DNA from: Candidatus Rokuibacteriota bacterium
GTDB lineage: Bacteria; Methylomirabilota; Methylomirabilia; Rokubacteriales; CSP1-6
NCBI GenBank assembly: GCA_030647435.1
Contig: JAUSJX010000008.1
Coordinates: 1-64,000 of the forward strand
DNA length: 64,000 nt
Reading direction: 5' to 3'
Within the stretch, counting starts at the first letter, position 1, and the number at the start of each line of letters is the position of its first letter. Both the position numbers and the translations under genes were made by a program. Below, one piece after another: positions 1 to 64,000 of this stretch. The notes below the pieces were generated by a model that was given only the letters and a program-made list of their open reading frames with translations, ran no database searches and was not told where the DNA came from.

Positions 1-2485
1 TGAACTGCTTGCTCGCGTCCTCTACCCCGATCGTCGTCGCCAGCAGCCCCGGCCGCAGCGTCACCGCCGCCGCCCCCGCGGTCACCGTCCCCTGCAGGTC
101 CACATCCGCCGCCACGATCGTCGCCGCACCACTGGACACCGCTGATCCTCCGTTGTTTTGGGAATAGGCGCCGGTGCCGTTGCTGTCACTGTCCGCGTTC
201 GCCGTGTACGCCCCCGTCGTCGTCACATCCGCCGCCGCCCCCGCCAGCGTGATCCCATTGGCCGCCATCAGGTTGACCGCGCCCGACCCGGAGCTGAGCG
301 CGTCAGTTGCAGTGATTGAGCTCGCCGCGCCTGCTGCGGTGAGAGTCACCGTTCCAGTGCCATTCGCCGAGATCGCTTCGCTCGTCGTGATGGAGGTACC
401 CGTTGTCGTGACACTGATGGCGCCGTTGGAGGAGGTGGAAATACCGGTCAGGCTGCCGAGCGTGGCGCCGCCGATGTTCACAGGCAAGGTCGGCGAGGTG
501 AAGAACGCGCCTCCGGATTGCGAGCGAGCCTCTAGATTGGTGACGCTCACGCGCATCGGCGCCCCAGCCGTGCCGATGCCGCCACCGCCGGCCGCCCCAT
601 TCACATCCAATGCGGCGGATGTCGCGGTGATCAATTCATTGGCCGATGTCCGCCGAATCCCGCTGCCGGCCGTGGGCCCATTGTTCACGACCAGGACATG
701 TCCGGCACCGGCATTGACCCCCTCGAGCGTGATGTTGCCGCTCGTGCTATTCGTCAACCCCGCGCCGGTGTTCGTCGTGACCGTGATGTTCGCCCCCCCG
801 GAGCTCAGCAACGTGCCCGCCGCCATCGTGATGGCCGCTGTCCCGACGTCGCGGTTCGCGTTCTGGACGCCGTTCGCCGTAGTCTCATTTGCCGTCAGGC
901 TGATCGGCGCGTTGTTCGTGGCGACATTTGCATTGATGATGATGGAGCGCCCGGCCTGCGCCGTCAGGCCGATGCCGGCCCCGACGATTGAGACCGCGTT
1001 CGTGAACGTAATGTCGTTGTTGGCCTGCAAGACGACATTGGCGAGCGCTGCATTGATCGCCGCCGGCGCGATGGTGGCATCGGCGGCGGGGGCGTCGGTG
1101 AATTGATCCACGTCGGTCAGCGGAGCGGCTCCCCCCGTCGCCACAACGATATTGTGGGGATCGAGCAGGAGCGTGCCTGTCTTGCCCAGGGGCGCGAGGG
1201 CGTCCACGGAGGCGGCGAATCCCAGGCCCTCCTTGCCCGATACCTCGACGAAGCCGCCATTGCCCCCCGCCTCGCCGCCCCGCGCCACGATCTGCGCGCC
1301 GGAGGCAGCGGTCGTGTTCTTGTCGGACCAGGCCGTGACGCGGCCACCGTCGGCGCTGCCGCGGCCGCTGACGTCGATCGTGCTGCCCCCGAAGAGGATG
1401 GTGCGCTCGGTGGACGTGATGGTCACGTCACCGCCGCGCGCCTGGTCGGCGCCGCGCGCGTCGATGGTCCCCATCTGCCCCACGCGCTCGCCCAGCATCA
1501 CCACCTGGCCCGGCGCGGCGCCGCGCTCGGCGGCCGACACGTCGATCGTGCCCGAGTTGGTGACGGCGCCCGCGACCGTCCCGGCGGGCCGTACCGCGCC
1601 GCTGGCGGTGGCTACGGCCGTGGCGTCCTCGCCGCCGATGAGGCGTACCACGCCGCCCTGATTGACGAGGGAGCGGGCCTGGATGATCCCGCTGTTATTG
1701 ACCACGCTCTGGAGCACATCGCCCGCGGCCTTGGCCGTGAGCTCCACGCGTCCGCCGTCAGCCTGGATGCGCCCGTCGTTGCTCACGCGCGAGGCGAGCG
1801 TCCGGCCGTCGGCGCCAAGGGGCTGGCCCGCCAGCGCGCCGTCCACGGCGAAGCGGACGAGGCCGTCGCCGGCGAAGTCCACGGTGAGCTGCTGTCCGGA
1901 GGAGAGATGCACCGTTCCCAGCTGGGCCGAGATGGTGCCCTGGTTGATGACCGCGGGGGCCGAGAGCGCGATGAGGCCCCCGGGGGCCGCGGTCAGTGTG
2001 CCCTGATTGATGATTGTTCCGAGGCCTCCCGGGCCCTGCTGGAAGATGTAGCGCCCGGTGACGAGGTCGATATCCTTCATGTTGAGCGTGGTGGCGATGA
2101 GGCCGCCCACGTTCACCAGCGAGCCGGGACCGAAGCTGATCCCAGAGGGGTTATTCAGGATGATCCGGCCGTTGGCGGTGATCTGGCCGAGGATGGACGA
2201 GGCGCCGCCGCCGATCACGCGGTTGACCGCCACCGACATGGCGCCGGGCTGGAGGAAGCGCACCAGCTCATTGGCCGCAACGCTGAAGCCGCTCCAGTTA
2301 ACGATGATGTTGGAGGTGAACTGCTGGATCTGCAGCGTCGTCGGATTTACCTGAGAGATCGACGCCTTGCCAGACACCACCTGCCCCCCCTGGGGCAGGG
2401 CCCCGGCAGGGCCAGCCAGCATGAGCCCGGCCAGCAAGGCTGCCAGCGTGCGCTTGATCCAGGATACCCGGGAGGCGTTTAGCAT
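1..2485 (-). CDS. Two-partner secretion exoprotein (TpsA, filamentous haemagglutinin-like), 3' end outside window
   Basis: About 828 codons are visible, open to the left edge. The N-terminus has a long hydrophobic signal segment (residues about 10-30) followed by a TPS/haemagglutination-activity domain (about 40-280). It carries the hallmark NPSGI at 112-116 and a GSLVNVGGLIATT stretch just after it, the part recognised by the TpsB POTRA domains. The rest is Gly/Ala/Thr/Asn-rich repetitive beta-helix sequence, expected to form a secreted or surface-tethered fibre. It lies 144 bp downstream of tpsB on the same strand, the usual B-A order. The ATG at 2485 is used because the signal follows directly; an in-frame ATG at 2497 is possible. 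Substrate or adhesive target cannot be told. Confidence 0.85.
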   Translation of the reverse strand, partial: MLNASRVSWIKRTLAALLAGLMLAGPAGALPQGGQVVSGKASISQVNPTTLQIQQFTSNIIVNWSGFSVAANELVRFLQPGAMSVAVNRVIGGGASSILGQITANGRIILNNPSGISFGPGSLVNVGGLIATTLNMKDIDLVTGRYIFQQGPGGLGTIINQGTLTAAPGGLIALSAPAVINQGTISAQLGTVHLSSGQQLTVDFAGDGLVRFAVDGALAGQPLGADGRTLASRVSNDGRIQADGGRVELTAKAAGDVLQSVVNNSGIIQARSLVNQGGVVRLIGGEDATAVATASGAVRPAGTVAGAVTNSGTIDVSAAERGAAPGQVVMLGERVGQMGTIDARGADQARGGDVTITSTERTILFGGSTIDVSGRGSADGGRVTAWSDKNTTAASGAQIVARGGEAGGNGGFVEVSGKEGLGFAASVDALAPLGKTGTLLLDPHNIVVATGGAAPLTDVDQFTDAPAADATIAPAAINAALANVVLQANNDITFTNAVSIVGAGIGLTAQAGRSIIINANVATNNAPISLTANETTANGVQNANRDVGTAAITMAAGTLLSSGGANITVTTNTGAGLTNSTSGNITLEGVNAGAGHVLVVNNGPTAGSGIRRTSANELITATSAALDVNGAAGGGGIGTAGAPMRVSVTNLEARSQSGGAFFTSPTLPVNIGGATLGSLTGISTSSNGAISVTTTGTSITTSEAISANGTGTVTLTAAGAASSITATDALSSGSGAVNLMAANGITLAGAAADVTTTGAYTANADSDSNGTGAYSQNNGGSAVSSGAATIVAADVDLQGTVTAGAAAVTLRPGLLATTIGVEDASKQF

Positions 2486-2629
2486 GGTCCTGCACATGTA
2501 GGAGCAAATGTGGTGCCGCTCCAAGATATATCCAGGATCGTCGTATTACCAAGTACTTAGGTTCGATGTCAGAAGGGTGACGGGGGCGGGAACCTCATAG
2601 GGAGGATTCTAACCGACAATTTTTGTAGC

Positions 2630-4297
2630 TCAGAACCACTTGACCGCAAGGAAATACACGTAGTTGTCGAGGCCGTTGCTGGTCTGGGGCCCGCTGGTGG
2701 GATTGATCACGGGCTTTGCCCACTCGACCTTGAGCAGGAAGTTATCGGGGACGGCGATCTGGGCTCCGATGCCGGCGCCGGTCAGCGTCTGGCGGCGCGG
2801 CTGACCCGGCTGGGGATTGATCAAGTTCGCCTGGCCGTTGTCGATGAAGCCGTAGAACTGCAGGATGTCGCCCCATTTCTTGCCGAGGAAAGCGGTCTTG
2901 TCGCCGAAGCCCGGCGCGTTCCAGCGGAACTCGAGGGTGGCCGCGTACCCGCGGTCCCCCGCGAACTGGGCGACGGGATAGCCGCGCACCGTCCCCTGGC
3001 CTCCCACGATGTACTGCTCGGGGGAGACCAAGCTGGTGCTCGCCCACTGCCCTCCCGCCCTAAGGAACACCGACGTGTAGGTCGTGATCTGCTGGGAGCG
3101 GGATGCTTCGCCCGTCAGCTTGGTGAAGGTGCCGCCGGCTCCGGGCACACTCGCGTGCGAGTCATTGCTGCCGTGCAGCCCACCCAGGAAGTCCCCCACC
3201 CCCTGGAAGAGCGTCAAGGAAAGGTTGTTGGCCCCGCGCCAACGGTCCACCGAGTCCAAGAAGCCCCCTACGGAGAAGACCCGCAGTCTGTCCTTCTGGG
3301 TCTGGCCCTCCTGCTCGGCCTCCAAGCTGTTGGTGAAGTCCTTGTAGTCGAAACCCGCCTGGCCGTAGAGGTTGAACTCGCGGCTGCGGACGAAGGGGTG
3401 GAGGAGGTAGAGGCTGCCGATGTCGCCGTTGCCGCGTACCGTGATATCACCGATGGTCGACCCGACGTCGGCGCCGACCTGCGAGTGGGTGTAGGCGCCG
3501 CCGATCTTGGTGCCGAGGGTGCTGATGGGGATCGCGTAGGACAGCCGCACGAGCCAGAGCGCCCCGCCCACGATGGACGTGAGCCCGCGAAAGGCCAGGA
3601 CGTCGCCCAGACCTGACGGGTTGTTGAGGTTCAGCGCGACGCCGAAGCGCTCGTAGCCCGTTTCCGGGGAGCCGTAGTTGTTGGCGTCGATCGCGCCCGT
3701 GATGAGACGGTCCTTCTCCACGTCGAGGACGATGTCCGTGGTGCCCGTCCCCGCCCCGGGCCTGAGCGTGCTCTTGACGACGAGACCGGGCAGGTCGTTG
3801 AGGAGGAGGAGGCCCCGCTCGAAGTCGCTCGCCTCGAAGACGCGATCCGGGGACCGGGGCTCGACGTACCGGCGCAGGTAGTCGGCGCTGAAGTGGCGCA
3901 GTCCGGTGATGTCGATCTTCGCAACGCGCCCCTCGACAACGGCGATCTCGACCACGCCCCCGCGCATCTCCTGCGGCGGCACGTAGGCCCGGGCCAGGAT
4001 GTACCCGTGCCCCCGGTAGAAGGCGGTGATGAGGGCGGCGAAGTCCTTGATCTGGGCGAGCGTCAGCTCGCGCCCCTCCCCCTCCGCCAGCTGGGCTTGA
4101 AGCTGCGCTTGGGGAAACACGGTGGCGCCCGTGACGACGAAGCGGGACACGACGACCCGCGTGTCGTCGGGGGAAGGGGCCTGGGACTGGGCGCGGGCGC
4201 CTGGCGCCAGGGCGGGAAGGGCCAGCAGGGTCAGAACCGAGGCCGCCAGATACCAGTGACGCCGGATTACTCTATGAGTATCCAGTGGGCCCTGCAC
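2630..4297 (-). CDS. ShlB/FhaC/HecB-family TpsB outer-membrane transporter
   Basis: 555 residues, usual size for the family. A basic start and hydrophobic core end in a likely signal-peptidase site after GARA (residue 36). Two POTRA-like segments follow (about 48-200, including the FVVTGATVFP opening), then a 16-strand-type beta-barrel ending in a C-terminal Phe (AVKWF), the BAM recognition signature of outer-membrane proteins. It secretes the TpsA partner encoded immediately downstream. The first in-frame start is a GTG at 4297; a TAAACT box lies 6 bases upstream, so the message may be leaderless. It is divergent from the PD-(D/E)XK nuclease gene, with 82 bp between starts. Confidence 0.9.
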   Translation of the reverse strand: MQGPLDTHRVIRRHWYLAASVLTLLALPALAPGARAQSQAPSPDDTRVVVSRFVVTGATVFPQAQLQAQLAEGEGRELTLAQIKDFAALITAFYRGHGYILARAYVPPQEMRGGVVEIAVVEGRVAKIDITGLRHFSADYLRRYVEPRSPDRVFEASDFERGLLLLNDLPGLVVKSTLRPGAGTGTTDIVLDVEKDRLITGAIDANNYGSPETGYERFGVALNLNNPSGLGDVLAFRGLTSIVGGALWLVRLSYAIPISTLGTKIGGAYTHSQVGADVGSTIGDITVRGNGDIGSLYLLHPFVRSREFNLYGQAGFDYKDFTNSLEAEQEGQTQKDRLRVFSVGGFLDSVDRWRGANNLSLTLFQGVGDFLGGLHGSNDSHASVPGAGGTFTKLTGEASRSQQITTYTSVFLRAGGQWASTSLVSPEQYIVGGQGTVRGYPVAQFAGDRGYAATLEFRWNAPGFGDKTAFLGKKWGDILQFYGFIDNGQANLINPQPGQPRRQTLTGAGIGAQIAVPDNFLLKVEWAKPVINPTSGPQTSNGLDNYVYFLAVKWF

Positions 4298-4379
4298 TGG
4301 AGAAGTTTAACGCATTTGCCGCATCAGATCGCCAAAAACGATCCCTCACGGGCCCGGACGGCGGTAGAATGCGCGCGCC

Positions 4380-5180
4380 GTGCCCGTGTACTCCCACTCC
4401 CGACTCGGCGTCTACGAGACCTGCCCGCGCCAGTACCGCTTCCAGTACGTGGACAAGGTGCCGGTGCCCGAGGTCAGGACCGTGGAGATGTTCCTGGGCA
4501 GCCAGGTCCATTCGGCGCTGGAAGATCTCTACCGCGACGTGACGCGCGGGAAGGTCCCGCCCCTCGAGGAGATCCTCGACGGCTATCGCGCGCGCTGGGC
4601 CGAGGAGTGGATGGAGGACATCGTGATCCGGCGCGAGGGCGCGTCGGCCGGCGAGTACCGCCTCCAGGGCGAGGGGCACCTCGCGTCCTACTACGGCCGC
4701 TATCACCCGTTCGACGGCGAGCGCACCGTGGCCGTCGAGCGGCGCGTGATGTTCCCGCTCGCGGAAGCGCGGAAGATCTGGATGCAGGGCTACGTGGATC
4801 GTCTCTCGGTCACGCGGGACGGCCTCTGGCAGATCCACGACTACAAGACGGGGCGCTGGGTGCCGACGCAGGAAGCGCTCGACCGCGACCGCCAGCTGGC
4901 GCTCTACCAGATCGGCGTCCAGCGCGATTTCCCGCGCGAGGCCGAGCGCGTCGAGCTGGTCTGGCACTACCTGGCTCACGATCTCGAATTGCGCTCCCGC
5001 AGAGAGCCCGCGGCGCTCGAGAGCCTCGCGGCCGAGACGCTCGCCCTGATCGACACCATCCAGGCCGACACGACATTCGAAACGGTCACGGGCAATCACT
5101 GCGACCGCTGCTCCTACCGCAGCATCTGCCCCGCCTGGGCTATCCCCGCAGATCCTCCAGGAATTCTGACGCCGGATTGA
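4380..5180 (+). CDS. PD-(D/E)XK nuclease, RecB/Cas4-like, with four-cysteine Fe-S site
   Basis: 266 residues. RecB-family nuclease motifs are in order: C15 (ETCPRQYRF), H44 in GSQVHSALE, D140 (GYVD), D154 and K156 in IHDYKTGR, and a downstream Q/Y helix (RQLALYQ, about 172-177). The C-terminal CDRCSYRSIC gives C241, C244 and C250, which with C15 make the 4Fe-4S arrangement of AddB, Cas4 and related exonucleases. It starts with GTG; a TAGAAT box at 4365-4370 is only 9 bases upstream. Its last 41 bases overlap the convergent helicase gene, so the two may form a helicase-nuclease pair although they are on opposite strands. The DNA substrate is unknown. Confidence 0.85.
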   Translation: MPVYSHSRLGVYETCPRQYRFQYVDKVPVPEVRTVEMFLGSQVHSALEDLYRDVTRGKVPPLEEILDGYRARWAEEWMEDIVIRREGASAGEYRLQGEGHLASYYGRYHPFDGERTVAVERRVMFPLAEARKIWMQGYVDRLSVTRDGLWQIHDYKTGRWVPTQEALDRDRQLALYQIGVQRDFPREAERVELVWHYLAHDLELRSRREPAALESLAAETLALIDTIQADTTFETVTGNHCDRCSYRSICPAWAIPADPPGILTPD

Positions 5181-7227
5181 CGCCCGTCACCAGCAGGTGA
5201 TCGCGCGCACGGGTACACACCACGTAGAGTAGGTGGCGCTCGGTGTCGTACACTTCCTCGAGGTCGCCTTCATCCGTGACTGCCTCGATCCGTGCTTGCA
5301 GCGGCAACACCTCGTCGTCACAGGCCATGACGGCCACCGAGCGAAATTCCAGTCCCTTGCTCAGGTGCATGGTTCCGACGGACACGTGGTCGCGCACCGT
5401 CTTCACGTCGTCATCGAGCAGCGCCGCGAGCAGCCCCGCCGTCTCTACCGCCGCGCGCGCCCTCGGTAGTTCGGCGGGGGAGCGGACGAAGACGGCCATT
5501 TCCCCAGGCGTCACGCCCTCCAACGCGCGCTCCGCCAGCCAGCGGCCCACCATCGTGGACTCTTCCTCGGCGCTGTCAAGCACGCGGATTACCGGGTCCG
5601 CCCCATTGAACACGGAGATCGCGCCGCCCCGGTCCTCCGTGTTGCCGTCCACGTCGGTGACGTGCTTTCCGAGCAGGCGGTCCGCCTGCGCCCTGATCTG
5701 GTGCGACGTCCGGTAGTTGATGCGCAGCGTCCCCGACCGTCCGCGGATGTCCACGCCGAGCGACCGCCACGAAAAGGGCAGTTGGAAGATCCGCTGCCCG
5801 AGATCACCGGCGAAGAAGAGGGCGTCCGGCCGGCCGCCGCCGAGCGCGGCGACGAAGCGGAGCTGCGCAACGCTCACGTCCTGCGCCTCGTCCACGATCA
5901 CGAAGTCATATGGCAGCCGCTCACCCGCGGCGAGGTGCCCTGCGAGCCGGCTATACAAGTCCGCCTGCGTCACGAGCCTCCGCTCGTTCAGTCCCGCCCG
6001 CACCCGCTCGAAGATCGCCCAAAGCGCCTGCCGCTGCTTCTCCGGCAGCCGCGTCTTCCGCCCGAGGCGGGCCACGTCGCGGTACGCCTCCCACGAATCG
6101 ATCTGCCACGCGTCCACGACCTCTCTCCACTCCGATAACAGAAAGGGCAGTGAGAACTTCTGGTCCACGCTCTCCAGTGCGACCTCGCGCACGAGGTCGC
6201 GCATCACTTCGCGCGACGCTACCTCCGCCCGGCCGAGCAGGCGGTCGTAGAGGCGCCGGGCGACCGCGTCCAGCGCATCCACGTCAATGCGCTCCCGGAG
6301 GCGCGGCTCGGTGCCGATCAGTCGCACGAGCTTGGTGCGCAGCGCGCTTGCCAGCGTCTCCGAGAATGTGGTGAGGAGAATGCGCGCGTCGGGGTTGGCG
6401 CGGGCCAAGTGCGCCGCGCGGTGGAGCGCGACGACGGTCTTCCCCGTACCGGCCGAGCCGGCGATGCGCGCCGGCCCGCCAAACCGGCGCTCCACCAGCT
6501 CGCGCTGCGCGGGGTGCAGAAAAACCGTCCACCGCTCCCACGGGTACTCCAGCGCGCGGGCCAGCTCGTCCACGTCGGTCACCACGCGGAAGCGGCGCCG
6601 CGCATCGGGGTGATCGAATGGGCCGGCCGCCGGCAGCGCGGGCCGCGGCTTGTGCGGCGTTCCTCCGGTCGCCAGCTCGAGCAGCGCCTCGGCGGCCTCC
6701 GCCGGTAGGTGGTCCGCCAGCCCGAGCACCGTGTCCTCGGTGGCCTGCCGCACGTCGGCCAGCCACTCGACCGGCACGCCATAACCAAGCAGCTCTTCGT
6801 CGGGCACGTGCGCGAGCAGGGGCTTCTTCGTGGCTACCGTCTGCGGCTGTTGGACATACGTGGGGAGGGTGATCTCCTGCACTCGCTCGCGGATCTCCAC
6901 GAGCTGCGCCGCGCCCGTGGTGGGGTGCGTTTCCAGCTTGCGGCGCTCGGCCCACGCGTAGGCCTTGTCGTGGTGGTCCACGTAGCAGAGCAGCAGGCTG
7001 TCCGCCGTCCGGTGCACGATCAACCGGAGGTCACTGCCGACCCGCACCGACCAGAACCGCTTGTCCTTGGCCTTGGCGAGCTTGTGGAAGCTCATCCCGG
7101 GGTTGGCCGGATTCAATTGTAGGTCGAAGGCCGTGGTCTTGACCGCCTTCTGCTCGTCGCCGGTGAGCCGCGCGAGGCTGCCCGTGAATGTGTCAGCGAT
7201 GCGAAACTCCATGGTGCTGCCGCTCAC
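5140..7227 (-). CDS. UvrD/Rep-type superfamily 1 helicase with N-terminal RelE-like domain
   Basis: 695 residues. Residues 1-95 resemble the RelE/ParE toxin fold (FHKLAKAKDKRFWSVRVGSDLRLIVH). After a linker comes an SF1 helicase core: Walker A GSAGTGKT at about 257-264, DEAQD at 446-450, and late motifs TMHLSKGLEF and YVVCTRARDHL typical of UvrD/Rep enzymes. It would translocate on or unwind DNA (or RNA:DNA) with ATP. The ATG overlaps the stop of the HEPN gene by 4 bases, so translation is probably coupled in an MNT-HEPN-helicase operon. Stand-alone proteins with this RelE-helicase architecture occur widely but have no settled role; defence or repair is inference. Confidence 0.85.
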   Translation of the reverse strand: MSGSTMEFRIADTFTGSLARLTGDEQKAVKTTAFDLQLNPANPGMSFHKLAKAKDKRFWSVRVGSDLRLIVHRTADSLLLCYVDHHDKAYAWAERRKLETHPTTGAAQLVEIRERVQEITLPTYVQQPQTVATKKPLLAHVPDEELLGYGVPVEWLADVRQATEDTVLGLADHLPAEAAEALLELATGGTPHKPRPALPAAGPFDHPDARRRFRVVTDVDELARALEYPWERWTVFLHPAQRELVERRFGGPARIAGSAGTGKTVVALHRAAHLARANPDARILLTTFSETLASALRTKLVRLIGTEPRLRERIDVDALDAVARRLYDRLLGRAEVASREVMRDLVREVALESVDQKFSLPFLLSEWREVVDAWQIDSWEAYRDVARLGRKTRLPEKQRQALWAIFERVRAGLNERRLVTQADLYSRLAGHLAAGERLPYDFVIVDEAQDVSVAQLRFVAALGGGRPDALFFAGDLGQRIFQLPFSWRSLGVDIRGRSGTLRINYRTSHQIRAQADRLLGKHVTDVDGNTEDRGGAISVFNGADPVIRVLDSAEEESTMVGRWLAERALEGVTPGEMAVFVRSPAELPRARAAVETAGLLAALLDDDVKTVRDHVSVGTMHLSKGLEFRSVAVMACDDEVLPLQARIEAVTDEGDLEEVYDTERHLLYVVCTRARDHLLVTGVNPASEFLEDLRG

Positions 7228-7658
7228 GTCACAGGCGGGAGTTTATGGACCGCAGCCGCGACGGTCTTGCACGCATTGATCAGGTCGGTAAGCAGGCGCT
7301 TGTCGATAGACAGGTCGCCCTCGTACTCTCCGCGATTGCGGAGTTCATGGCACCGGGCAAGTACCCGCCACACTTCAGGACCGAGCCCGAGCGTGTGTTG
7401 GAGGGCCTGAAACACGATGTATCGGTTCGCGGAGCGATACCCGGATCTGCGCAACGCCGCGAGGGATAGCGCATGCGCGGCGTTGTAGGCGAGGTCGAAT
7501 CGGCTCTCCAGGGAATTTGCCTCGTTCTGCGCATCGGCAAGGCGCGTGAGGCCTGAACGCTCGAGCCCGGCGAACTCCTTCGCGTCCGGCGCCTCCTTGC
7601 GCAGGGGTTGGCCAGGCCCGCAGAGGTTTTCAAGCGGCGAGGTCACTCTCACCACCAA
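7224..7658 (-). CDS. HEPN-domain protein, partner of the upstream nucleotidyltransferase
   Basis: Up to 144 residues, mostly helical. The C-terminal half carries the patch CHELRNRGEYEG, resembling small HEPN proteins that pair with MNT nucleotidyltransferases. The strict R-x4-6-H ribonuclease motif is not obvious: no His follows RNRGEYEG at the right spacing, so it may be an inactive or divergent RNase. The first start is a TTG at 7658, overlapping the MNT gene by 29 bases; GTG codons at 7655, 7652 and 7646 are equally possible. The stop overlaps the helicase start (ATGA). Known HEPN-MNT pairs act as toxin-antitoxin modules in which the MNT protein modifies the HEPN toxin. Confidence 0.75.
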   Translation of the reverse strand: MVVRVTSPLENLCGPGQPLRKEAPDAKEFAGLERSGLTRLADAQNEANSLESRFDLAYNAAHALSLAALRRSGYRSANRYIVFQALQHTLGLGPEVWRVLARCHELRNRGEYEGDLSIDKRLLTDLINACKTVAAAVHKLPPVT

Positions 7659-8262
7659 TCAGCCACAATTTGGGTTGCGCCAGGACTCGCGTCACGAAGA
7701 CATTGTCCTGTTTTACGCGCTTCGACAGCTCCTTGGACGAATAGATCGTGGGAGCGACTTTCCGTCCGAGTTGTGAGGACGCTTCTTCCAGCGCAGAGAA
7801 CAGGTCTGCATATGTCAGGCGGTCGCTAATCACCATCAGATCGATGTCGCTCGCCGCGGTGTCCTGGCCTTTCGCGATCGACCCGTAAACGAACGCCGCG
7901 CGGATGCTTCGGAAGACGGGTGCCAGCGCCGCACGCAACACGTCGGCCAGCGCGAAGGTCTTGAGCACCAGCGCTCGCAGCTCCTCGAACACTGGCGAGC
8001 CGGCGTTTGCCTGATAGTGCTTCTGTTTGCCGACGCGGTTGACCGTCACGAGGCCGGATGCCTCGAGCCGAGCAAGCTCCCGCTGCACAGCGCCCGTACC
8101 GGAGCGTGCCAGACCGATCACCTCGTTTGCATAGAAGCTCCGCCGGGGATTGCCGAAAAGTACGCCCAGTACGCGCTGCTGCACCTTGGCGAACAGGGCG
8201 TCGGCCAAGCCCGAGGATGGAGTCCTGGGACGGGGCTTCCGTGCGGCGATCTTCATTCCCAT
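7630..8262 (-). CDS. Winged-helix/nucleotidyltransferase (MNT) protein, probable antitoxin and autoregulator
   Basis: 210 residues in two parts. Residues about 25-90 form an ArsR/MarR-like winged helix (VLGVLFGNPRRSFYANEV, then a GAVQRELARLEASGLV recognition region). Residues about 115-160 carry the minimal nucleotidyltransferase signature GS127-128 followed by D139 and D141 (GSIAKGQ...SDIDLMV). The family transfers NMP or oligo-AMP onto a partner, here most likely the HEPN protein encoded by the overlapping downstream gene. The DNA-binding domain suggests it represses its own operon through the paired boxes in the promoter. The ATG at 8262 lies 7 bases from the -10 box; a second ATG at 8256 is an alternative. 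Confidence 0.85.
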   Translation of the reverse strand: MGMKIAARKPRPRTPSSGLADALFAKVQQRVLGVLFGNPRRSFYANEVIGLARSGTGAVQRELARLEASGLVTVNRVGKQKHYQANAGSPVFEELRALVLKTFALADVLRAALAPVFRSIRAAFVYGSIAKGQDTAASDIDLMVISDRLTYADLFSALEEASSQLGRKVAPTIYSSKELSKRVKQDNVFVTRVLAQPKLWLIGGESDLAA

Positions 8263-8264
8263 AG

Positions 8265-8297
8265 TGGGTATAATACACCCCTATTTGGGTATATCAA
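8265..8297 (-). promoter_or_regulatory. Sigma70-type promoter with two TATACCCA boxes 21 bp apart
   Basis: Read on the minus strand, TTGATA (8297-8292), a 16-base spacer and TATTAT (8275-8270) form a near-consensus promoter. TATACCCA occurs twice, at 8293-8286 and 8272-8265, exactly 21 bases (two helical turns) apart, one touching the -35 and one touching the -10/start. The proximal box also lies in an imperfect palindrome (8266-8280). With transcription expected near 8263, the MNT start codon would be at or next to the 5' end, giving a leaderless message. Confidence 0.65.
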
Positions 8298-8359
8298 ACA
8301 ACCCAGAGGAACCTTCACCCCTCGTCTTACGCAGCACCGCGTTGAGCCACACGTGCTCG

Positions 8360-9370
8360 TCAGACAGCCGATGTAGTTGCTTTCCTCGTGTAGTGCTTGT
8401 CGAACTCGGCAAGGACAGTCGGGCTATAGAAGTCCTTCTTACCGCTCTTGGGGTTATCCGGATCGAGATATCGACGTCTGACGAACTTTGGATCTGCCAT
8501 GAGCGGTTTCTTGATCCCCGTGAACTTGTTGTTGATCTTGAAGTCGGTATACCGTTTCTTCAGCTGCTCGATCAGCTGTTGGTAGGTCCACTTGTAGATC
8601 TTCTTGAAATCGTCTTCGGTCAGCGTCACCTGGGGCGCCGATGGATCGTTCGTAATTGCGACCGCCATCGCACTGGCTGCGGTACTCCGCTTGAAGGAAA
8701 GGTTCACCTCGAGCGTCACGTTGAATGGGCTCTTTGCCCCCTGCGCCGCGGTGCTGGTAAGTTGGGCAATGTAAGCAATGAGCCGCGATTCGTCCTTTGA
8801 CAGGTCGATGGCAGAGACCGAGTGTGGCGTATCGACAAAGCCGATCGGCATCAAGAAGAAATGACGCCCTGAAAGGTCGTGTTGAAACCATAGACGGGCC
8901 AGTTCAATGAAATTCCGGACGGCCGCTGTTCCCACCTCCAAGACCTGCTTTGCCAACTGCGGGCTCGCAATTACGAAGTGAACGGCATTGTCCCGAATCT
9001 CGGTCAGAGCTTCGAGGTTCACCTTGATCGCTCCATCCACCTTGATTGTTGTTCGATTTTCAAGCTCCGAGATCGTCTTCCAGAGGCCGTGACTAAGTGC
9101 GGCGCCTGAGCGGTTCCTCTTGAGATAGAGCTTGGTCGATAGCTCGCCGTTTTTCAGAGGCCGTCGCTCGAATACATACAGGCAGCGAGGTTTGTTCCCA
9201 TGTTCGGAAAGCAGCTTAGCTTTCACAAGAAGTTCCCAGGCGTTCAACGCCAGGATCGCAAACGTCTCCTCTCGATAGGCGAAGGTCGGGCGGTTGTAGA
9301 CTTCGATCGACGACACCAATGCTGCCTCCGCTTTCTGAAGAAACCGTACTGACCGGGCAAGCTTGGACAT
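8360..9370 (-). CDS. DUF3644-like protein
   Basis: 336 residues. The N-terminal part (NAWELLVKAKLLSEHGNK) matches what I recall of DUF3644 proteins, a helical family related to HEPN domains and common near restriction and abortive-infection genes. The middle and C-terminal parts (a YKWTYQQLIEQLKKRYTDFKIN region) look like a nucleic-acid or protein interaction module, but I see no catalytic motif. It is read leftward, between the methyltransferase gene (271 bp upstream) and the MNT-HEPN-helicase operon. Base composition is less GC-rich than its neighbours, consistent with transfer. Function unknown; a role in defence is suggested only by context. Confidence 0.7.
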   Translation of the reverse strand: MSKLARSVRFLQKAEAALVSSIEVYNRPTFAYREETFAILALNAWELLVKAKLLSEHGNKPRCLYVFERRPLKNGELSTKLYLKRNRSGAALSHGLWKTISELENRTTIKVDGAIKVNLEALTEIRDNAVHFVIASPQLAKQVLEVGTAAVRNFIELARLWFQHDLSGRHFFLMPIGFVDTPHSVSAIDLSKDESRLIAYIAQLTSTAAQGAKSPFNVTLEVNLSFKRSTAASAMAVAITNDPSAPQVTLTEDDFKKIYKWTYQQLIEQLKKRYTDFKINNKFTGIKKPLMADPKFVRRRYLDPDNPKSGKKDFYSPTVLAEFDKHYTRKATTSAV

Positions 9371-9641
9371 GGATGCGCCTTGCCTCAGAGAGCGGTATCA
9401 CCCGTGGCGAAGGGCCAGGAAGACGTCCGGGTCGATGGTGTTGGCAGGGCAGCCCGGGTTCCGGTCTGAAGGCATGCCCGGGCCAACGGCTTTGGCGGAC
9501 GCCAGAAGGACGGAGAAGTCGAAGTCGTTCTCCTCCAAGAAAGCTGACCCGACCGGCAGAGAATAGCCCGACGATTGCCCGCCCATACCCAAGAGGTCAC
9601 GCGCAATCGCTGGAGGAGATCCATGGTCCGAGAATCTCTAC

Positions 9642-12431
9642 TCACGCCACCCGGAACACCTTCATCACCTCGTCACCCAGGTGGTTGATCACCTTCACGG
9701 CGATGCGGCCCGACTTCGGCTTGTCGAAGGCGCGCGAGGTGTCGCTGTGGAGGGTGGCCCAGGCCTCCTCGTTGATCTCGGCCTTCAGCGTGGTCCTGAG
9801 CGCGCCGTAGGGGTCGTTGGCGCCGAGGAAGTAGGCGTGTCGGACGAAGAAGCTCTCCTCGTTGTAGTCGGTGTCGATGAACCAGCAGGCGATCCCATCG
9901 GGCCCGTCGCTGCGCACCTCGCCGGTGTTGGGATCGAAGACGTCGACACCGTTGACTTTCACCCGCATGCGGTCGCCCTCGGCAGGCAGGAGGGTGATGT
10001 CGGGCTCGCCGAAGATCACGAACAAATTCCCCTTGCCGGTGTTCTTGAGATCCTCGGCCATGTGCAGATCGGCGTTCATGCGCGCCTTGAGCACGGGAAT
10101 GCGGCCGAGCTTGCTGAACTCCGTGGCGTGCGCCTCGTAATTGAACGCGCAGGCGATGAGCACGTCGAAGCCGGCGTCCCCCGCCTCGCGGGCGGCGGCC
10201 ACCAGGTCGGGGCGGGTCACGGTGCCGAACTCCGGCCCGATGAAGATCGCGGCGCGCCGCTCGACGGCCGCTGCGCCCTCGCCCTCCATGTAACGCCCCT
10301 CGGCGGCAACGAGATCGCCCGGCCACGGCGCGAGCGCCGTGAAGGTGATGCGCGCGTCCTTGTGCGCCTGTTGCACACCGGCGGTACGCAGATTCTCGAG
10401 GATCATCTGCGGGAACGTCTGCCTGGCCGCGTACTCCGCGCGGGACTCGGAGGCCGGATCGATCAGCTCGTCGTTCTCGTCCACGCCGAGCACGCGGTGC
10501 GGCGACAGGCTCTCGACGGTGAAGGGGCCGGCGACGCGAACCTTCCGGTTGTCCGGGTAGGGCTTGTCGTAGAGGTACTCGAACTCCGCCTTGGCGGCGA
10601 TGGAGGCGTCGATCTCCTTCTGCCGCGCGATGCGTGCCTGCCACCAGTCGGCGTGGAGCTTCTTCGCGACCTCGGACCACTTGGCATCGGCGTCGCGTGG
10701 GATCTCCCATTCCCCCCACTGTTTCTTCAACATGGCATTGAGCTTCTCGCGCAGCGGCTCCACCGTCGCCTGCCACTTCTCCCAGATGACGTCGATCTCG
10801 GCGTTGTTAGCGACAAACTTGAGGTTGATGTGCGGCACCCGCTCGTAGACGAAGCCGTGGCGGATGTTCCCGCGGATCGGCTGGGACGAGGGCGCGGTGC
10901 GGCTGACCTCGGCTTCCTTGAGCTGGCCTTCGCGCGAGTCGGCGAGCAGGTAGTACGGGTAGCGCGCACCCATGATGCGGGCGCGTGCCAACGCAAGCGC
11001 GACGCGCGAGGTATCGATGGTGATCCAGCGGCGACCCCATTGCTCGGCGACGGTGGCGGTAGTGCCGGACCCGCAGGTCGGGTCGAGAACGAGGTCACCG
11101 GGGTCGCTCGACATGAGAAGACAACGCTGGACTACAAACTCGTTCGTCTCGACGACGTAGCGTTGATCGCGGGCCCCAATCGTATCCGTCCAAGTTAAGT
11201 TGAGCTTGGTGGTGTCGTCATCCGACAGCTTCATCACGTATCGAAGGAAGTTGCCTTCGATCTCGAGACGATCGGCCTTTCCGATACGCTCGAGTTTCTC
11301 TATACCAGACGGGTAGCACTGACCCGGGGCGGGGGGCCATATTTTCCCACGAAATGGCACACCATACACGTCTTTCGGACTGAACGTCGGTGGCCACATC
11401 GACACTAGCCTGAGTGGGTCCCCTGCCGGGTTCTCATTCAGCTCTCTCGTCGACAACTTCGTGCGCGTAGTGACGTCAACTTGCCGCCAGTTCCAGTGAA
11501 AGTCGCCCGTGATGTCAATCGGCTTGAAAAGCCGCCGAAACTTCGTCCGCGATGCGTCTTTGCTGCACCAGATGATGTAGTCCCCCATCCGCTCAAGGAA
11601 CGTCGCACCAAGTGGCATGGTCTTCTTGCGGAACCATATCAACCCGATGAAGTTCTCTTCCCCGAACACCTCATCTATCAGTGCACGAACCCGATGAACG
11701 TTCTCATCGCCGATCTGCACAAAGATTGACCCCGACTCCGCCAGTAGATCCCGCGCTACCGTCAGCCGGTCGCGCAGATACGTCAGGTAGGAATGAATCC
11801 CGTCCCGCCACGTGTCGCGGAAAGCCTTCACCTGCTCCGGCTCGCGCGTGATGTGCGCCGCGTTGCCGTCCTTCACGTCGCGACTCGTCGTACTCCACTG
11901 GAAGTTGCTGTTGAACTTGATGCCGTAGGGCGGGTCGATGTAGATGCACTGCACCTTGCCGCGCAGCCCCTCGCGCTCGGCCAGGCTCGCCATCACCTGG
12001 AGCGAGTCTCCGAGGATCATGCGGTTGGACCAGTTCTGGTCGTGCTGGTAGAAGTCGGTCTTGTCCGCGCCCTCGGGCAGCCCGTTGAAGTCGGCGAAGA
12101 GGTCGGGCTGCGCCCCGCTCGCGTCTTGCCGAGTGTCCCGCGTCTGGCGCAGCAGGTCGCCGATCAGGGCCTTGGGGTGCACCTTCTCCTGTATGTAGAG
12201 CGGCGGCGCGTGGACAACGAGGTCGCTCCAGTCCTGCTCGTCTTTACCGCGCCAGACGAGCTGCGGGTCCAGGTCTCGGTTGCGCCGCTCGTAGGCGACG
12301 CGCACCGGGTCCTGCGCCTCCTTCTCCAGCACGCTCTGGTACTCCGCGGTCGGGATGTTCCTGCGCGTCGCCTCCTCGTGGCGGAGGGCCTCGACGGTCT
12401 TGACGGAGGGCTGCTTGACCTTGCGGGGCAT
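9642..12431 (-). CDS. Site-specific DNA methyltransferase (type III-like Mod, beta class)
   Basis: 929 residues from the ATG at 12431, chosen because a GGGAG motif precedes it and it lies 5 bases after the VapC-remnant stop; a longer frame reaches 12497 but lacks a good site. The catalytic DPPY is at 166-169 (IYIDPPYGIKF) and the SAM-binding DPTCGSGTT at about 450-458. DPPY before the SAM motif is the beta-class order of type III Mod enzymes. At over 900 residues it is longer than classical Mod; the C-terminal 400 residues probably hold recognition and coupling functions. It should protect host DNA from the restriction subunit at 14477-17587. The 271 bp downstream, before the DUF3644 gene, shows nothing recognisable. 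Confidence 0.88.
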   Translation of the reverse strand: MPRKVKQPSVKTVEALRHEEATRRNIPTAEYQSVLEKEAQDPVRVAYERRNRDLDPQLVWRGKDEQDWSDLVVHAPPLYIQEKVHPKALIGDLLRQTRDTRQDASGAQPDLFADFNGLPEGADKTDFYQHDQNWSNRMILGDSLQVMASLAEREGLRGKVQCIYIDPPYGIKFNSNFQWSTTSRDVKDGNAAHITREPEQVKAFRDTWRDGIHSYLTYLRDRLTVARDLLAESGSIFVQIGDENVHRVRALIDEVFGEENFIGLIWFRKKTMPLGATFLERMGDYIIWCSKDASRTKFRRLFKPIDITGDFHWNWRQVDVTTRTKLSTRELNENPAGDPLRLVSMWPPTFSPKDVYGVPFRGKIWPPAPGQCYPSGIEKLERIGKADRLEIEGNFLRYVMKLSDDDTTKLNLTWTDTIGARDQRYVVETNEFVVQRCLLMSSDPGDLVLDPTCGSGTTATVAEQWGRRWITIDTSRVALALARARIMGARYPYYLLADSREGQLKEAEVSRTAPSSQPIRGNIRHGFVYERVPHINLKFVANNAEIDVIWEKWQATVEPLREKLNAMLKKQWGEWEIPRDADAKWSEVAKKLHADWWQARIARQKEIDASIAAKAEFEYLYDKPYPDNRKVRVAGPFTVESLSPHRVLGVDENDELIDPASESRAEYAARQTFPQMILENLRTAGVQQAHKDARITFTALAPWPGDLVAAEGRYMEGEGAAAVERRAAIFIGPEFGTVTRPDLVAAAREAGDAGFDVLIACAFNYEAHATEFSKLGRIPVLKARMNADLHMAEDLKNTGKGNLFVIFGEPDITLLPAEGDRMRVKVNGVDVFDPNTGEVRSDGPDGIACWFIDTDYNEESFFVRHAYFLGANDPYGALRTTLKAEINEEAWATLHSDTSRAFDKPKSGRIAVKVINHLGDEVMKVFRVA

Positions 12432-12436
12432 GGCGT

Positions 12437-12640
12437 CTACTCCCAGGCCAGATTCAGATCGATGGCAACCGCCGCGAGGCGCCTGTCGCGGGTCCACAGG
12501 CGAGCCGGGGCGGCGAGGGCCGCCGAGGCCAGCAGGTGCACGTCGACGAACCCGATGCCGCGCCCCATCAGGGCGCGCCGCTCAAGGAAGTCGAGCGCCT
12601 CGGCATGCGTGATGGGAGCCTGCCGAGCAGATCGGATCAC
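12437..12640 (-). pseudogene. VapC (PIN) toxin lacking its N-terminal half
   Basis: Only 67 codons against about 125-135 for VapC. The C-terminal half is well kept: EALDFLERR, GFVDVHLLASA and ARLWTRDRRL match VapC motifs carrying the later acidic residues. The first strand with its invariant Asp (normally near residue 5, in a VDTS-like motif) and the following helices are gone. The GTG start overlaps the VapB stop by 4 bases, as in an intact pair, so an in-frame internal deletion of roughly 60 codons right after the start is the simplest explanation. The remnant should be inactive as an RNase. Its stop lies 5 bases before the methyltransferase start. Confidence 0.75.
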
Positions 12641-12843
12641 TTGCCCTTCGCGCTTCGGGCGCGCCGGCGCGGCGGCACCCGGAGTGACGGCTCGGTGGCT
12701 CCCAGCCGCGCGAGACGCCGGGCGCTCTCGCGCTGGATCAGGGCGCGCAGGCCCTCGTGGATGAGAGCGGTGCGCTCCGTCATGCCCGTGAGGCGCAGCG
12801 CCTCACCGAGCAGGTCGTCGTCGAGGTTGAACGTGGTGCGCAT
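12637..12843 (-). CDS. VapB-family antitoxin
   Basis: 68 residues. The opening MRTTFNLDDDLLGEALRLTG, then ERTALIHEGLRALI, is the short beta-strand plus two-helix pattern of VapB (PF09957, ribbon-helix-helix-like) antitoxins, followed by a basic, probably flexible tail that normally wraps the toxin. It is intact although the VapC partner downstream is truncated. It could still bind DNA and control what is now a vapB-vapC remnant-methyltransferase transcription unit. ATG start at 12843. Confidence 0.85.
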   Translation of the reverse strand: MRTTFNLDDDLLGEALRLTGMTERTALIHEGLRALIQRESARRLARLGATEPSLRVPPRRRARSAKGK

Positions 12844-12921
12844 GGCGCGCCTCCCGTCGTATGCACCAACCGTACATCAGATGATGATTCTGCCTCGCAC
12901 GCAATCTGCAAGCAGAGGCGA

Positions 12922-14277
12922 TCATCCCGTTCCCACGGCTCGCGCGGCCAGGGGATGCAGGACGTCGATCGCCCAGCCCAGATCCAGACGCTCCCCGAGC
13001 CAGCCCGGGCACGCCGTCCGCGCGTGGAGGCGGAGCCCCTGCGCGTCGTGCTGTGCCCGGAGGGCCTGAACCGGATCGACGGGCATCGCGACTGGCGGCG
13101 GGACCTCGGGCAAGGGCCGGCCGTTCGGCCGGCGGAACCGGAGCGCGCCGTCGGGCTGTCGATCGACCTGGTAGCCCTCCTCGTGGACCGCGCGGTGGTG
13201 CCGGCGACAGAGCAAGGCGAGGTTCGAGAGCGTGGTGGGGCCGCCTTGGGCCCAGTGGCGGACGTGATGCCCCTGGCCGAACGGGAGCCCGCAGCCCGGG
13301 AAGCGGCAGCCCCGGTCCCGGTGGAGGAGCGCTCGCCGCAACGCCGGGGGGATCGTCCGGGTCCGGGCCCCAATTTCCACGAGGCGCCCGTCCTGATCGT
13401 GCCGCATCACCACCCGGCTCGCGTCGCACGCCAGACGCCGCGACGTTTCCGCGGAAACGTGCGCCCCGTCCTCGAGAACGGACTGGCCGGGCTGATCCGG
13501 GTCCGCGAGCGCCGGGGCATCGACATGGACCACCACCTGGTACCGCTCTCCCGGCGCGCCGGGATCGATCCCGTGGTGGAGGGCCGTCTCCGCGAGCAGG
13601 GCCAGCGCGTCCGCCTGCTGCTGGGCCATGGTCGGGGCGTCCGCGGACGCGTCAGCCGGGCGGGTGGCCGCCCCCTCACCCCGCGCCCGCTGGTACAGCG
13701 TCTCGCGGGCGGCTGCCAATGCCCGCAGGAGCAGTGCCCCTACCTCCGGCGCGAGCCGCCCTCGAAGCACCACCGTGCCGTCCTCGTCCTCGTAAACGTG
13801 AAGCGCCCGGCTCGCGTGCTGCCGCGCGGTCTCCCGGGCCTCGGCCTGCCGGTCCACGCGGCGCCAGCCCCGCACGATCCGCTCGACGTGGGCGGCCGTG
13901 CCGGCCAGCCCGACCCCCAGCAGCCTCTCTTCCGTTTCCGGCGTGGCGACCCGGGTCAGGGCCCGGACCTTGGCGTACGAGAGTTCCCCGCGGGCGAGGG
14001 CCTGGGCCAGGAGCGGCAGCGTCCCGAGCGCGCGCGCCACGCGGACCTTCTCCCGGGCGGCACCGAGGTCGAGCCCCACCCGCCAGCTCAGCCAAGCGGC
14101 GCAGGAGCGGAATCCGGTGTTCCAGCCCCCTCGGGCGTTGAACTCGCGGATCAGGTCGAGGAGGCGCGCGGTGGCGGCCTCGAGGTGCGCCGACAGCTCG
14201 GCGATCTCGTCGCCCAGCCGGTCCAGGTTCGCGACGGGCTCCAGGGTAGCGGGGATGTCTGGCGAGTGGATCTCCAT
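12922..14277 (-). CDS. DUF222 and HNH endonuclease protein (13E12-repeat type)
   Basis: 451 residues. The N-terminal about 300 residues form the DUF222 helical domain (for example SAAAWLSWR-like CAAWLSWRVGLDLG, then a long ALARGELSYAKVRALTRVA stretch). The C-terminus has an HNH motif: RGCRFPGCG (zinc cysteines), HHVRHWAQGG, then LLCRRHHRAVHE. Such proteins are frequent, often multicopy, nucleases of uncertain role and may behave as mobile homing-like genes. Here it sits between the restriction and modification genes, same strand, with 78 bp to vapB and 199 bp from the restriction gene. GC is higher than in its neighbours, suggesting separate arrival. Confidence 0.88.
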   Translation of the reverse strand: MEIHSPDIPATLEPVANLDRLGDEIAELSAHLEAATARLLDLIREFNARGGWNTGFRSCAAWLSWRVGLDLGAAREKVRVARALGTLPLLAQALARGELSYAKVRALTRVATPETEERLLGVGLAGTAAHVERIVRGWRRVDRQAEARETARQHASRALHVYEDEDGTVVLRGRLAPEVGALLLRALAAARETLYQRARGEGAATRPADASADAPTMAQQQADALALLAETALHHGIDPGAPGERYQVVVHVDAPALADPDQPGQSVLEDGAHVSAETSRRLACDASRVVMRHDQDGRLVEIGARTRTIPPALRRALLHRDRGCRFPGCGLPFGQGHHVRHWAQGGPTTLSNLALLCRRHHRAVHEEGYQVDRQPDGALRFRRPNGRPLPEVPPPVAMPVDPVQALRAQHDAQGLRLHARTACPGWLGERLDLGWAIDVLHPLAARAVGTG

Positions 14278-14476
14278 GGCGAGTCCCCCTTTATTAGGGC
14301 GACTCTACACCCGGCTTTCGGAGCCACCTGGGAGCGTCCAGGGCGGGCGATTCCGGGACGAGCGATGATTTTCGGTCCGATGACGCCCGGGTGCCCATCG
14401 CCGGGCCGGTGCGGGCCGCTGGGCCGGGATCCGCTGGGCGCAGCCGACACACGGCCATTCTCTCCGCACGAAGCTG

Positions 14477-17400
14477 TCAAGCGGAAAATGCAGGCGGCAC
14501 GCCGCCGGCCCGGGCGATCATCTCGTCGAAGGCGCTCTCCACCTTCGCCTTGAAGTCGGATTCGATCTGGTAGATCTCGGTGAGCTCGGCGAACGCCCAG
14601 CGGCCGAGCGTGCCGAGGTTGTTGACGGCAGGCACCCAGTACGTGTCCATCGTGGCCTTCTTCTCCTTCGCGTCCTCGCGCCGGTAGCCCTTGATCTCGA
14701 CGACAAGGTGCAGCAGGTCGTCGTCACCACGCCCGTCGTCCACCAGCACGATGAAGTCGGGGAGATAGCGCCGCATCTCGGAGCCGTAACGGTACGGCAC
14801 CTCGAGGCCGAGGTTGTGGTTCTTCACGTACGCCTTGACCCTGGGATGCGACTCGGCTACGCGGCAGAACTCGGCCTCCCAGTCGCTGTCCAGCACTACC
14901 CAGCTCACGTGGCAGCGCGCGGGGTCCGTCTGCCAGCGGTGCGTCCTGGACGTGTTGAAGCGGACGTGCGCGGTAGAGCCCACCGGGTTGTACGAGTCGA
15001 GCACCGCCTTGATTGGGCGCTCGCCCGCGAACGCGGCCGTGATTCCCGCGGTGATGCGGTTGCACGCCATGTCCGCGAGCTCCTGGTATATGAGCTGCGC
15101 CGGGTAGGTGCCGCCCTCGCACACGAGGTGGTTGTCGAGCCACTCCCTGGTGACGCGCTTGAGCTGGCCGAACAGGTGTAGTTTGGGCGCCTCCCCCGCG
15201 TCGCGCCACTTGGTGTAAAGCAGGCGCTGGGTGAGGTGGAAGAGCAGCGTGGACGGCCGCATGTCCCCGAGATGCTCCAGGGTCAGGTTCACCCCCTCGC
15301 CGACGATGCCCTGGTTCCGCGTGATGGACGGGCCGACGAGGTCGGGGGTGAGCACGAGCGTCGAGTCGTCGTTGAACGTGGCCGTCAGCCGCTCCTCGGG
15401 CAGCTCCACGCGATAGCCCGCGACACGCGGGAAACGGATCTCGAGCGCGTCGCGCTCGGGGCGCACGGCCTGGACCTGAACCGTCTCGCGGGGCGGCTGC
15501 GGCGGCGCGACGACCGGCTTCGCAGTGAAGTCGAAGGGGATGCCGAGCACGTCGGCGTACTCCACGTTGAACAGCCCCTTGTCGGGCCCGTCCTCGTTCA
15601 GGTCGTACGATTGCCGGCGCAGCGCGCGCCCGATCACCTGCTCGCACAGGAGCTGCGTGCCGAAAGCACGCACGCCGAGCACGTGGGTCACCGTGTTGGC
15701 GTCCCAGCCCTCGGTAAGCATGGCCACGGAGACCACGCAGCGGATGGAGCCGCCCAACTGACCGCGCTTGCCAACCGTGTTCATCACCTCGCGGAGCAGC
15801 GTCACGTCGTCGATCTCCTTGCCCTTCTGCAGCTCACCGGCGAGCGCGCCGCCGCGCTCGATGATCTCGCGGCGGAAGCGGTCGATCTCGTCGGCCGCCA
15901 TGCGGCGGAAGTCGTCGTCGAGCGCCTCGCCGCTCTCGAGCTGCTCGCTGTCGATGAGGATCGTGTGGGGCCGAGCGAGCGGGTTCCCGTATTCGTCGTC
16001 GAAGTTGCGGAAGAGGGCGAGGCGGCCGTTCTCCAGCGTGCTGGAACCGTCGTCGTTCTGCCGGTGAAAGCCGGAGACGAAGTCGTAGACTAGCTTGGAG
16101 GTTGACGTGTTATTGCAGACGATGATGAAGCAAGGAGGCACCGAGACCCGCCGCTCCTTCCACAGCTTGAACGTCTTCTCGTAGTGGCCGTAGAGCGCCT
16201 GGAGCGCCGTCTGGAGCCGGGTGGGAAGGGCGAGGGGATCGAGCCCCTCGGCCTTGCCGCGTCCCTTCTTTGGCATGTCTTTGCGGATGTTCTCCCACAG
16301 GTTGCGGAACATGGGCATGTCGTCGCCGGGGATGTTCTCGGCCACGGGGACGCGCGGCAGCTTCACGATGCCGCACTCGATGGCATCCATGAGCGAGAAG
16401 TCGCTCATCGTCCACGGAAAGAGCGTTCCCTCAGCGTATCCCGACCCGCGCAGGAAGAAAGGGGTCGCGGAGAGATCGATCACGCGCGCGAGCCCGAGCT
16501 TGCGATTCACCGTCTCCAGGCCGGAGATCCAGAGGCGGGCGGCCTCGTTGTTTCTCTCGGCCTCCTTTCGCTCGTCACCTTTCAGGTCATCGTCCCCGTC
16601 CTCGTCGCGCGGCTTCTCTCGGTAGCAGTGGTGCGCCTCGTCGTTGAGGACGAGAATGTTCTTCAGCCCCATCAGCTCCGGCATGACGCGCTGGAGCATC
16701 TGCCCTTCGGTCTCGAGCGTGTCCAGACCGTCGCCGACGCGCCCCTGGAGCAACGCGCGCCCGCCCTTCGAAAGCTCCACATGCTCGCGGCGCTTGAAGG
16801 CGTGGTAGTTGGTGATGACGATCTTGGCGCGGTTGACGTCGTCCAGCATGTCGCCCGGCACCAGCTCGCGGTCGGCATAGTAGCTGTCCGGGTCGTTCGG
16901 CTGGAGGACGCGCAGGCGATCCTTGATCGTGATCCCCGGTGTGACGACGAGAAAGCCGCGGGTGAAGCGCTTGCTCTGTGGCCGCCGGACGGCGTTGACG
17001 GTCTGCCAGGCGATGAGCATGGCCATGACCGTCGTCTTTCCCGCACCCGTGGCGAGCTTGAGCGCGAGGCGCATGAGCTCCGGGTTGGCGTCATTGTTCG
17101 CGTTCGCCAGGTGCTCGAGGAACCCTTTCCCCTGCCTCTCGTTCGGCGCCACCTCGGTGAGCCAGATCGCGGTCTCGACCGCCTCAATCTGGCAGAAGAA
17201 GGGGCGGACCCCGGTGAACTCGTGGTGTCGCCAGTGCTGGAGCAGCCGCGCCGTCTCCGGCGTCACCCCCCACGCGCTCGAGTTGTTGATGCCGCGCCAC
17301 TGGTCGACGCGGAGGCGCAGCGCGTTGATGATCGGGGTCGGGTCGTACTGCTGCTTGGCGGTCGAGACGCCTGCCCCCTCGTCGAACACCAACCGCTCCT

Positions 17401-17587
17401 GCCCTGCACTTCGCTTGTGCTTCTTCGGCCTGGGGATGGGCGTGATGAACTGGGCCGTGCGACGCGTCTCGATGATCTCCCCGGTGGGCTGTCCCTGGGC
17501 GTCTAGCTCCCAGTAGCGCGCCGGGTACGCGTAGGGGGAGTTGAGGATCGGCCGTTCGAAGAACCGGTTATCCATGGTCAGAATCAA
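14477..17587 (-). CDS. Type III-like restriction subunit (BPTD_3080-type DEAD/DEAH translocase-nuclease)
   Basis: 1036 residues; ATG at 17587, with another ATG five codons in. The opening (NRFFERPILNSPY) recalls the BPTD_3080 restriction endonuclease family. SF2 motor motifs are Walker A ATGAGKTT at 179-186, a DEAH box in LNDEAHHCY, motif III DLSATPF and motif VI QVIGRALRR. A PD-(D/E)XK nuclease ends the protein: P943-D944 and E964-I-K966 (VVEIKGY). It should cut unmodified DNA together with the methyltransferase at 9642-12431, from which it is separated by the HNH and VapB genes. Transcribed leftward; the 300 bp upstream holds only small hairpins. Confidence 0.88.
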   Translation of the reverse strand: MILTMDNRFFERPILNSPYAYPARYWELDAQGQPTGEIIETRRTAQFITPIPRPKKHKRSAGQERLVFDEGAGVSTAKQQYDPTPIINALRLRVDQWRGINNSSAWGVTPETARLLQHWRHHEFTGVRPFFCQIEAVETAIWLTEVAPNERQGKGFLEHLANANNDANPELMRLALKLATGAGKTTVMAMLIAWQTVNAVRRPQSKRFTRGFLVVTPGITIKDRLRVLQPNDPDSYYADRELVPGDMLDDVNRAKIVITNYHAFKRREHVELSKGGRALLQGRVGDGLDTLETEGQMLQRVMPELMGLKNILVLNDEAHHCYREKPRDEDGDDDLKGDERKEAERNNEAARLWISGLETVNRKLGLARVIDLSATPFFLRGSGYAEGTLFPWTMSDFSLMDAIECGIVKLPRVPVAENIPGDDMPMFRNLWENIRKDMPKKGRGKAEGLDPLALPTRLQTALQALYGHYEKTFKLWKERRVSVPPCFIIVCNNTSTSKLVYDFVSGFHRQNDDGSSTLENGRLALFRNFDDEYGNPLARPHTILIDSEQLESGEALDDDFRRMAADEIDRFRREIIERGGALAGELQKGKEIDDVTLLREVMNTVGKRGQLGGSIRCVVSVAMLTEGWDANTVTHVLGVRAFGTQLLCEQVIGRALRRQSYDLNEDGPDKGLFNVEYADVLGIPFDFTAKPVVAPPQPPRETVQVQAVRPERDALEIRFPRVAGYRVELPEERLTATFNDDSTLVLTPDLVGPSITRNQGIVGEGVNLTLEHLGDMRPSTLLFHLTQRLLYTKWRDAGEAPKLHLFGQLKRVTREWLDNHLVCEGGTYPAQLIYQELADMACNRITAGITAAFAGERPIKAVLDSYNPVGSTAHVRFNTSRTHRWQTDPARCHVSWVVLDSDWEAEFCRVAESHPRVKAYVKNHNLGLEVPYRYGSEMRRYLPDFIVLVDDGRGDDDLLHLVVEIKGYRREDAKEKKATMDTYWVPAVNNLGTLGRWAFAELTEIYQIESDFKAKVESAFDEMIARAGGVPPAFSA

Positions 17588-17675
17588 TGCTGCGACGAAG
17601 CGGATCTGAGGTCACAGCGCGGATAAGGCACCGCATCTCGCGCCGATCCTGTCAGAGCCCTCGTGCAAAGTCAAA

Positions 17676-17692
17676 CCGGGCCTTCGACCCGG
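17676..17692 (-). terminator. Possible small terminator hairpin upstream of the restriction gene
   Basis: CCGGG and CCCGG pair around a 7-base loop; on the minus strand the stem is followed by TTTGACTTT, a weak U-tract. It would stop leftward transcription before the restriction gene. The rest of 17588-17900 shows no gene; a second hairpin (7-bp stem ATCCTGT/ACAGGAT, loop of 5) lies at 17825-17843. Confidence 0.3.
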
Positions 17693-17903
17693 CCGCCAGC
17701 GCCTCGTCACTTGCGGTTCGAAGGGTCTTGGCAAGCGGAGTTCCGCTGCCTGTGGCTGGCCTGATCCTAGCGGCGCTGGTGCACAACGGCATGTATCTGA
17801 TAGCCATTGGGAGCGGCGCGGATGATCCTGTCGCTTACAGGATAAATAGGTTCACCGGGAGGTAACGTCAGTGGGTGTGTAAACGAAGAGAAGGCGGTGG
17901 ATA

Positions 17904-18440
17904 GTGCATCTGGCCACACTTGCCCTTGCCTTGTCGCTCCTGGCCTCGCCGCTCGCCTCCGAAGGGCAGCAACCGGGGAAGGTCTATCGCGTCGGCATCC
18001 TCGCGGCGTCTCCCCCGGCTCACCAGGGTCCGCGGGCATCTGGGAGGCGCTTCTTCAGAGCCTGCGTGAGCTCGGGTACGTTGAAGGTCGCAACCTCACC
18101 ATTGAGGGCCATCGCCGCTAAGATAAGTGACCGGTCAACCACAGGCCCTTGGGGCCTCTCCCTCGTGGAGGCGCTACCGAGGGAGCTCGTCCGTAGTCGG
18201 CAACACCAGCTAGTGTGCATGTGATCCGTAACCCCGCGTTTCTATTCGAGACGCTGGCTCGGATCATCGAAGTTATCTTAGTGGCGATGCCATTGAGGGC
18301 CGGTATTCGCGGGGCCGGGACGGACGGCTCCCGGGGCTTGCCGCGGACCTCGTGCGGCTGAAAGTGGACGTCATCGTCGCGCCCTCCACGCCTCCGGTCC
18401 GTGGCGCTGGATGCCCGACTCAAGGCCTTGGCCTCACTCT
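17904..18440 (+). pseudogene. PF04392-type ABC substrate-binding protein, frameshifted and interrupted
   Basis: The lipoprotein/secretion-like start (LATLALALSLLASPLASEGQQ, then KVYRVGILAA) is in one frame. LLQSLRELGYVEGRNLTIEG is in another, after a frameshift near 18035. LPGLAADLVRLKVDVIVAP continues only after a 191-bp insertion. Removing one copy of the flanking duplication plus the insert restores the reading frame exactly. Similarity stops near 18410, so the C-terminal two thirds are lost. The family has several intact members at 37870-43529. Not functional. Confidence 0.8.
18099..18301. mobile_element. MITE-like insertion (about 180 bp) with 17-bp inverted repeats and target duplication
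   Basis: The ends are CATCGCCGCTAAGATAA (18110-18126) and its complement with one mismatch (TTATCTTAGTGGCGATG, 18273-18289). A direct repeat CCATTGAGGGCC flanks the element at 18099-18110 and 18290-18301 (11 or 12 bp, depending on which side the shared C is assigned). The inside has no reading frame of note, only a small AGGCCC/GGGCCT hairpin. Deleting 191 bp rebuilds the host gene's LTIEGR...LPGLAADL reading frame, direct evidence for an insertion. The transposase that moved it is not in the window and the family is not recognised. Confidence 0.8.
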
Positions 18441-18539
18441 TCAGGAAGGAGGATCGGGGCGGCTGGCTGGAGCGAAAGGCCAGATCGAGGAACGTTTCTC
18501 CCTTGACTTGGGCGAAGGAATAGGTACCCTCGGTTTGCT

Positions 18540-18926
18540 GTGGGTAAAGACAAAGTTCGCCTAAAGAAAACGTCAGCTCAGCGCATCGTGCATGACATGT
18601 TCACAAAGCTCGCGCCGACTCTGCGCGTCCTTCGAAGCAAACAGCAGTTGTCGTTGCGGAATGTTGCTGACGCCGCCGGGATCACCCCAGGGTATCTCAG
18701 TCTGATCGAGCGCGGGGCTGCGGTGCCGTCCGTCGTCGCGCTTGAACAGATTGCGAACGCGCTCGGCGTATCACTGGCGCAGTTCTTCCAAGACGGGCGC
18801 GTCGCAAACGAAGCGCCGCGATATGTGGTTCGCCCCCACGAGCGCCGCGTGATGGTGTACCCCGATACCGACATTCGCCACGAACTGTTGGTCCCCGATT
18901 TTCGGCGGCCGCGGGCAACCGGATGA
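18540..18926 (+). CDS. XRE-family transcriptional regulator, C-terminally truncated
   Basis: 128 residues. A Cro/CI helix-turn-helix spans about 27-82 (LRVLRSKQQLSLRNVADAAG, then TPGYLSLIERG and VVALEQIANALG). What follows (YVVRPHERR, then DIRHELLVPD) is the beginning of the sensor/cupin domain common in XRE-cupin regulators of about 190 residues, but the frame ends after FRRPRATG. The break coincides with the end of a DruA-like fragment on the other strand (about 18905), so the cupin was lost when foreign DNA joined here. Start is a GTG at 18540. Possibly still DNA-binding; could equally be called a pseudogene. Confidence 0.75.
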   Translation: MGKDKVRLKKTSAQRIVHDMFTKLAPTLRVLRSKQQLSLRNVADAAGITPGYLSLIERGAAVPSVVALEQIANALGVSLAQFFQDGRVANEAPRYVVRPHERRVMVYPDTDIRHELLVPDFRRPRATG

Positions 18927-19188
18927 AGCCCCGGCGAGCCAGCCGCAGCAACAGCAAGCGGCACGAGCTAACCGCGAACTGCCCGTTGGGCCGCGCCCAC
19001 TGAAATCGTCGGCAGACCTCCCGCGCGATCGCTTCGCGCAGCAGCCCCGGCCGCCCCTCGATGACGCGCTGAATCCGCGCGAACTCCCGCGCCCCGAGCC
19101 GACTGCCGCGATAGAAGACGGTTCGGGGGGCCCCGCTGCTGGCGCTTGCCGCGCTCTGGGTGACCGCCACCCGCTCACTGTGGCACAC
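18905..19188 (-). pseudogene. N-terminal fragment of a DruA/DUF4338-like protein
   Basis: On the minus strand, residues RTVFYRGSRLGAREFARIQ, then IEGRPGLLREAIAREVCRRF and W-x-RPNGQFAVSSCRLLLLRLARRGFIRLP, match the N-terminal region of DruA (DUF4338) proteins, known both from Druantia defence and as lone mobile-element genes. Only about 95 codons remain before the sequence runs into the XRE gene. No DruB-E genes are nearby, so this is a remnant and not a defence system. Assignment is from remembered family sequence. Confidence 0.5.
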
Positions 19189-19619
19189 CGGGGCCGGCCG
19201 AGTCCAGCGCTTTCTGGCTATTCCCCCGAAGACTTCATGGGTTCGCGCCGATCATGACGAGGCCCTGGCAACTGACGCCATAGCACTTGACACAGCGACT
19301 GTTTGGGCAGATCCTCGGGCGCATGGAGCGACTCACGTGGCACCTCACCTGATCGCGAGCCGCACACTTGGTGCGAGGGCGATGAGGAGCGGGTTTCGAA
19401 CCGGCGGAGGTGTCTCCGGAAGGCGCGGCCGGAGCCAAAATATTCAGACGAAAGGGGGTGAACTCGGGCCCTACTTCACGAAAAGGACTTCCGTCAACGG
19501 CGTTGGGAAGGGCGACCGAGCTGACCGGGGGATGGGCCGCTCGTTCGGCGCCAACGAGGGGACCGAACTGGGTCCATATCGGAAATCCCGGTTCACAGGT
19601 TCCGCCGGTCGAGTCATAG
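19189..19619. other. No recognisable gene
   Basis: No reading frame here has recognisable similarity. The stretch lies between the DruA-like fragment and the cyclase fragment and is probably also degraded sequence. Confidence 0.4.
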
Positions 19620-19835
19620 TTCAAAGAGTTCAATAATTGGGGGCGCTGGGGGAATGACGACCAGCTTGGTACCCTCAACCTCATCGCCCCGGCTAAACAG
19701 GAGCGAGTTCGTGAACTGGTCAAGACGGGCCGGGCTTGGGTCGCTGGCGCGCGACATCGGGCCGCACGCAGAAACGACGTACCACGTCGCCTTTCCCGTG
19801 AAGCATGAGCGGACCGACGTGGCATGGGACCGGTT
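19620..19835 (+). pseudogene. Cyclase-family (kynurenine formamidase-like) N-terminal fragment
   Basis: KEFNNWGRWGNDDQLGTLNLIAP is the typical opening of PF04199 cyclase/formamidase-fold proteins. One extra G near 19738 shifts the frame; downstream SLARDIGPHAETTYHVAFP resumes in the next frame. It has no start codon of its own (a TAG precedes it) and stops being similar after about WDRFIH. Non-functional, fused to an M24 peptidase fragment. Confidence 0.65.
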
Positions 19836-20059
19836 CATCCATCGAAGCGGACGGGGAGTTGGTCTGGACATGGTCGAGGCTCCCAGAACTGAAGGAGGGA
19901 AATCCGGTCAACCTCGAAAGCGGGATGGTTGTCGGGTTCGAACCGAGTATCTATCGCGCCGGCTTTGCCGCCCGTGTGGAAGGTACAGTCCTGATGACTG
20001 CGGACGGTCCAGAAGTCTTGACGTCGGCGCCACCGCCACTTCGTCGACTCATCCGATAG
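19836..20059 (+). pseudogene. M24 metallopeptidase (Xaa-Pro peptidase-like), C-terminal fragment
   Basis: HRSGRGVGLDMVEAP, then after a one-base shift ELKEGNPVNLESGMVVGFEP and IYRAGFAARVEGTVLMT, carry the last metal-binding region of M24 aminopeptidases (His before GVGL; the FEP and VEGT elements). Only the last about 75 codons are present. The N-terminal part of an M24 protein is found at 24220-24730, on the far side of the transporter genes. Confidence 0.7.
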
Positions 20060-20109
20060 AGAGCCGGCGACGCAGCGTTCACTGGGTAATATGGTGAGGG
20101 GGGCCAGTT

Positions 20110-21210
20110 ATGGGCGCACAAGCACTCGACTCGAACCACACGAAGCCGCTGCATATGACCCGCCGCCAGTCCCTGATCGCGCTGGCAGGCGGCATCGCGG
20201 GTGCTGTGGGGCCGGCAGTGATCGGACGCGCGCAGCCAAAGGGCAAAGGAAAAGTCTTCATCCGAACCTCGGGCGGGTCGGCTGAGGAGGGCTTCCGAAA
20301 GGCGTGGTACGACCCGTTTACCAAGGAAACGGGCATCGAAGTCGTTTCGGCCGTGTTCGATGCGGCCAAAGTCACTGCAATGGTTCAGACGGGCAACGTC
20401 GCGGTCGATATCGGAACGTTCACAGCGCCCCAGCTCACCATTCTTGCTCGCAAGGGCGTCATCGAAAAGCTCGATCGCTCCAAGTTTAAACTGACAAATC
20501 TGAATGACATCGACCGCGTGGATGACTATTGGCTCTCGAAGAGCGTCTACGCGACCGTCATCGGGTATAACACCGAAGCGTTCCCGAATCGCCATCCAAC
20601 AAGCTGGAAGGAGTTTTGGGACGTCAAGACGTTCCCAGGCCGCCGCATGCTTCAGGATGCGTCCAGCGAATACCCAGATCTCGAGGCGGCTCTGCTCGCC
20701 GATGGCGTTCCGATGAACAAGCTGTACCCACTCGATGTGGATCGGGCTTTCGCGAAGCTCAAGGAGATCCGCAAGTCGATTGCGAAGTGGTGGAATAGCG
20801 GCGCCGTCTCAGCTCAGATGCTTTCTGACCGCGCCGTGATCGTTGGGAGCATTTGGGAAAGCCGGATCACCCCCCTCATCCTCGCCGGGGCGCCGCTCGC
20901 GATCGAGTGGAATCAAAACATGCGTAACCTGTACGGCATGGCGGTTGTCAAGGGTGCTCCGAACCGAGACGCGGCCTATCTCCTCATGGATTACGGCCAA
21001 TCGCCGAAGGTTCAGGCGGCGATCGTTCAAGAAGTTCGGATAGCGCCGCCCAACCGCAAAGCCTATGACTACATCGACGACAAGATCGCACGAACGTTGT
21101 CGACCTATCCTGACCATGCCCGTAGGGGCTTCGTAAACAACAGCGACTGGTGGGTCGACAATCTTGAGAGAGTCGCCGAGCGGTGGCGTGAGTTTCTGCT
21201 CGAAGGGTAG
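20110..21210 (+). CDS. Extracellular solute-binding protein of a PotD/Fe3+-type ABC importer
   Basis: 366 residues from ATG 20110, which has a strong GAGGGGGG site 7 bases upstream; a second ATG at 20155 starts directly at the twin-arginine-like signal TRRQSLIALAGG. The mature part resembles spermidine/putrescine and iron(III)-type binding proteins (SBP_bac_6/8): a GGSAEEGFRKAWYDPFTKETGI opening, then KSVYATVIGYNTEAF and TSWKEFWD. Followed after 2 bases by the ATPase gene and then two permeases. Substrate is not determined by the sequence; small cations or organic polyamines are typical. Confidence 0.88.
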   Translation: MGAQALDSNHTKPLHMTRRQSLIALAGGIAGAVGPAVIGRAQPKGKGKVFIRTSGGSAEEGFRKAWYDPFTKETGIEVVSAVFDAAKVTAMVQTGNVAVDIGTFTAPQLTILARKGVIEKLDRSKFKLTNLNDIDRVDDYWLSKSVYATVIGYNTEAFPNRHPTSWKEFWDVKTFPGRRMLQDASSEYPDLEAALLADGVPMNKLYPLDVDRAFAKLKEIRKSIAKWWNSGAVSAQMLSDRAVIVGSIWESRITPLILAGAPLAIEWNQNMRNLYGMAVVKGAPNRDAAYLLMDYGQSPKVQAAIVQEVRIAPPNRKAYDYIDDKIARTLSTYPDHARRGFVNNSDWWVDNLERVAERWREFLLEG

Positions 21211-21212
21211 CT

Positions 21213-22424
21213 GTGCCCGCAACGGATTGTGCGGCGATCGCTAGAACCTTGGGCGCGACGTTGGGCACCGGAGCGGGGCCCATAAGATGTGGGCCGGGGA
21301 TAGCGCCGCGACGACTACGCGCTGATCTTGGCGGTGGACGGGGCTCCGTCCACTTGGATCGCCTCTGGAAGGTCTTCGGGGCGCGCGACGGAAGCGCAGC
21401 GGTGTCTGACGTCACCTTGACGATCGACGCCGGGGAATTTCTGACGCTCCTCGGGCCTAGCGGCTCGGGCAAGACAACGACCCTTATGATGGTCGCCGGC
21501 TTTGTTCCGCCGACAAGCGGTGAAATCTATATCGATGGCCAGCCCGTGACGAAAATCCCCCCGCAACGGCGTAACCTCAGCATGGTATTCCAGAGCTATG
21601 CCCTGTTCCCGCACATGACTGTGGAACGGAATATCGCATTCCCCCTGGAGGTGCGCCGAACAACACGCACCGTCATCCGGGAGCGCGTCCGAGAGGCGCT
21701 GGAGATGGTGCAGCTCGCTGGTTACGAGCAGCGACGTCCCCATGAGCTTTCAGGGGGCCAGCAGCAGCGAGTGGCTCTCGCCCGTGCGCTAGCCTTTGAA
21801 CCCCGCGCTCTTTTGATGGACGAACCGTTGGGCGCGTTGGACAAGAAGCTTCGCCAGCACATGCAACTCGAAATCAAACGCATTCAACGGTCACTTGGGT
21901 TGGCAGTCATCTATGTCACCCACGATCAAGAAGAAGCGCTGACGATGTCGGATCGGATCGCCATAATGAACGAGGGCCGAATCGAGCAGGTAGGACCACC
22001 CGAAGAACTCTATGATCGCCCGATCAACAGGTTTGTTGCCGATTTTGTCGGCGAGTCGAACTTCCTCGAAGGAACAGTGAGGGGGGTCGGCGAGGACGGT
22101 CTCGTAACGCTCGAGCACCCAAGCGGTCAAATCGTGCAGGCATTCCGGGACGGCCCAGTCCAGCGAGGCACGAAGGTCATCGCGGCGATTCGACCGGAAC
22201 GGATTTCGCTCACAGACGCGCCGGGCCTCGACGGACCGGATGGCTGGCGGGGGCAGATCAGCGACATCATCTATGGTGGAGACTTCACGAAATACAAGGT
22301 CGATGTCGGCGGCCAGTACCTGATCGTGAAAGTCCAGAATCACGATGACGGCCATGCCCGGGCCGTCGGAGATATCGCCTGCATCAGCTGGGCGCCGCTC
22401 CATCTGAAAATCCTGGATGGCTGA
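21213..22424 (+). CDS. ABC transporter ATP-binding protein, PotA-like
   Basis: 403 residues as read from GTG 21213. The first about 44 residues have no family counterpart, so a start near GTC/GTG codons around 21340 (before HLDRLWKVFGARD) is possible. Walker A GPSGSGKTT is near residue 81, the Q-loop in MVFQSYALFPHMT, signature LSGGQQQRVALARAL, Walker B LLMDEPLGALD, H-loop YVTHDQEEA, then a C-terminal TOBE domain (about 290-400). It energises the importer with the adjoining binding protein and two permeases. Confidence 0.92.
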   Translation: MPATDCAAIARTLGATLGTGAGPIRCGPGIAPRRLRADLGGGRGSVHLDRLWKVFGARDGSAAVSDVTLTIDAGEFLTLLGPSGSGKTTTLMMVAGFVPPTSGEIYIDGQPVTKIPPQRRNLSMVFQSYALFPHMTVERNIAFPLEVRRTTRTVIRERVREALEMVQLAGYEQRRPHELSGGQQQRVALARALAFEPRALLMDEPLGALDKKLRQHMQLEIKRIQRSLGLAVIYVTHDQEEALTMSDRIAIMNEGRIEQVGPPEELYDRPINRFVADFVGESNFLEGTVRGVGEDGLVTLEHPSGQIVQAFRDGPVQRGTKVIAAIRPERISLTDAPGLDGPDGWRGQISDIIYGGDFTKYKVDVGGQYLIVKVQNHDDGHARAVGDIACISWAPLHLKILDG

Positions 22425-22430
22425 GACGGA

Positions 22431-23333
22431 ATGCCTGCACAATCGGCGCTGACTGAGAAGGCGACCCTCGGGAAAACGGCGGAACCGCCAGTGCGGGCGG
22501 CACGTTGGCAGGGGCGACATCAGGTGATGCTTGTGCCCCTCCTGATCTTCTTAGCAGTGTTTTTTGCCTATCCGCTGCTTGATACCTTTTTGCGGAGCAT
22601 CGGAGCCCCTGATCAGCCTTTCACTTTAGCCCACTATCGACGAGTCATCGATCGTCCTGTCTATCTCCGACTATTCCAGATCACTTTCGAGATCGCCTTC
22701 AGCACCAGCGCCGTGACGCTCTTCCTCGGTTATCCTGTGGCGTACCTCATGACGCGCGCACGACCCCGCGCCTTGAGCCTCTGCCTGGTCTGCGTCCTGA
22801 CACCATTCTTCACGAGTGTCTTGGTGCGCACATACGCGTGGATGGTCATCCTGAGCCCAGAAGGCGTCCTGAACCAGAGTTTGGCCAAGCTCGGCCTTGG
22901 CCGGGTGGAACTCATATACAACCGCCCGGGCGTTTTGATTGCGATGACGTATACCCTTCTTCCGTACATGGTGCTAACGCTTTACAGTGTCTTCCGCGGT
23001 ATCGACCTAAAACTGTTTCTCGCTGCCTACAACCTCGGCGCCTCGGACTGGCAGGTATTCCATCGGGTGTTCTTGCCTTTGAGCCTCCCCGGCGTGGCAG
23101 GGGGTTTTCTCCTGGTTTTCATCCTTGGCCTCGGTTATTTCATTACGCCGAGTCTCATGGGCGGTCCTGGAGACCAGATGGTGGCGATGGTGATTTACGA
23201 ACAAGTCGAAAGAACTTTGAACTGGCACTTTGCGTCTGCTTTGTCGATAATTCTACTCGTCGTGACTCTGGCTGGCTTCCTCCTCTATGATCGGGTGGTT
23301 GGCCTTCGCACGCTGCTCGAGAGCAAGTTCTAA
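22431..23333 (+). CDS. ABC transporter permease, PotB-like
   Basis: 300 residues with six predicted membrane helices. The BPD_transp_1 coupling region is visible as AAYNLGASDWQVFHRVFLPLSLPGV, the EAA loop contacting the ATPase. Six bases separate it from the ATPase stop; the second permease starts 13 bases after it. Membrane subunit of the same importer. Confidence 0.92.
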   Translation: MPAQSALTEKATLGKTAEPPVRAARWQGRHQVMLVPLLIFLAVFFAYPLLDTFLRSIGAPDQPFTLAHYRRVIDRPVYLRLFQITFEIAFSTSAVTLFLGYPVAYLMTRARPRALSLCLVCVLTPFFTSVLVRTYAWMVILSPEGVLNQSLAKLGLGRVELIYNRPGVLIAMTYTLLPYMVLTLYSVFRGIDLKLFLAAYNLGASDWQVFHRVFLPLSLPGVAGGFLLVFILGLGYFITPSLMGGPGDQMVAMVIYEQVERTLNWHFASALSIILLVVTLAGFLLYDRVVGLRTLLESKF

Positions 23334-23346
23334 TGAGAGTTAGCGG

Positions 23347-24120
23347 ATGAATCGCGCTTTCATTGGAATCCCTTCGACGCTCATCTTGATCTTCCTCTTA
23401 CTCCCAATCATCGTCATAATTCCCATCTCGTTTAGCTCTGCTCAATATCTGACGTTCCCCCCTCCCGGCTACTCACTTCAGTGGTACCGTCGGCTTCTGG
23501 ATCGCCCCGAGTGGGGTCGCGCACTCTGGGTGAGCTTCAGAGTCGCATCGCTAGCGACCCTCGCAAGCATGACTCTTGGGACCCTCTCCGCCTTCGCGTT
23601 AGTCCGCGGGCGCTTTTCGGGGAAGACGGCGCTGTATGCTGCGATTCTCGCGCCGATGACCCTACCGTCCGTCATTATCGGCCTTGGCTGCTACTTTCTC
23701 TTTGCGCGGCTCAACCTCGCGGGCACTGTCTGGGCTTTGGCTCTCGGCCATACCGTTATCATTCTTCCGGTCGTCGTCATAATCCTGTCGGCGACGCTCC
23801 AGAACTTCGACGAACGCCTTGAGCAGGCTGCGATTATCCTCGGTGCCTCGCCGCTGGTGGCCTTCCGTCGTGTCACCTTGCCGTTGATCAGTTCCGGGGT
23901 CATCTCGGCGGCTCTGTTTTCTTTCCTGCTGTCATTCGACGATCTTGTGCTTTCGCTGTTTCTCGCTGATCCGAGCTCCGTCACCCTGCCGATTCAGATT
24001 TGGAACCACACCGTGATGAAGATTGAACCCACCATTGCCGCTGTCAGCTCCTGTTTGATCGGTGTTGCAGTGATCATAGGGCTCCTCAGCAGAATCTGCG
24101 GCGCAGCTTGGAGCAGGTAG
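23347..24120 (+). CDS. ABC transporter permease, PotC-like, 3' end altered
   Basis: 257 residues, six helices, with EAA loop EQAAIILGASPLVAFRRVTLPLI. The last codons (after LLSRICGA) come from a junction with an IS1595 transposase fragment that lies antisense from about 24108, so the native C-terminal tail may be replaced by a few foreign residues. Loss is at the very end, after the last membrane helix, and the protein may still work. Confidence 0.88.
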   Translation: MNRAFIGIPSTLILIFLLLPIIVIIPISFSSAQYLTFPPPGYSLQWYRRLLDRPEWGRALWVSFRVASLATLASMTLGTLSAFALVRGRFSGKTALYAAILAPMTLPSVIIGLGCYFLFARLNLAGTVWALALGHTVIILPVVVIILSATLQNFDERLEQAAIILGASPLVAFRRVTLPLISSGVISAALFSFLLSFDDLVLSLFLADPSSVTLPIQIWNHTVMKIEPTIAAVSSCLIGVAVIIGLLSRICGAAWSR

Positions 24121-24191
24121 GCCCGACAGGCCTCCTCCGTGCGGAACCAGTCTTCGAACTCCAGCAGGGTCTCGGGGTAGTCCTTCCCCAC
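24108..24191 (-). pseudogene. IS1595-family transposase N-terminal fragment
   Basis: On the minus strand GKDYPETLLEFEDWFRTEEA then CRAYLLQ matches the conserved N-terminus of IS1595 transposases, which normally continues with LRWP and a zinc-ribbon. Similarity ends after the Gln, where the permease 3' end begins. About 27 codons remain. Confidence 0.7.
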
Positions 24192-24219
24192 CCCGTCATG
24201 CCCCCAAGAGGTTGACTCA

Positions 24220-24730
24220 AGTGGATATGCCTCTACTACCTAACTGGATATCGCACGCAGGGCCTTGTCCCTGATCTCTTCCTGGCTGTTCCCTCCGATA
24301 GCCGGCCTCTTCTCGTGACACGCGAGATCGATCTCGGAAATATCTTCGCCGATGTCGATGAGGCGTTGGTTGGGGGCTGGACTGTCTACAGAGATGACGC
24401 GGGAGCACCTGATGCTATCGATGTGATGGCGGATTTAATTCGCAAACAGCGGCAGGCGCCGGCGCGTGTTGGCGTTGAAGAGCGAAGCATCTACGTAACG
24501 GTGAATCAGTACAAAAGGTTTCAGGCGAAGTTCCCGAAGGCAACGTTTAGTGATACAAGTGCGCTGGTCGAAGGCCTACGACTTATCAAGTCCCCAGCCG
24601 AGCTCGAGTACCACAGACAGGCTGGGCATATCTCCGTGATCCGGATGCGATCGGCACTCGAGGCGTTGCGACCGGGTGTACAGAACGGTGACGCCGCCGC
24701 CGCAGGGATTGCCGCCCTCATTCGCGCCGG
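24220..24730 (+). pseudogene. M24 metallopeptidase N-terminal (creatinase-N) fragment
   Basis: LYYLTGYRTQGLVPDLFLAV, then RPLLVTREIDLGNIFADV and LIKSPAELEYHRQAGHISV, is the creatinase N-terminal domain and linker of prolidase-like M24 peptidases. It breaks off at about 24730, before any metal ligand, where an acyl-CoA synthetase fragment begins. The 5' end is also not a clean start. With the C-terminal M24 piece at 19836-20059 it brackets the transporter genes. Confidence 0.75.
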
Positions 24731-24913
24731 CTGCTCTACCCGCTCGGCGGCCTCCTCGTGTACGGCCCGCTCAAGGACAACCTCGGGATGCGCCGGATCC
24801 GCCCCGCGTATACGGCGGAAGAGGCGATCGGCCCGGAGACCTTCGTGTTCTTCCTCTCGCTCGGGATCAATGTCGCGCACCGACAGATACCGGATATCGG
24901 TTCGGCTTCGTGA
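24728..24913 (+). pseudogene. Long-chain acyl-CoA synthetase internal fragment
   Basis: LLYPLGGLLVYGPLKDNLGM then RRIRPAYTAEEAIGPETFVFF is the central part of AMP-forming long-chain acyl-CoA ligases. The similarity spans about 50 codons (to about 24880) and is joined in a different frame to the M24 fragment; a stop follows. The remaining 24914-25029 shows no gene apart from the upstream region of the aminotransferase. Confidence 0.65.
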
Positions 24914-25029
24914 TGGACAAGCAGGGATGCCGGAGAACTCGTTAAGGGGCAACAACACGAATAAGGTGACCGCCGCTGAGTGACGTTCTCACAATTGCTG
25001 ACGACCAGTTCGTCCGGAGGAGACACGTA

Positions 25030-26379
25030 ATGGAGTCATCATTACTGACGAGAGACCTCAGGAGGTCCTATCCCGTCGTCGATCGCGGCGAAGGGATGTA
25101 CTTGTACGACCGAGACGGCAGACGCTACATCGACGCAGTCGGCGGTGCTATGGTTGTGACGATAGGACATGGTGTCAAGGAAGTGGTGACCGCAGTGGCC
25201 GCTCAAATGGAGCGCGTTGCCTACGCCTACACGGGTCAATTCGTGACCGAGGCCCTCTTGTTGCTTGCTGAGCGCGTAATTTCAATGGCTCCCGCAGGTA
25301 TGTCGAAGGTCTATTTCGTCTCGGGCGGCTCAGAGGCGAACGAGATAGCCATCAAGCTCGCGCGTCAGTACTTCGTCGCACAGGGACAGGAAAGTAAGTG
25401 GCGGGTCATTGCGCGGTGGCAGAGCTATCACGGTACTACAGGGATTGCGCTTTCCGCGACCGGACGGAGGCCGGCACGCCGAGGCTACGAGCCTTATCTG
25501 CTCGCGTTTCCGCATATTCCACCTTGCTACTGCTATCGCTGTCCCTTCGACAAAGCGTACCCTGATTGCCGAGTAGCGTGTGCGGAGGAGTTGGAACGAG
25601 TGATTCGGCTTGAGGGGCCGGAAACGATCGCGGCGTTCATCGCTGAGCCGATCGTTGGCACGTCGGCCGCGGCATTGACGCCGCCGCCCGAGTACTTCCA
25701 ACGGATCCGTGCGATCTGTGACCGCTACAACATCCTGTTTATCGCTGACGAGGTCGTAACTGGCTTTGGTCGAACGGGAACGAACTTTGCCATCGAGCAG
25801 TTCGGCGTGACGCCCGACATGATCACGATGGCGAAGGGCGTGAGCTCCGGGTACGCCCCGTTGGGCGGAGTCATCATCCACGAGCGGATTGTGCAGGGCT
25901 TTCTCAAGAGCGGTGCGAGCCCGGTATTGCCGCTCACGTACGCGGGAAACCCTATGGCGGCAGCGGCGGGGTTGGCGGTCCTTGACTACATCACCGCCAA
26001 CCGGCTGCTTGAGCGGGTGCGGGAGATCGGGCCGTACTTTTTCGATCGTTTGCGAACGCTTGAAACCCTCCCGTGGGTTGGGGAAGTCCGTGGCCGGGGA
26101 CTCATGGCGGGCGTCGAGCTCGTGCAGGACCGGCCGTCCAAGGCGACGTTTCCAGAGCAGTGGCGTGTCGCACCGCGTGTCGTGGAGGAGGCCATGCGTC
26201 GCGGGCTCATCATCCTTCCGGGGCAGCCCGGCATGGTGGATGGAGTGGCGGGAGATCACCTTATGCTGACTCCGCCGTACATCGTGAAGGAGGGAGAGAT
26301 AGATGAGATTGTTGCGATTCTTCGCGCTGCGATAGAGACGGTGGTCACAGAACTGGAGGCGGCGAAGCGGGCTGGATGA
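25030..26379 (+). CDS. Class III PLP-dependent aminotransferase (aspartate aminotransferase family)
   Basis: 449 residues, full length. GGSEANEIAIKLAR and HGTTGIALS form the cofactor phosphate site; the PLP aspartate is in IADEVVTGFGRTG and the Schiff-base lysine in TMAKGVSSGYAPLGG. An unusual internal cysteine cluster (CYCYRCPF, then CRVAC, near residues 163-185) is seen in a subset of these enzymes. A GGAGGAG site lies 7 bases before the ATG. The neighbouring polyamine-type importer and M24 peptidase remnants suggest a former amino-compound uptake and degradation locus. Amino donor and acceptor unknown. Confidence 0.9.
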   Translation: MESSLLTRDLRRSYPVVDRGEGMYLYDRDGRRYIDAVGGAMVVTIGHGVKEVVTAVAAQMERVAYAYTGQFVTEALLLLAERVISMAPAGMSKVYFVSGGSEANEIAIKLARQYFVAQGQESKWRVIARWQSYHGTTGIALSATGRRPARRGYEPYLLAFPHIPPCYCYRCPFDKAYPDCRVACAEELERVIRLEGPETIAAFIAEPIVGTSAAALTPPPEYFQRIRAICDRYNILFIADEVVTGFGRTGTNFAIEQFGVTPDMITMAKGVSSGYAPLGGVIIHERIVQGFLKSGASPVLPLTYAGNPMAAAAGLAVLDYITANRLLERVREIGPYFFDRLRTLETLPWVGEVRGRGLMAGVELVQDRPSKATFPEQWRVAPRVVEEAMRRGLIILPGQPGMVDGVAGDHLMLTPPYIVKEGEIDEIVAILRAAIETVVTELEAAKRAG

Positions 26380-26401
26380 GAGTTGCGGGTGCCGTAAGTG
26401 A

Positions 26402-26520
26402 ATAAAGCCCATTCTTGGGCGTGGCGCTGCCCTTGGGGGCCATCCTCACAGTGCTGACAAGGAAGGCCCAGGGGGGAAGACTCTCGGGCGAGGCGGGTCA
26501 TGACTGAGAACGGGCTTTAT
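26402..26520. repeat. 119-bp segment bounded by 14-bp inverted repeats
   Basis: ATAAAGCCCATTCT (26402-26415) and AGAACGGGCTTTAT (26507-26520) are inverted copies with one mismatch. The inside has no convincing gene. It fills the gap between the convergent aminotransferase and hemY genes. It could be a decayed insertion element; no clear target duplication is seen. Confidence 0.4.
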
Positions 26521-26534
26521 GTTATCGAGAGTCA

Positions 26535-27944
26535 TTAGGCGCCAGCGGGTTCGAGCAGGCGCGCCGCAGCGTCTTCACCGGAGCGGACGCAGTCGGAGAT
26601 GCCGACGCCGCGGTAGGCGCCGCCCACCAGCGCAAGCCCCGGGTGAGCGCGAAGACACCCCTCGATGGCCTCGACGCGGGCCAGGTGCCCCACGTGGTAC
26701 TGCGGCATGGCCTTGGGGTAGCGGCTCACGCGTGAGAAGAGCGGCGGCGCCGTCACTCCCAGCAGCTCTCCCAGCTCGGCGCGCGCGACGCGCGTCAGCG
26801 TATCGTCGTCGCCCTCGAGGATGGCCTCGTTCAGCGCGCCGCCCATGAACACGCGGAGCAGGGCGAAGCCGTCCGGGGCGCGGCCCGGGTACTTCACGCT
26901 CGAGAAGGTGCAGGCGATGATGGGGCGCCGCTCGATCTGCGGCACGACGAAGCCGAAGCCGTCGAGCGGATGCGGGATGTCGGCGCGCCGCCAGCCGAGC
27001 GTCACCGTCGCCGACGACGCGTACGGGATGCCGTCGAGCAGGTGCGTCAGTGACGGGTCCGCGTAGCGCAGCATGCGTCCGGCCTGATGCGACTCGGTGG
27101 CGATGATGACCGCATCCGCCGTCGCCGGCGGGCCGTCCCGGAGGCCGAGACGCCAGCCCGAGCCCTCGCGCGTGATGTCCGTGACGCGCGCCTTGAGCCG
27201 GACGGCCTCGGGCGGCAGGCGGGCACCCAGGACGCGGATCAGCTCCTCCATCCCCTCGGCGAACGTCACGAAGAGCGACCATCGCGCCCCGCTCGCGCCT
27301 GCCGCTCCGGCTGGCATCTTTCGCGCCCCGCGCCAGAGCCCGAGGATCAGGCTCCGCTCCCTGCGCTCGAGCTCGAGGAAGCGCGGCATGGTGGCGGCGA
27401 GCGAGAGCGCGTCGGGATCGGCCGTGTAGATCCCCGCCACGAGCGGCTGGGCTACCCGCTCGAGCGCCTCCCTGCCGAGCCTGCGAGACACGAAGGCTCC
27501 CAGGCTCTCGTCGGGATCGCCGCCGCGGGGCAGCACGAGATCCATCGCCATCCTGAGCTTGCCGGGCCAGGAGAAGAGGCCCGAGCGGATGAATGGCCCG
27601 AGCCGAGTTGGCGCCAGGAGCTGAAAACCGTCGGGCAGCGGGTGGAGCCGCCCGCGGAAGGCGACGTAGGTACGGCGGAAGCGGTCGTCGGTGCGCACCA
27701 GCCGGTCTTCGATGCCGAGTCGCTTGCAGAGCTGGAGCGCCCAGGGCTTCTCCGAGAGGAATGAGTCGGGGCCGCACTCGACCAGAAAGCCCTCGTAGCG
27801 ATCGGTCTGGATGGTGCCGCCCAGCCGGTCACCGGCCTCGAAGAGCGACAGCTCGAGCCGCCGGCCACGCTCCCGGGCGAGCTCGACGGCGCGATGGGCG
27901 GCCGCCAGCCCCGCGATGCCGCCGCCCACGACCGCCAGTCTCAC
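26535..27944 (-). CDS. hemY: Protoporphyrinogen/coproporphyrinogen oxidase (HemY type)
   Basis: 469 residues from the GTG at 27944, which overlaps the hemH stop by 4 bases; a longer upstream frame is only a continuation through hemH. FAD-binding VVGGGIAGLAAAHRA at the N-terminus, then GDRLGGTIQT and the substrate-side CGPDSFLSEK, are typical of HemY. The C-terminus has GGAYRGVGISDCVRSG, the second FAD contact. It oxidises the porphyrinogen to the porphyrin using oxygen. Third gene of the hemE-hemH-hemY operon. Confidence 0.93.
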   Translation of the reverse strand: MRLAVVGGGIAGLAAAHRAVELARERGRRLELSLFEAGDRLGGTIQTDRYEGFLVECGPDSFLSEKPWALQLCKRLGIEDRLVRTDDRFRRTYVAFRGRLHPLPDGFQLLAPTRLGPFIRSGLFSWPGKLRMAMDLVLPRGGDPDESLGAFVSRRLGREALERVAQPLVAGIYTADPDALSLAATMPRFLELERRERSLILGLWRGARKMPAGAAGASGARWSLFVTFAEGMEELIRVLGARLPPEAVRLKARVTDITREGSGWRLGLRDGPPATADAVIIATESHQAGRMLRYADPSLTHLLDGIPYASSATVTLGWRRADIPHPLDGFGFVVPQIERRPIIACTFSSVKYPGRAPDGFALLRVFMGGALNEAILEGDDDTLTRVARAELGELLGVTAPPLFSRVSRYPKAMPQYHVGHLARVEAIEGCLRAHPGLALVGGAYRGVGISDCVRSGEDAAARLLEPAGA

Positions 27945-28864
27945 CGCGGCCCCCGCGTGACGAGATCGGCGAGCATGGCGATGAACGCGGGATGATCGTT
28001 GGCGGCCTGCGCCCGGTGGAAACGCAGGCCCACCTCGGCGGCGACGGCGCGCGCCTCGACGTCCAGATCGTAGAGGACCTCGAGGTGGTCGCAGACGAAG
28101 CCGATCGGGACGACGACGACGTCCTCGATCCCCTGCCCCTTCACGCCGCGAAGCGCGTCGCAGATGTCGGGCTCGAGCCACGGATCGCTCGGCGCGCCGC
28201 TCCGGCTCTGGTAGGCGACCTGCCAGCGCGCGTGGCCGAGACGGCCGGCGATCACGAGCGCGGCGGCCTCAAGCTGGCGCGCATAGGGCGAGCCGCTCGC
28301 CATGGCGACGGGAACGCTGTGGGCGGTGAAAACCAGGAGCGCATCCGCGCGCTTCGGCGCGGAGACCTGCGCGAGCGCGTCGGCACCGCGCGCCACCATG
28401 GCGTCGATGAAGCGCGGGTGCTCGGCCCAGGGCGGCGCGTAGGCGACCTCGGGAGCGCCGGCGCCCACCTTCTCGCGAGCCGCCTCGACATCGGCCACGT
28501 AGCGCTCCCACGACGCCTCGGTCTGGAAGGAGGAGAGGATGATGCCGAGCGCCCGGCGGCGGCCGCGGTCGCGCATTTCGGCGAGCGTCTCGTGCAGGAA
28601 CGGGTGCCAGTTCCTCATGCCTACGTAAACGGACGTCGGAATGCCGTCCCGCTTCAGGGCCCGGCGGAGGCCCTCGGCCTGTCTCATCGTCAGCTCGTTG
28701 AGCGGCGAGCGGCCGCCGATCAGCTCGTAGTGGTGCGCGACCGCCTCGAGGCGCTCGAGCGGGATGCGGCGCCCCGCCGATACGATCTCAAGGAAGGGCC
28801 TGATGTCCTCGCGCTTCTCCGGCCCGCCGAAGGCGATCAGCAGGACCGAATCGAAGTCGCTCAT
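27941..28864 (-). CDS. hemH: Ferrochelatase
   Basis: 307 residues from the ATG at 28864, overlapping the hemE stop (ATGA). The opening SVLLIAFGGPEKREDIRPFL is the ferrochelatase start; the catalytic His is in LLVFTAHSVP, and the acidic metal-path region in VPIGFVCDHLEVLYDLDVEA is intact. It inserts Fe2+ into the porphyrin ring. Whether the substrate is protoporphyrin or coproporphyrin cannot be decided from what is visible. The gene overlaps hemY by 4 bases. Confidence 0.93.
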   Translation of the reverse strand: MSDFDSVLLIAFGGPEKREDIRPFLEIVSAGRRIPLERLEAVAHHYELIGGRSPLNELTMRQAEGLRRALKRDGIPTSVYVGMRNWHPFLHETLAEMRDRGRRRALGIILSSFQTEASWERYVADVEAAREKVGAGAPEVAYAPPWAEHPRFIDAMVARGADALAQVSAPKRADALLVFTAHSVPVAMASGSPYARQLEAAALVIAGRLGHARWQVAYQSRSGAPSDPWLEPDICDALRGVKGQGIEDVVVVPIGFVCDHLEVLYDLDVEARAVAAEVGLRFHRAQAANDHPAFIAMLADLVTRGPR

Positions 28865-29892
28865 CGAGCCGACAGCTCGTGCACGATGTCTACGAGCGCC
28901 TTCACGTTCTCGACGGGCGTTTCCTGGTGGACGCCGTGGCCGAGGTTGAAGATGTGGCCTGGGTGCTGCGCGGCGCCGTCGAGGATGGCCTTGGCGGCGC
29001 GGCGGATCTCGCCGGTGCTCGACAGGAGCACGGCGGGGTCGAGGTTGCCCTGCACCGCCACGTCGTAGCCGAGCCGCTCCCATGTCGGGCCCAGCTCGAC
29101 GCGCCAGTCGAGGCCGATGACGCCGCCCCCCGCCTCCTTCATTAAAGGAAGGAGCGTGGCCGTGCCCACCCCGAAGTGGATAACGGGTATGCCTGGAGTC
29201 AGACGCTGGATGACGGAACGGCTGTGAGGCAGGACGAACTCGCGGTAGTCGGCCGGTGAAAGCGTGCCGACCCACGAGTCGAAGAGCTGCACGGCCTGGG
29301 CGCCCGCGGCGATCTGGCCATTGAGATAGTCCGCCGTGATGCCGGCGAGCCGTCCCAGCATCGCGTGCCACGCGTCCCGCTCCGCGCGCATGAAGCGCTT
29401 GGTCAGCAGGAACTCGCGGGAGGCGCCGCCCTCGATGAGATACGAGGCGAGCGTGAAGGGCGCGCCGGCGAAGCCGATGAGCGGGACGCGTTCGCCCAGC
29501 GCCTTGCGCGCGAGCCTGACCGTCTCGAAGACGAAGCCCACTGAAGCCGCAACGTCTCCCCCGCCGAGCCGCGCCACATCATCGGCGCCCCGGACGGGGC
29601 GCACGATGTGCGGCCCCTCGCCCCTGGTGAACTCGAGCCCGACGCCGAGCGGCTCGAGGACCAGCAGGATATCGGCGAAGAGGATGGCCGCGTCCACGCC
29701 CAGCCGCTCCACCGGCTGGAGCGTCACTTCGGCCGCGGCCTGCGGGTTCTTGCACAGCTCCAGAAAGCCGTGCCGCTCGCGCATGGCGCGGTACTCGGGC
29801 ATGTAGCGCCCTGCCTGGCGCATGAGCCAGATGGGGGTGAACGCGGTCTGCCGGCGCCGGCACGCGTCGAGAAACACGGAGGGCGGTGCCAT
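28861..29892 (-). CDS. hemE: Uroporphyrinogen decarboxylase
   Basis: 343 residues, full length. The signature PIWLMRQAGRYMPEYR near the N-terminus carries the substrate-binding arginine; the catalytic Asp is in AAILFADIL; GFAGAPFTLASYLIEGG and FNLGHGVHQETP near the end are conserved. It decarboxylates uroporphyrinogen III to coproporphyrinogen III. First gene of the operon, with a good promoter immediately upstream. Confidence 0.95.
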   Translation of the reverse strand: MAPPSVFLDACRRRQTAFTPIWLMRQAGRYMPEYRAMRERHGFLELCKNPQAAAEVTLQPVERLGVDAAILFADILLVLEPLGVGLEFTRGEGPHIVRPVRGADDVARLGGGDVAASVGFVFETVRLARKALGERVPLIGFAGAPFTLASYLIEGGASREFLLTKRFMRAERDAWHAMLGRLAGITADYLNGQIAAGAQAVQLFDSWVGTLSPADYREFVLPHSRSVIQRLTPGIPVIHFGVGTATLLPLMKEAGGGVIGLDWRVELGPTWERLGYDVAVQGNLDPAVLLSSTGEIRRAAKAILDGAAQHPGHIFNLGHGVHQETPVENVKALVDIVHELSAR

Positions 29893-29900
29893 CGCCGCCG

Positions 29901-29929
29901 AGCGTACAGGCCGCCTCTGGCGCAGTCAA
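29901..29929 (-). promoter_or_regulatory. Promoter of hemE-hemH-hemY
   Basis: Minus strand: TTGACT (29929-29924), 17-base spacer, TACGCT (29906-29901). Only 8 bases separate the -10 from the hemE ATG, so the transcript is predicted to be leaderless. Confidence 0.55.
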
Positions 29930-30013
29930 GGAAGCGGGCGTATGATCCTCTTTCGGCGCGCCGCGTGGCGCGCCAGCCGCGGGCGAGACTGTCACCCTTG
30001 GGAGGAGTCTCCG

Positions 30014-31687
30014 ATGCCCTTCACGTCAGGCAAGCAGGCCTTCCTCGAGATCCTCAAGCAGGAAGGCGTCGAGATCATGTTCGGCAACCCCGGCACGACC
30101 GAGCTGCCGCTGATGGACGGCCTCGCGCGCGAGCCCGGCATCCGCTACATCCTGGCGCTGCAGGAGTCGGTCGCCATCGCGATGGCCGACGGCTACGCCC
30201 AGGCGAGCGGCAAGCTTGCCGCCGTCAACGTCCATACGTCCCCGGGGCTCGGCAACGCCATGGGCATGCTCTACGACGCCATGAAGGCGGGCTCGCCGCT
30301 CCTCCTCACCGCCGGCCAGCACGACCAGGCGATGAACCTGACGGAGCCCATCCTGTGGTCGGACCTGCCGCCCGTCGCGCGCCCCTACGTCAAGTGGTCC
30401 TACGAGATCACGCGGCTCGAGGACCTGCCGCGCGCCGTGCGCCGCGCCGCCACGACCGCCAAGGCGCATCCCACGGGCCCCGTCTTCCTCGCGCTGCCCG
30501 TGGACGTGCTGAACGCCGAGCGCCAGGTCGATCTCCTCGAGACGACGCGCATCGCCCCGCGCATCCGCGGCGACAAGGCGGCGATCGAGGCCGCGGCGGA
30601 CCTCCTCGTCAAGGCCCAGCGCCCCATCCTGATCTCCGGCGACGCGGTCGCTCACGGCGATGCGCTCGCGGAAATGGCGGAAGTCGCCGAGCTGCTCGGC
30701 GCGCCCGTCTACGCCGAGTGCGTGCCCTCGACCTGCTCCTTCCCGTTCACTCACCCGCTCTACGCCGGCGCCTTCCCGCGCCTGGGCCCGCCGATCCGGG
30801 CGCTCCTCATGAAGCACGACCTTGTCTTCTCCGTGGGCGGCGACATGTTCACCCTCTCGCTGCCGTCGGACGTCGAACCGATGCCGGAAGGACTGCCGCT
30901 CATCCACCTGGACCTGGACCCGTGGGAGATCGGCAAGAACTACCCGGCCAAGGTCGCCATCCAGGGCGATCCCAAGGCGACACTGCCGGATCTGGCCGAG
31001 GCGCTCCGCCGGCGCCTCTCCCCCGACGCCGTCAAGGCGGCGAAGGCGCGCGCCGGAGAGCTCGGCAAGGCGCGCGAGGCCAAGATCGCCGACCTGCGCA
31101 CCCGCGCCAAGGCCGAAGCCGGGCGCACGCCCATCACGCCGCTGTCCCTCGTGGCGGCGGTCGCCGACGCGGTGCCCGACGACGCCGTCGTCGTGGACGA
31201 GAGCATCTCCTCGGGCGGCGGCCTGCGCGAGCTGCTCAAGTCGCGTGACCCGAAGGGCTACTACGGCCTCCGCGGCGGCGGGATCGGCTGGGGGCTGCCG
31301 GCCGCGCTCGGCATCAAGCTTGCCCAGCCCGGGCGCCCGGTCGTGGCGCTGGTCGGCGATGGCAGCGCGATGTACACCATCCAGTCGCTCTGGACGGCCG
31401 CCCACGACTCGATCCCCGTCGTCTACGTCATCTTCAACAACGCCTCGTACCGCATCCTCAAGCAGCGGACGCTCGCGCTCAAGGGCTTCTCCGCCGAGGA
31501 CGACAAGTACGTCGCCATGGACCTGGTCAACCCGCGCCTCGATTACGTGGGTCTCGCCAAGTCGATGGGCGTGGCGGGTGAGCTCGTGGAGAAGTCCGCC
31601 GACGTCGGGCCGGCCATCCACCGCGGGCTCGCCTCCAGCGGCCCGTATCTCATAGACGTCCGCATCGACGGGTCCTTTAAGTCTTGA
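30014..31687 (+). CDS. Thiamine-diphosphate-dependent decarboxylase, benzoylformate decarboxylase-like
   Basis: 557 residues from the ATG at 30014, preceded by GGAGGAG; a longer frame from 29822 reads through the hemE promoter and is not used. The N-terminal pyrimidine-binding domain has the catalytic-type Glu in ALQES; the C-terminal PP domain has the GDG motif at about 448 followed by VIFNNASYR, the ThDP/Mg site. The closest pattern is MdlC/acetolactate-synthase-like enzymes; a 2-oxo acid is the likely substrate. The SDR gene downstream overlaps its stop, and the pair could convert an oxo acid to an aldehyde and then act on it. Confidence 0.88.
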   Translation: MPFTSGKQAFLEILKQEGVEIMFGNPGTTELPLMDGLAREPGIRYILALQESVAIAMADGYAQASGKLAAVNVHTSPGLGNAMGMLYDAMKAGSPLLLTAGQHDQAMNLTEPILWSDLPPVARPYVKWSYEITRLEDLPRAVRRAATTAKAHPTGPVFLALPVDVLNAERQVDLLETTRIAPRIRGDKAAIEAAADLLVKAQRPILISGDAVAHGDALAEMAEVAELLGAPVYAECVPSTCSFPFTHPLYAGAFPRLGPPIRALLMKHDLVFSVGGDMFTLSLPSDVEPMPEGLPLIHLDLDPWEIGKNYPAKVAIQGDPKATLPDLAEALRRRLSPDAVKAAKARAGELGKAREAKIADLRTRAKAEAGRTPITPLSLVAAVADAVPDDAVVVDESISSGGGLRELLKSRDPKGYYGLRGGGIGWGLPAALGIKLAQPGRPVVALVGDGSAMYTIQSLWTAAHDSIPVVYVIFNNASYRILKQRTLALKGFSAEDDKYVAMDLVNPRLDYVGLAKSMGVAGELVEKSADVGPAIHRGLASSGPYLIDVRIDGSFKS

Positions 31688-32469
31688 GCGGCGGGCAAAT
31701 CGTGAGCGGACGGCTCAAGGACAAGGTCGCCATCATCACCGGCGCGGGGTCGCGCGGCCCGGGGCTCGGCAACGGCAAGGCCGCGGCCATCCTCTTCGCC
31801 CGCGAGGGCGCCCGCGTCCTCTGCGTGGACGCCAAGCCCGAAAACGCCGAGGAGACGGCCAAGCTGATCGCCCAGGAGGGCGGCGAGGCCGCGGTCTTCA
31901 CCGCCGACGTGACGCGCAAGGCCGAGTGCGAGGCGATGGTCAAGGCGGCGCTCGATCGCTGGGGCGCCGTGGACATCCTCCACAACAATGTCGGCATCGA
32001 ATCGCGCAAGACGCTCTTCGAGGTGACGGAAGAGGAGTGGGACCAGGTCATGGCCGTCGACCTCAAGTCCATGCTCCTCGCGACCCAGGCGGCCGCCAGG
32101 CCCATGGTCGAGCGCGGGCGGGGTGCCATCATTTGCGTCTCGTCCGTCGCCGCGCTGCGCGGCCACGGCCGCACCGCCTACGCTGCCGCCAAGGCGGGCG
32201 TCATCGGCTTCGTCCGCACCTGCGCGGCCCAGCTCGGCCCCAAGGGCGTGCGTGTCAACGCGATCGCTCCCGGCATGGTCTGGACGCCGATGGTCGAGAG
32301 CGTCGGCCCAGAGCTAAGGGAGAAGCGGCGCAAGGCGAGCCCGCTCGGCACCGAGGGCGAGGGCTGGGACGTCGGCTGGGCGGCCGTCTCCCTCGCCAGC
32401 GACGAGGCGCGCTGGGTGACGGGCCAGACGCTCGTAGTGGATGGCGGTTTGACGCTGACAACGCGCTAA
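31684..32469 (+). CDS. SDR-family NAD(P)-dependent oxidoreductase
   Basis: 261 residues from a TTG overlapping the previous stop; a GTG at 31702 (before SGRLKDKVAIITG) is an equally good start. Rossmann motif TGAGSRGPGLGNG, HNNVGIES in place of the usual NNAG, catalytic Ser in CVSSVAALRG and the Y-x3-K in TAYAAAKAG are present; VDGGLTL closes the protein. Substrate unknown. Translationally coupled to the ThDP decarboxylase. Confidence 0.9.
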   Translation: MSGGQIVSGRLKDKVAIITGAGSRGPGLGNGKAAAILFAREGARVLCVDAKPENAEETAKLIAQEGGEAAVFTADVTRKAECEAMVKAALDRWGAVDILHNNVGIESRKTLFEVTEEEWDQVMAVDLKSMLLATQAAARPMVERGRGAIICVSSVAALRGHGRTAYAAAKAGVIGFVRTCAAQLGPKGVRVNAIAPGMVWTPMVESVGPELREKRRKASPLGTEGEGWDVGWAAVSLASDEARWVTGQTLVVDGGLTLTTR

Positions 32470-32506
32470 CTCTCACTGGAGACCGGAAAATGGTGATGCC
32501 TTCGGG

Positions 32507-33436
32507 ATGCACCTGGGACACGTGGGCGGGCCGATGGCCGATATGCGCAAGCTCTGGCGCTTCGCGGACGCCAACGGCTTCGACTGGTTCTCCTCCGCCG
32601 ATCACTTCCAGGAGTCGCCGTACCGCGACGGTAACGGCCCCTGCTTCGAAGCGATCAGCACGATGACGGCCATCGCGCTCGACACCAGGCACGTGCGCGT
32701 GGGCTCGCTCGTGATCTGCGTCAACTACAGGAACCCCGGCGTCCTCGCCAAGGCCATCTGCACCATCGACCACCTCTCCGGCGGCCGCTGCGAGATCGGC
32801 ATCGGCGCCGGCTGGCACCAGCACGAGTACGAGGGCTACGGCATCCCCTTCGAGCGCATCGGCATCCGCCAGGACCACCTCGAGGAGGCGGTGCAGATCC
32901 TGCGCATGCTCTTCGACCAGCCGATCTCAAACTTCAAGGGTCAGTACTTCCAGCTCAACGACGCGCGCTGCAACCCCAAGCCTCTTCAGAAGCGCCTGCC
33001 CATCTGGGTGGGCGGCCAGGGCGAGAAGCGCACGCTCCGCACGGCGGCGAAGTACGCCGACGGCTGGAACGCGCCCTACATCGACCCGCAGGTGTGGAAG
33101 GCCAAGAACGCGATCCTCGACGACTGGTGCGCCAAGGAAGGCCGCGACCCCAGGACGCTCGCGCGCTCCGTCAACGTCGGCTTCTACCTGGGCGCCGACG
33201 CCAAGGGGGTCCAGCGCGGCGAGGCGATCTTCAAGTCCCACTGGGGCGAGAACCCGGAGCGCAAGGGTTTCTTCCGCGGCACGCCGAAAGACGCGCTCGA
33301 GATGTGCCAGGCCTATCAGGCGGTGGGCGTCCAGCGCGTGAACCTCGCTTTCCGCGAGGGCCCCTACGACTTCGACGCGCTCCAGGGCTTCGTCGAAACG
33401 GTCCTGCCGGCCTTCGGCATCAAGCGGCCGGCCTGA
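32507..33436 (+). CDS. LLM-class flavin-dependent oxidoreductase
   Basis: 309 residues, luciferase-like TIM barrel. DWFSSADHFQES, then VGSLVICVNYRNPGVLAK, HLSGGRCEIGIGAGWHQHEY and LPIWVGGQGEKRTLR are typical of FMN- or F420-dependent members. The frame stays open upstream of the ATG (FG precedes MHLG), so the true start could be slightly earlier, but no start codon with a ribosome site is seen. Lies 37 bp after the SDR and 13 bp before citrate synthase, probably one operon. Confidence 0.88.
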   Translation: MHLGHVGGPMADMRKLWRFADANGFDWFSSADHFQESPYRDGNGPCFEAISTMTAIALDTRHVRVGSLVICVNYRNPGVLAKAICTIDHLSGGRCEIGIGAGWHQHEYEGYGIPFERIGIRQDHLEEAVQILRMLFDQPISNFKGQYFQLNDARCNPKPLQKRLPIWVGGQGEKRTLRTAAKYADGWNAPYIDPQVWKAKNAILDDWCAKEGRDPRTLARSVNVGFYLGADAKGVQRGEAIFKSHWGENPERKGFFRGTPKDALEMCQAYQAVGVQRVNLAFREGPYDFDALQGFVETVLPAFGIKRPA

Positions 33437-33449
33437 GAGGAGACAGAAC

Positions 33450-34580
33450 ATGGCTGAAGGCACCCAGCTGATCCGCGGCCTCGAGGGCGTGGTCGCCGCC
33501 GAGACCGAGCTTTGCGACCTCGACGGCACGAACGGCCGCCTCGCCTACCGCGGCTACGACATCGACGACCTCGCGCGCAAGGCGACCTTCGAGGAAGTCG
33601 CGTATCTCCTCTGGATGGGCGAGCTGCCCAATAAGAGCCAGCTCGATCGCTTCATGGCCGAGCTGGCGGCGGCGCGACCGATCCCCGGCGATCTCGTCAA
33701 AGCCTACGCGCTGATGCCCAAGCAAACCGATCCCATGCGCGTGCTCCAAGCGTCCGTCGCGATCCTGGGCATGCACGACCCCGACACGAAAGACAACTCG
33801 CACGCGGCCAACCTGCGCAAGGCTGTGCGCCTGACCAGCCAGTTCGCCACGGCGATCTGCGCCCACCACCGAGTGCGCAGCGGCCAGGAGCCCGTGCCGC
33901 CGTCGAAGGACTTGTCGCTTGCGGCCAACTTCCTCTACATGCTGACGGGGAAGAAGCCGAGCGAGGTCACGACCAAGGCCTTCGACGCGAGCCTCGTCCT
34001 CTACGCCGAGCACGAGCTGAATGCCTCGACCTTCACGACGCGCGTGATCGCGGCGACCTTGTCCGACATGCACTCCGCCGTGGCGGGAGGCGTCGGCGCG
34101 CTCAAGGGCACGCTCCACGGCGGCGCCGGCGAGGCCGTGATGCGGACGCTGCTGGAGATCGGCAAACTCGACAACGTGGACGCCTTCGCGGACAAGGCGC
34201 TCGCCGAGAAGCGGCGTCTCATGGGCATGGGCCACCGCGTCTACACGGCCGGTGACCCGCGCGCGGCCATTCTCAAAGGCATGGCCGAGGCGGCGTGCCG
34301 GGAGACGGGGCAGGCGCTCTGGTACGACCTTGCGGTGAAGCTCCACGCCAAGGTCCACGCCGTCAAGAAGCTCATCCCCAACGTGGACTTCTACTCGGCG
34401 CCGCTCTTCTACTCGATCGGCATCCCCGTGGACCTTTTCACGCCGGTCATCGCGACGTCCCGCATCGCTGGCTGGACGGCCAACCTCCTCGAGCAGTACG
34501 ACGACAACCGGCTGATCCGCCCGCGCGCCGACTACAAGGGCCCCGGCAGAAAACCGTTCGTGCCAGTAGAAAAGCGATGA
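33450..34580 (+). CDS. Citrate synthase / 2-methylcitrate synthase
   Basis: 376 residues, the short bacterial type II-like size. Catalytic residues are H223 (LHGGAGE), H262 (GHRVYTAGDP) and an Asp near 315 (NVDFYSAPLF), with EHELNAST at 187-194. An AGGAG site precedes the ATG. Condenses acetyl-CoA or propionyl-CoA with oxaloacetate. The neighbours aconitase and PrpF favour a methylcitrate role, but no PrpB or PrpD is present, so plain citrate synthesis cannot be excluded. Confidence 0.9.
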   Translation: MAEGTQLIRGLEGVVAAETELCDLDGTNGRLAYRGYDIDDLARKATFEEVAYLLWMGELPNKSQLDRFMAELAAARPIPGDLVKAYALMPKQTDPMRVLQASVAILGMHDPDTKDNSHAANLRKAVRLTSQFATAICAHHRVRSGQEPVPPSKDLSLAANFLYMLTGKKPSEVTTKAFDASLVLYAEHELNASTFTTRVIAATLSDMHSAVAGGVGALKGTLHGGAGEAVMRTLLEIGKLDNVDAFADKALAEKRRLMGMGHRVYTAGDPRAAILKGMAEAACRETGQALWYDLAVKLHAKVHAVKKLIPNVDFYSAPLFYSIGIPVDLFTPVIATSRIAGWTANLLEQYDDNRLIRPRADYKGPGRKPFVPVEKR

Positions 34581-34596
34581 GCCGGCCTCACACTCC

Positions 34597-34763
34597 ACCC
34601 TCACCCTACCCTCTCCCTGGAAGGGAGAGGGGGGTCAGATCTACCCTCTCCCCCTGGGGCAGAGGGCCGGGGGCCAGATCTACCCTCTCCCCCTGGGGCA
34701 GAGGGCCGGGGGCCAGATTTCCCCTCTCCCCGAGTGGGGGAGAGGGCAGGGTGAGGGGGTAAG
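34597..34763. repeat. Palindromic GC-rich repeat cluster with 39-bp tandem units
   Basis: Starts with CCCTCACCCTACCCTCTCCC and ends with GGGGGAGAGGGCAGGGTGAG, the two complementary arms of the window-wide repeat family. Between them a 39-bp unit (from CAGATCTACCCTCTCCCCCT) is repeated at 34636 and 34675, with a diverged third copy at 34714. Fills the gap between citrate synthase and aconitase. Confidence 0.85.
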
Positions 34764-34771
34764 GTTCGCTG

Positions 34772-36706
34772 ATGCCAGGAAAGAGCGTCGCGCGGAAGCT
34801 GTTCGAGTCGCACCTGGTCGCGGGCAAGACCGTGGCCGGCGAGGAGGTCGGGCTGCGCGTGGACCAGTGCCTGCTGACCGACACCAACGGCAACATGGCG
34901 TGGCTGCAGTTCGAGGCCATGGGCTTTCCGCGCGTGAAGCCGTCAAAGGTCGTCAGCTACATCGACCACAACGTCAACCAGACGGACTCGCGGAACACGG
35001 ACGACCACCGGTATATTCAGACCGCGTCGAAGCGCTACGGCTCTTGGTTCTCCAAGCCAGGCAACGGCATCTGCCACCAGGTGCACTTCGAGACCTTCAG
35101 CGTCCCTGGGCAGTTCGTCCTCGGCACCGATAGCCACACGCCGCTCTGCGGCTCGACGGGCATGCTGGCCATCGGCGCGGGCGGACTCGACATCGCCGTC
35201 GCGATGGGCGGCGGCGCCTATCACCTGCCCATGCCCAAGGTGGTCCGCGTCTGGCTCACGGCCCAGCTCAAGCCCTGGGTCCACGCCAAGGACGTGATCC
35301 TGGAATTGCTGCGCCGCTACTCGGTCCGCGGCGGCAGCGGCAAGATCTTCGAGTACGCGGGGCCGGGCGCGGCGACGCTGTCCCTGCCCCAGCGCGCGAC
35401 CATCTGCAACATGGGCGCCGAGCTGACGCTGACGACCAGCGTCTTCCCCTCCGACGAGGCGACGCGCAGCTACTTCGCCCTCCTCGGGCGCGAGAAGGAG
35501 TGGCAGCCTTTCGCCGCGGATGCCGACGCCGAGTACGACGAGCAGATCGAGCTCGATCTTTCGGCCCTCGAGCCGCTGGTCGCCCTGCCCTCGTCGCCGG
35601 ACAAGGTTGTGCCGGTGCGCGAAGTCGAAGGCACCGCGCTCGAGCAGGTCATGGTCGGCTCCTGCACCAATTCTTCGTGGGAGGACATGTGGGCCGTCGC
35701 CCGGACGATCCGAGGCGAGCGCGTGGCGCCCTCGGTCTCCTTCGTCGTCTTCCCGGGCTCGAGCCGCATCCTCGAGATCATGTCGCGCGAGGGGCTCTTG
35801 ACCGACCTCCTCGCCGCCGGCGCCACGGTGTCAGAGCCCACGTGCGGCTCCTGCGCCGGCATCGGGCACGTGCCCGCGGCGGGAGGCAAGAGCCTGCGCG
35901 CCTTCAACCGCAACTTCTCCGGGCGGAGCGGCGTCAAGGACGACCAGATCTACCTCTGCTCGCCGCTGACCGCCGCCGCTTCCGCTCTGACCGGCGTTAT
36001 CACCGACCCGCGCAAGCGCGGCGCCGCGCCCGAGCGCCACTATCCGGCATCCCTCATCGCGTCCAACGCCGGCCTCGTGCCTCCGGCGTCGGAGAGCGAG
36101 GCGTCATCCACCACGGTGCTCAAGGGCCCCAACATCAAGGAAGTGCCGCGGGGGCGTCCCGTCGAGGCGACGCTCCGCGCGCCGGTGCTGATCAAGCTCG
36201 GCGACAAGGTCTCGACCGACGATATTTCGCCCTCGGGGACGGCCGCGCTCGTCTTCCGCTCCAACGTCCCGGCCATCGCCGAGTTCACCTTCAGGAACAC
36301 GGACGCGGAATTCGTCGCCCGCGCCAAGGCCGCGGGCACGGGCGTACTGGTGGGCGGCGAGATCTACGGCCAGGGCTCCTCGCGCGAGGCGGCGGTGCTC
36401 GGCCCGCTCCACCTCGGCGTGCGCGCCGTCCTCGCCAAGAGCTTCGCGCGCATCCACCGAGCCAACCTGATCAACTGGGGGCTCGTGCCGCTCGAGTTCG
36501 ACAACCCCGCCGACTACGAGGCGATCCAGCGCGACGACATGCTCCGCTTCGACGATCTCCGCGACGCGCTACTGGCGGGGCGGAAGATCGCGGTAACCAA
36601 CGAGCGGACCGGCACGAGCTTCCAGACGCGCTGCGTGCTGACGCCGCGCGAGCGCGACATCCTCCTCGCGGGCGGTCTCCTCGCCCAAACCGCCGCCGCG
36701 AAATGA
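34772..36706 (+). CDS. Aconitate hydratase, compact form
   Basis: 644 residues, the shorter aconitase form with swivel domain C-terminal (from about 480). Fe-S ligands are in VGSCTNSS and PTCGSCAGIGH; substrate-binding segments include GTDSHTPLCGSTGMLAIGAGG and, in the swivel, GGEIYGQGSSREAA. Interconverts citrate and isocitrate, or 2-methyl-cis-aconitate with methylisocitrate if it works with PrpF. The stop TGA sits inside the first copy of a 19-bp direct repeat that also forms the prpF start, indicating the two genes once overlapped by ATGA. Confidence 0.92.
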   Translation: MPGKSVARKLFESHLVAGKTVAGEEVGLRVDQCLLTDTNGNMAWLQFEAMGFPRVKPSKVVSYIDHNVNQTDSRNTDDHRYIQTASKRYGSWFSKPGNGICHQVHFETFSVPGQFVLGTDSHTPLCGSTGMLAIGAGGLDIAVAMGGGAYHLPMPKVVRVWLTAQLKPWVHAKDVILELLRRYSVRGGSGKIFEYAGPGAATLSLPQRATICNMGAELTLTTSVFPSDEATRSYFALLGREKEWQPFAADADAEYDEQIELDLSALEPLVALPSSPDKVVPVREVEGTALEQVMVGSCTNSSWEDMWAVARTIRGERVAPSVSFVVFPGSSRILEIMSREGLLTDLLAAGATVSEPTCGSCAGIGHVPAAGGKSLRAFNRNFSGRSGVKDDQIYLCSPLTAAASALTGVITDPRKRGAAPERHYPASLIASNAGLVPPASESEASSTTVLKGPNIKEVPRGRPVEATLRAPVLIKLGDKVSTDDISPSGTAALVFRSNVPAIAEFTFRNTDAEFVARAKAAGTGVLVGGEIYGQGSSREAAVLGPLHLGVRAVLAKSFARIHRANLINWGLVPLEFDNPADYEAIQRDDMLRFDDLRDALLAGRKIAVTNERTGTSFQTRCVLTPRERDILLAGGLLAQTAAAK

Positions 36707-36788
36707 CCCAAGCGCGCGTCCCCAAGTCTCCCTCTCCCCCACCGGGGGAGAGGGTAGGGTGAGGGGGCGATGACCCAAGCGCGCGTCC
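36703..36788. repeat. Palindromic element flanked by an exact 19-bp direct repeat
   Basis: ATGACCCAAGCGCGCGTCC occurs at 36703-36721 (containing the aconitase stop) and at 36770-36788 (the prpF start). Between them lie 48 bp containing CCCTCTCCCCCACCGGGGGAG and AGGGTAGGGTGAGGGGG, a member of the repeat family. This is what an insertion with target duplication at an ATGA stop/start overlap would leave. Confidence 0.85.
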
Positions 36789-37870
36789 GCGCCGTCTACA
36801 TGCGCGGCGGCACCAGCCGCTGCCTGGTCTTCCACGAGCGCGATCTGCCGCCGGCCGGCGTCGAGCGCGACTACATTCTGCTGGCGGCGCTCGGCAGCCC
36901 CGATCCCTACGGCCGCCAGCTCGACGGACTGGGCGGCGGCATCTCGTCGCTCTCCAAGGCCTGCATCATCGGCCCGACCACCCACCCAGGCGCCGACGTG
37001 GACTACACCTTCGCGCAGGTCGAGGTGGGCAAGGCGCACGTGGACTACACGGGCAACTGCGGCAACTGCTCCTCCGCCGTCGGGCCCTTCGCCATCGAGG
37101 AGCGCCTGATCCAGCCCATCGAGGGCGAGACGCTCGTGCGCATCCACAACACCAACACCAAGAAGCTCATCGTGGCGCGCGTGCCCGTGGCGGGCAGCGA
37201 GCCCGCCGTCCACGGCGACTTCGAGCTCCCCGGCGTGGCGGGCACGGGCGCGCGCATCGCGCTGGACTTCCTCGAGCCCGGCGGCGCGGGCACAGGCCGG
37301 CTCCTGCCGACCGGCAAGACACGTGAGATGGTCGAGGGCGTCGAGGCTTCGCTCGTGGACGCCTCCATCCCCATGGTCTTCGTCCGCGCCCGCGATCTCG
37401 GGCTCACCGGCACCGAGACGCCGCAGGCTGTGGACGGCGACAAGGCGCTCTGCGCGCGCCTCGAAAAGATCCGTGTCGCCGCCTCGCACCTCATGGGCAT
37501 CCCGGGCAGCGCCGCCACGCCGAAGATCGCCATGGTCACGGCGCCTGTCGAGTACACGGCCCTCGACGGCTCGCGCGTCGGCCGCGAGCAGGCCGACGTC
37601 GTCGCTCGCGCCATCTCCATGGGCAACTGCCACCGCGCCTTCCCGCTCACCTCCTCCATGTGTCTCGCCGTAGCAGCGCGCATCGAGGGCACCCTGGTCC
37701 ACGAGTGCTCGACTGCCAAGCCCGGCGCCGACGTGCGCCTCGGCCACCCGTCGGGCGTGCTGCCCCTCGACGCCGTCGTCGCCAAGCAGGCCGGCGAGTA
37801 CCACGCCGAGCGCGTCACCGTCTACCGCACCGCGCGCCGCCTGATGGAAGGCTGGGTCCGCATCCCCTGA
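36770..37870 (+). CDS. prpF: PrpF-family isomerase (2-methylaconitate cis-trans isomerase-like)
   Basis: 366 residues. The opening VRAVYMRGGTSRCLVFHERD, LDGLGGGISSLSKACII and DYTGNCGNCSSAVGPFA are diagnostic of PrpF, a diaminopimelate-epimerase-fold enzyme; the paired cysteine and lysine regions used for proton transfer are present. It moves the double bond of 2-methylaconitate so that an ordinary aconitase can hydrate it. Related family members act on oxalomesaconate or itaconate-type acids. Citrate synthase and aconitase immediately upstream support the methylcitrate reading. Confidence 0.88.
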   Translation: MTQARVRAVYMRGGTSRCLVFHERDLPPAGVERDYILLAALGSPDPYGRQLDGLGGGISSLSKACIIGPTTHPGADVDYTFAQVEVGKAHVDYTGNCGNCSSAVGPFAIEERLIQPIEGETLVRIHNTNTKKLIVARVPVAGSEPAVHGDFELPGVAGTGARIALDFLEPGGAGTGRLLPTGKTREMVEGVEASLVDASIPMVFVRARDLGLTGTETPQAVDGDKALCARLEKIRVAASHLMGIPGSAATPKIAMVTAPVEYTALDGSRVGREQADVVARAISMGNCHRAFPLTSSMCLAVAARIEGTLVHECSTAKPGADVRLGHPSGVLPLDAVVAKQAGEYHAERVTVYRTARRLMEGWVRIP

Positions 37871-38850
37871 TGGACCGCCGCGCGTTCCTAGGCCTCGCGG
37901 CAACCGGCGTGGTCGCGGCGCCCGGTGTCGCCCGCGCTCAACAGGCGGGCAAGGCCCACCGCATCGGCTTCCTGTCCCTGGGATCCGGCCCGGCCGCCCC
38001 GGTTGAGGCCTTTCGCGAGGGGCTGCGCGAGCTGGGCTATGTCGAAGGGCGCAACCTCACCATCGAGTACCGATGGGCGGCAGGCAAGGCGGGGCGCCTG
38101 CCGGAGATGGCGGCAGAGCTCGTGCGGCTCAAGGTGGAGGTCATCGTCGGGGTTACGACGCCGGTCATCGAGGCAGCCAAGCGCGCGACCAGTACCATCC
38201 CCATCGTCATGGCGGCGGTGGCCGATCCCGTCGGCAGCGGCCTCGTCGCCGGCCTCGCCCGCCCGGGCGGCAATGTCACGGGCCTGACCCTGATGTCCAC
38301 CGAGCTCGTCGGCAAGCGGCTCCAGCTGGTGCGCGAGCTCCTCCCCAAGGCCACGCGGGTTGCGGTGCTCTCCTACCACGGTTATACCTCCGCCACGAGG
38401 CCCTACCTCGAGCAGATGCGGGCCGCGGCGCAGCAGATGGGGATCCAACTCGTCGTCCAAGAAGTGAACGAGGCTAGGGACCTGCCCGACGCCTTCACCG
38501 CCATGCAGCGCGAGCGGGCCCAGGCGCTCGACGTGCGGGCCAGCCCGTTCAGCACTGAAAACGCCAAGCGCATCGTGGAGCTGGCGGCGCAGCACCGCCT
38601 GCCCGCCATGTACGACGTTCGAAGCTTCGTGGAAGCGGGCGGGCTCGTCTCCTATGGGCCGAGCGGCCTCGAGATATTCCGCCGGGCCGCCTTCTACGTG
38701 GACAGGATCCTCAAGGGCGCCAAGCCCGCCGACCTGCCGATCGAGCAGCCCACGAAGTTCGAGCTGGTCATCAACCTGAGGGCGGCGAGGGCGCTCGGCC
38801 TGACCATCCCGCCGGCCCTGCTGGCGCGCGCGGACCAGGTGATCCAGTGA
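37870..38850 (+). CDS. ABC-type substrate-binding protein (PF04392), orphan copy 1
   Basis: 326 residues. A twin-arginine-like signal (MDRRAFLGLAATG, cleavage after ARA) precedes the family core: ELGYVEGRNLTIEYRWA, LVRLKVEVIV, TIPIVMAAVADPVGSGLV and LARPGGNVTG. The closing RILKGAKPADLPIEQPTKFE then ADQVIQ recurs in the next copies. The ATG shares one base with the prpF stop (TGATG). No permease or ATPase of this type is adjacent. Ligand unknown; relatives are often called sugar- or tryptophan-binding. Confidence 0.9.
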   Translation: MDRRAFLGLAATGVVAAPGVARAQQAGKAHRIGFLSLGSGPAAPVEAFREGLRELGYVEGRNLTIEYRWAAGKAGRLPEMAAELVRLKVEVIVGVTTPVIEAAKRATSTIPIVMAAVADPVGSGLVAGLARPGGNVTGLTLMSTELVGKRLQLVRELLPKATRVAVLSYHGYTSATRPYLEQMRAAAQQMGIQLVVQEVNEARDLPDAFTAMQRERAQALDVRASPFSTENAKRIVELAAQHRLPAMYDVRSFVEAGGLVSYGPSGLEIFRRAAFYVDRILKGAKPADLPIEQPTKFELVINLRAARALGLTIPPALLARADQVIQ

Positions 38851-39863
38851 TGGACCGGCGGGCATTCCTTGCTGGCACGGGTGCGGTGCTCCTTGCTGCG
38901 CCCCGCGCCGCCGAGGCGCAGAAGTCAGAGAAGAAGGCTCGCGTGGGAATTCTTGGCATCGGTCCAGCTCCGAGCCCACAGGAGCTGGCGAAGTCAGTCT
39001 CGACAAACCCGTTCTGGCTGTCGATGAGACAGCTCGGCTGGGTCGATGGCCAAAACATGGTCGTCGAGCGACGGTTCGGCGAATCAGCCGATCAGCTTCG
39101 CACAGGCGCCGCTGACCTCGTGCGCCTCAAGGTCGACGTACTGTTCGTTTCGGGCGCGGGCCTGGCAAAGATCCTTCAACTGGAAACGAAAACCATCCCC
39201 ATCGTGGTCGGTCGCGCCGACAATGATCTTGTTGCCGCAGGACTCGTCGACAGCCTCGCAAGGCCTGGGGGCAATATCACAGGGTCACAGCTCCTCAACG
39301 ATGATCTCATCCCAAAGCGTCTCGAGCTTCTCAAAGCGCTTGTACCGAATCTCTCAAAGGTCGCGCTCCTTCGAGAGGATGTCACAACCTCGGCACTCCC
39401 CCAGATACGCGCTCGGTTCGATGAACAGGTCGCGATCGCGGCTCGGAGCCTCGGCATAGAGGTTCATACGTTCATCGTGCGCCGAGCGGGGGACTTGGCT
39501 GCCGCTTTCCTCGGCATGAAGAAGAATCACGACCAGGGTGTAGTGGTGACGTCGCCAGCGTTTATGTTCGTGCATAGAAAGGCCATCGTCGATCTTGCGG
39601 CCGCGCATCGGATCGCCGCAGTCTATGACCTCCAGGTGTTTGTTGAGCCAGGTGGGCTCATGTCCTATGGAGTAAATGTTGCCGAGATGCAGCGACGTGC
39701 TGCGGTCTACGTGGACAAGATCCTCAAGGGGGCCAAGCCCGCCGACCTGCCTATCGAGCAGCCGACGAAGTTCGAACTGGTCATCAACCTCAAGACGGCG
39801 AAGGCGCTCGGCCTCACCGTCCCGCAGTCTCTGCTTTCGCGTGCCGATCAGGTGATCCAGTGA
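38850..39863 (+). CDS. ABC-type substrate-binding protein (PF04392), orphan copy 2
   Basis: 337 residues from the ATG in TGATGGACCGG, one base shared with the previous stop; an in-frame GTG at 38847 is less likely. Signal MDRRAFLAGTGAVLLAAPRA. The middle (for example ASRSLGIEVHTFIVRRAG-like stretch) is clearly diverged from copy 1, yet the end is almost identical, so the copies recombine or are conserved at the C-terminus. Tandem with copies 1 and 3. Confidence 0.9.
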   Translation: MDRRAFLAGTGAVLLAAPRAAEAQKSEKKARVGILGIGPAPSPQELAKSVSTNPFWLSMRQLGWVDGQNMVVERRFGESADQLRTGAADLVRLKVDVLFVSGAGLAKILQLETKTIPIVVGRADNDLVAAGLVDSLARPGGNITGSQLLNDDLIPKRLELLKALVPNLSKVALLREDVTTSALPQIRARFDEQVAIAARSLGIEVHTFIVRRAGDLAAAFLGMKKNHDQGVVVTSPAFMFVHRKAIVDLAAAHRIAAVYDLQVFVEPGGLMSYGVNVAEMQRRAAVYVDKILKGAKPADLPIEQPTKFELVINLKTAKALGLTVPQSLLSRADQVIQ

Positions 39864-40861
39864 TGGACCGCCGCGCGGTGCCCGGCTGTGCCGCCGCTGT
39901 TGTCGTCGCCGTCGTAGTCGCCTGCGGGTTCAGCTACGCGGCAGGGCAGTCGCGCGAATCCATGCCCCGCGTCGGCATGCTCACGCCGGCCCCGTCTGCG
40001 ACAGCGAAGCCGTTGTGGGATGCGTTCCGCGAGGCGATGAAGGAGCTCGGCTATGTCGAGGGGAAGAGCGTCGTCTACGAGTACCGGTCGGCGGAAGGAC
40101 AGCTCGATCGGCTCCCTCAACTGGCAGCCGAGCTGGTCAAGCTTCCGGTGAAGGTCATGGTGGTCGCGAACACTCCGGGCAACCTCGCGGCCAAGAATGC
40201 TACCGCGACCATACCCATCGTCATGGTGGGGGTCGGAGACCCCGTGCGGGTGGGGCTCGTCTCCAACCTGGGGAGGCCGGGCGGGAACATCACGGGGTTC
40301 ACCACCCTCACCGGCCCGCTCACCGCCAAGCGGCTCCAGCTCCTCAAGGAGCTGGTCCCGACCGCCACACGCATCGGGCTCATCGGCAACCCCGGCGTCC
40401 CCAACACGCTGATCCAGATCCAGGACGCCGAGGCCGCCGCCCGTGAGTTGAAGGTTCAGCTCCGCGTCTTCACGGTCGAGGAAGCGGCGCAGCTCGAGCC
40501 CGCCTTCGAGGCGGCGCGGGGCTGGCGAGCTCAGGCCCTGATGCGCCTGGCCGAGCCGCTCCAGGCTTCCCTTCGGGCGCGGACGATCGAGCTTGCCGCC
40601 AAGACCCGGATCCCTGTGATGTACACGTCCCGGGCCGACGTGGAGGCGGGCGGGCTCATAGGGTATGGGGTCGAGCCCGTCGACACCTACAAGCGTGCCG
40701 CCGCCTACGTGGACAGGATCCTCAAGGGCGCTAAGCCCGGCGAGCTCCCCGTTCAGCAGCCCACGAAGCTGGAGCTTGGCGTCAACCTGAAGACCGCCGC
40801 GGCCCTGAACATCAAGATCCCTCAAGCCATTCTCGCGCGGGCCGACCAGGTGATCCAGTGA
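39863..40861 (+). CDS. ABC-type substrate-binding protein (PF04392), orphan copy 3
   Basis: 332 residues from the ATG at 39863 (again TGATGGACC). The signal segment (AAVVVAVVVACGFSYAAG) contains a Cys that could make it a lipoprotein, unlike the other copies. Core motifs ELGYVEGKSVVYEYRSAEG, TIPIVMVGVGDPV and RPGGNITGF are present, with the ending RILKGAKPGELPVQQPTKLE then ADQVIQ. Stop overlaps the start of the acyl-CoA synthetase (GTGA). Confidence 0.9.
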   Translation: MDRRAVPGCAAAVVVAVVVACGFSYAAGQSRESMPRVGMLTPAPSATAKPLWDAFREAMKELGYVEGKSVVYEYRSAEGQLDRLPQLAAELVKLPVKVMVVANTPGNLAAKNATATIPIVMVGVGDPVRVGLVSNLGRPGGNITGFTTLTGPLTAKRLQLLKELVPTATRIGLIGNPGVPNTLIQIQDAEAAARELKVQLRVFTVEEAAQLEPAFEAARGWRAQALMRLAEPLQASLRARTIELAAKTRIPVMYTSRADVEAGGLIGYGVEPVDTYKRAAAYVDRILKGAKPGELPVQQPTKLELGVNLKTAAALNIKIPQAILARADQVIQ

Positions 40862-42501
40862 CGGCGCGGAACATGACCGACTACGCGGCGACGATGCGGG
40901 ACTTCCGCCTGGAAGTGCCCGCGCGCTTCAACTGGGCCTTCGACACCTTCGATGCGTGGGCGCGGGATCCCTCGAAGCTCGCGCTGCTCTGGGTGTCGGC
41001 CGACGGGCAGCCGCGGCGATTCACTTTCGCAGAGCTCGCCGAGCGCTCGAAGCGCTTCGCCAATGCGCTCGCGGGCCTCGGCGTCAAGCCTGGCGAGCGG
41101 GTCGTCGTCATGCTCCCGCGCGTCTATCAGTGGTGGGAGATCCTGCTGGGCTGCCTGCGCGCGCGCACCGTGTCCGTTCCCGGCACCACGCTCCTCACCA
41201 CCAAGGACATCACCTATCGCCTCCAGGCCGCCGAGGCGAGCGTGGTCATCACCGACGAGGACAACACGCACAAGGTGGACCAGGTCCTGCTCGAGTGCCC
41301 GACGGTGAAGCACCGGATCGTGCTGGGGCGTGCAGGCGGAGGCTGGCAGGAGTACGAGCGACTGATGGGCCTCGCCTCGTCCGAAATGGCGCACCCGAGA
41401 AACGCGAGCGGCGACCCGATGATGGTCTACTTCACCTCGGGGACGACCGGCTTCCCGAAGATGGTGCTGCATACCCACGCGTCTTACCCCATCGGCCACA
41501 TCATCACGGGCAAGTTCTGGCTCGACAACACGCCAGAGGACCTGCACTGGACGATCTCGGACACGGGCTGGGCCCAGGCCGCGTGGACTTCCTTCTTCGC
41601 GCCCTGGAACATGGGCGCGGCCATCTTCGTCTGGGACGCGCGCGGCAAGAAGTTCGACTCGCAGGAGACGCTCGCCATGTTCGAGCGCTTCCCCATCACG
41701 ACCTTCTTCGCGCCGCCGACGGCCTATCGCATGATGGTCCAGGAGCCGCTCCGCAAGTACCGTTACCCGACGCTGCGCCACTGCATGGGCGCGGGCGAGG
41801 CCGTCAACCCCGAGGTGATCGAGGCCTGGCGCGAGGGCACGGGGCATCACATCTACGAGGGCTACGGTCAGACCGAGAGTGTGCTGGTGGCCGCGACCTT
41901 CCCGGCCACGCCGTGGAAGCCCGGCTCCATGGGCCCGGCCGCGCCGGGGCACCATCTCGCCATCGTGGGCGAAGAAGGGCGCGAGCTGCCGCGCGGCGGG
42001 GAGGGCGACCTCGCCATCCGCGTGAAGCCGGAGCGGCCCGTGGGCATGTTCCAGGAGTACTGGAAGAACGCGGAGGCCACCGCGAAATGCCACCGCGGCG
42101 ACTGGTACATCACCGGCGACCGCGCGTCCATGGATGAGGAGGGCTATCTCTGGTTCGTCGGCCGCGCCGACGACGTGATCAACAGCGCGTCCTACCGCAT
42201 CGGGCCGTTCGAGGTGGAGTCGGCCCTGGTGGAGCACGCCGCCGTCGCCGAAGCCGCCGTCATCGGCAAGCCGGACGCGCTCCGCGGCGAGATCGTCAAG
42301 GCCTTCGTGGTTCTCGCCCCCGGTCACACCGCCTCCGACGCCCTCGCCACCGAGCTCCAGGAGCACGTCAAGACGGTGACCGCGCCCTACAAGTACCCGC
42401 GCGAGATCGAGTTCGTCGCCGACCTGCCCAAGACCATCAGCGGCAAGATCCGCCGCACCGAGCTCCGCCAGATGGAGCGCGACCGGAGCAAGCCGCGATG
42501 A
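40858..42501 (+). CDS. AMP-forming acyl-CoA synthetase, ACSM/benzoate-CoA-ligase-like
   Basis: 547 residues from GTG 40858. ATP-binding YFTSGTTGFPKMVLHTH, adenylate region YEGYGQTES, the hinge WYITGDRASMDEEGYLWFVG and the catalytic lysine in KTISGKIRRTE are all in order. Activates a carboxylic acid, probably medium-chain or aromatic, to its CoA thioester. Placed between two PF04392 binding proteins with 4-base overlaps on both sides, suggesting that the bound ligand is an acid activated here. Confidence 0.92.
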   Translation: MTARNMTDYAATMRDFRLEVPARFNWAFDTFDAWARDPSKLALLWVSADGQPRRFTFAELAERSKRFANALAGLGVKPGERVVVMLPRVYQWWEILLGCLRARTVSVPGTTLLTTKDITYRLQAAEASVVITDEDNTHKVDQVLLECPTVKHRIVLGRAGGGWQEYERLMGLASSEMAHPRNASGDPMMVYFTSGTTGFPKMVLHTHASYPIGHIITGKFWLDNTPEDLHWTISDTGWAQAAWTSFFAPWNMGAAIFVWDARGKKFDSQETLAMFERFPITTFFAPPTAYRMMVQEPLRKYRYPTLRHCMGAGEAVNPEVIEAWREGTGHHIYEGYGQTESVLVAATFPATPWKPGSMGPAAPGHHLAIVGEEGRELPRGGEGDLAIRVKPERPVGMFQEYWKNAEATAKCHRGDWYITGDRASMDEEGYLWFVGRADDVINSASYRIGPFEVESALVEHAAVAEAAVIGKPDALRGEIVKAFVVLAPGHTASDALATELQEHVKTVTAPYKYPREIEFVADLPKTISGKIRRTELRQMERDRSKPR

Positions 42502-42549
42502 CGCTCGCCCAGACTCCCTCTCCCTCGCTCTGGGAGAGGGCCGCGGTGA
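42492..42549. repeat. Palindromic element inside the start of a substrate-binding protein gene
   Basis: CCCTCTCCCTCGCTCTGGGAG then AGGGCC, a short member of the repeat family, lies between GCCGCGATGA (42492-42501) and GCCGCGGTGA (42540-42549), a direct repeat with one mismatch that duplicates the start-codon context. Confidence 0.6.
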
Positions 42550-43529
42550 GGGTGCCGAGACTGCTCCTACTCGCCCTCATCTTCCTCGCGGCACCCCTCG
42601 GCGCCGAGGCGCAGCAGGCGGGGAAGGTGTGGCGGATCGGCTACCTTCAGACGTCGCCGCGGGAGGCCCAGCTCCACCTGATTCAAGCCTTCGAGGGTGG
42701 CCTCCGCGAGAGGGGTTACACGCCCGGGCGCGACATCGTGATCGAGTACCGCTTCGCAGATGGACGCGTCGAGCGGCTCCCCGAGCTGGCGGCCGACCTG
42801 GTCCGGCTCAAGGTGGACGTGATCGTCACCGGAGTCAACCCCAATACTATCGCTGCCAAGAAGGCGACGACCACGATCCCCATCGTGATGGCCGGCTCGT
42901 ACAATCCGGTGGAAGATGGGCTTGTGGCGAGCCTGGCCCATCCTGGCGGGAACGTCACCGGCCTGACGCTGAATGCCGGCGCAGAGATCCAGACCAAGCG
43001 CCTGCAGCTTCTCAGAGAAATCAACCCCGAGCTCTCCCGCGTCGCCACCTTGTCGGGTATCGGCATGTCATACAACCCGTCTCAGGTGAGAGTCCTCGAG
43101 GATACGGGTCGCGGCTTGGGGATCACGATCCTGCCGGTCGAGTTCCGGGGGGCCGGCGATGTCGGAGATGCCTTCGCCAAAATCGGCCGTGCGCGGGTAG
43201 GTGGGCTCATCGTTTTTGGCGGCCCCCTCGTCCTCGAGCAGATGGCCAGAATCGCCAGCCTGGCGGTGAAGAGCCGACTCCCAGCCATCTTCAATGGCCG
43301 ACAATACGCCCGCGATGGGGGCCTCATGTCGTACGGTGCGGACATTGCTGATCAGTGGCGGCGTGCCGCAGGGTACGTTGACCGCATCCTGAAGGGCGCC
43401 AAGCCCGCCGACCTGCCCGTCGAGCAGCCCACCAAGTTCGAGTTGGTCATCAACCTCAAGACCGCGAAGGCGCTCGGGCTCACGATCCCGCAGTCGCTGC
43501 TGCTGCGCGCCGACGAGGTGATCCAATGA
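42498..43529 (+). CDS. ABC-type substrate-binding protein (PF04392), orphan copy 4
   Basis: 343 residues from ATG 42498 (ATGA overlap with the previous stop). The first 16 residues (MTLAQTPSPSLWERAA) are repeat-derived; the in-frame GTG at 42546 begins a normal signal peptide (VRVPRLLLLALIFLAAPLGA). Either start may be used. Core: ERGYTPGRDIVIEYRFADG, LVRLKVDVIVTG, HPGGNVTGLTL; end RILKGAKPADLPVEQPTKFE then ADEVIQ. Confidence 0.9.
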   Translation: MTLAQTPSPSLWERAAVRVPRLLLLALIFLAAPLGAEAQQAGKVWRIGYLQTSPREAQLHLIQAFEGGLRERGYTPGRDIVIEYRFADGRVERLPELAADLVRLKVDVIVTGVNPNTIAAKKATTTIPIVMAGSYNPVEDGLVASLAHPGGNVTGLTLNAGAEIQTKRLQLLREINPELSRVATLSGIGMSYNPSQVRVLEDTGRGLGITILPVEFRGAGDVGDAFAKIGRARVGGLIVFGGPLVLEQMARIASLAVKSRLPAIFNGRQYARDGGLMSYGADIADQWRRAAGYVDRILKGAKPADLPVEQPTKFELVINLKTAKALGLTIPQSLLLRADEVIQ

Positions 43530-43535
43530 GGCGCC

Positions 43536-43575
43536 CCCCTCACCCTGCCCTCTCCCCAGAGGGGAGAGGGATGCG
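43536..43575. repeat. Palindromic repeat-family copy
   Basis: CCCCTCACCCTGCCCTCTCC followed by CAGAGGGGAGAGGG: one full arm and part of the complementary arm, in the 73-bp gap before the acyl-CoA dehydrogenase. Confidence 0.75.
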
Positions 43576-43602
43576 GAGCCCGGAGGAAAGAGGCTAAGTC
43601 TG

Positions 43603-44745
43603 ATGTTCACCGAAGAACACGGGATGCTGCGGAAGAGCGTGCGGGCCTTCGTGGAGAAGGAGGTCGCGCCGCACGTGGACGAGTGGGAGGAGGCGGGGCA
43701 GATCCCCAAGTCATTCTGGCGGCGGCTGGGGGAGCTGGGGTTCCTTGGGTTGGAGTTCCCGGTGGAGTACGGCGGGGCGGGCGGCGATTTCCTGTCGAGC
43801 GTGGTGCTGGGCGAGGAGATGGCGCGCTGCCGCTCGGGCGGCGTGGCCTTCAGCGTGCTGGTGCACACGGACATGTCCTCGCCCTGGCTCACACGCTACG
43901 GGACGGAAGAGCAGAAGCGGAAGTATCTCCCTGGCATCATCAATGGGGACACCGTGTGCGCGCTGGGCATCACCGAGCCTGGCACGGGCTCTGACATGGC
44001 AGCGCTCGCCACGCGTGCGGTGCGCAAGGGCGACCACTACCTCCTCACAGGCAGCAAGATCTTCATCACCAACGGCGTCTACGGCGACCTCTACTTCGTT
44101 GCGGCGCGGACGGCGCAGGGCACGCCCGAGCGGCGCCACGACGGCATCTCCATGTTCCTCGTCGAGCGCGGGCTGCCAGGCTTCACGGTCAGCCGCAAGC
44201 TCGACAAGATGGGCATGCGCGCCTCGGACACCGCAGAGCTGGCCTTCCACGAGTGCCCGGTGCCGGCGGAGAACCTGCTGGGCGTCGAGGGGCGCGGCTT
44301 CCAGCAGCTGGCGGCGGGGCTCCAGCGCGAGCGCATCATGGCTGCGGTGCTGGCCCTCTCCGGCGCTGCGCAGGCGCTGGAGGACACGATGGTCTATCTC
44401 CGAGAGCGCCAGGCTTTCGGCGAGCCGTTGAGCCGAAAGCAGGCGCTCCGGCACAAGGTGGCCGAGATGGGGACGGACATCGAAGCGGCGCGGCATCTGG
44501 TCTATCGCGCCGTGGCGTGCTACAAGGCGGGCGAGGACTGCATAACCGAAGTCTCCATGGCCAAGCTCTTCGCGACGGAGGTGGCCAACCGCGTGGCCTA
44601 CCAGGCCGTCCAGATGCACGGCGGCTACGGCTACATGCGCGAGTTCCCGGTGGAACGGTTCTTCCGCGACGTGCGGCTCTGGACGATCGCGTCGGGAACC
44701 TCCGAAATCATGAAAGAGATCATCGCCAAGAGGCTGCTGACGTGA
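43603..44745 (+). CDS. Acyl-CoA dehydrogenase
   Basis: 380 residues, standard length. FAD/substrate segments GITEPGTGSDMAAL and FITNGVYGDLYFVAAR, the QAFGEPLSRKQALRHKVAEM helix, and C-terminal QMHGGYGYMREFPVERFFRD then ASGTSEIMKEIIAKR are present; the catalytic Glu is expected in the GTSE region or the preceding loop depending on subclass. Oxidises an acyl-CoA to its 2-enoyl-CoA, passing electrons to ETF. Twelve bases before the first MetE-like gene. Confidence 0.92.
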   Translation: MFTEEHGMLRKSVRAFVEKEVAPHVDEWEEAGQIPKSFWRRLGELGFLGLEFPVEYGGAGGDFLSSVVLGEEMARCRSGGVAFSVLVHTDMSSPWLTRYGTEEQKRKYLPGIINGDTVCALGITEPGTGSDMAALATRAVRKGDHYLLTGSKIFITNGVYGDLYFVAARTAQGTPERRHDGISMFLVERGLPGFTVSRKLDKMGMRASDTAELAFHECPVPAENLLGVEGRGFQQLAAGLQRERIMAAVLALSGAAQALEDTMVYLRERQAFGEPLSRKQALRHKVAEMGTDIEAARHLVYRAVACYKAGEDCITEVSMAKLFATEVANRVAYQAVQMHGGYGYMREFPVERFFRDVRLWTIASGTSEIMKEIIAKRLLT

Positions 44746-44757
44746 GGAGAACCTGAC

Positions 44758-45792
44758 ATGACCGCGAAGCTCCCGCTGCTGTACACCCACGTGATGGGCA
44801 GCCACGGCTTCCCCGGCTGGTTCTGGACCGCGCTCGACAAGATCAAGGCGGAGGAGTACGGGCAGACCGACGTCAGGGAGACCTTCGACGACGCGACACA
44901 GCTCGCGATCCGCGACCAGGAGCGGGCAGGGATCGACGTGATCTGCGACGGCGAGATGCGCCGCTTCTTCTTCGTCCAGAGCTTCTACGGCAAGATGGAA
45001 GGGCTGGAGGTCCTGGAGCCGCTGCGGAAGACCGGGCTCTACGCCTACGACAGCGTGCCGCGCTACCGGCCGACGCGGAAGATCACGGTACCCAAGGGCC
45101 TCGGCACGGTGGACGAGTTCAAGTACCTCAAGTCGCAGACCGACAAGCCGGTCAAGGCGACGTGCCCAGGACCCGTGACGCTGTCCATCCACGTCCAGAC
45201 GCGGCCGGGCGACGCGTACAACAACGACCGCCTGGCGCTCTGCTGGGACCTGGTGCCGGCGGTCAACGCGGAGTTGAAGGCGCTCGCCGCGGCCGGCGCC
45301 GACTGGATCCAGGTGGATGAGCCCTCGGCCGCCATCGTGCCCGGCCAGGCGCCCGAGTACGTGAAGATGTTCAACGCCTGCGTGGAGGGCGTGAAGGCGA
45401 AGATCGGCTACCACGTCTGCTTCGGCAATCTCCTCTCGCGCCCGCGCGGCAAGCGGAGCTACCGCTGGATGTTCCCGGCGCTGCTCGAAACCAAGTGTCA
45501 GCAGTTCGTCTTCGAGTACGCCAACCGCGAGATGGCCGAGATCGAGATGTGGAAGGAGATCGGCGTGGACCGGGACATCGCCTGCGGAGTGGTTGACGTG
45601 AAGTCCTTTTACATGGAGACTCCGGAGGATATCGCGGAGCGGGTCCGCCTCTGCCTCAAGTACATCCCCGCCGAGCGGCTGTCGCTGATTCCCGACTGCG
45701 GGTTCTTCCCCGTGCCGCGGTGGGTGGCGTTCGAGAAGCTCAAGCGGCTGGCGGCCGGGGCCCAGTTGGCGCGCAAGGAACTGAAGGGCTAA
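44758..45792 (+). CDS. MetE C-terminal-like (cobalamin-independent methionine synthase family) methyltransferase, paralogue 1
   Basis: 344 residues, only the catalytic (beta/alpha)8 half of MetE. Zinc ligands appear as H and C in YHVCFGN, a Glu in FEYANRE and a Cys in IPDCGFF. Stand-alone proteins of this size transfer methyl or alkyl groups between a carrier and a thiol; they lack the N-terminal folate-binding half of true MetE. A GAGGAG site precedes the ATG. Paired with a diverged paralogue at 50689, the two bracketing a complete Liv-type transporter. Confidence 0.85.
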   Translation: MTAKLPLLYTHVMGSHGFPGWFWTALDKIKAEEYGQTDVRETFDDATQLAIRDQERAGIDVICDGEMRRFFFVQSFYGKMEGLEVLEPLRKTGLYAYDSVPRYRPTRKITVPKGLGTVDEFKYLKSQTDKPVKATCPGPVTLSIHVQTRPGDAYNNDRLALCWDLVPAVNAELKALAAAGADWIQVDEPSAAIVPGQAPEYVKMFNACVEGVKAKIGYHVCFGNLLSRPRGKRSYRWMFPALLETKCQQFVFEYANREMAEIEMWKEIGVDRDIACGVVDVKSFYMETPEDIAERVRLCLKYIPAERLSLIPDCGFFPVPRWVAFEKLKRLAAGAQLARKELKG

Positions 45793-45816
45793 CTCTCAAT
45801 GACGAGGGGGGGCATC

Positions 45817-47097
45817 ATGGCGACAACGAGGCGCGAATTCCTCAAAGTGGCAGGCGGCGCGGCGGCCGCGGGCGCGGTCGGCTTCCCGGCGGTGGCGCGG
45901 GGTCAGGCGCGGCCCGGGGTGCCGTCCGACCCGGTCAAGATCGGCATCATCGCGATCCGCGCGGGCATCGCGGCGCCCGTCGGTACCGCCGGCCTGCGCG
46001 GGACGGAGTGGTGGGCCGAGCGCGTCAACAAGTCCGGCGGCATCCTCGGCCGCCAGGTCCAGCTGATCGTGGAGGAGGAATCCAACCCCAAGGACACCGT
46101 CGAGCGCTACCGCAAGCTCATCCTCCAGGACAAGGTCGAGGTGGTCATCGGCGGCATCTCCACGGGCGTGACGCTGGCTCTCGGGCCCGTCGCCGAGGAG
46201 ATGGACACGCCGTGGCTCTCCTGGGACGGCACGACCCAGAAGGGCGTCGAGGAAACGATGCCGAATCCCAAGTGGGCCTTCAAGAGCGTGGACAACGAGG
46301 TCGAGGCCATCGTGGCCGGCACCCTCACGCCCAAGTACTTCAAGGGCGTCCAGACCATCGCCGGCATCAACAACGACTACTCCTACGGCCACGACTGCTG
46401 GGAGACCTACCAGGCCGTGCTCAAGAAGATGGGCATGAACGTCAAGCCGGTGCTGGAGCTGTTCCCGAAGCTCGGCGTGACGGACTTCACCTCACACATC
46501 GCCGCGATCCAACAGGCCAAGCCGGATCTGCTCATGACGTCGTTCTGGTCGGGCGACGCGACGATCCTCATGAAGCAGGCGGCGGCGGTCGGGCTCTTCA
46601 AGAACATGAAAGGCGTCTTCACCACGGCGGGCGGCGTCCACGACTCGCTCAAGAAAGAGTTCACGCCCGAGGGGCTCTTGCTGGGCTACAACACCATGTA
46701 CTTCGACGACCCGAAGGGCTCGCCGCTGCTGAAGCAGTTCGTCCGCGAGTACAAGGCCAAGTACAACGAATACCCGGCCTACGAGTCCGACCACGCCTAC
46801 TTCAACATCGAGTCGTACAAGGTCGCGGTCGAGAAGGCCTATGCGCAGACCAAGCAGTGGCCGACCAAGGCGCAGGTGGTCAAGGCGCTCGAGGGCGTTG
46901 AGGCCGAGTCGCTCTCGGGCACGCGTTCGTGGCGGCCGGACCACATTCAGATGTGCAACTTCTACCAGGGCTTGACGACCCACAAGAACAACTACGACTT
47001 CGTCACGATCAACCCCATCGAGGTCGTCTCCACCAAGACCGCGATGAAGCCCGCGGGCTCCAAGCTCCTCGACTGGATCAACGGCTGGAAGGTCTAA
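45817..47097 (+). CDS. Branched-chain-amino-acid-type ABC transporter substrate-binding protein (LivK-like)
   Basis: 426 residues from ATG 45817, which has GAGGGGGG just before it and begins directly at a twin-arginine signal (TTRREFLKVAGG, cleavage near ARG); an ATG at 45799 lacks a ribosome site. The Peripla_BP_6 core is evident: VKIGIIAIRAGIAAPVGTAG, then VIGGISTGVTLALGPVAEE and AGINNDYSYGHDCWETYQAV. Ligands in this family range from amino acids to amides, urea and aromatic acids, so the substrate is open. Confidence 0.9.
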   Translation: MATTRREFLKVAGGAAAAGAVGFPAVARGQARPGVPSDPVKIGIIAIRAGIAAPVGTAGLRGTEWWAERVNKSGGILGRQVQLIVEEESNPKDTVERYRKLILQDKVEVVIGGISTGVTLALGPVAEEMDTPWLSWDGTTQKGVEETMPNPKWAFKSVDNEVEAIVAGTLTPKYFKGVQTIAGINNDYSYGHDCWETYQAVLKKMGMNVKPVLELFPKLGVTDFTSHIAAIQQAKPDLLMTSFWSGDATILMKQAAAVGLFKNMKGVFTTAGGVHDSLKKEFTPEGLLLGYNTMYFDDPKGSPLLKQFVREYKAKYNEYPAYESDHAYFNIESYKVAVEKAYAQTKQWPTKAQVVKALEGVEAESLSGTRSWRPDHIQMCNFYQGLTTHKNNYDFVTINPIEVVSTKTAMKPAGSKLLDWINGWKV

Positions 47098-47101
47098 TCT
47101 C

Positions 47102-47190
47102 CCACCCCCTCACCCTACCCTCTCCCCCTCGCGGGGGAGAGGGTGCCCGGTTCTCTCCCTCTCCCCTCTGGGGAGAGGGCCGGGGTGCGG
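47102..47190. repeat. Two adjacent palindromic repeat-family copies
   Basis: CCCTCACCCTACCCTCTCCC with its complementary arm GGGGGAGAGGGTG, then CTCTCCCTCTCCCCTCTGGG with GGAGAGGGCCGGGGTG. They lie in the 115-bp gap between the binding-protein and first permease genes. Confidence 0.8.
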
Positions 47191-47212
47191 GGAAGCCCCC
47201 TTCCCCCAGTCC

Positions 47213-48100
47213 ATGACCGCGAACCTCGTGAACATCCTGATGGGCGGTGTGTTCCACGCCGCCATCCTCTTCCTGGTCGCCGCGGGGTTGCAGGTGGTCT
47301 TCGGCGTGCAGAAGATCTTCAACCTGGCGTGCGGCTCCTTCTACGCGCTGGGCGCGTACACCGGCGTCTCGGCCGTCGGGTACTTCACCGCGCATGGCGG
47401 GCCGCCGGCGCTCTTCATCATTCCGCTGGCGCTTGGCGGACTGGCGGTCGGCCTGGTGGGCGTCGTCGTCGAGCGCGGACTGCTTCGCTTCGTCTACGAC
47501 CGCGACGAGACCTTCCAGCTCCTGCTCACCTTCGCGCTGGTGCTGATGCTGGAAGACCTGATTCGCATGACCTGGGGCACGGCACCTGTCTCGACCGGCG
47601 GGCTCTACCTCAACTACGGCCAGGCGCGGATCCTGGGCGCGACCGTGCCTGTCTACAACCTGATCGTCATCGCCGCGAGCCTCGCCATCGCGCTCGGCAT
47701 CGGGTGGCTGCTCTCACGCACGGTTTTCGGGCGCATCATCCGCGCCGCCGCCGACAACCGCGAGATGGCCGAGGCGCTCGGCGTGGACATGCGATGGGTG
47801 TACGTGCGCGTCTTCACGCTGGGGACCATGCTGGGGACGCTGGGCGGCGCGCTCGTGATCCCGGCGACGGCGGCCATGAGCGAGATGGGCATCGAGCTGA
47901 TCGTCGAGGCCTTCGCTGTCGTCGTGATCGGGGGGTTGGGCAGCATGCGCGGGGCTTTCGTCGGAGCCCTGGTTGTCGGCGTGCTCCGATCGGTCGCCAT
48001 CTCCGTCTATCCCGAGCTCGAGATGCTGCTGATCTATCTCATCGTGATCGCAGTGCTCATCTGGCGACCGCGCGGGCTCTTCGGGACGGCTGCCGCGTGA
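47213..48100 (+). CDS. LivH-type ABC transporter permease
   Basis: 295 residues, eight or more hydrophobic segments. HAAILFLVAAGLQVVFGVQK then FNLACGSFYALGAY is the typical LivH N-terminus; the cytoplasmic loop ADNREMAEALGVDMRWVYVR contacts the ATPases. First membrane subunit of the importer; its stop overlaps the next gene (GTGA). Confidence 0.92.
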   Translation: MTANLVNILMGGVFHAAILFLVAAGLQVVFGVQKIFNLACGSFYALGAYTGVSAVGYFTAHGGPPALFIIPLALGGLAVGLVGVVVERGLLRFVYDRDETFQLLLTFALVLMLEDLIRMTWGTAPVSTGGLYLNYGQARILGATVPVYNLIVIAASLAIALGIGWLLSRTVFGRIIRAAADNREMAEALGVDMRWVYVRVFTLGTMLGTLGGALVIPATAAMSEMGIELIVEAFAVVVIGGLGSMRGAFVGALVVGVLRSVAISVYPELEMLLIYLIVIAVLIWRPRGLFGTAAA

Positions 48101-49056
48101 GAACGCCCGTCGTCCTGTCGCTCGTGGGGATCGCCTTCCTCGGGCTTCCCGTCCTGGCGCCGACTTACTACGTCACGCTGATGCTGCCCTTCATGGCCTA
48201 CGGCGTGGTCCTGCTCGGGCTGAACCTCCTCTTCGGCTACACGGGCCTCGTCTCCTTCGGCCACGCGCTCTTCATCGGCATCGGCGCCTACACCGGCGCG
48301 GTGCTGACAACTCATCTCGGCGTGCGCCACATGGAGCTGATCCTCCCGGCCGCCGCGCTCGCCGCCGCCGTCGTGGCGGCGCCCGTCGGCGCGCTCTGCG
48401 TCCGCTATGTCAAGATCTACTTCGGCATGCTGACGCTGGCCTTCGGCATGGTCTTCTATACTTTCTTGCTCAAGTTCTACAGGCTGACGGGCGGCGACGA
48501 GGGCATGCGCATGCTCCGCCCCTATCTCCTCGGCAGCGAGTGGTCGGGGTTCTCCAAGACGGCGTACCTGATCGGGCCGTACTACTACTTCTCTCTCGCG
48601 GTGCTCGTGCTCGCCACGCTCCTCATGTGGCGCATCGTCCGCTCGCCGTTCGGCCTGTGCCTGAAGACCATCCGCGACAACCCGCTCAAGGCCGAGAGCC
48701 TCGGCGTCAGCGTGCCGCGCTACCGCTGGTACGCCTTCATGATCTCGGCCGTCTACGCGGGCGTGGGCGGGGCGCTCCTGGCCACGCCGACGGGCAACGT
48801 GGACCCGACGCTCGCCTACTGGACGCACTCGGGCAATATCGTCTTCATGGTCCTGCTCGGCGGCTTCTCGTCCTTCTTCGGCCCGCTCCTGGGCGCCTTC
48901 GCCTTCATCTTCCTCCAGGACACCGTCATGTCGGTCTTCCCCTACTGGCGGCTCATCTTCGGCGCCGTGCTGGCCTTCATCGTGATCTTCGCCCCGGGTG
49001 GGCTCATGGGTCTCTTCGCGAGACGTCGCCGGCCGGTCGAGGTCTCTCGCGCGTGA
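48097..49056 (+). CDS. LivM-type ABC transporter permease
   Basis: 319 residues from GTG 48097, overlapping the LivH stop; a much longer upstream frame is only read-through of the LivH region. GLNLLFGYTGLVSFGHALF is the family signature, followed by TIRDNPLKAESLGVSVPRYR, the ATPase-coupling loop, and GGFSSFFGPLLGAFAF. Stop overlaps the LivG start (GTGA). Confidence 0.92.
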   Translation: MRTPVVLSLVGIAFLGLPVLAPTYYVTLMLPFMAYGVVLLGLNLLFGYTGLVSFGHALFIGIGAYTGAVLTTHLGVRHMELILPAAALAAAVVAAPVGALCVRYVKIYFGMLTLAFGMVFYTFLLKFYRLTGGDEGMRMLRPYLLGSEWSGFSKTAYLIGPYYYFSLAVLVLATLLMWRIVRSPFGLCLKTIRDNPLKAESLGVSVPRYRWYAFMISAVYAGVGGALLATPTGNVDPTLAYWTHSGNIVFMVLLGGFSSFFGPLLGAFAFIFLQDTVMSVFPYWRLIFGAVLAFIVIFAPGGLMGLFARRRRPVEVSRA

Positions 49057-49958
49057 TCCTCGAGGCGCTGGATATCCGCAAGCTCTACGGCCCCTATGTG
49101 GCGCTCGACGGCGTGAGCCTGTCGATCCGCGAGGGCGAGTTCGTCTCTATCATCGGCCCGAACGGCGCCGGCAAGTCCACGCTCATCAACGTGCTGACGG
49201 GCGTCCTCCAGCCGAGCGCGGGCAGCGTGCGCTTCAAGGGCAAGGACATCGGCGGCATCGGGACAGTCGCGCTCACGCGGCTCGGCATGGCGCGGAGCTT
49301 CCAGCTGGTCCAGATTTTCCCCGAGCTGACGGTCCTCGAGACGCTCCAGGCCGCCGTCGTCTCGCGCCTCGGGCGCGGCGCCAGGCTCTTCGCCTCGCTC
49401 GCGGGCGACAGCCAGGTCCAGGCCGACGCGCTCGAGGTCGCCGCGCTCTTCAATCTCTCCGACAAGGCCCACGCCCTCGCGCGCGAGCTGCCCCAGGGCG
49501 ACAAGAAGCTCCTCGACGTCGCCTCGGCTTTCGCGCTGCGGCCCGAGATCATCCTGCTGGACGAGCCGACGAGCGGCGTCAGCACGGCGGACAAGCACGC
49601 CATCATGGAGATCCTGGTGGGCGCGGCCAAGCGGATCGGGCTCCGCGCCATCATCCAGGTCGAGCACGACATGGACATCGTCTTCGGCTACTCGGACCGC
49701 ATCATCGCGCTCCACCAGGGCAAGGTGCTCGCCGACGCGACGCCATCGCAAATCGAAGCCGACGCCAAGGTCGTAGACATGGTCGTCGGCAGGAGACGCT
49801 CCCCTCACCCTCCCCTCTCCCCAGAGGGGAGAGGGAATTCGGAACCCTCGCCTCCATTGGGGGAGAGGGAACCAGGTTCGGACCCCTCTCCCCCAAATGG
49901 GGGGGAGGGCCGCCGTTCGAGCCGAGACGCTCGCCTCGAGCGGGGAGGCGAGGGCTGA
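49053..49958 (+). CDS. LivG-type ABC ATPase with a repeat-encoded C-terminal extension
   Basis: 301 residues from GTG 49053. Walker A GPNGAGKST, LivG-type MARSFQLVQIFPELTVLE, Walker B IILLDEPTSGV and VEHDMDIVFGYSDRI are in place, with the signature loop replaced by ELPQGDKKLLDVASAFAL rather than a classic LSGGQ. The normal protein ends around residue 249 (VVDMVVGRR). The last about 50 residues (SPHPPLSPEGRGNSEPS and onward) are a translation of the palindromic repeat cluster and have no family counterpart. Confidence 0.88.
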   Translation: MILEALDIRKLYGPYVALDGVSLSIREGEFVSIIGPNGAGKSTLINVLTGVLQPSAGSVRFKGKDIGGIGTVALTRLGMARSFQLVQIFPELTVLETLQAAVVSRLGRGARLFASLAGDSQVQADALEVAALFNLSDKAHALARELPQGDKKLLDVASAFALRPEIILLDEPTSGVSTADKHAIMEILVGAAKRIGLRAIIQVEHDMDIVFGYSDRIIALHQGKVLADATPSQIEADAKVVDMVVGRRRSPHPPLSPEGRGNSEPSPPLGEREPGSDPSPPNGGEGRRSSRDARLERGGEG

Positions 49959-49976
49959 GATGGTGAGGGGGTAGGG
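49799..49976. repeat. Palindromic repeat cluster read through as the LivG C-terminus
   Basis: CCCCTCACCCTCCCCTCTCC then CCAGAGGGGAGAGGG, further CTCTCCCCC/GGGGGAGAGGG arms, and at 49915-49970 a second module (GTTCGAGCCGAGACGC ... GGCGAGGGCTGAGATGG). That module is shared with 61445-61494. Confidence 0.85.
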
Positions 49977-49981
49977 CGCGT

Positions 49982-50689
49982 ATGCTCATCGTCCAAGACA
50001 TCGACGTGTTCATCCAGGCGAGCCACATCCTGCGGCGCGTGTCGCTGGAGGTGCGGGAGCGCGAGGTGGTCTGCCTCGTGGGGCGGAACGGCGCGGGCAA
50101 GACGACGACGCTCCGGACCATCATGGGCTACCATCGCCCCCGGGGCGGCGGCATCCGCTTCAACGACGTGCCGCTCCACGAGCGGCGCACTCACGAGATC
50201 GCGCGGCTGGGGCTGGGGTTCGCCCCGGAGGAGAGCGGCATCTTTCCCGATCTGACGGTGGCGGAGAACATCGAGATCTCGACGTGGACGCGCCCCGGCG
50301 GGCGACCCGCGGCGGAGCGGCTGGCCGCGGCTTACGAGATCTTCCCCGCGTTGAAGAAGTACATGACGCGGAAAGGCCCGGAGATGTCGGGTGGCGAGAG
50401 GAAGATGCTATCCATCGCGCGGGCGCTGGCGCTCGATCCGGACATGCTGCTGCTCGACGAGCCCTTCGAAGGGCTCTCGCCCGCCATCGTCCCCACGGTC
50501 GCCGCCGGCCTGGCCGAGATCACCCAGCGCGGCCACGCCATCCTGATCGCCGAATCGAACATCTACCACGTGCCGGACTTCGCCACGCGGCTCTACGTCA
50601 TCGAGCGCGGCGAGATCATCTTCGCGGGCCGGCCGGACGACGTCCGGAGGGACGCCGCCGCCCTCCGCGCAATAGGAGGACACGCCTGA
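49982..50689 (+). CDS. LivF-type ABC ATPase
   Basis: 235 residues. Walker A GRNGAGKTTTLRTIMG, signature MSGGERKMLSIARAL, Walker B MLLLDEPFEGLSP and the LivF-type IAESNIYHVPDFATRLYVIE are present. Second ATPase of the importer. Its stop shares a base with the start of the second MetE-like gene (TGATG), tying transporter and enzyme together. Confidence 0.93.
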   Translation: MLIVQDIDVFIQASHILRRVSLEVREREVVCLVGRNGAGKTTTLRTIMGYHRPRGGGIRFNDVPLHERRTHEIARLGLGFAPEESGIFPDLTVAENIEISTWTRPGGRPAAERLAAAYEIFPALKKYMTRKGPEMSGGERKMLSIARALALDPDMLLLDEPFEGLSPAIVPTVAAGLAEITQRGHAILIAESNIYHVPDFATRLYVIERGEIIFAGRPDDVRRDAAALRAIGGHA

Positions 50690-51717
50690 TGGCCGCTCTC
50701 CCCCTCATCCCCTCCGCCGTCGTCGGCTCTCACGGCAAGCCCGGGTGGTGGTTCGCCACTGTCAAGAAAGTCGAGGCCGGCGACTACGGTCCCGGCGACC
50801 TGGACGAGATGTTCGACGACGCCGCCGACACCGCCATCCGCGACATGGAGAGGGCCGGCCTCGACATCATCACGGACGGAGAAGTCCGCCGCCTTGACGG
50901 CTACGTGGATTCCTACTACACGATCATGAAGGGCATCTCGCCCCTGCCCGTGCGCCGCAAGGCCGGACCCTGGGGCTACGACCAGCAGACGCGCTACGAG
51001 GCCGTCGGGCGCATCGAGACGCCAGAGGGCGGGCTCGGCATCGTCAAGGAGTTCGAGTATCTGAAGGCGCACACGTCGAAGGCGACCAAGGCGACCTGTG
51101 CGGGGCCGCTGACCTTCGGCTCGCGAATTCATCCAGGCAAGATGTACAAGGGCGTGGTGGACGTGGCGGAGCGCTTCGCGGAAATGATCAACGTGGAGCT
51201 GAAGGCTTTGGTGGCGGCGGGCGCGGACTTCATCCAGCTGGACGAGCCCGCGCGCGGGAACGTCTCGGGCGAGGAAATGGCGCGCCTCTTCAACATGGCG
51301 ACCGAGGGCGTGAAAGCCAAGCTCGGCTTCCACATCTGCTTCGGCAACCGCTTCGGCCGCTCGCGCTTCGACCGGACGTATCGACCGTACTTCCCGGGCA
51401 TCCTCAAGGCGCGCGCCGACCAGCTCGTCCTGGAGTTCGCCGGGCGCGAGTTCTCCGAGCTCGACCTCTGGAAGGAGTACGGCCAGGACCGCGAGCTGGG
51501 CGCCGGCGTCATCGACGTCAAGGGCTTCTACCCTGAGACGCCGGAGGACGTCGCCAAGCGCATCAAGCGCGTGCTCGCCGTCTGCAAGCCGGAGAAGCTC
51601 TACGTCAACCCCGACTGCGGCTTCGGCTGGTCACCCCGCTACATGTGCAACCAGAAGGTCCGCGCGCTGGCGGCGGGCGCCGTCCTGGCCCGCCAGGAGC
51701 TCCAGGGGAAGAAGTAG
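50689..51717 (+). CDS. MetE C-terminal-like methyltransferase, paralogue 2
   Basis: 342 residues. Same fold and zinc pattern as the gene at 44758: H and C in FHICFGN, Glu in LEFAGRE, Cys in NPDCGFG. Substrate-facing loops differ (YVDSYYTIMKGISPLPVRRK here against RFFFVQSFYGKMEGLEVLEP there), so the two probably act on different methyl or alkyl donors. Translationally coupled to LivF. Confidence 0.85.
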   Translation: MAALPLIPSAVVGSHGKPGWWFATVKKVEAGDYGPGDLDEMFDDAADTAIRDMERAGLDIITDGEVRRLDGYVDSYYTIMKGISPLPVRRKAGPWGYDQQTRYEAVGRIETPEGGLGIVKEFEYLKAHTSKATKATCAGPLTFGSRIHPGKMYKGVVDVAERFAEMINVELKALVAAGADFIQLDEPARGNVSGEEMARLFNMATEGVKAKLGFHICFGNRFGRSRFDRTYRPYFPGILKARADQLVLEFAGREFSELDLWKEYGQDRELGAGVIDVKGFYPETPEDVAKRIKRVLAVCKPEKLYVNPDCGFGWSPRYMCNQKVRALAAGAVLARQELQGKK

Positions 51718-51722
51718 CCGCG

Positions 51723-52256
51723 GTGTCCGCCGCCTACACCTGGGGCACTGAGGAAGCGGAGAGGCGCCTCCCGTTCCCCTGCGACCGCTACCTGGAACAG
51801 GCCGAGGCCGCCTACTTCCGCGGGATCACCGTGCGGGCGCGGCCGGCGACGCTCTTCCGCTGGCTCTGCCAGATGCGCGTGGCGCCGTATTCCTACGACT
51901 GGATCGACAACGGCGGCCGTCGGAGTCCACGCACGCTCACGGATGGCCTGGAGGAGTTGGCAGTCGGCCAGTCCATGATGCGCATCTTCACCCTTGTCGA
52001 CTTCGCGAAGGACCGGCACCTCACGCTCCGGATCAAGCACGGCACGGGCGCCTTCAACCTCTTCGGCGACCTGGCGATCACCTACCAGATCGTGCCCGAG
52101 ACCGCGGAGCGCTGCCGGCTCCTCGTCAAGATCGTCACGCGCTACCCGCGCGGTCTCGCGGGCGCGCTCATGCGGTGGGGACTGCCCTGGGGCGACCTCG
52201 TGATGATGCGCCGCCAGCTTCTGAACTTTAAAGCCCTGGCTGAAGAAATGTCCTAG
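51723..52256 (+). CDS. SRPBCC-like small protein
   Basis: 177 residues from GTG 51723, five bases after the previous stop; a longer in-frame opening would run through the methyltransferase. TVRARPATLFRWLCQMRVAPYSYDWIDN recalls the START/SRPBCC ligand-binding helix-grip fold (polyketide cyclase-like), with a C-terminal helix LMRWGLPWGDLVMMRRQLLN. Function unknown; last gene of the transporter cluster. Confidence 0.65.
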   Translation: MSAAYTWGTEEAERRLPFPCDRYLEQAEAAYFRGITVRARPATLFRWLCQMRVAPYSYDWIDNGGRRSPRTLTDGLEELAVGQSMMRIFTLVDFAKDRHLTLRIKHGTGAFNLFGDLAITYQIVPETAERCRLLVKIVTRYPRGLAGALMRWGLPWGDLVMMRRQLLNFKALAEEMS

Positions 52257-52282
52257 CCGGCTAACGCCCGAGCCGTAGATCG

Positions 52283-52376
52283 GGGTCAGGTCTTGCAATC
52301 CGACATCACAGACCGACAGCGACTGACAGACCGGGCAAAGACCGGTACAGCAATGTGTGAATGCAAGACCTGACCC
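52283..52376. repeat. Inverted repeat pair (15-bp perfect arms) between convergent genes
   Basis: GGGTCAGGTCTTGCA at 52283-52297 and TGCAAGACCTGACCC at 52362-52376, about 64 bp apart. The interior has small GACC/GGTC pairings. It resembles REP/BIME units moved by RAYT transposases and may also act as a bidirectional terminator for the flanking genes. Confidence 0.7.
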
Positions 52377-52386
52377 TGCCTTCCCC

Positions 52387-54669
52387 TTACGCTTCGATTC
52401 GAGGACTTTCGGGCGCGGCGGGACGGCGGCTGGCTTTCTGGTACATGAGGCCGACGAGGAGCAGGACGACGCCGAGGACGAGCAGGGAGAGCATCCGGTA
52501 CGCCGTCTTGACCGAGGCCATGTCCACGAAGAAGACCTTCACGATGGTCAGCCCGAAGAGGCAGAGGGCCGCGTAGCGGAGCGCCACCGAGCGCCGGAGA
52601 AAGCCCCACGCGAGCGTTGCGGCGGCGTAGGCGGTCCAGAGCAGCGAAAGACCGAGCTGCATCCGCCATCGGAGCTCGCTCGCTCTCGCGGACTGGCCCG
52701 GCGCGCGCATGTCCTTGATGGCGACGTCGAGGTACCGCGTCCACGCCTGGCTCAGCACGAAGAGCAGCACCACGGCCGCCGTTCCCGACAGCGCGCGCCC
52801 GACGGGATCGGCGTAGCGAGAGGCGCCCGAGGCGGCCAGGCCGGCGCCCGCTACGGCCAGCACGACGCAGGCCAGCACCCGCATGAGCGTGTAGATGTTC
52901 ACGAGCTGCTCGGCGGAGGCGCGAGCCATCGTGTCGTCGGCGCCGAGCGTGCGCACGAGCACGGTGAAGGCCGCGAGCGGCACGGCGACGACGAAGGCTG
53001 GCGACGGCGCCACGCGCACGAGGAACCCAAGCACCAGCAGTTGGGCGATCAAAAGCCCGGCGGGCCAGAGTCCCTGCGGCTCGCGCCAGAGCAGGACCGA
53101 GAGCGTCAGCGAGGCCATCACCCACAGCGTGCTCCGGAGCCCCTCGCGGCTCAGCCTGAGCAGCTGGCCGGGCCGGAGCGCCAGCGCCAGCTGGCCCGCC
53201 AGCACGATGGCGGCCACGGTCAGCAGGTGCGCGAGGTAGGTCGGGTTCCACACGGGCGTCCAGTACGCCGAGCCCCACTTGTCGACGCCAACGACGCGGA
53301 ACGCCGCGAGGAAGAGCGCGAGCGTGCCGCCCCACGCGGCCACGGGCGTGACCAGCCGCGGCGCGACGGAAAGAAGCACGGCGCCCTCGGCGGCCCACGC
53401 GAGCGTGATCCACGGGCCCTTGAGCGCAAGCGGCATGGCAAGCGTGAGGAAGACGCACGCCACGCCCATGAGCACGCCCACTGTCTCGTCGTCGTCCGAG
53501 ACGCGGCGGCGGTAGAAGCCGGCGAGCGCGGTGTAGAGGATCGCCAGCGCCATGGCCGCCGGCGCCTCGAGCAACGGCCACCAGGCCTCCAGCGTCACGT
53601 AGACGGCCCAGAAATAGCCGGCCGCCGTGCCCGCGACGAACAAGAGATCCACCTCGTCGATTCGCCCTCGGTGCCCCCACGCGCGGGCGAGCGGCGTCAG
53701 GAGGAAGAGCAGGAAGAGCGCGGAGAGCAGGACGAGCCGCGCCACGGGATACGGCGCGTCGGCGTAACGCAGGAAGGTCGGCGCCAGGAGCAACACGGTG
53801 CCGGCCCAGGCCAGGCGATTGAGCGCCGTCCAGGTGCGGAAGCGCGCGATGGCCAGCACGAGAAGGTCGAGGACGACGAGGTAGCCCAGCAGGACGCGCT
53901 CGTTGGGCTCCGGCTGCGCAAGCAGCACCGGTGTCAGGAGTCCGCCCAGGAGCGCCAGCACCGCCGTCACCTGGCGCTCGGAGACGACGGCGACCCCGCT
54001 ACCCAGCACGGTGACGATGAACATCAGGCCGAAGGCGGCGCCGGCCGGGAGGAGGCCGTAGTAGGCGTAGCCCGCGTAGAGCGAGAGGTAGCAGAGGCCG
54101 AGCCCCAGCCCTGAGAGCCCTTCCGACAGATACGGCACGTCACGGCGGCGGTGGAGCGCAAGTCCCGCGGTGAGGAGCGTGATACCCGCCGACATACCCA
54201 GACCCAAGCGGGCGCGTGGGCCGATCAGGTTGTTCTCGATGGACCACTTCACGAAGAAGGACGCGGCCAAGAGGATGGCGACCACGCCGACCCAGGTGGT
54301 CCAGCGCGCGCCGATGCGCTGCTCGAGGTCGAGCCTCGGCGCGGGCGCGGGCGGTGGCGCGGTGGCGTGGACGGCCGCGCCCTGAACGGCCGCGGCGGCC
54401 GCGCTCCATGCGGGAGACGGCAAGGGTTCGTGAGCCGACGGAACGGGCGCCGTCGGAGCGGGAGCGGGCGGGGCTTCAGGCTGGGGCTGGACGCCGTCGC
54501 GCTGCTGCTCGAGCGTCCAGACGCGATAGAGCAGGTCGCGGACCCGCTCCTCGAGCCCGGCGATCCGCTCCGCCGGCGTCGGCTGGCCCGGCCGGGGCTG
54601 GCCGTCGCGCAGCGCCTTGAGCGCCACGAACAGCGCGGCCACCGCAAGAATGAAAATCAGAAACGACAT
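52387..54669 (-). CDS. DUF2339 multi-pass membrane protein
   Basis: 760 residues: one N-terminal helix (1-20), a coiled/charged stretch (GLEERVRDLLYRVWTLEQQ), a Pro/Ala-rich linker (about 60-115), then IGARWTTWVGVVAILLAASF and some 20 hydrophobic segments. This layout defines DUF2339 inner-membrane proteins, whose function is unknown. No catalytic motif seen. Divergent from the regulator at 54856. Confidence 0.88.
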   Translation of the reverse strand: MSFLIFILAVAALFVALKALRDGQPRPGQPTPAERIAGLEERVRDLLYRVWTLEQQRDGVQPQPEAPPAPAPTAPVPSAHEPLPSPAWSAAAAAVQGAAVHATAPPPAPAPRLDLEQRIGARWTTWVGVVAILLAASFFVKWSIENNLIGPRARLGLGMSAGITLLTAGLALHRRRDVPYLSEGLSGLGLGLCYLSLYAGYAYYGLLPAGAAFGLMFIVTVLGSGVAVVSERQVTAVLALLGGLLTPVLLAQPEPNERVLLGYLVVLDLLVLAIARFRTWTALNRLAWAGTVLLLAPTFLRYADAPYPVARLVLLSALFLLFLLTPLARAWGHRGRIDEVDLLFVAGTAAGYFWAVYVTLEAWWPLLEAPAAMALAILYTALAGFYRRRVSDDDETVGVLMGVACVFLTLAMPLALKGPWITLAWAAEGAVLLSVAPRLVTPVAAWGGTLALFLAAFRVVGVDKWGSAYWTPVWNPTYLAHLLTVAAIVLAGQLALALRPGQLLRLSREGLRSTLWVMASLTLSVLLWREPQGLWPAGLLIAQLLVLGFLVRVAPSPAFVVAVPLAAFTVLVRTLGADDTMARASAEQLVNIYTLMRVLACVVLAVAGAGLAASGASRYADPVGRALSGTAAVVLLFVLSQAWTRYLDVAIKDMRAPGQSARASELRWRMQLGLSLLWTAYAAATLAWGFLRRSVALRYAALCLFGLTIVKVFFVDMASVKTAYRMLSLLVLGVVLLLVGLMYQKASRRPAAPESPRIEA

Positions 54670-54785
54670 CCTGCCAGGAGCCTACACCAAGCGGGACAAT
54701 TCCTCGGCCTCATTTCCGTTCCTCGACCTCGTTTCCGTCCGTCCGGAGACCGCTCGACGTCCGGGCCACACTCGGGGCATGTTCC

Positions 54786-54814
54786 TTGACCGCCTTCCCC
54801 GCGCGGGCTACTGT
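54786..54814 (+). promoter_or_regulatory. Promoter of the cyclase/AAA regulator
   Basis: TTGACC (54786-54791), 17-base spacer, TACTGT (54809-54814), 41 bases before the ATG. Confidence 0.5.
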
Positions 54815-54855
54815 TTGCGCACGTTCCGACCGACCCGCCAGGTGGAGGCGACGGC

Positions 54856-57615
54856 ATGAAGTGCTCCCGGTGCCAGCATGAGAACGCTTCCGAGGCGAGG
54901 TACTGTAACGCCTGCGGCGTCCGCCTCGATCTGACCTGCCCGTCCTGCGGCCACGGCAACGCTCCCAGCAGCCTCTTCTGCAACCAGTGCGGTCACGCCC
55001 TCAACGGGTCCGGCTCGGCAGCGAGCGCGCAGCGTTTCGTATCACCTGAGTCCTACAGCCCCAAGCATCTCGCGGAGAAGATTCTGACCTCGAAGGCCGC
55101 CCTGGAGGGCGAGCGGAAGCAGGTCACGGTCCTCTTCGCCGACCTCAAGGGCTCCATGGAGCTGCTCGCCGACCGTGATCCCGAAGAGGCGCGCAAGATT
55201 CTCGATCCCGTCCTCACGCTGATGATGGACGCCGTCCATCACTACGAGGGCACCGTGAATCAGGTGATGGGCGACGGCATCATGGCGCTCTTCGGCGCGC
55301 CGCTCGCCCATGAAGATCACGCCGTGCGGGCGTGCTATGCCGCGCTGCGCATGCAGGAGTCCGTCGCGCAGTACGCGGAGGGTGTCCTCCGCTCGCAGGG
55401 CGTGCCCATCCAGATCCGCGTGGGGCTCAACTCCGGCGAGGTGGTCGTCCGCGCCATCGGGTCCGATCTGCACATGGATTATACGGCGGTCGGTCAGACG
55501 ACCCACCTGGCCGCCCGCATGGAGCAGATGGCGACGCCCGGCACGATCCTGCTCGCCCCCGCGACACTCCAGCTCGCCGAAGGCTACGTGCAGGTCGCCG
55601 CCCGTGGGCCGGTCGCGGTCAAGGGCCTGCCGGACCCCGTGGAGATCTACGCGCTCACCGGAGCGAGCGCGCAGCGGACCCGGCTCCACGCGGCCGCCGC
55701 GCGGGGACTGACGCGGTTCGTCGGCCGAGCCGCCGAGATCGAGCAGATCCGCCGGACGCTCGCCCTCGCGGACGACGGGCGCGGCCAGCTCGTCGCCGTC
55801 GTGGGGGAACCCGGTGTGGGGAAGTCCCGCCTCGTCTACGAGTTCACCCACTCCCACCGGACTCAGGACTGGCTCATCCTGGAAGCGGGCTCGGTGTCCT
55901 ACGGCAAGGCGACCAGCTACCTGCCCGTCATCGACCTCCTCAAGAGCTACTTCAAGGTGCACGAGCGCGAGACCCACCGCGAGATTCGCGAGAAGGTGAC
56001 CGGCAAGCTCCTCACGCTGGATCGCACCCTCGAGCCGATCCTGCCCGCCTTGCTGGCCCTCCTCGATGTGCCTGTCGATGACGCCCACTGGCAGGCGCTC
56101 GATCCCGCCCAGCGCCGGCAGCGCACCCTCGACGCCGTCAAGCACCTCCTGCTCCGGGAGAGCCAGGGGCAACCGGTGTTCGTGGTCTTCGAGGACCTGC
56201 ACTGGATCGATGCCGAGACGCAGGCCGTGCTCGACGGCCTGATCGAGAGTCTGCCCACGGCCAGGGTCCTCCTGCTGGTCAACTACCGGCCCGAGTACCA
56301 GCATGGCTGGGTGAGCAAGACCTACTACAGCCAGCTCCGCCTCGATGCGCTCCCGCCCGAGAGTGCGGGCGAGCTGCTGAGCGCCCTCCTGGGCGACGAC
56401 CCGGCGCTGGAGCCCCTCAAGCGACTGCTGGTCAGACGCGGGAACCCCTTCTTCATCGAAGAGAGCATCCGGACGCTGGTGGAGACGCAGGCACTCACCG
56501 GGGAGCGCGGCGCGTATCGTCTGACCCGGCCGATCCAGGCGATCGAGGTCCCGGCGACCGTGCAGGTGATCCTGGCGGCCCGGATCGACCGGCTCCCGGC
56601 AGAAGACAAGCAGCTGCTCCAGACGGCCTCGGTCATCGGCAAGGACGTGCCCTTCGTGCTCCTCCACGCCGTGGCGGAGGCGGCGGAGGATGCGGTGCAG
56701 CGGGGGCTCACGCATCTGCAGGCGGCCGAGTTTCTCTGCGAGACGAGCCTCTTCCCCGACCTTGAGTACACGTTCAGGCACGCTCTCACCCACGAGGTCG
56801 CCTACGGAGGCCTCCTTCACGATCGCCGCCGGGAGATCCACGCGGCCATCGGCGAGGCCATGGAGCACCACTACGCCGGCCGCCTGAGCGAGCAGGCGGA
56901 GCGGCTAGCGCATCACTCGGTGCGAGGGGAAGCGTGGGAGAAGGCAGTAACCCACCTCTGGCAGGCGGGACGAAATGCTAGAGCCCGGTCGGTATACCGG
57001 CAGGCGGTGGCCTTCCTCGAGCAGGCGGTGGAGATCCTCACGCGGCTGCCCGACACCGCCGAGAATGCGGCTCTCCGCATTGACCTCGTCTGCCGCGACC
57101 TGTCGGATCCTCTCGTGATTCTCTCCCAATACCCGCAGCTCCTCGAGCATCTGCGCGCCGCCGCGCTCCTCGCCGAGAAGGTCGGTGACCGCGCGAGACT
57201 TGCCGACGTGCTGGCGCGGACTGTCGGACCCCTGCGCGCGACCGGCCAAGACGATCACGCGGTGGAAATTGGTGAGAGAGCCCTTGCCCTTGCGAAGGAA
57301 GTCGGTGACGCTCGGTCGAATGCGCTCGCCGGAATGGAGCTAAGCTCCGTTCACTTCATCAGAGGCGACACGCGTCTTGCCGAGGCCCTGCTGACGCAGG
57401 CTTTGCTCGCGCTCGACTCCCTGCCGGCGGGAACCGGTGACCCCGATAGCGTTTGGCTCCGGCGCAGGATCCTGGAGAACCTCGTTCGGGTGCTGACCAC
57501 GACCGGGCGGTACCAGGAAGCCGTCCGGCGCGGGGAAGAGGCCCTGCGCATGGCGGAGGACCTGGGTCACTCTGCCCCCATTGCGTGGACGCTCGGTCGG
57601 CTGGGTCGTGTCTAA
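54856..57615 (+). CDS. Zinc-ribbon / class III adenylate cyclase / AAA-ATPase / TPR regulator, interrupted by an in-frame stop
   Basis: 919 residues before a TAA. Two N-terminal zinc ribbons (CSRCQHENASEARYCNACG; CPSCGHGNAPSSLFCNQCG) precede a class III nucleotidyl cyclase domain (about 80-260: VTVLFADLKGSMELL, VMGDGIMALFGAPL, RVGLNSGEVVVRAIG). Then comes an STAND-type ATPase (Walker A VVGEPGVGKSRL near 317; Walker B VFVVFEDLHWID) and TPR repeats. After GRLGRV a TAA is followed in the same frame by the remaining TPR sequence. Possible cAMP synthesis controlled by a signal; ligand unknown. Confidence 0.88.
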   Translation: MKCSRCQHENASEARYCNACGVRLDLTCPSCGHGNAPSSLFCNQCGHALNGSGSAASAQRFVSPESYSPKHLAEKILTSKAALEGERKQVTVLFADLKGSMELLADRDPEEARKILDPVLTLMMDAVHHYEGTVNQVMGDGIMALFGAPLAHEDHAVRACYAALRMQESVAQYAEGVLRSQGVPIQIRVGLNSGEVVVRAIGSDLHMDYTAVGQTTHLAARMEQMATPGTILLAPATLQLAEGYVQVAARGPVAVKGLPDPVEIYALTGASAQRTRLHAAAARGLTRFVGRAAEIEQIRRTLALADDGRGQLVAVVGEPGVGKSRLVYEFTHSHRTQDWLILEAGSVSYGKATSYLPVIDLLKSYFKVHERETHREIREKVTGKLLTLDRTLEPILPALLALLDVPVDDAHWQALDPAQRRQRTLDAVKHLLLRESQGQPVFVVFEDLHWIDAETQAVLDGLIESLPTARVLLLVNYRPEYQHGWVSKTYYSQLRLDALPPESAGELLSALLGDDPALEPLKRLLVRRGNPFFIEESIRTLVETQALTGERGAYRLTRPIQAIEVPATVQVILAARIDRLPAEDKQLLQTASVIGKDVPFVLLHAVAEAAEDAVQRGLTHLQAAEFLCETSLFPDLEYTFRHALTHEVAYGGLLHDRRREIHAAIGEAMEHHYAGRLSEQAERLAHHSVRGEAWEKAVTHLWQAGRNARARSVYRQAVAFLEQAVEILTRLPDTAENAALRIDLVCRDLSDPLVILSQYPQLLEHLRAAALLAEKVGDRARLADVLARTVGPLRATGQDDHAVEIGERALALAKEVGDARSNALAGMELSSVHFIRGDTRLAEALLTQALLALDSLPAGTGDPDSVWLRRRILENLVRVLTTTGRYQEAVRRGEEALRMAEDLGHSAPIAWTLGRLGRV

Positions 57616-57630
57616 TGCTGTCGCGGTGAT

Positions 57631-58218
57631 GTGAACAGGGCCATCGACCTGTGCACACGAAGCCTCGCGCTCGCCCGAGAACGGGGAGTCCACAACGTGA
57701 TTCAATGGTCCTCCGCCTCCCTGGGTGTGGCTTACACGCTCGACGGTCGCACCACGGAGGCTGTCGCTCTGCTCGAGGAGGCGGTCGCGGCTGGAGAGTC
57801 GACGAGCAGCCTGGATCCTTACACGCTGGTCTCACTGGGACAGGCCTACCTGTCGGCCGGGCGCTCGGAGGACGCCTCGAGGTGCGCGCGGGAAGCCCTT
57901 GACATGTGTCACCAGCGGACCAGGCGCGAAGTGGAGGCCGACGCCCTCCACCTGATCGGCGACCTGGCCGCCCGGCGGGAGCCGCCCGCCTCCGAGGAAG
58001 CCATGGCGCATTACCGTCAGGCCCTTGCCCTGGCCGACGAGCTCGGCATGCGCCCGCTCGTCGCCCATTGCCATCTCGGCCTCGGCAAGCTCTACCAGCG
58101 CACCGGCAAGCGGCAGGAGGGGCACGAGCACCTCACCATCGCGACAACGCTGTACGGCGAGATGGACATGCGCTTCTGGCTGGAGCAGGCGGAGGCGATC
58201 ATGGGTGCACTTCCGTGA
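57631..58218 (+). CDS. C-terminal TPR part of the same regulator, after the in-frame stop
   Basis: 195 residues in the same frame as the upstream part, 15 bases after its TAA. NRAIDLCTRSLALARERG and later TPR pairs (YRQALALADELGMRPLVAH, LYQRTGKRQEGHEHL) continue the repeat array and end with the family-typical LEQAEAIMGALP. A GTG at 57631 could restart translation but has no clear ribosome site. One base change in the TAA (for example to a Tyr codon) would give a 1120-residue protein of normal length. Confidence 0.7.
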   Translation: MNRAIDLCTRSLALARERGVHNVIQWSSASLGVAYTLDGRTTEAVALLEEAVAAGESTSSLDPYTLVSLGQAYLSAGRSEDASRCAREALDMCHQRTRREVEADALHLIGDLAARREPPASEEAMAHYRQALALADELGMRPLVAHCHLGLGKLYQRTGKRQEGHEHLTIATTLYGEMDMRFWLEQAEAIMGALP

Positions 58219-58627
58219 GGAACTGCCGTGGCGTCATGACCCGGAGCGGCAGCCGGGCGCGCCGATTAATCCAGCGTCCGAAGTGCGCCACGTCGCCCGT
58301 CACGAAGTGGGTGGCGTGGGCGACGATTGCCACCGCGAGGAGTGGCCGATCCTTCGAAGACAGCTCCGGAGGCGTCAGGCGCTCGACGTCGGCCGGCGCC
58401 GCCTCTCTGACGACGCGAACGGCGGTAAGGCTCCTCCGTAGGGTGGGCAGCGCCGCCGGTCGCTTCGCCTCGAAATTCCTTTCGGCCTCGACGATCGCAA
58501 GGGGCGAGGTCAGGAGCGTGACGCGGCCGGCCGCTCCCAGCTCGATCAGGAGCGGCGAGAGGCCGTCCGGGCTGTATGCGGCGGTGAAGAGAATGTTGGC
58601 GTCGAGGAAAACACGGAGGTCAGCCAC
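58199..58627 (-). CDS. PIN-domain toxin (VapC-like)
   Basis: 142 residues from GTG 58627. The first catalytic Asp is in RVFLDANILF, the Glu in PLAIVEAERN, and later acidic residues in SSKDRPLLAVAIVAHATHFVTGD. A Mg-dependent ribonuclease of the PIN_3 type. It overlaps its antitoxin by 8 bases and its 3' end overlaps the convergent TPR gene by 20. Appears complete. Confidence 0.85.
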   Translation of the reverse strand: MADLRVFLDANILFTAAYSPDGLSPLLIELGAAGRVTLLTSPLAIVEAERNFEAKRPAALPTLRRSLTAVRVVREAAPADVERLTPPELSSKDRPLLAVAIVAHATHFVTGDVAHFGRWINRRARLPLRVMTPRQFLTEVHP

Positions 58628-58919
58628 GACTGCGACGGCGCCGCACGCCCGCCTTCAGGCCCCAGCGCCGGCGGAGCGCCGCCCGCTCACGCGGGTTGGC
58701 GCGATCCGCCCCGACCAGGCGCTCGATCTCCTCGTCGGAATAGAGCGAGACTGGGGTCACCGCAGCGGGATCCAGGACGATCTTCCCGGCCTCCTCCCGC
58801 AGCAGCAGGACGGAGCCTGGGGCGAGCCGCAGGCGTGCGCGCACGGGTTTGGGCAAGGTGATCTGGCCCCGCGGAGAGACGATCAGGGTCGTCGTCGTGC
58901 CAGGCGTGCGAGAAGCCAT
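58620..58919 (-). CDS. AbrB/SpoVT-type antitoxin
   Basis: 99 residues. TTTLIVSPRGQITLPKPVRA then LAPGSVLLLREEAGKIVLDP is the swapped-hairpin AbrB DNA-binding fold; the C-terminal tail (YSDEEIERLVGADR) would neutralise the PIN toxin encoded downstream. Autoregulation by this domain is usual in the family. Confidence 0.85.
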   Translation of the reverse strand: MASRTPGTTTTLIVSPRGQITLPKPVRARLRLAPGSVLLLREEAGKIVLDPAAVTPVSLYSDEEIERLVGADRANPRERAALRRRWGLKAGVRRRRSRG

Positions 58920-58999
58920 CGATCCACCTCCAGCATCATATTAGCAGAATTTCTGCAATTCCGCCGGTCAGGAAGTGCGGGGCCTGTCGTGACTCCGGC

Positions 59000-59299
59000 A
59001 TGAAGTGCCTCCGGTGCCAGCACGAGAACCCACCGCAGTCGCGCTTCTGCTTCGAGTGCGGCGCCCCCCTCGCCCCGCACACCCGAGTGACTCGGGCGGG
59101 GGCCATGCCAGCGAGCGCGTTGCGGCACAAGCACGTGCAGCTCGATCAGAGGAAGCTCGATCGCGCGCGACGAGCGCTTGGAGCGCGGACGGAGACGGAG
59201 ACGCTCGACCGCGCGCTCGACCTCGTGGTGACGGAGGCCGACATCGACCACGCGCTCCGGGCGGGGCGCGGGAAAGGCAAGTTCCGCCGCGTCTTCTGA
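59000..59299 (+). CDS. Orphan VapB-like antitoxin, possibly fused to a zinc-ribbon leader
   Basis: As read from ATG 59000, 99 residues: a single zinc ribbon (MKCLRCQHENPPQSRFCFEC) almost identical to the start of the regulator at 54856, then a short antitoxin (KHVQLDQRKLDRARRALGAR, ALDLVVTEADIDHAL, GKGKFRRVF). The in-frame ATG at 59105 would give the antitoxin alone (64 residues), the normal family length. The leader looks like a duplicated 5' piece of a cyclase/AAA gene that landed upstream. The toxin that should follow is deleted except for its end. Confidence 0.7.
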   Translation: MKCLRCQHENPPQSRFCFECGAPLAPHTRVTRAGAMPASALRHKHVQLDQRKLDRARRALGARTETETLDRALDLVVTEADIDHALRAGRGKGKFRRVF

Positions 59300-59370
59300 G
59301 ATGCAATGCGAGAGACTTCGCCGCGATTCGCGAGGTCCGACGCTTCAAGCTAACCGTCGTGCCGGCGTGA
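59299..59370 (+). pseudogene. Last codons of a deleted VapC toxin
   Basis: CNARDFAAIREVRRFKLTVV then PA-stop matches the C-terminal end of PIN toxins that partner this antitoxin type. Only about 23 codons remain, immediately after the antitoxin stop. Confidence 0.6.
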
Positions 59371-59420
59371 GAGTCTGACGAGCCGGTCCATCGTCTCGCA
59401 TGGCCTCGCCGCGCGCGCGC

Positions 59421-59426
59421 TATAAT
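59421..59426 (+). promoter_or_regulatory. Perfect TATAAT -10 box close to the CoA-transferase start
   Basis: TATAAT ends 9 bases before the ATG at 59436; transcription would begin within about 3 bases of the start codon. No good -35 hexamer is seen. Confidence 0.5.
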
Positions 59427-59435
59427 CAACCTCCC

Positions 59436-60629
59436 ATGGACGCCCCGCTGGCCGGACTCCTCGTCGCCGACCTGACCCAGAACGTCGCCGGCCCCACCTG
59501 CACCCAGATCCTGGGCGACATGGGGGCCGAGGTGGTCAAGGTGGAGCGCCCCGGACGGGGCGACGACGCGCGCGCCTGGGCGCCGCCCTACTGGGGCGAG
59601 GAGAGCGCTACCTTCATGAGCGTCAACCGCAACAAGCGCAGCCTCGCCGTGGACATGAAGCAGGCCGACGGGCGCGCCGTCCTCGAGCGACTCATCGCCC
59701 GCGCCGACGTGCTCGTCCAGTCCCTTCGCGCCGGCGCCGTCGAGGAGCTGGGGCTGGGCTGGGAGCGGGCGCATGGGATCAACCCGCGGCTCGTCTACTG
59801 CTCGGTCACCGCCTTCGGCACTGATGGTCCGCTCAAGGATCGCCCGGGCTATGACCCGCTCATGCAGGCGCTGGGCGGCATCATGTCCGTCAACGGGCAT
59901 CCGGGCCAGCCGCCGGCGCGCGTGCCTGTCTCCATCGTGGACATGGGGACGGGGATGTGGGCGGCCATCGCCATCCTGGGGGCGCTGCGCGAGCGCGACC
60001 GCACCGGCCGCGGCGCCAACGTGACGACGGCGCTGTACGAGACGGCGCTGGCCTGGAGCGTCTTCCAGATGAACCAGTACTTCGGCACCGGGGAGGTCCC
60101 GCAGCCCCAGGGCTCGGGCACCGCGATGATCTGCCCGTACGAGGCCTTCCCCACGCGCGATGCCTGGGTCATGATCGCCGCCGGGTCGGATGCGCTCTTC
60201 GCGAAGGCCTCCGAGGGGCTTGGCGTCCCCAGCCTGCCCCGGGACCCGCGCTTCGCTGACAACCCGGCGCGCGTCGCCCATCGCGCGGAGCTCTTCGACG
60301 CGCTCTCGGCCGTCACGCGCGCGCTCACGAGCGCCGGCGTGCTGGATCGACTCCAGAAGGCGGGCGTGCCGTGCGCGCCCATCCTCACTCTCGACAGAGT
60401 CGCCGCCGACCCTCAAACCGACGCTAGCGGCATGCTGGTCTCCGCCAAGCATCCGCGCCTGCCCGACTATCGCGCGGTGGGCCTTCCCATCCGCTGGGAC
60501 GGCGAGCGCCCCGGCGTGTCGCGTGTCCCGCCGCTGCTCGGCGAGCACACGGCTGAGGTCCTCGCGGAGCTGGGATACGACCAGACCGCCATCACGGAGC
60601 TCGCCTCGCGCCATGTCATCCAGCTATAA
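59436..60629 (+). CDS. CaiB/BaiF family III CoA-transferase
   Basis: 397 residues from ATG 59436; an earlier in-frame ATG at 59400 would include the TATAAT box and is unlikely. LAGLLVADLTQNVAGPTCTQ, LGDMGAEVVKVERPGRGDDA, NRNKRSLAVDMK and the active-site Asp region FGTDGPLKDRPGYDPLMQA are canonical. Transfers CoA between organic acids. First gene of the acyl-CoA degradation block; overlaps the enoyl-CoA hydratase gene by 17 bases. Confidence 0.93.
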   Translation: MDAPLAGLLVADLTQNVAGPTCTQILGDMGAEVVKVERPGRGDDARAWAPPYWGEESATFMSVNRNKRSLAVDMKQADGRAVLERLIARADVLVQSLRAGAVEELGLGWERAHGINPRLVYCSVTAFGTDGPLKDRPGYDPLMQALGGIMSVNGHPGQPPARVPVSIVDMGTGMWAAIAILGALRERDRTGRGANVTTALYETALAWSVFQMNQYFGTGEVPQPQGSGTAMICPYEAFPTRDAWVMIAAGSDALFAKASEGLGVPSLPRDPRFADNPARVAHRAELFDALSAVTRALTSAGVLDRLQKAGVPCAPILTLDRVAADPQTDASGMLVSAKHPRLPDYRAVGLPIRWDGERPGVSRVPPLLGEHTAEVLAELGYDQTAITELASRHVIQL

Positions 60630-61407
60630 GACGCTCAACGTCACGGCCGGGCCGGACGGCCACGTGGTCACCGTCGAGTTCAACCGGCCGGAAGCGCTCA
60701 ACGCTATGAACACGGCCATGGGCGAGGACCTGCTGCGCTGCTTCGATGCCCTCCAGTGGGACAAGGCGGTGCGCGTCGTCGTCCTCACCGGCTCAGGCAC
60801 CAAGGCCTTTTGCGTGGGCGGCGATCTCAAAGAGCGCCAGGGCATGACCGACGAAGTCTGGCGCGCCCAGCACGTCATCTTCGAGGCGGGCGCCGCGCGC
60901 GTGCTCCACTGCCCCGTGCCGGTGATCGCCGCGGTCGAGGGCTTCGCCATGGGCGGCGGCTGCGAGCTGGCCGTGCTCTCCGACTTCATCGTGGCGTCGG
61001 AGACGGCGGTCTTCGCCGTGCCGGAGGTGACGCTCGGCATCTTCCCGGGCATCGGCGGGACGCAGCTGCTCCCGCGCATCATCGGCGGGCCGCTCGCGAA
61101 AGAGATGATCTTCACAGGGCGTCGGGTCCCCGCGGCAGAGGCCAAGGCCATCGGCCTCGTGAACCATCTCGTGCCGGCCGGCCAGGCGCGCGCCAAGGCG
61201 CTCGAGATCGCGGCGGCGATCGCGGCGAACGGCCCCGTCGCGGTGCGCCAGGCCAAGAAGGCCATCAACTGGGGCAGCGAGACCGACCTCGAGACCGGCA
61301 TGGCGCTCGCCATCGAGGCCTACAACGTCACCGTCACGACGGAAGACCGCTTGGAAGGCGTGAGAGCGTTCAACGAGAAGCGCAAGCCCAACTTCAAAGG
61401 AAAGTAA
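60613..61407 (+). CDS. Enoyl-CoA hydratase/isomerase (crotonase family)
   Basis: 264 residues from ATG 60613; a longer frame is read-through of the CoA-transferase. Oxyanion-hole segments FCVGGDLKER and GFAMGGGCELAVLSD, and the catalytic Glu regions GGCELA and VPEVTLGIFPGIGGT, are intact. Hydrates a 2-enoyl-CoA, fitting the acyl-CoA dehydrogenase that follows. Confidence 0.92.
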   Translation: MSSSYKTLNVTAGPDGHVVTVEFNRPEALNAMNTAMGEDLLRCFDALQWDKAVRVVVLTGSGTKAFCVGGDLKERQGMTDEVWRAQHVIFEAGAARVLHCPVPVIAAVEGFAMGGGCELAVLSDFIVASETAVFAVPEVTLGIFPGIGGTQLLPRIIGGPLAKEMIFTGRRVPAAEAKAIGLVNHLVPAGQARAKALEIAAAIAANGPVAVRQAKKAINWGSETDLETGMALAIEAYNVTVTTEDRLEGVRAFNEKRKPNFKGK

Positions 61408-61413
61408 ACACTA

Positions 61414-61497
61414 TGTCTCTCTCCCCGCTGGGGAGAGGGTCGCAGTTCGAGCTGAGTCGCGAAGCGGCGAGGCGAGGGCTGAGTTAGTGAGGGGTCC
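61414..61497. repeat. Palindromic repeat-family copy with second module
   Basis: CTCTCTCCCCGCTGGGGAGA then GGGTCG, followed at 61445-61494 by the module shared with 49915-49970. The start context ATGTCT occurs both just before it (in CACTATGTCTCTC) and in the downstream gene (GACATGTCTTTC). Confidence 0.75.
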
Positions 61498-61500
61498 TGT

Positions 61501-62673
61501 ATGACTGACATGTCTTTCACGCTGACCGAAGAGCAGCGGGCCCTCAAGGCCGCCGTCTACGACCTCTGCAAGCAGTACCCGCCCGAGTACTGGCGCGACC
61601 TCGACGCCAAGCGCGAGTATCCGGACGCCCTCGTCAACGACCTGACCAAGGCGGGGTACCTCGGGGTGTTGATCCCGCAGGAATTCGGCGGGGCGGGGCT
61701 CGGGATCATGGAGGGCGCGCTGATCCTGGAAGAGATCAACCGCTCGGGCGGCAACGCCGGCGCCTGCCACGCGCAGATGTACATCATGGGCACGGTGCTG
61801 CGCCACGGTTCGGAGCAGCAGAAGAAGACCTTCCTGCCCAAGATCGCCACGGGCGAGCTGCGCCTCCAGGCCTTCGGCGTCACCGAGCCCAACGCGGGCT
61901 CCGATACGACGAAGCTCCAGACCACGGCGATCCGCAAGGGCGACAGCTACGTGGTCAACGGGCAGAAGATGTTCATCTCGCGAGTGCTCCAGTCCGACCT
62001 GATGCTGCTGCTCGCGCGCACGACGCCCGTGGACCAGGTCAAGAAGAAGACCGACGGGTTGTCCGTCTTCCTCATCGACATCAGGCATCTCAAGGGCAAG
62101 GGGCTCGAGGTCCGCCCGCTCAGGATGATGATGAACCACTCGACCAACGCCCTCTTCTTCGACAACGTGGAGATCCCCGCCGGCAGCCTCGTGGGACAGG
62201 AGGGCAAGGGCTTCTCCTACATCCTCGACGGCATGAACGCCGAGCGCATCCTGGTCGCCTCGGACTCGCTCGGGGACGCGAGGTGGTTCATCGAGAAGGC
62301 CGTCGCCTACTCGAGCCAGCGCGTCATCTTCGGCAAGCCCATCGGCGCGAATCAGGGAGTCCAGTTTCCCATCGCCAAGGCGCACATGGCGATCGAGGCC
62401 GCCGACCTCATGCGCACCAAGGCCGCCAAGATGTTCGACGCGGGGATCCCGTGCGGGCCCGAGGCCAACATGGCCAAGTACCTGGCCTCCGAGGCGGCCA
62501 TCGACGCCGGCAACGCCTGCATCGACTGCCACGGCGGCTACGGCTTCGCCGAGGAGTACGACATCGAGCGCAAGTTCCGGGAGTCGCGCCTCTACCGCGC
62601 GGCGCCGATCAACAACAACCTGATCATGGCCTACGTCGGGGAGCACGTCCTCGGCATGCCGCGCTCGTACTAG
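61501..62673 (+). CDS. Acyl-CoA dehydrogenase
   Basis: 390 residues; an internal ATG at 61510 (before SFTLTEEQ) may be the real start. GVTEPNAGSDTTKLQTTA and FISRVLQSDLMLLLAR, then DGMNAERILVASDSLGDARW, and C-terminal CIDCHGGYGFAEEYDIERKF and YRAAPINNNLIMAYV, follow the family. Probably acts on the CoA ester formed by the upstream CoA-transferase. Confidence 0.92.
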   Translation: MTDMSFTLTEEQRALKAAVYDLCKQYPPEYWRDLDAKREYPDALVNDLTKAGYLGVLIPQEFGGAGLGIMEGALILEEINRSGGNAGACHAQMYIMGTVLRHGSEQQKKTFLPKIATGELRLQAFGVTEPNAGSDTTKLQTTAIRKGDSYVVNGQKMFISRVLQSDLMLLLARTTPVDQVKKKTDGLSVFLIDIRHLKGKGLEVRPLRMMMNHSTNALFFDNVEIPAGSLVGQEGKGFSYILDGMNAERILVASDSLGDARWFIEKAVAYSSQRVIFGKPIGANQGVQFPIAKAHMAIEAADLMRTKAAKMFDAGIPCGPEANMAKYLASEAAIDAGNACIDCHGGYGFAEEYDIERKFRESRLYRAAPINNNLIMAYVGEHVLGMPRSY

Positions 62674-62687
62674 CCGAGACGATGCGC

Positions 62688-62833
62688 GAGCCCTGTCTCC
62701 CCCTCACCCTGCCCTCTCCCCCATTGGGGGAGAGGGATCCGAACAAAGAAGTACTGCGTGATAAGACTATTCTTATCCCTCTCCCCCGTCGCGGGGGAGA
62801 GGGCAGGGTGAGGGGGCCGCGGTGAGCCTGTCT
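62688..62833. repeat. Composite palindromic element (two copies, inverted) with near-direct flanks
   Basis: A left copy (CCCCCTCACCCTGCCCTCTC ... GGGGGAGAGGGAT) and a right copy (ATCCCTCTCCCCC ... GAGAGGGCAGGGTGAGGGGG) surround a 40-base AT-richer core, so the whole block is one large inverted repeat. GAGCCCTGTCT (62688-62698) and GAGCCTGTCT (62824-62833, in the next gene's start) flank it as near-direct repeats. Confidence 0.8.
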
Positions 62834-63760
62834 GAGATCGACCGCCTGTCCGTCACCACGGTGGTGGACAACTTCATCGACAGCCTGCGGGCAGACGAGA
62901 AGGTCGCCAAGCGCTTCAACCAACCGCAGGCGCGGCGCATTCCCACGCTCAAGGCCGAGCACGGGCTCGGCCACTGGGTCGAGGTGGCGCGCGGCGGCGA
63001 GACGCGCCGCATCGCCTTCGACTTCGGGCTCACCGGGGAGAGCTACACCCACAACTTCCTCGAGCTCGGGCTCGACGCGGGACAAGTGGACGCCATCGCC
63101 TTGAGCCACGGCCACATGGACCACTACGGAGGGCTGGGCGGCTTCCTCAAGACCTACCGCGGGCGGATGAAGAAGGACCTCGTCTTCTACGGCGGCAGCG
63201 ACCACTTCCTACCGCGCTTCAACGAGCGCAACAACGCGCGCGTGTACATCGGCCGCCTGGATCGCGACGAGCTCGAGCGCTACGACCTCGACGTGCGCGT
63301 CGTCGAGACGCCCACGCTCCTGCCCGAAGGCGTGCTGCTGAGCGGTGAGATGCACGAGACGGCGCCCTTCGAGGTCATTCCCCCCTCGCTCAAGGTCGAG
63401 CGCGACGGCCTAGTCGTCCAGGACACCTTCATCGGCGAGCAGACGCTCATCGCCAACGTCAGGGGCCGCGGTCTCGTCGTCGTGACCTCGTGCTCGCACC
63501 GCGGGATCGTCGGGATCTGCCGTCACGCCGTCAAGGTTTCGGGCGTGCCAAAGGTCCACGCCGTCATCGGCGGCTTCCACCTCTCCGGCCTCGCCGGAGA
63601 GCGCATCACCCAGGTCGTGGACGCCTTCCGCGCACTCGGCGTGGATTACCTGATCCCGCAGCACTGCACAGGGCTCGAGGCCATTATCCAGATGGGCGTG
63701 CACCTGCCGAAGGAGCTGGTGGTAAGCTCGGTCGGGAGCACGTTCACCTTCGGAGCGTGA
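62822..63760 (+). CDS. Metallo-beta-lactamase-fold hydrolase
   Basis: 312 residues from GTG 62822. The metal motif is SHGHMDHYGG; further ligand regions are TSCSHRGIVGI, GGFHLSG and PQHCTG near the end. The layout matches the MBL subgroup annotated as dihydropterin/RFAP-synthase-like proteins. Within this operon a role as a CoA-thioester or lactone hydrolase is possible but unproven. Confidence 0.85.
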   Translation: MSLSEIDRLSVTTVVDNFIDSLRADEKVAKRFNQPQARRIPTLKAEHGLGHWVEVARGGETRRIAFDFGLTGESYTHNFLELGLDAGQVDAIALSHGHMDHYGGLGGFLKTYRGRMKKDLVFYGGSDHFLPRFNERNNARVYIGRLDRDELERYDLDVRVVETPTLLPEGVLLSGEMHETAPFEVIPPSLKVERDGLVVQDTFIGEQTLIANVRGRGLVVVTSCSHRGIVGICRHAVKVSGVPKVHAVIGGFHLSGLAGERITQVVDAFRALGVDYLIPQHCTGLEAIIQMGVHLPKELVVSSVGSTFTFGA

Positions 63761-63769
63761 GGAGACACC

Positions 63770-64000
63770 ATGAAGCTGCCCAAGCGCGTGACGGTCTGCG
63801 AGGTGGGGACGCGGGACGGGTTCCAGATCGAGCCCGACTTCATCCCGACCGCGCAGAAGATCGAGGTGGTCAATCTCCTTTCGGCCACGGGGATGCCGCG
63901 GATCGAGGTGACGTCTTTCGTCTCGCCCAAGGTCGTGCCCCAGCTCAAGGACGCCGAGGCGGTGATGGCGGGGATCACGCGGCGCCCGGGGACGCGCTAC
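63770..64000 (+). CDS. Hydroxymethylglutaryl-CoA lyase, N-terminal part (runs off right edge)
   Basis: 77 codons visible, starting 9 bases after the previous stop with an AGGAG site. VTVCEVGTRDGFQIEPDFIP and IEVTSFVSPKVVPQLKDAE are the N-terminal HMG-CoA-lyase motifs (catalytic Arg/Asp in GTRDG in place of the common GPRDG). It would cleave HMG-CoA or a similar 3-hydroxyacyl-CoA to acetyl-CoA and a keto acid, the end step for a branched acyl-CoA route. Confidence 0.88.
   Translation, partial: MKLPKRVTVCEVGTRDGFQIEPDFIPTAQKIEVVNLLSATGMPRIEVTSFVSPKVVPQLKDAEAVMAGITRRPGTRY

Follow-up and report, generated by a model that had tools for sequence, protein, structure and literature searches.

A 180-bp MITE with IS231-like ends in a Rokubacteria pseudogene and its probable mobilisation in trans by an IS4-family element

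The window, by which we mean the whole 64,000-nucleotide stretch of DNA analysed, carries a 180-bp element at positions 18110-18289, inside a substrate-binding-protein pseudogene and between two exact copies of an 11-mer (Table 1). Its 17-nt terminal inverted repeats, CATCGCCGCTAAGATAA and TTATCTTAGTGGCGATG, are complementary at 16 of 17 positions, with one mismatch; at up to three mismatches the end pattern occurs three times in the window (two exact matches, one with three mismatches) against 0.08 expected, and is not due to chance. A direct repeat, CCATTGAGGGCC, stands at 18099-18110 and again at 18290-18301, a spacing of 191, such that C18110 is at once its twelfth base and the first base of the left inverted repeat; because other insertions give 11 bp, we take the target site duplication as exactly 11 bp, not 12. 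The earlier note had allowed 11-12 bp: the 11 bp stand, and the twelfth base proves to be the shared C of the left end. Reading frames across the element are broken by stops or amount to short run-throughs. Short (below about 500 bp), non-coding, bounded by terminal inverted repeats and flanked by an exact 11-bp duplication, the element has the form of a MITE.

Table 1. Features of the element and of its host pseudogene, in window coordinates.
Feature	Position	Strand	Basis
Host pseudogene, 5' part; frameshift near 18036-18044	17904..18109	+	Paralog alignment
Left target site duplication copy, CCATTGAGGGC, centre TTGAG	18099..18109	.	Direct repeat
Left terminal inverted repeat, CATCGCCGCTAAGATAA	18110..18126	+	Exact matches in relatives
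Left end common to the IS left end, 86% over 29 bp	18110..18138	+	Comparison with IS left end
Non-coding core, related to MITE copies in three other genomes (whole-element identity 69-75%)	18139..18267	.	
Right end common to IS right ends (CGAAGTTATCTTAG..., in which the transposase frame closes with KLS-stop)	18268..18289	+	
Right terminal inverted repeat, CATCGCCACTAAGATAA on the minus strand	18273..18289	-	
Right target site duplication copy, CCATTGAGGGC	18290..18300	.	Direct repeat
Host pseudogene continuation past the element, truncated further downstream	18301..18405	+	Paralog alignment

That the element was inserted into the host gene is seen when 191 bp are taken out: the flanks then join, locally, into one frame, running ...RNLTIEG and on into RYSRGRDGRLPGLAADLVRLKVDVIVAP... 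The joined protein aligns straight across the insertion site, from residue 8-10 to residue 105-106, with paralogs on two contigs of the same genome (C35 and C104; 59-60% identity); we used this alignment since a Pfam search of the short joined fragment recognised no domain. The paralog search splits the locus in two places, at residues ~43-48, the frameshift, and at residues ~69-74, the element, and the 3' part of the gene is missing beyond about 18405. The claim that excision restores the host frame thus holds locally only: a working gene is not restored, as the separate frameshift and the 3' loss are also present. This further damage is unrelated to the element. Four more matches to the same substrate-binding-protein family lie within 5 kb at 37900-42842, and a 128-aa open reading frame just downstream of the pseudogene (18540-18926, plus strand) reads like a helix-turn-helix regulator.

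Searching the genome with the 17-bp end, as the earlier note had proposed, gave one full copy and two single ends; end-like matches with three mismatches in this genome were set aside as background (19 matches in all, against 4 in the control). Across 57 genomes of the same family, ends at no more than one mismatch numbered 16 against 1 for a reversed-pattern control, and fell in 8 of the 57. Related MITE copies, 69-75% identical, stand at other sites in three of these relatives. The copy in G013 (75% identity) has a degraded left end; that in G021 (74%) measures 180 bp once a 100-base overlap is used to join contig ends. Contigs C274 and C213 of G021 have one exact 11-bp duplication, AGCCTTAAGGC, in common, and a further copy on contig C278 brings G021 to at least two. 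The copy in G044 (69%) is 177 bp long with an exact 11-bp duplication, ACGCTAAGCCC, and its left end is 96% identical to an IS left end over 25 bp. With these further copies the earlier note's picture of a cleanly delimited, non-autonomous MITE with 17-bp ends is borne out.

The same copies bear on whether the element might have arisen recently in its own genome by internal deletion of a single IS copy, with no established MITE lineage behind it. Such an origin would account for the single full copy in that genome and for the match of the outermost 22-29 bp to IS ends, but other genera have copies of near-equal length (177-180 bp) whose core is related; we consider it very unlikely, the shared core having largely refuted it.

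The end sequence extends beyond the phylum. A 20-base end scanned against the GTDB contig collection found 23 stretches, mostly in one Elusimicrobia MAG (JACQPE01, here G099), the rest in Rokubacteria, one Gemmatimonadetes MAG and one Acidobacteria MAG. The 2.4-Mb Elusimicrobia MAG holds 36 ends at no more than two mismatches, against 0 in the control, and five complete short MITEs (69-251 bp), each with an 11-bp duplication; for a 361-bp end pair (L175) a matching duplication was not found. In Rickettsiales, Bacteroidia and two viral contigs (L056, L069, L165 and L166) the end matched exactly but singly, with no element structure seen, and these matches were judged to be chance.

In total, nine insertions have 11-bp duplications: seven two-ended elements on single contigs from two phyla (four exact duplications, three matching at 10 of 11 positions) and two cross-contig pairs, both exact. 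The flanking 11-mers have the form nSnYTNARnSn with a YTNAR-like centre. Without filtering, T stands at position 5 in 47 of 57 and A at position 7 in 49 of 57, where the 57 include both ends of some insertions; YTNAR occurs at the central offset in 23 of 37 hand-chosen insertions against an average of 0.7 after within-site shuffling, a choice that omitted matches judged doubtful, so that the unfiltered figures are the safer ones. Exact 11-bp duplications mark an insertion and largely refute a third reading, that the locus is no transposable element but a REP-like repeat or a structured regulatory RNA. The single-strand fold does reach a z of about -6, but this excess is mostly due to the paired ends, and the core by itself gives z = -2.5; the covariation term is unfavourable, with a double change in 2 of 47 pairs, and the only Rfam match lies outside the element and below threshold. 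We dropped this reading, whose probability we regard as negligible.

IS relics with the same ends were found in relatives, some of them with these ends next to transposase coding sequence. The fullest is a locus in G021 (L030, contig C147) that begins with the element's end, and in which a 409-aa frame on the other strand stops inside that end. Residues 139-303 of its protein match IS4-family transposases by two profiles, PF01609 (E = 1.6e-10, above cut-off) and NF033592 (E = 1.9e-21, short of the curated cut-off), and the protein carries YPARWRIERMYFDLK, read by eye as a Y(2)R(3)E(6)K (YREK) pattern; the profile match covers positions 60-199 of 200, and the relic is 5'-truncated, its N-terminal part missing. 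Together with L027 and L026 it makes three right-end relics in which the frame ends RLS-stop or KLS-stop inside the repeat (KLS-stop in L027 and L026), with 57% identity between L027 and L030 in the final 56 residues. Two left-end relics, L029 and L076, have the element's end followed by an ATG about 82 bp in. Each side of the MITE resembles the corresponding IS end, over 25-29 bp on the left and 22-31 bp on the right; the core (18139-18267) matched none of the IS pieces examined. Because the left-end and right-end relics come from different genomes, we infer, and do not observe, that they belong to one IS. The earlier note had let its case hang on there being a second copy or matching IS ends in related genomes, and both are present. 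Three of the left ends (L029, L076 and L070, in Rokubacteria, Acidobacteria and Gemmatimonadetes MAGs) are 92-95% identical to one another over 55-117 bp, which suggests recent cross-phylum transfer or a binning error.

A search for an intact IS with both ends in 95 genomes of the phylum, 396 of Acidobacteriota, 395 of Gemmatimonadota, plasmids and viral contigs found none; within the element's own genome, none of the DDE_Tnp_1 loci inspected (5 of 9 matches) has the element's ends nearby. The intact IS is likely missing through loss of multi-copy contigs from MAG bins. A tblastn search of the plasmid collection with the relic protein of L030 gave no match at E <= 1e-5, which hints at some distance between this protein and IS231 transposases. 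It could be argued from the lack of an intact IS4 copy with both ends that the MITE had a partner from another transposase family, the end having come to lie on IS4 relics by chance or by nested insertion. We think this improbable, given three separate right-end relics whose transposase frame ends inside the repeat, and an end signature and duplication length that fit IS4/IS231.

The earlier note had found no recognised element to match these ends; they can now be assigned to the IS4 family, with a signature of the IS231 type. Ends of the IS231 subgroup read CAT-------AA--TAA---, with duplications of 10-12 bp (De Palmenaer et al. 2008, PMC2266710 Table 1), and CATCGCCGCTAAGATAACTT fits this signature at all eight fixed positions. 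The 11-bp duplication falls within that range and is about one helix turn, as for the IS4 family, and the linked transposase relic has the YREK motif; judged by ends and duplication, the element appears IS231-like. It differs in its hosts, here Rokubacteria and Elusimicrobia, whereas IS231 was almost confined to the Bacillus cereus group in a 2008 survey (De Palmenaer et al. 2008, PMC2266710). The ISH8 subgroup, which has 10-bp duplications and no apparent target specificity (PMC2266710), resembles the element in its CAT end and the T at position 15, but an 11-bp duplication and a clear motif are seen here, and ISH8 fits less well than IS231. MITEs mobilised in trans by an IS are a well-known kind of object. 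The target of IS231 is GGGNNNNNCCC, in contrast to the nSnYTNARnSn of the present insertions. Like mobile insertion cassettes such as MIC231 of B. cereus (as cited in PMC6542083), MITEs have IS ends, lack a transposase and need one in trans; the window element differs from the cassettes in being 180 bp long with no passenger gene.

We conclude that the MITE was very probably mobilised in trans by an IS231-like element of the IS4 family. The element has no gene of its own, and an IS4-family DDE transposase would have come from elsewhere in the cell, encoded by a full-length IS that shares these ends. After binding at the two 17-20 bp ends, this enzyme would excise the element and insert it at a target cut with an 11-bp stagger (nSnYTNARnSn), repair leaving the 11-bp duplication; the landing site here was a substrate-binding-protein paralog, perhaps already decaying. 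Mobilisation in trans, the cut-and-paste chemistry and the one-time presence of the partner IS in the lineage are what we infer from these ends and relics.

Next to the two single ends of this genome, at C37:1491-1507 and C136:4767-4783, stand GGAGTTAGTCG and its exact reverse complement (11 bp), in the arrangement expected if they flanked one insertion, and DUF222-HNH endonuclease genes lie just inside both ends (L156, G000:C37 1-1518, and L155, G000:C136 3341-4794). Read this way, the pair may be a passenger-gene cassette with the same ends; a rearrangement or misassembly is also possible, because the two HNH genes are only 84% identical and C136 runs on into chromosomal genes. Terminal inverted repeats at the other DUF222-HNH copies were none better than in shuffled sequence. 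The window has its own DUF222-HNH gene (12922-14277, minus strand, with its upstream region to 14534), which follows a 1036-aa open reading frame (14477-17587, minus strand) that reads like a restriction helicase subunit; its upstream 210-255 bp recur with the gene, with ten matches in this genome and further ones in relatives, at 66-74% identity apart from the query.

More tentatively, and with rather less than even confidence, one IS231-like transposase lineage beyond Bacillus, shared by Rokubacteria, Elusimicrobia, Acidobacteria and Gemmatimonadetes, might mobilise both MITEs and larger passenger-gene cassettes in trans; if so, one cassette in the own genome would hold a DUF222-HNH endonuclease, bounded by these ends and by an exact 11-bp duplication. 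The multi-copy parent IS is often missing from MAG bins, and the 17-20 bp end can serve as a probe when MAGs are searched for non-autonomous elements. Ends that had earlier been unplaced now have a family and a target-site motif, and IS231-type ends are placed in uncultured groundwater and soil phyla.

What the first reader, a model, noticed from the sequence alone, without database searches (positions are those of the whole stretch)
44758..51717. Liv-type importer bracketed by two diverged MetE-C-like methyltransferases
Both enzymes keep the zinc-thiolate site but differ in their substrate loops; the second is coupled to LivF by TGATG. With an acyl-CoA dehydrogenase at the left edge, the locus may import and demethylate a methylated sulfur or nitrogen compound, feeding one carbon and an acyl chain to metabolism. 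I know of no described pathway with this layout.
Basis: inference. Interest (0 to 1): 0.62.

Follow-up and report, generated by a model that had tools for sequence, protein, structure and literature searches.

The report
Importer operon with two MetE-like enzymes
Bacteria of the uncultured Rokubacteria group carry a conserved operon that joins an ABC importer to two methionine-synthase-like enzymes lacking the folate-binding half, so they may strip methyl groups from an imported, still unknown compound.

Summary
In a Rokubacteria genome, a complete Liv-type importer (LivKHMGF) is bracketed by two diverged single-domain MetE-C enzymes; M2 overlaps livF by TGATG. Both keep all four zinc ligands and all three homocysteine-contacting residues, invariant in 16 M1 and 29 M2 orthologues. 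The M2 model matches MesD best (3RPD, Z 39). By context they fall outside MesA-D: MesX was found in 0 of 60 genomes, the Wood-Ljungdahl corrinoid protein is absent from the own genome, and a full-length MetH is present. The methyl donor is open.

The linkage is real. M2 occurs in 31 of 39 order-level genomes: in 20 directly after livF, in 4 more after a short insertion. M1 sits next to the importer in 12 of 17. Two other MetE-C subfamilies end two other Liv cassettes. But in 5 genomes the importer is lost or decayed while M2 stays intact, and outside Rokubacteria the pairing is rare.

Best reading (inferred, 0.42): folate-independent homocysteine methyltransferases that demethylate a small methylated acid fed by the importer, with acyl-CoA enzymes downstream. 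Substrate unknown. New variant of a known kind.

The parts
40858..42501 (+). AMPL: AMP-forming acyl-CoA ligase; kept beside ACAD and M1 in several relatives
   Evidence: AMP-binding 236 bits; 80% or more identical orthologues beside ACAD and M1 in G007, G008, and in G003 and G029 nearby
42498..43529 (+). PF04392-type substrate-binding protein; position not conserved, probably not part of the unit
   Evidence: ABC_sub_bind 145 bits; not at this place in most relatives
43603..44745 (+). ACAD: short-chain-type acyl-CoA dehydrogenase
   Evidence: Acyl-CoA_dh domains; orthologues 75-91% in 8 relatives' loci
44758..45792 (+). M1: single-domain MetE-C-like enzyme, zinc site H219/C221/E253/C314, homocysteine contacts S15/E66/D187
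   Evidence: Meth_synt_2 112 bits; residues invariant in 16 of 16 orthologues
45799..47097 (+). LivK-type binding protein
   Evidence: Peripla_BP_6 198 bits; orthologues in 29 of 60 genomes; model
47213..48100 (+). LivH-type permease
   Evidence: BPD_transp_2 125 bits
48097..49056 (+). LivM-type permease
   Evidence: BPD_transp_2 132 bits
49053..49958 (+). LivG-type ATPase, C-terminus lengthened by repeat DNA
   Evidence: ABC_tran 100 bits; comparison of C-termini
49982..50689 (+). LivF-type ATPase
   Evidence: ABC_tran 108 bits
50687..50691 (+). TGATG overlap of livF stop and M2 start
   Evidence: sequence; gap of -1 or -4 in most relatives' loci
50689..51717 (+). M2: single-domain MetE-C-like enzyme, zinc site H215/C217/E249/C310, homocysteine contacts S14/E65/D185
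   Evidence: Meth_synt_2 77 bits; residues invariant in 29 of 29 orthologues; model nearest 3RPD

Best explanation
M1 and M2 are folate-independent, zinc-thiolate homocysteine S-methyltransferases of the MetE catalytic-domain type. The Liv-type importer feeds them, or the pathway they sit in, with a small methylated acid. The enzymes move its methyl group to homocysteine (giving methionine), and the demethylated acid is activated and oxidised by the acyl-CoA enzymes encoded beside them. Shown: gene content, conserved linkage, translational overlap, intact zinc and homocysteine-contacting residues, MetE-C fold of the model. Inferred: that methyl transfer is the reaction, that homocysteine is the acceptor, and that the donor is the imported compound. 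Donor identity is open; a methoxylated aromatic acid or an onium compound are both possible.
For: All seven zinc or homocysteine-contacting residues are invariant in 16 of 16 M1, 29 of 29 M2 and 12 of 12 other paralogues examined, mapped on MesD 3RPD and MetE as listed in PMC7857596 section 11. livF-M2 gap is -1 or -4 in most loci. M2 directly follows livF in 20 of 31 genomes, plus 4 with an insertion. M4 (ATGA overlap with livG in L082, L083, L084) and M6 (just after livF in L106) end two other, unrelated Liv cassettes. A Roseomonas plasmid also has Liv genes upstream of a MetE-C gene. Known methyl-donor partners are missing: MesX 0 of 60 (positive control 2 of 2), no MTTB and no CoFeSP hit in the own genome. 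MetH is present in the own genome, and M2 does not track MetH absence (20 of 24 order-level genomes with MetH, 11 of 15 without). Acyl-CoA genes recur around M1 and M2.
Against: In 5 of 31 genomes M2 is kept while the importer is absent (G014, G018, G025) or decayed (G010, G027), so M2 does not depend on it. G038 keeps both, apart. M1 lies away from the importer in G007, G008, G012 and G029, and about 7 kb from it in G015. Outside Rokubacteria most MetE-C relatives have no Liv genes near. No corrinoid partner or riboswitch was found. The wider superfamily includes, from memory, an enzyme with other chemistry (epoxyalkane:CoM transferase).
Confidence: 0.42

Rival explanations
1. Sulfur amino acid supply unit. 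M1 and M2 are extra methionine synthases with an unknown donor, and the importer takes up methionine or another amino acid; cell either imports or makes methionine, from one operon.
For: Homocysteine-contacting residues conserved. M2 is present in 11 of 15 order-level genomes without a MetH hit. M2 is kept when the importer is lost, as expected of a biosynthetic enzyme. Some close folds of LivK bind amino acids.
Against: The own genome has a full-length MetH, and M2 is equally common with MetH (20 of 24). Several MetE-C paralogues per genome. No SAM-type riboswitch. It does not explain the acyl-CoA genes.
Confidence: 0.22
2. Non-methyl chemistry. M1 and M2 use the zinc-activated thiol of homocysteine or a similar thiol to add to, or eliminate from, an enoyl-CoA or epoxide made by the neighbouring acyl-CoA enzymes, like epoxyalkane:coenzyme M transferase (recalled as a MetE relative).
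For: Zinc-thiol site intact; repeated placement beside acyl-CoA dehydrogenases, ligases, hydratases; no methyl-donor partner found.
Against: [quoted passage not shown] best fold match is MesD. No membership test against epoxyalkane:CoM transferase was run.
Confidence: 0.14
3. Mere co-transcription. MetE-C paralogues are many and Liv cassettes are many in these genomes, and the pairing is an inherited neighbourhood without a shared substrate.
For: 55 LivF-like genes in the genome; M2 retained after importer loss in 5 of 31; M3 and M5 never beside Liv genes (0 of 13, 0 of 5); few Liv pairings among 80 named loci from other groups.
Against: Overlapping stop/start kept across many genera, three subfamilies end three unrelated Liv cassettes, roughly 8e-5 by chance under an assumed 1% base rate, plus Roseomonas.
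Confidence: 0.12

Closest known systems
MesD, core methionine synthase (PDB 3RPD; PMC7857596)
   Same: Single MetE catalytic domain, zinc ligands H/C/E/C, homocysteine contacts S/E/D; best fold match of M2 (Z 39.1, 28% identity)
   Different: MesX/DUF1852, which MesD requires, was found in none of 60 genomes; identity far below the ~55% that the authors used for MesD
MesB / core-MetE of Dehalococcoides (PMC7857596, PMC7005905)
   Same: Lacks the folate-binding half
   Different: MesB goes with the Wood-Ljungdahl CoFeSP; the own genome has no hit to that family
C-terminal domain of MetE
   Same: Fold (most MetE chains Z 28-35) and all seven site residues
   Different: No N-terminal folate-binding half
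MtgBCDE, glycine betaine demethylation joined to methionine synthesis (PMC12478193)
   Same: Idea only: catabolic demethylation shares parts with methionine synthesis
   Different: Built on MTTB, corrinoid and MetH-type modules; no MTTB in the own genome
Liv/HAAT ABC importers
   Same: Complete K-H-M-G-F set
   Different: Carries a MetE-C gene as its last, overlapping gene, and another before livK

Membership tests
MetE catalytic-domain superfamily (PF01717) | Match above the curated cut-off | tested here: met
   112 and 77 bits against 21
MetE catalytic-domain superfamily (PF01717) | Zinc ligands His, Cys, Glu, Cys | tested here: met
   Invariant in 16 M1, 29 M2 and 12 other paralogues
MetE catalytic-domain superfamily (PF01717) | Homocysteine-contacting Ser, Glu, Asp | tested here: met
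   S15/E66/D187 in M1, S14/E65/D185 in M2, aligned to 3RPD Ser22/Glu73/Asp188
Canonical MetE | N-terminal folate-binding half | tested here: not met
   344 and 342 aa, one catalytic domain only
MesD | Partner MesX (PF08908) | tested here: not met
   0 of 60 genomes; the search works on 2 of 2 positive-control plasmids
MesB | Wood-Ljungdahl CoFeSP in the genome | tested here: not met
   PF03599 has no match in the own genome; the two weak hits within the order lie in or beside MetH frames
MesA / MesC | Found in methanogens (MesA) or Wood-Ljungdahl archaea (MesC) | tested here: not met
Methionine synthase (function) | Converts homocysteine to methionine | not testable with these tools
   Needs an assay
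Epoxyalkane:coenzyme M transferase | Sequence and site of that family | not tested
   Considered from memory only
Liv/HAAT importer | Binding protein, two permeases, two ATPases | tested here: met
Liv/HAAT importer | Ligand is a branched-chain amino acid | tested here: inconclusive
   Fold neighbours of the LivK model bind aromatic acids, urea, amides and amino acids

The most novel reading that the evidence does not exclude
A fifth kind of folate-independent methyl transfer: MetE-C enzymes, without MesX, CoFeSP or MTTB, that take the methyl group straight from a compound brought in by a dedicated Liv-type importer. It would have been recruited at least three times in Rokubacteria onto unrelated Liv cassettes (M2, M4, M6) and once more in Roseomonas.
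Probability: 0.28. Interest if true: 0.72.

Novelty: new variant of a known kind. Interest (0 to 1): 0.5.

Why it matters
Core-MetE homologues occur in several marine bacteria, and whether they function in aerobic ones is called questionable (PMC12478193, passage of its discussion). A conserved operon that ties such enzymes to one importer gives a direct handle: the ligand of one binding protein could name the donor. If the donor is a methoxylated aromatic or an onium compound, it would open a demethylation route without folate, MesX or MTTB in an uncultured bacterial group.

Tried and rejected
Split MetE (M1 as one half, M2 as the other): rejected, since both keep the zinc site and both score as catalytic domains.

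Riboswitch clue: no Rfam match in the window or in 8 related loci, 137,775 bases.

MetH replacement: no complementarity between M2 and MetH.

Ligand by fold: the best chains for the LivK model are 3i45 (no ligand named in its title), then aromatic-acid, amino-acid and urea binders with close Z values, so no ligand is named.

Neighbours of distant relatives: ring-cleavage dioxygenases, CoA-transferase and amidohydrolases lie beside some alphaproteobacterial MetE-C genes (about 33-36% identity), and sugar-type genes beside some in Chloroflexi. The former hint at methoxyaromatics, but this is not transferable to the window.

Papers: seven searches on the enzymes or the host and two on epoxyalkane:CoM transferase and O-demethylation listed nothing whose title or abstract start describes this layout. 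The library lacks most subscription journals. Of PMC7857596 I saw the outline with abstract, passages, and sections 10 and 11; of PMC12478193 the abstract, outline and passages; of PMC7005905 the search listing only.

The 1% base rate is a rough estimate (55 LivF-like genes over some 5,600 genes, the gene number assumed from genome size), and the nine subfamilies are my grouping of the tree. Fisher test of M2 against LivK over 39 genomes: 26 both, 5 M2 only, 3 LivK only, 5 neither, p 0.016; the genomes are related, so this p is optimistic. The presence sets and the locus-to-genome table were entered by hand.

Errors of mine: LivM and LivG were given in wrong frames and returned nothing; repeated correctly (Pfam only). 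Alignment A1 held a two-base filler and a wrong coordinate; it was dropped and replaced by A3. In one search LivM and LivG of L090 merged into one predicted ORF, a caller artefact. In one search one M1 fragment of 101 aa (L052_9) was left out of the tree. L075 and L123 are the same contig and were counted once. One search's own controls rang nowhere, so one search was added as the positive control.

Full report
What is there. The window lies in a 5.79 Mb genome of 176 contigs. Several contigs of its relatives have the same lengths as named Candidatus Rokubacteria/Rokuibacteriota records: G017:C99 and MNEF01000098.1 (142,932), G030:C56 and QHTB01000072.1 (15,847), G013:C132 and MGBT01000132.1 (6,792), G025:C73 and JACPCG010000202.1 (3,583). 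The host is thus taken to be a Rokubacterium. The block runs AMPL, a PF04392 binding protein, ACAD, M1, LivK, LivH, LivM, LivG, LivF, M2, all on the + strand. livF and M2 overlap as TGATG.

The enzymes. M1 and M2 are 48% identical and form two clades with full support, sisters at 93/88. Mapped on MesD 3RPD (Ser22, Glu73, Asp188) and on MetE (His641, Cys643, Glu665, Cys726) as listed in PMC7857596 section 11, all seven residues are kept and invariant in 16 M1, 29 M2 and 12 other paralogues examined. M1 and M2 differ from each other at 61 clade-fixed positions. The M2 model (pLDDT 90.9) is nearest to 3RPD (Z 39.1, 323 residues, 2.5 A rmsd), then MetE C-terminal domains (most at Z 28-35), then uroporphyrinogen decarboxylases (about 22). 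This fits homocysteine as acceptor; it does not show it.

Which core MetE? MesX was found in none of 60 genomes; the same search finds it in 2 of 2 control plasmids. CoFeSP (PF03599) has no match in the own genome; 6 of 40 searched genomes have weak matches, two of them in this order, in or beside MetH frames. MTTB is absent from the own genome. A full-length MetH (1148 aa with S-methyl_trans, Pterin_bind, B12-binding and activation domains) is present. So the known donor partners of MesB and MesD are missing, and the cell has another methionine synthase. M2 is about as common in order-level genomes with MetH (20 of 24) as without (11 of 15).

Conservation. I searched 60 genomes, own included; 39 (G000-G038) are of the same order. 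M2 is in 31 of 60, all within the order. LivK orthologues are in 29 of 60. Of the 31 M2 genomes, 20 have M2 directly after livF; 4 have about 1-3 kb inserted (G006, G013, G021, G033); in G008 both sides end at contig ends; in G010 and G027 the importer is a remnant with M2 whole (in G027 LivK residues 7-137 run into LivF; in G010 part of LivF and a scrap of LivG remain); in G014, G018 and G025 no LivK orthologue is found, and in the latter two the gene that elsewhere precedes livK stands directly beside M2; in G038 importer and M2 lie apart. M1 is in 17 genomes (in G029 only a 100-residue stretch at a contig end). It is beside the importer in 11, beside the remnant in G027, about 7 kb away in G015, and apart in G007, G008, G012 and G029, in three of which it stays near AMPL and ACAD.

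Recurrence. Two other MetE-C subfamilies end other Liv cassettes: M4 with an ATGA overlap to livG (L082, L083, L084; also L070 with a gap), 4 of 18 members; M6 after livF in L106 and L107, 2 of 2. The cassettes are no closer to each other than unrelated ones (LivF 36-46%, against 45% for the best other LivF in the own genome). M3 (0 of 13; in the loci examined with Pfam beside mreB, mreC, mreD and rodA) and M5 (0 of 5) have no Liv genes adjacent. With 55 LivF-like genes in the genome, three of nine subfamilies by chance is about 8e-5 at a rough 1% base rate. A Roseomonas plasmid has Liv genes, an oxidoreductase, an NTF2-like gene and then a MetE-C gene. Among 80 named loci from many phyla, most have no Liv genes near; an exception outside Rokubacteria is L143, where Liv genes face an M2-like gene (53%) tail to tail.

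Metabolic context. AMPL-ACAD-M1 is kept in G007 and G008 without the importer. In G006 citrate synthase, aconitase and PrpF, the set of a methylcitrate cycle, stand upstream of ACAD, M1 and the importer. In about a dozen loci CoA-transferase III, enoyl-CoA hydratase and a second ACAD, in some also an HMG-CoA-lyase-like gene, lie near and mostly downstream of M2. A triad of a SAM-methyltransferase-like protein, M5 and an MTHFR/DUF5981 protein adjoins ACAD in G031 and M1-LivK in G013. This points to acyl-CoA breakdown tied to one-carbon transfer; it does not name the substrate.

The ligand. The LivK model (pLDDT 83) is nearest to 3i45 (Z 42.4), then to binders of vanillate, p-hydroxybenzoate, amino acids and urea (Z about 37-39.5). 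No ligand can be named.

Verdict. Linkage and site residues are solid. The import-then-demethylate reading is the best of several, at 0.42. Survival of M2 after loss of the importer in five genomes says that the enzyme's substrate can also come from inside the cell or by another transporter. The nearest rival is a plain extra methionine synthase coupled to amino-acid uptake (0.22).

Noticed in passing
window 43528-43571, 47098-47200, 49793-49836, 49884-49909 and elsewhere: G+C-rich palindromic repeat (CCCTCTCCCC...GGGGAGAGGG) scattered through the window; two copies lie in the 3' end of livG, which is about 50 codons longer than most orthologues.
   Followed up: partly
L110:7837-11758, L046:76-4094, L126, L111:2220-6232; also L179, L180, L195: Conserved triad: SAM-methyltransferase-like protein (about 480 aa, no Pfam family above cut-off), MetE-C gene M5, and MTHFR with DUF5981; also in Acidobacteria. 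Looks like a separate one-carbon unit.
   Followed up: partly
L049:9665-13725 (G027) and L075:6800-8157 (G010): Importer deleted or decayed to fragments while M1 and M2 (G027) or M2 (G010) stay intact.
   Followed up: yes
L191, L194, L196, L201, L203, L111: Pairs of strongly diverged MetE-C genes side by side, or one gene apart, in several phyla.
   Followed up: no
L131 (Roseomonas plasmid) and L134 (Aminobacter plasmid): MetE-C genes with ring-cleavage dioxygenase genes and a Liv or TRAP importer nearby, a possible aromatic O-demethylation setting.
   Followed up: partly
window about 37000-43529: Several PF04392-type binding-protein genes upstream of the block; labelled by similarity to the one tested with Pfam.
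   Followed up: no
L041:569-4852 (G006): Citrate synthase, aconitase and PrpF (methylcitrate-cycle type) directly upstream of ACAD, M1 and the importer.
   Followed up: no
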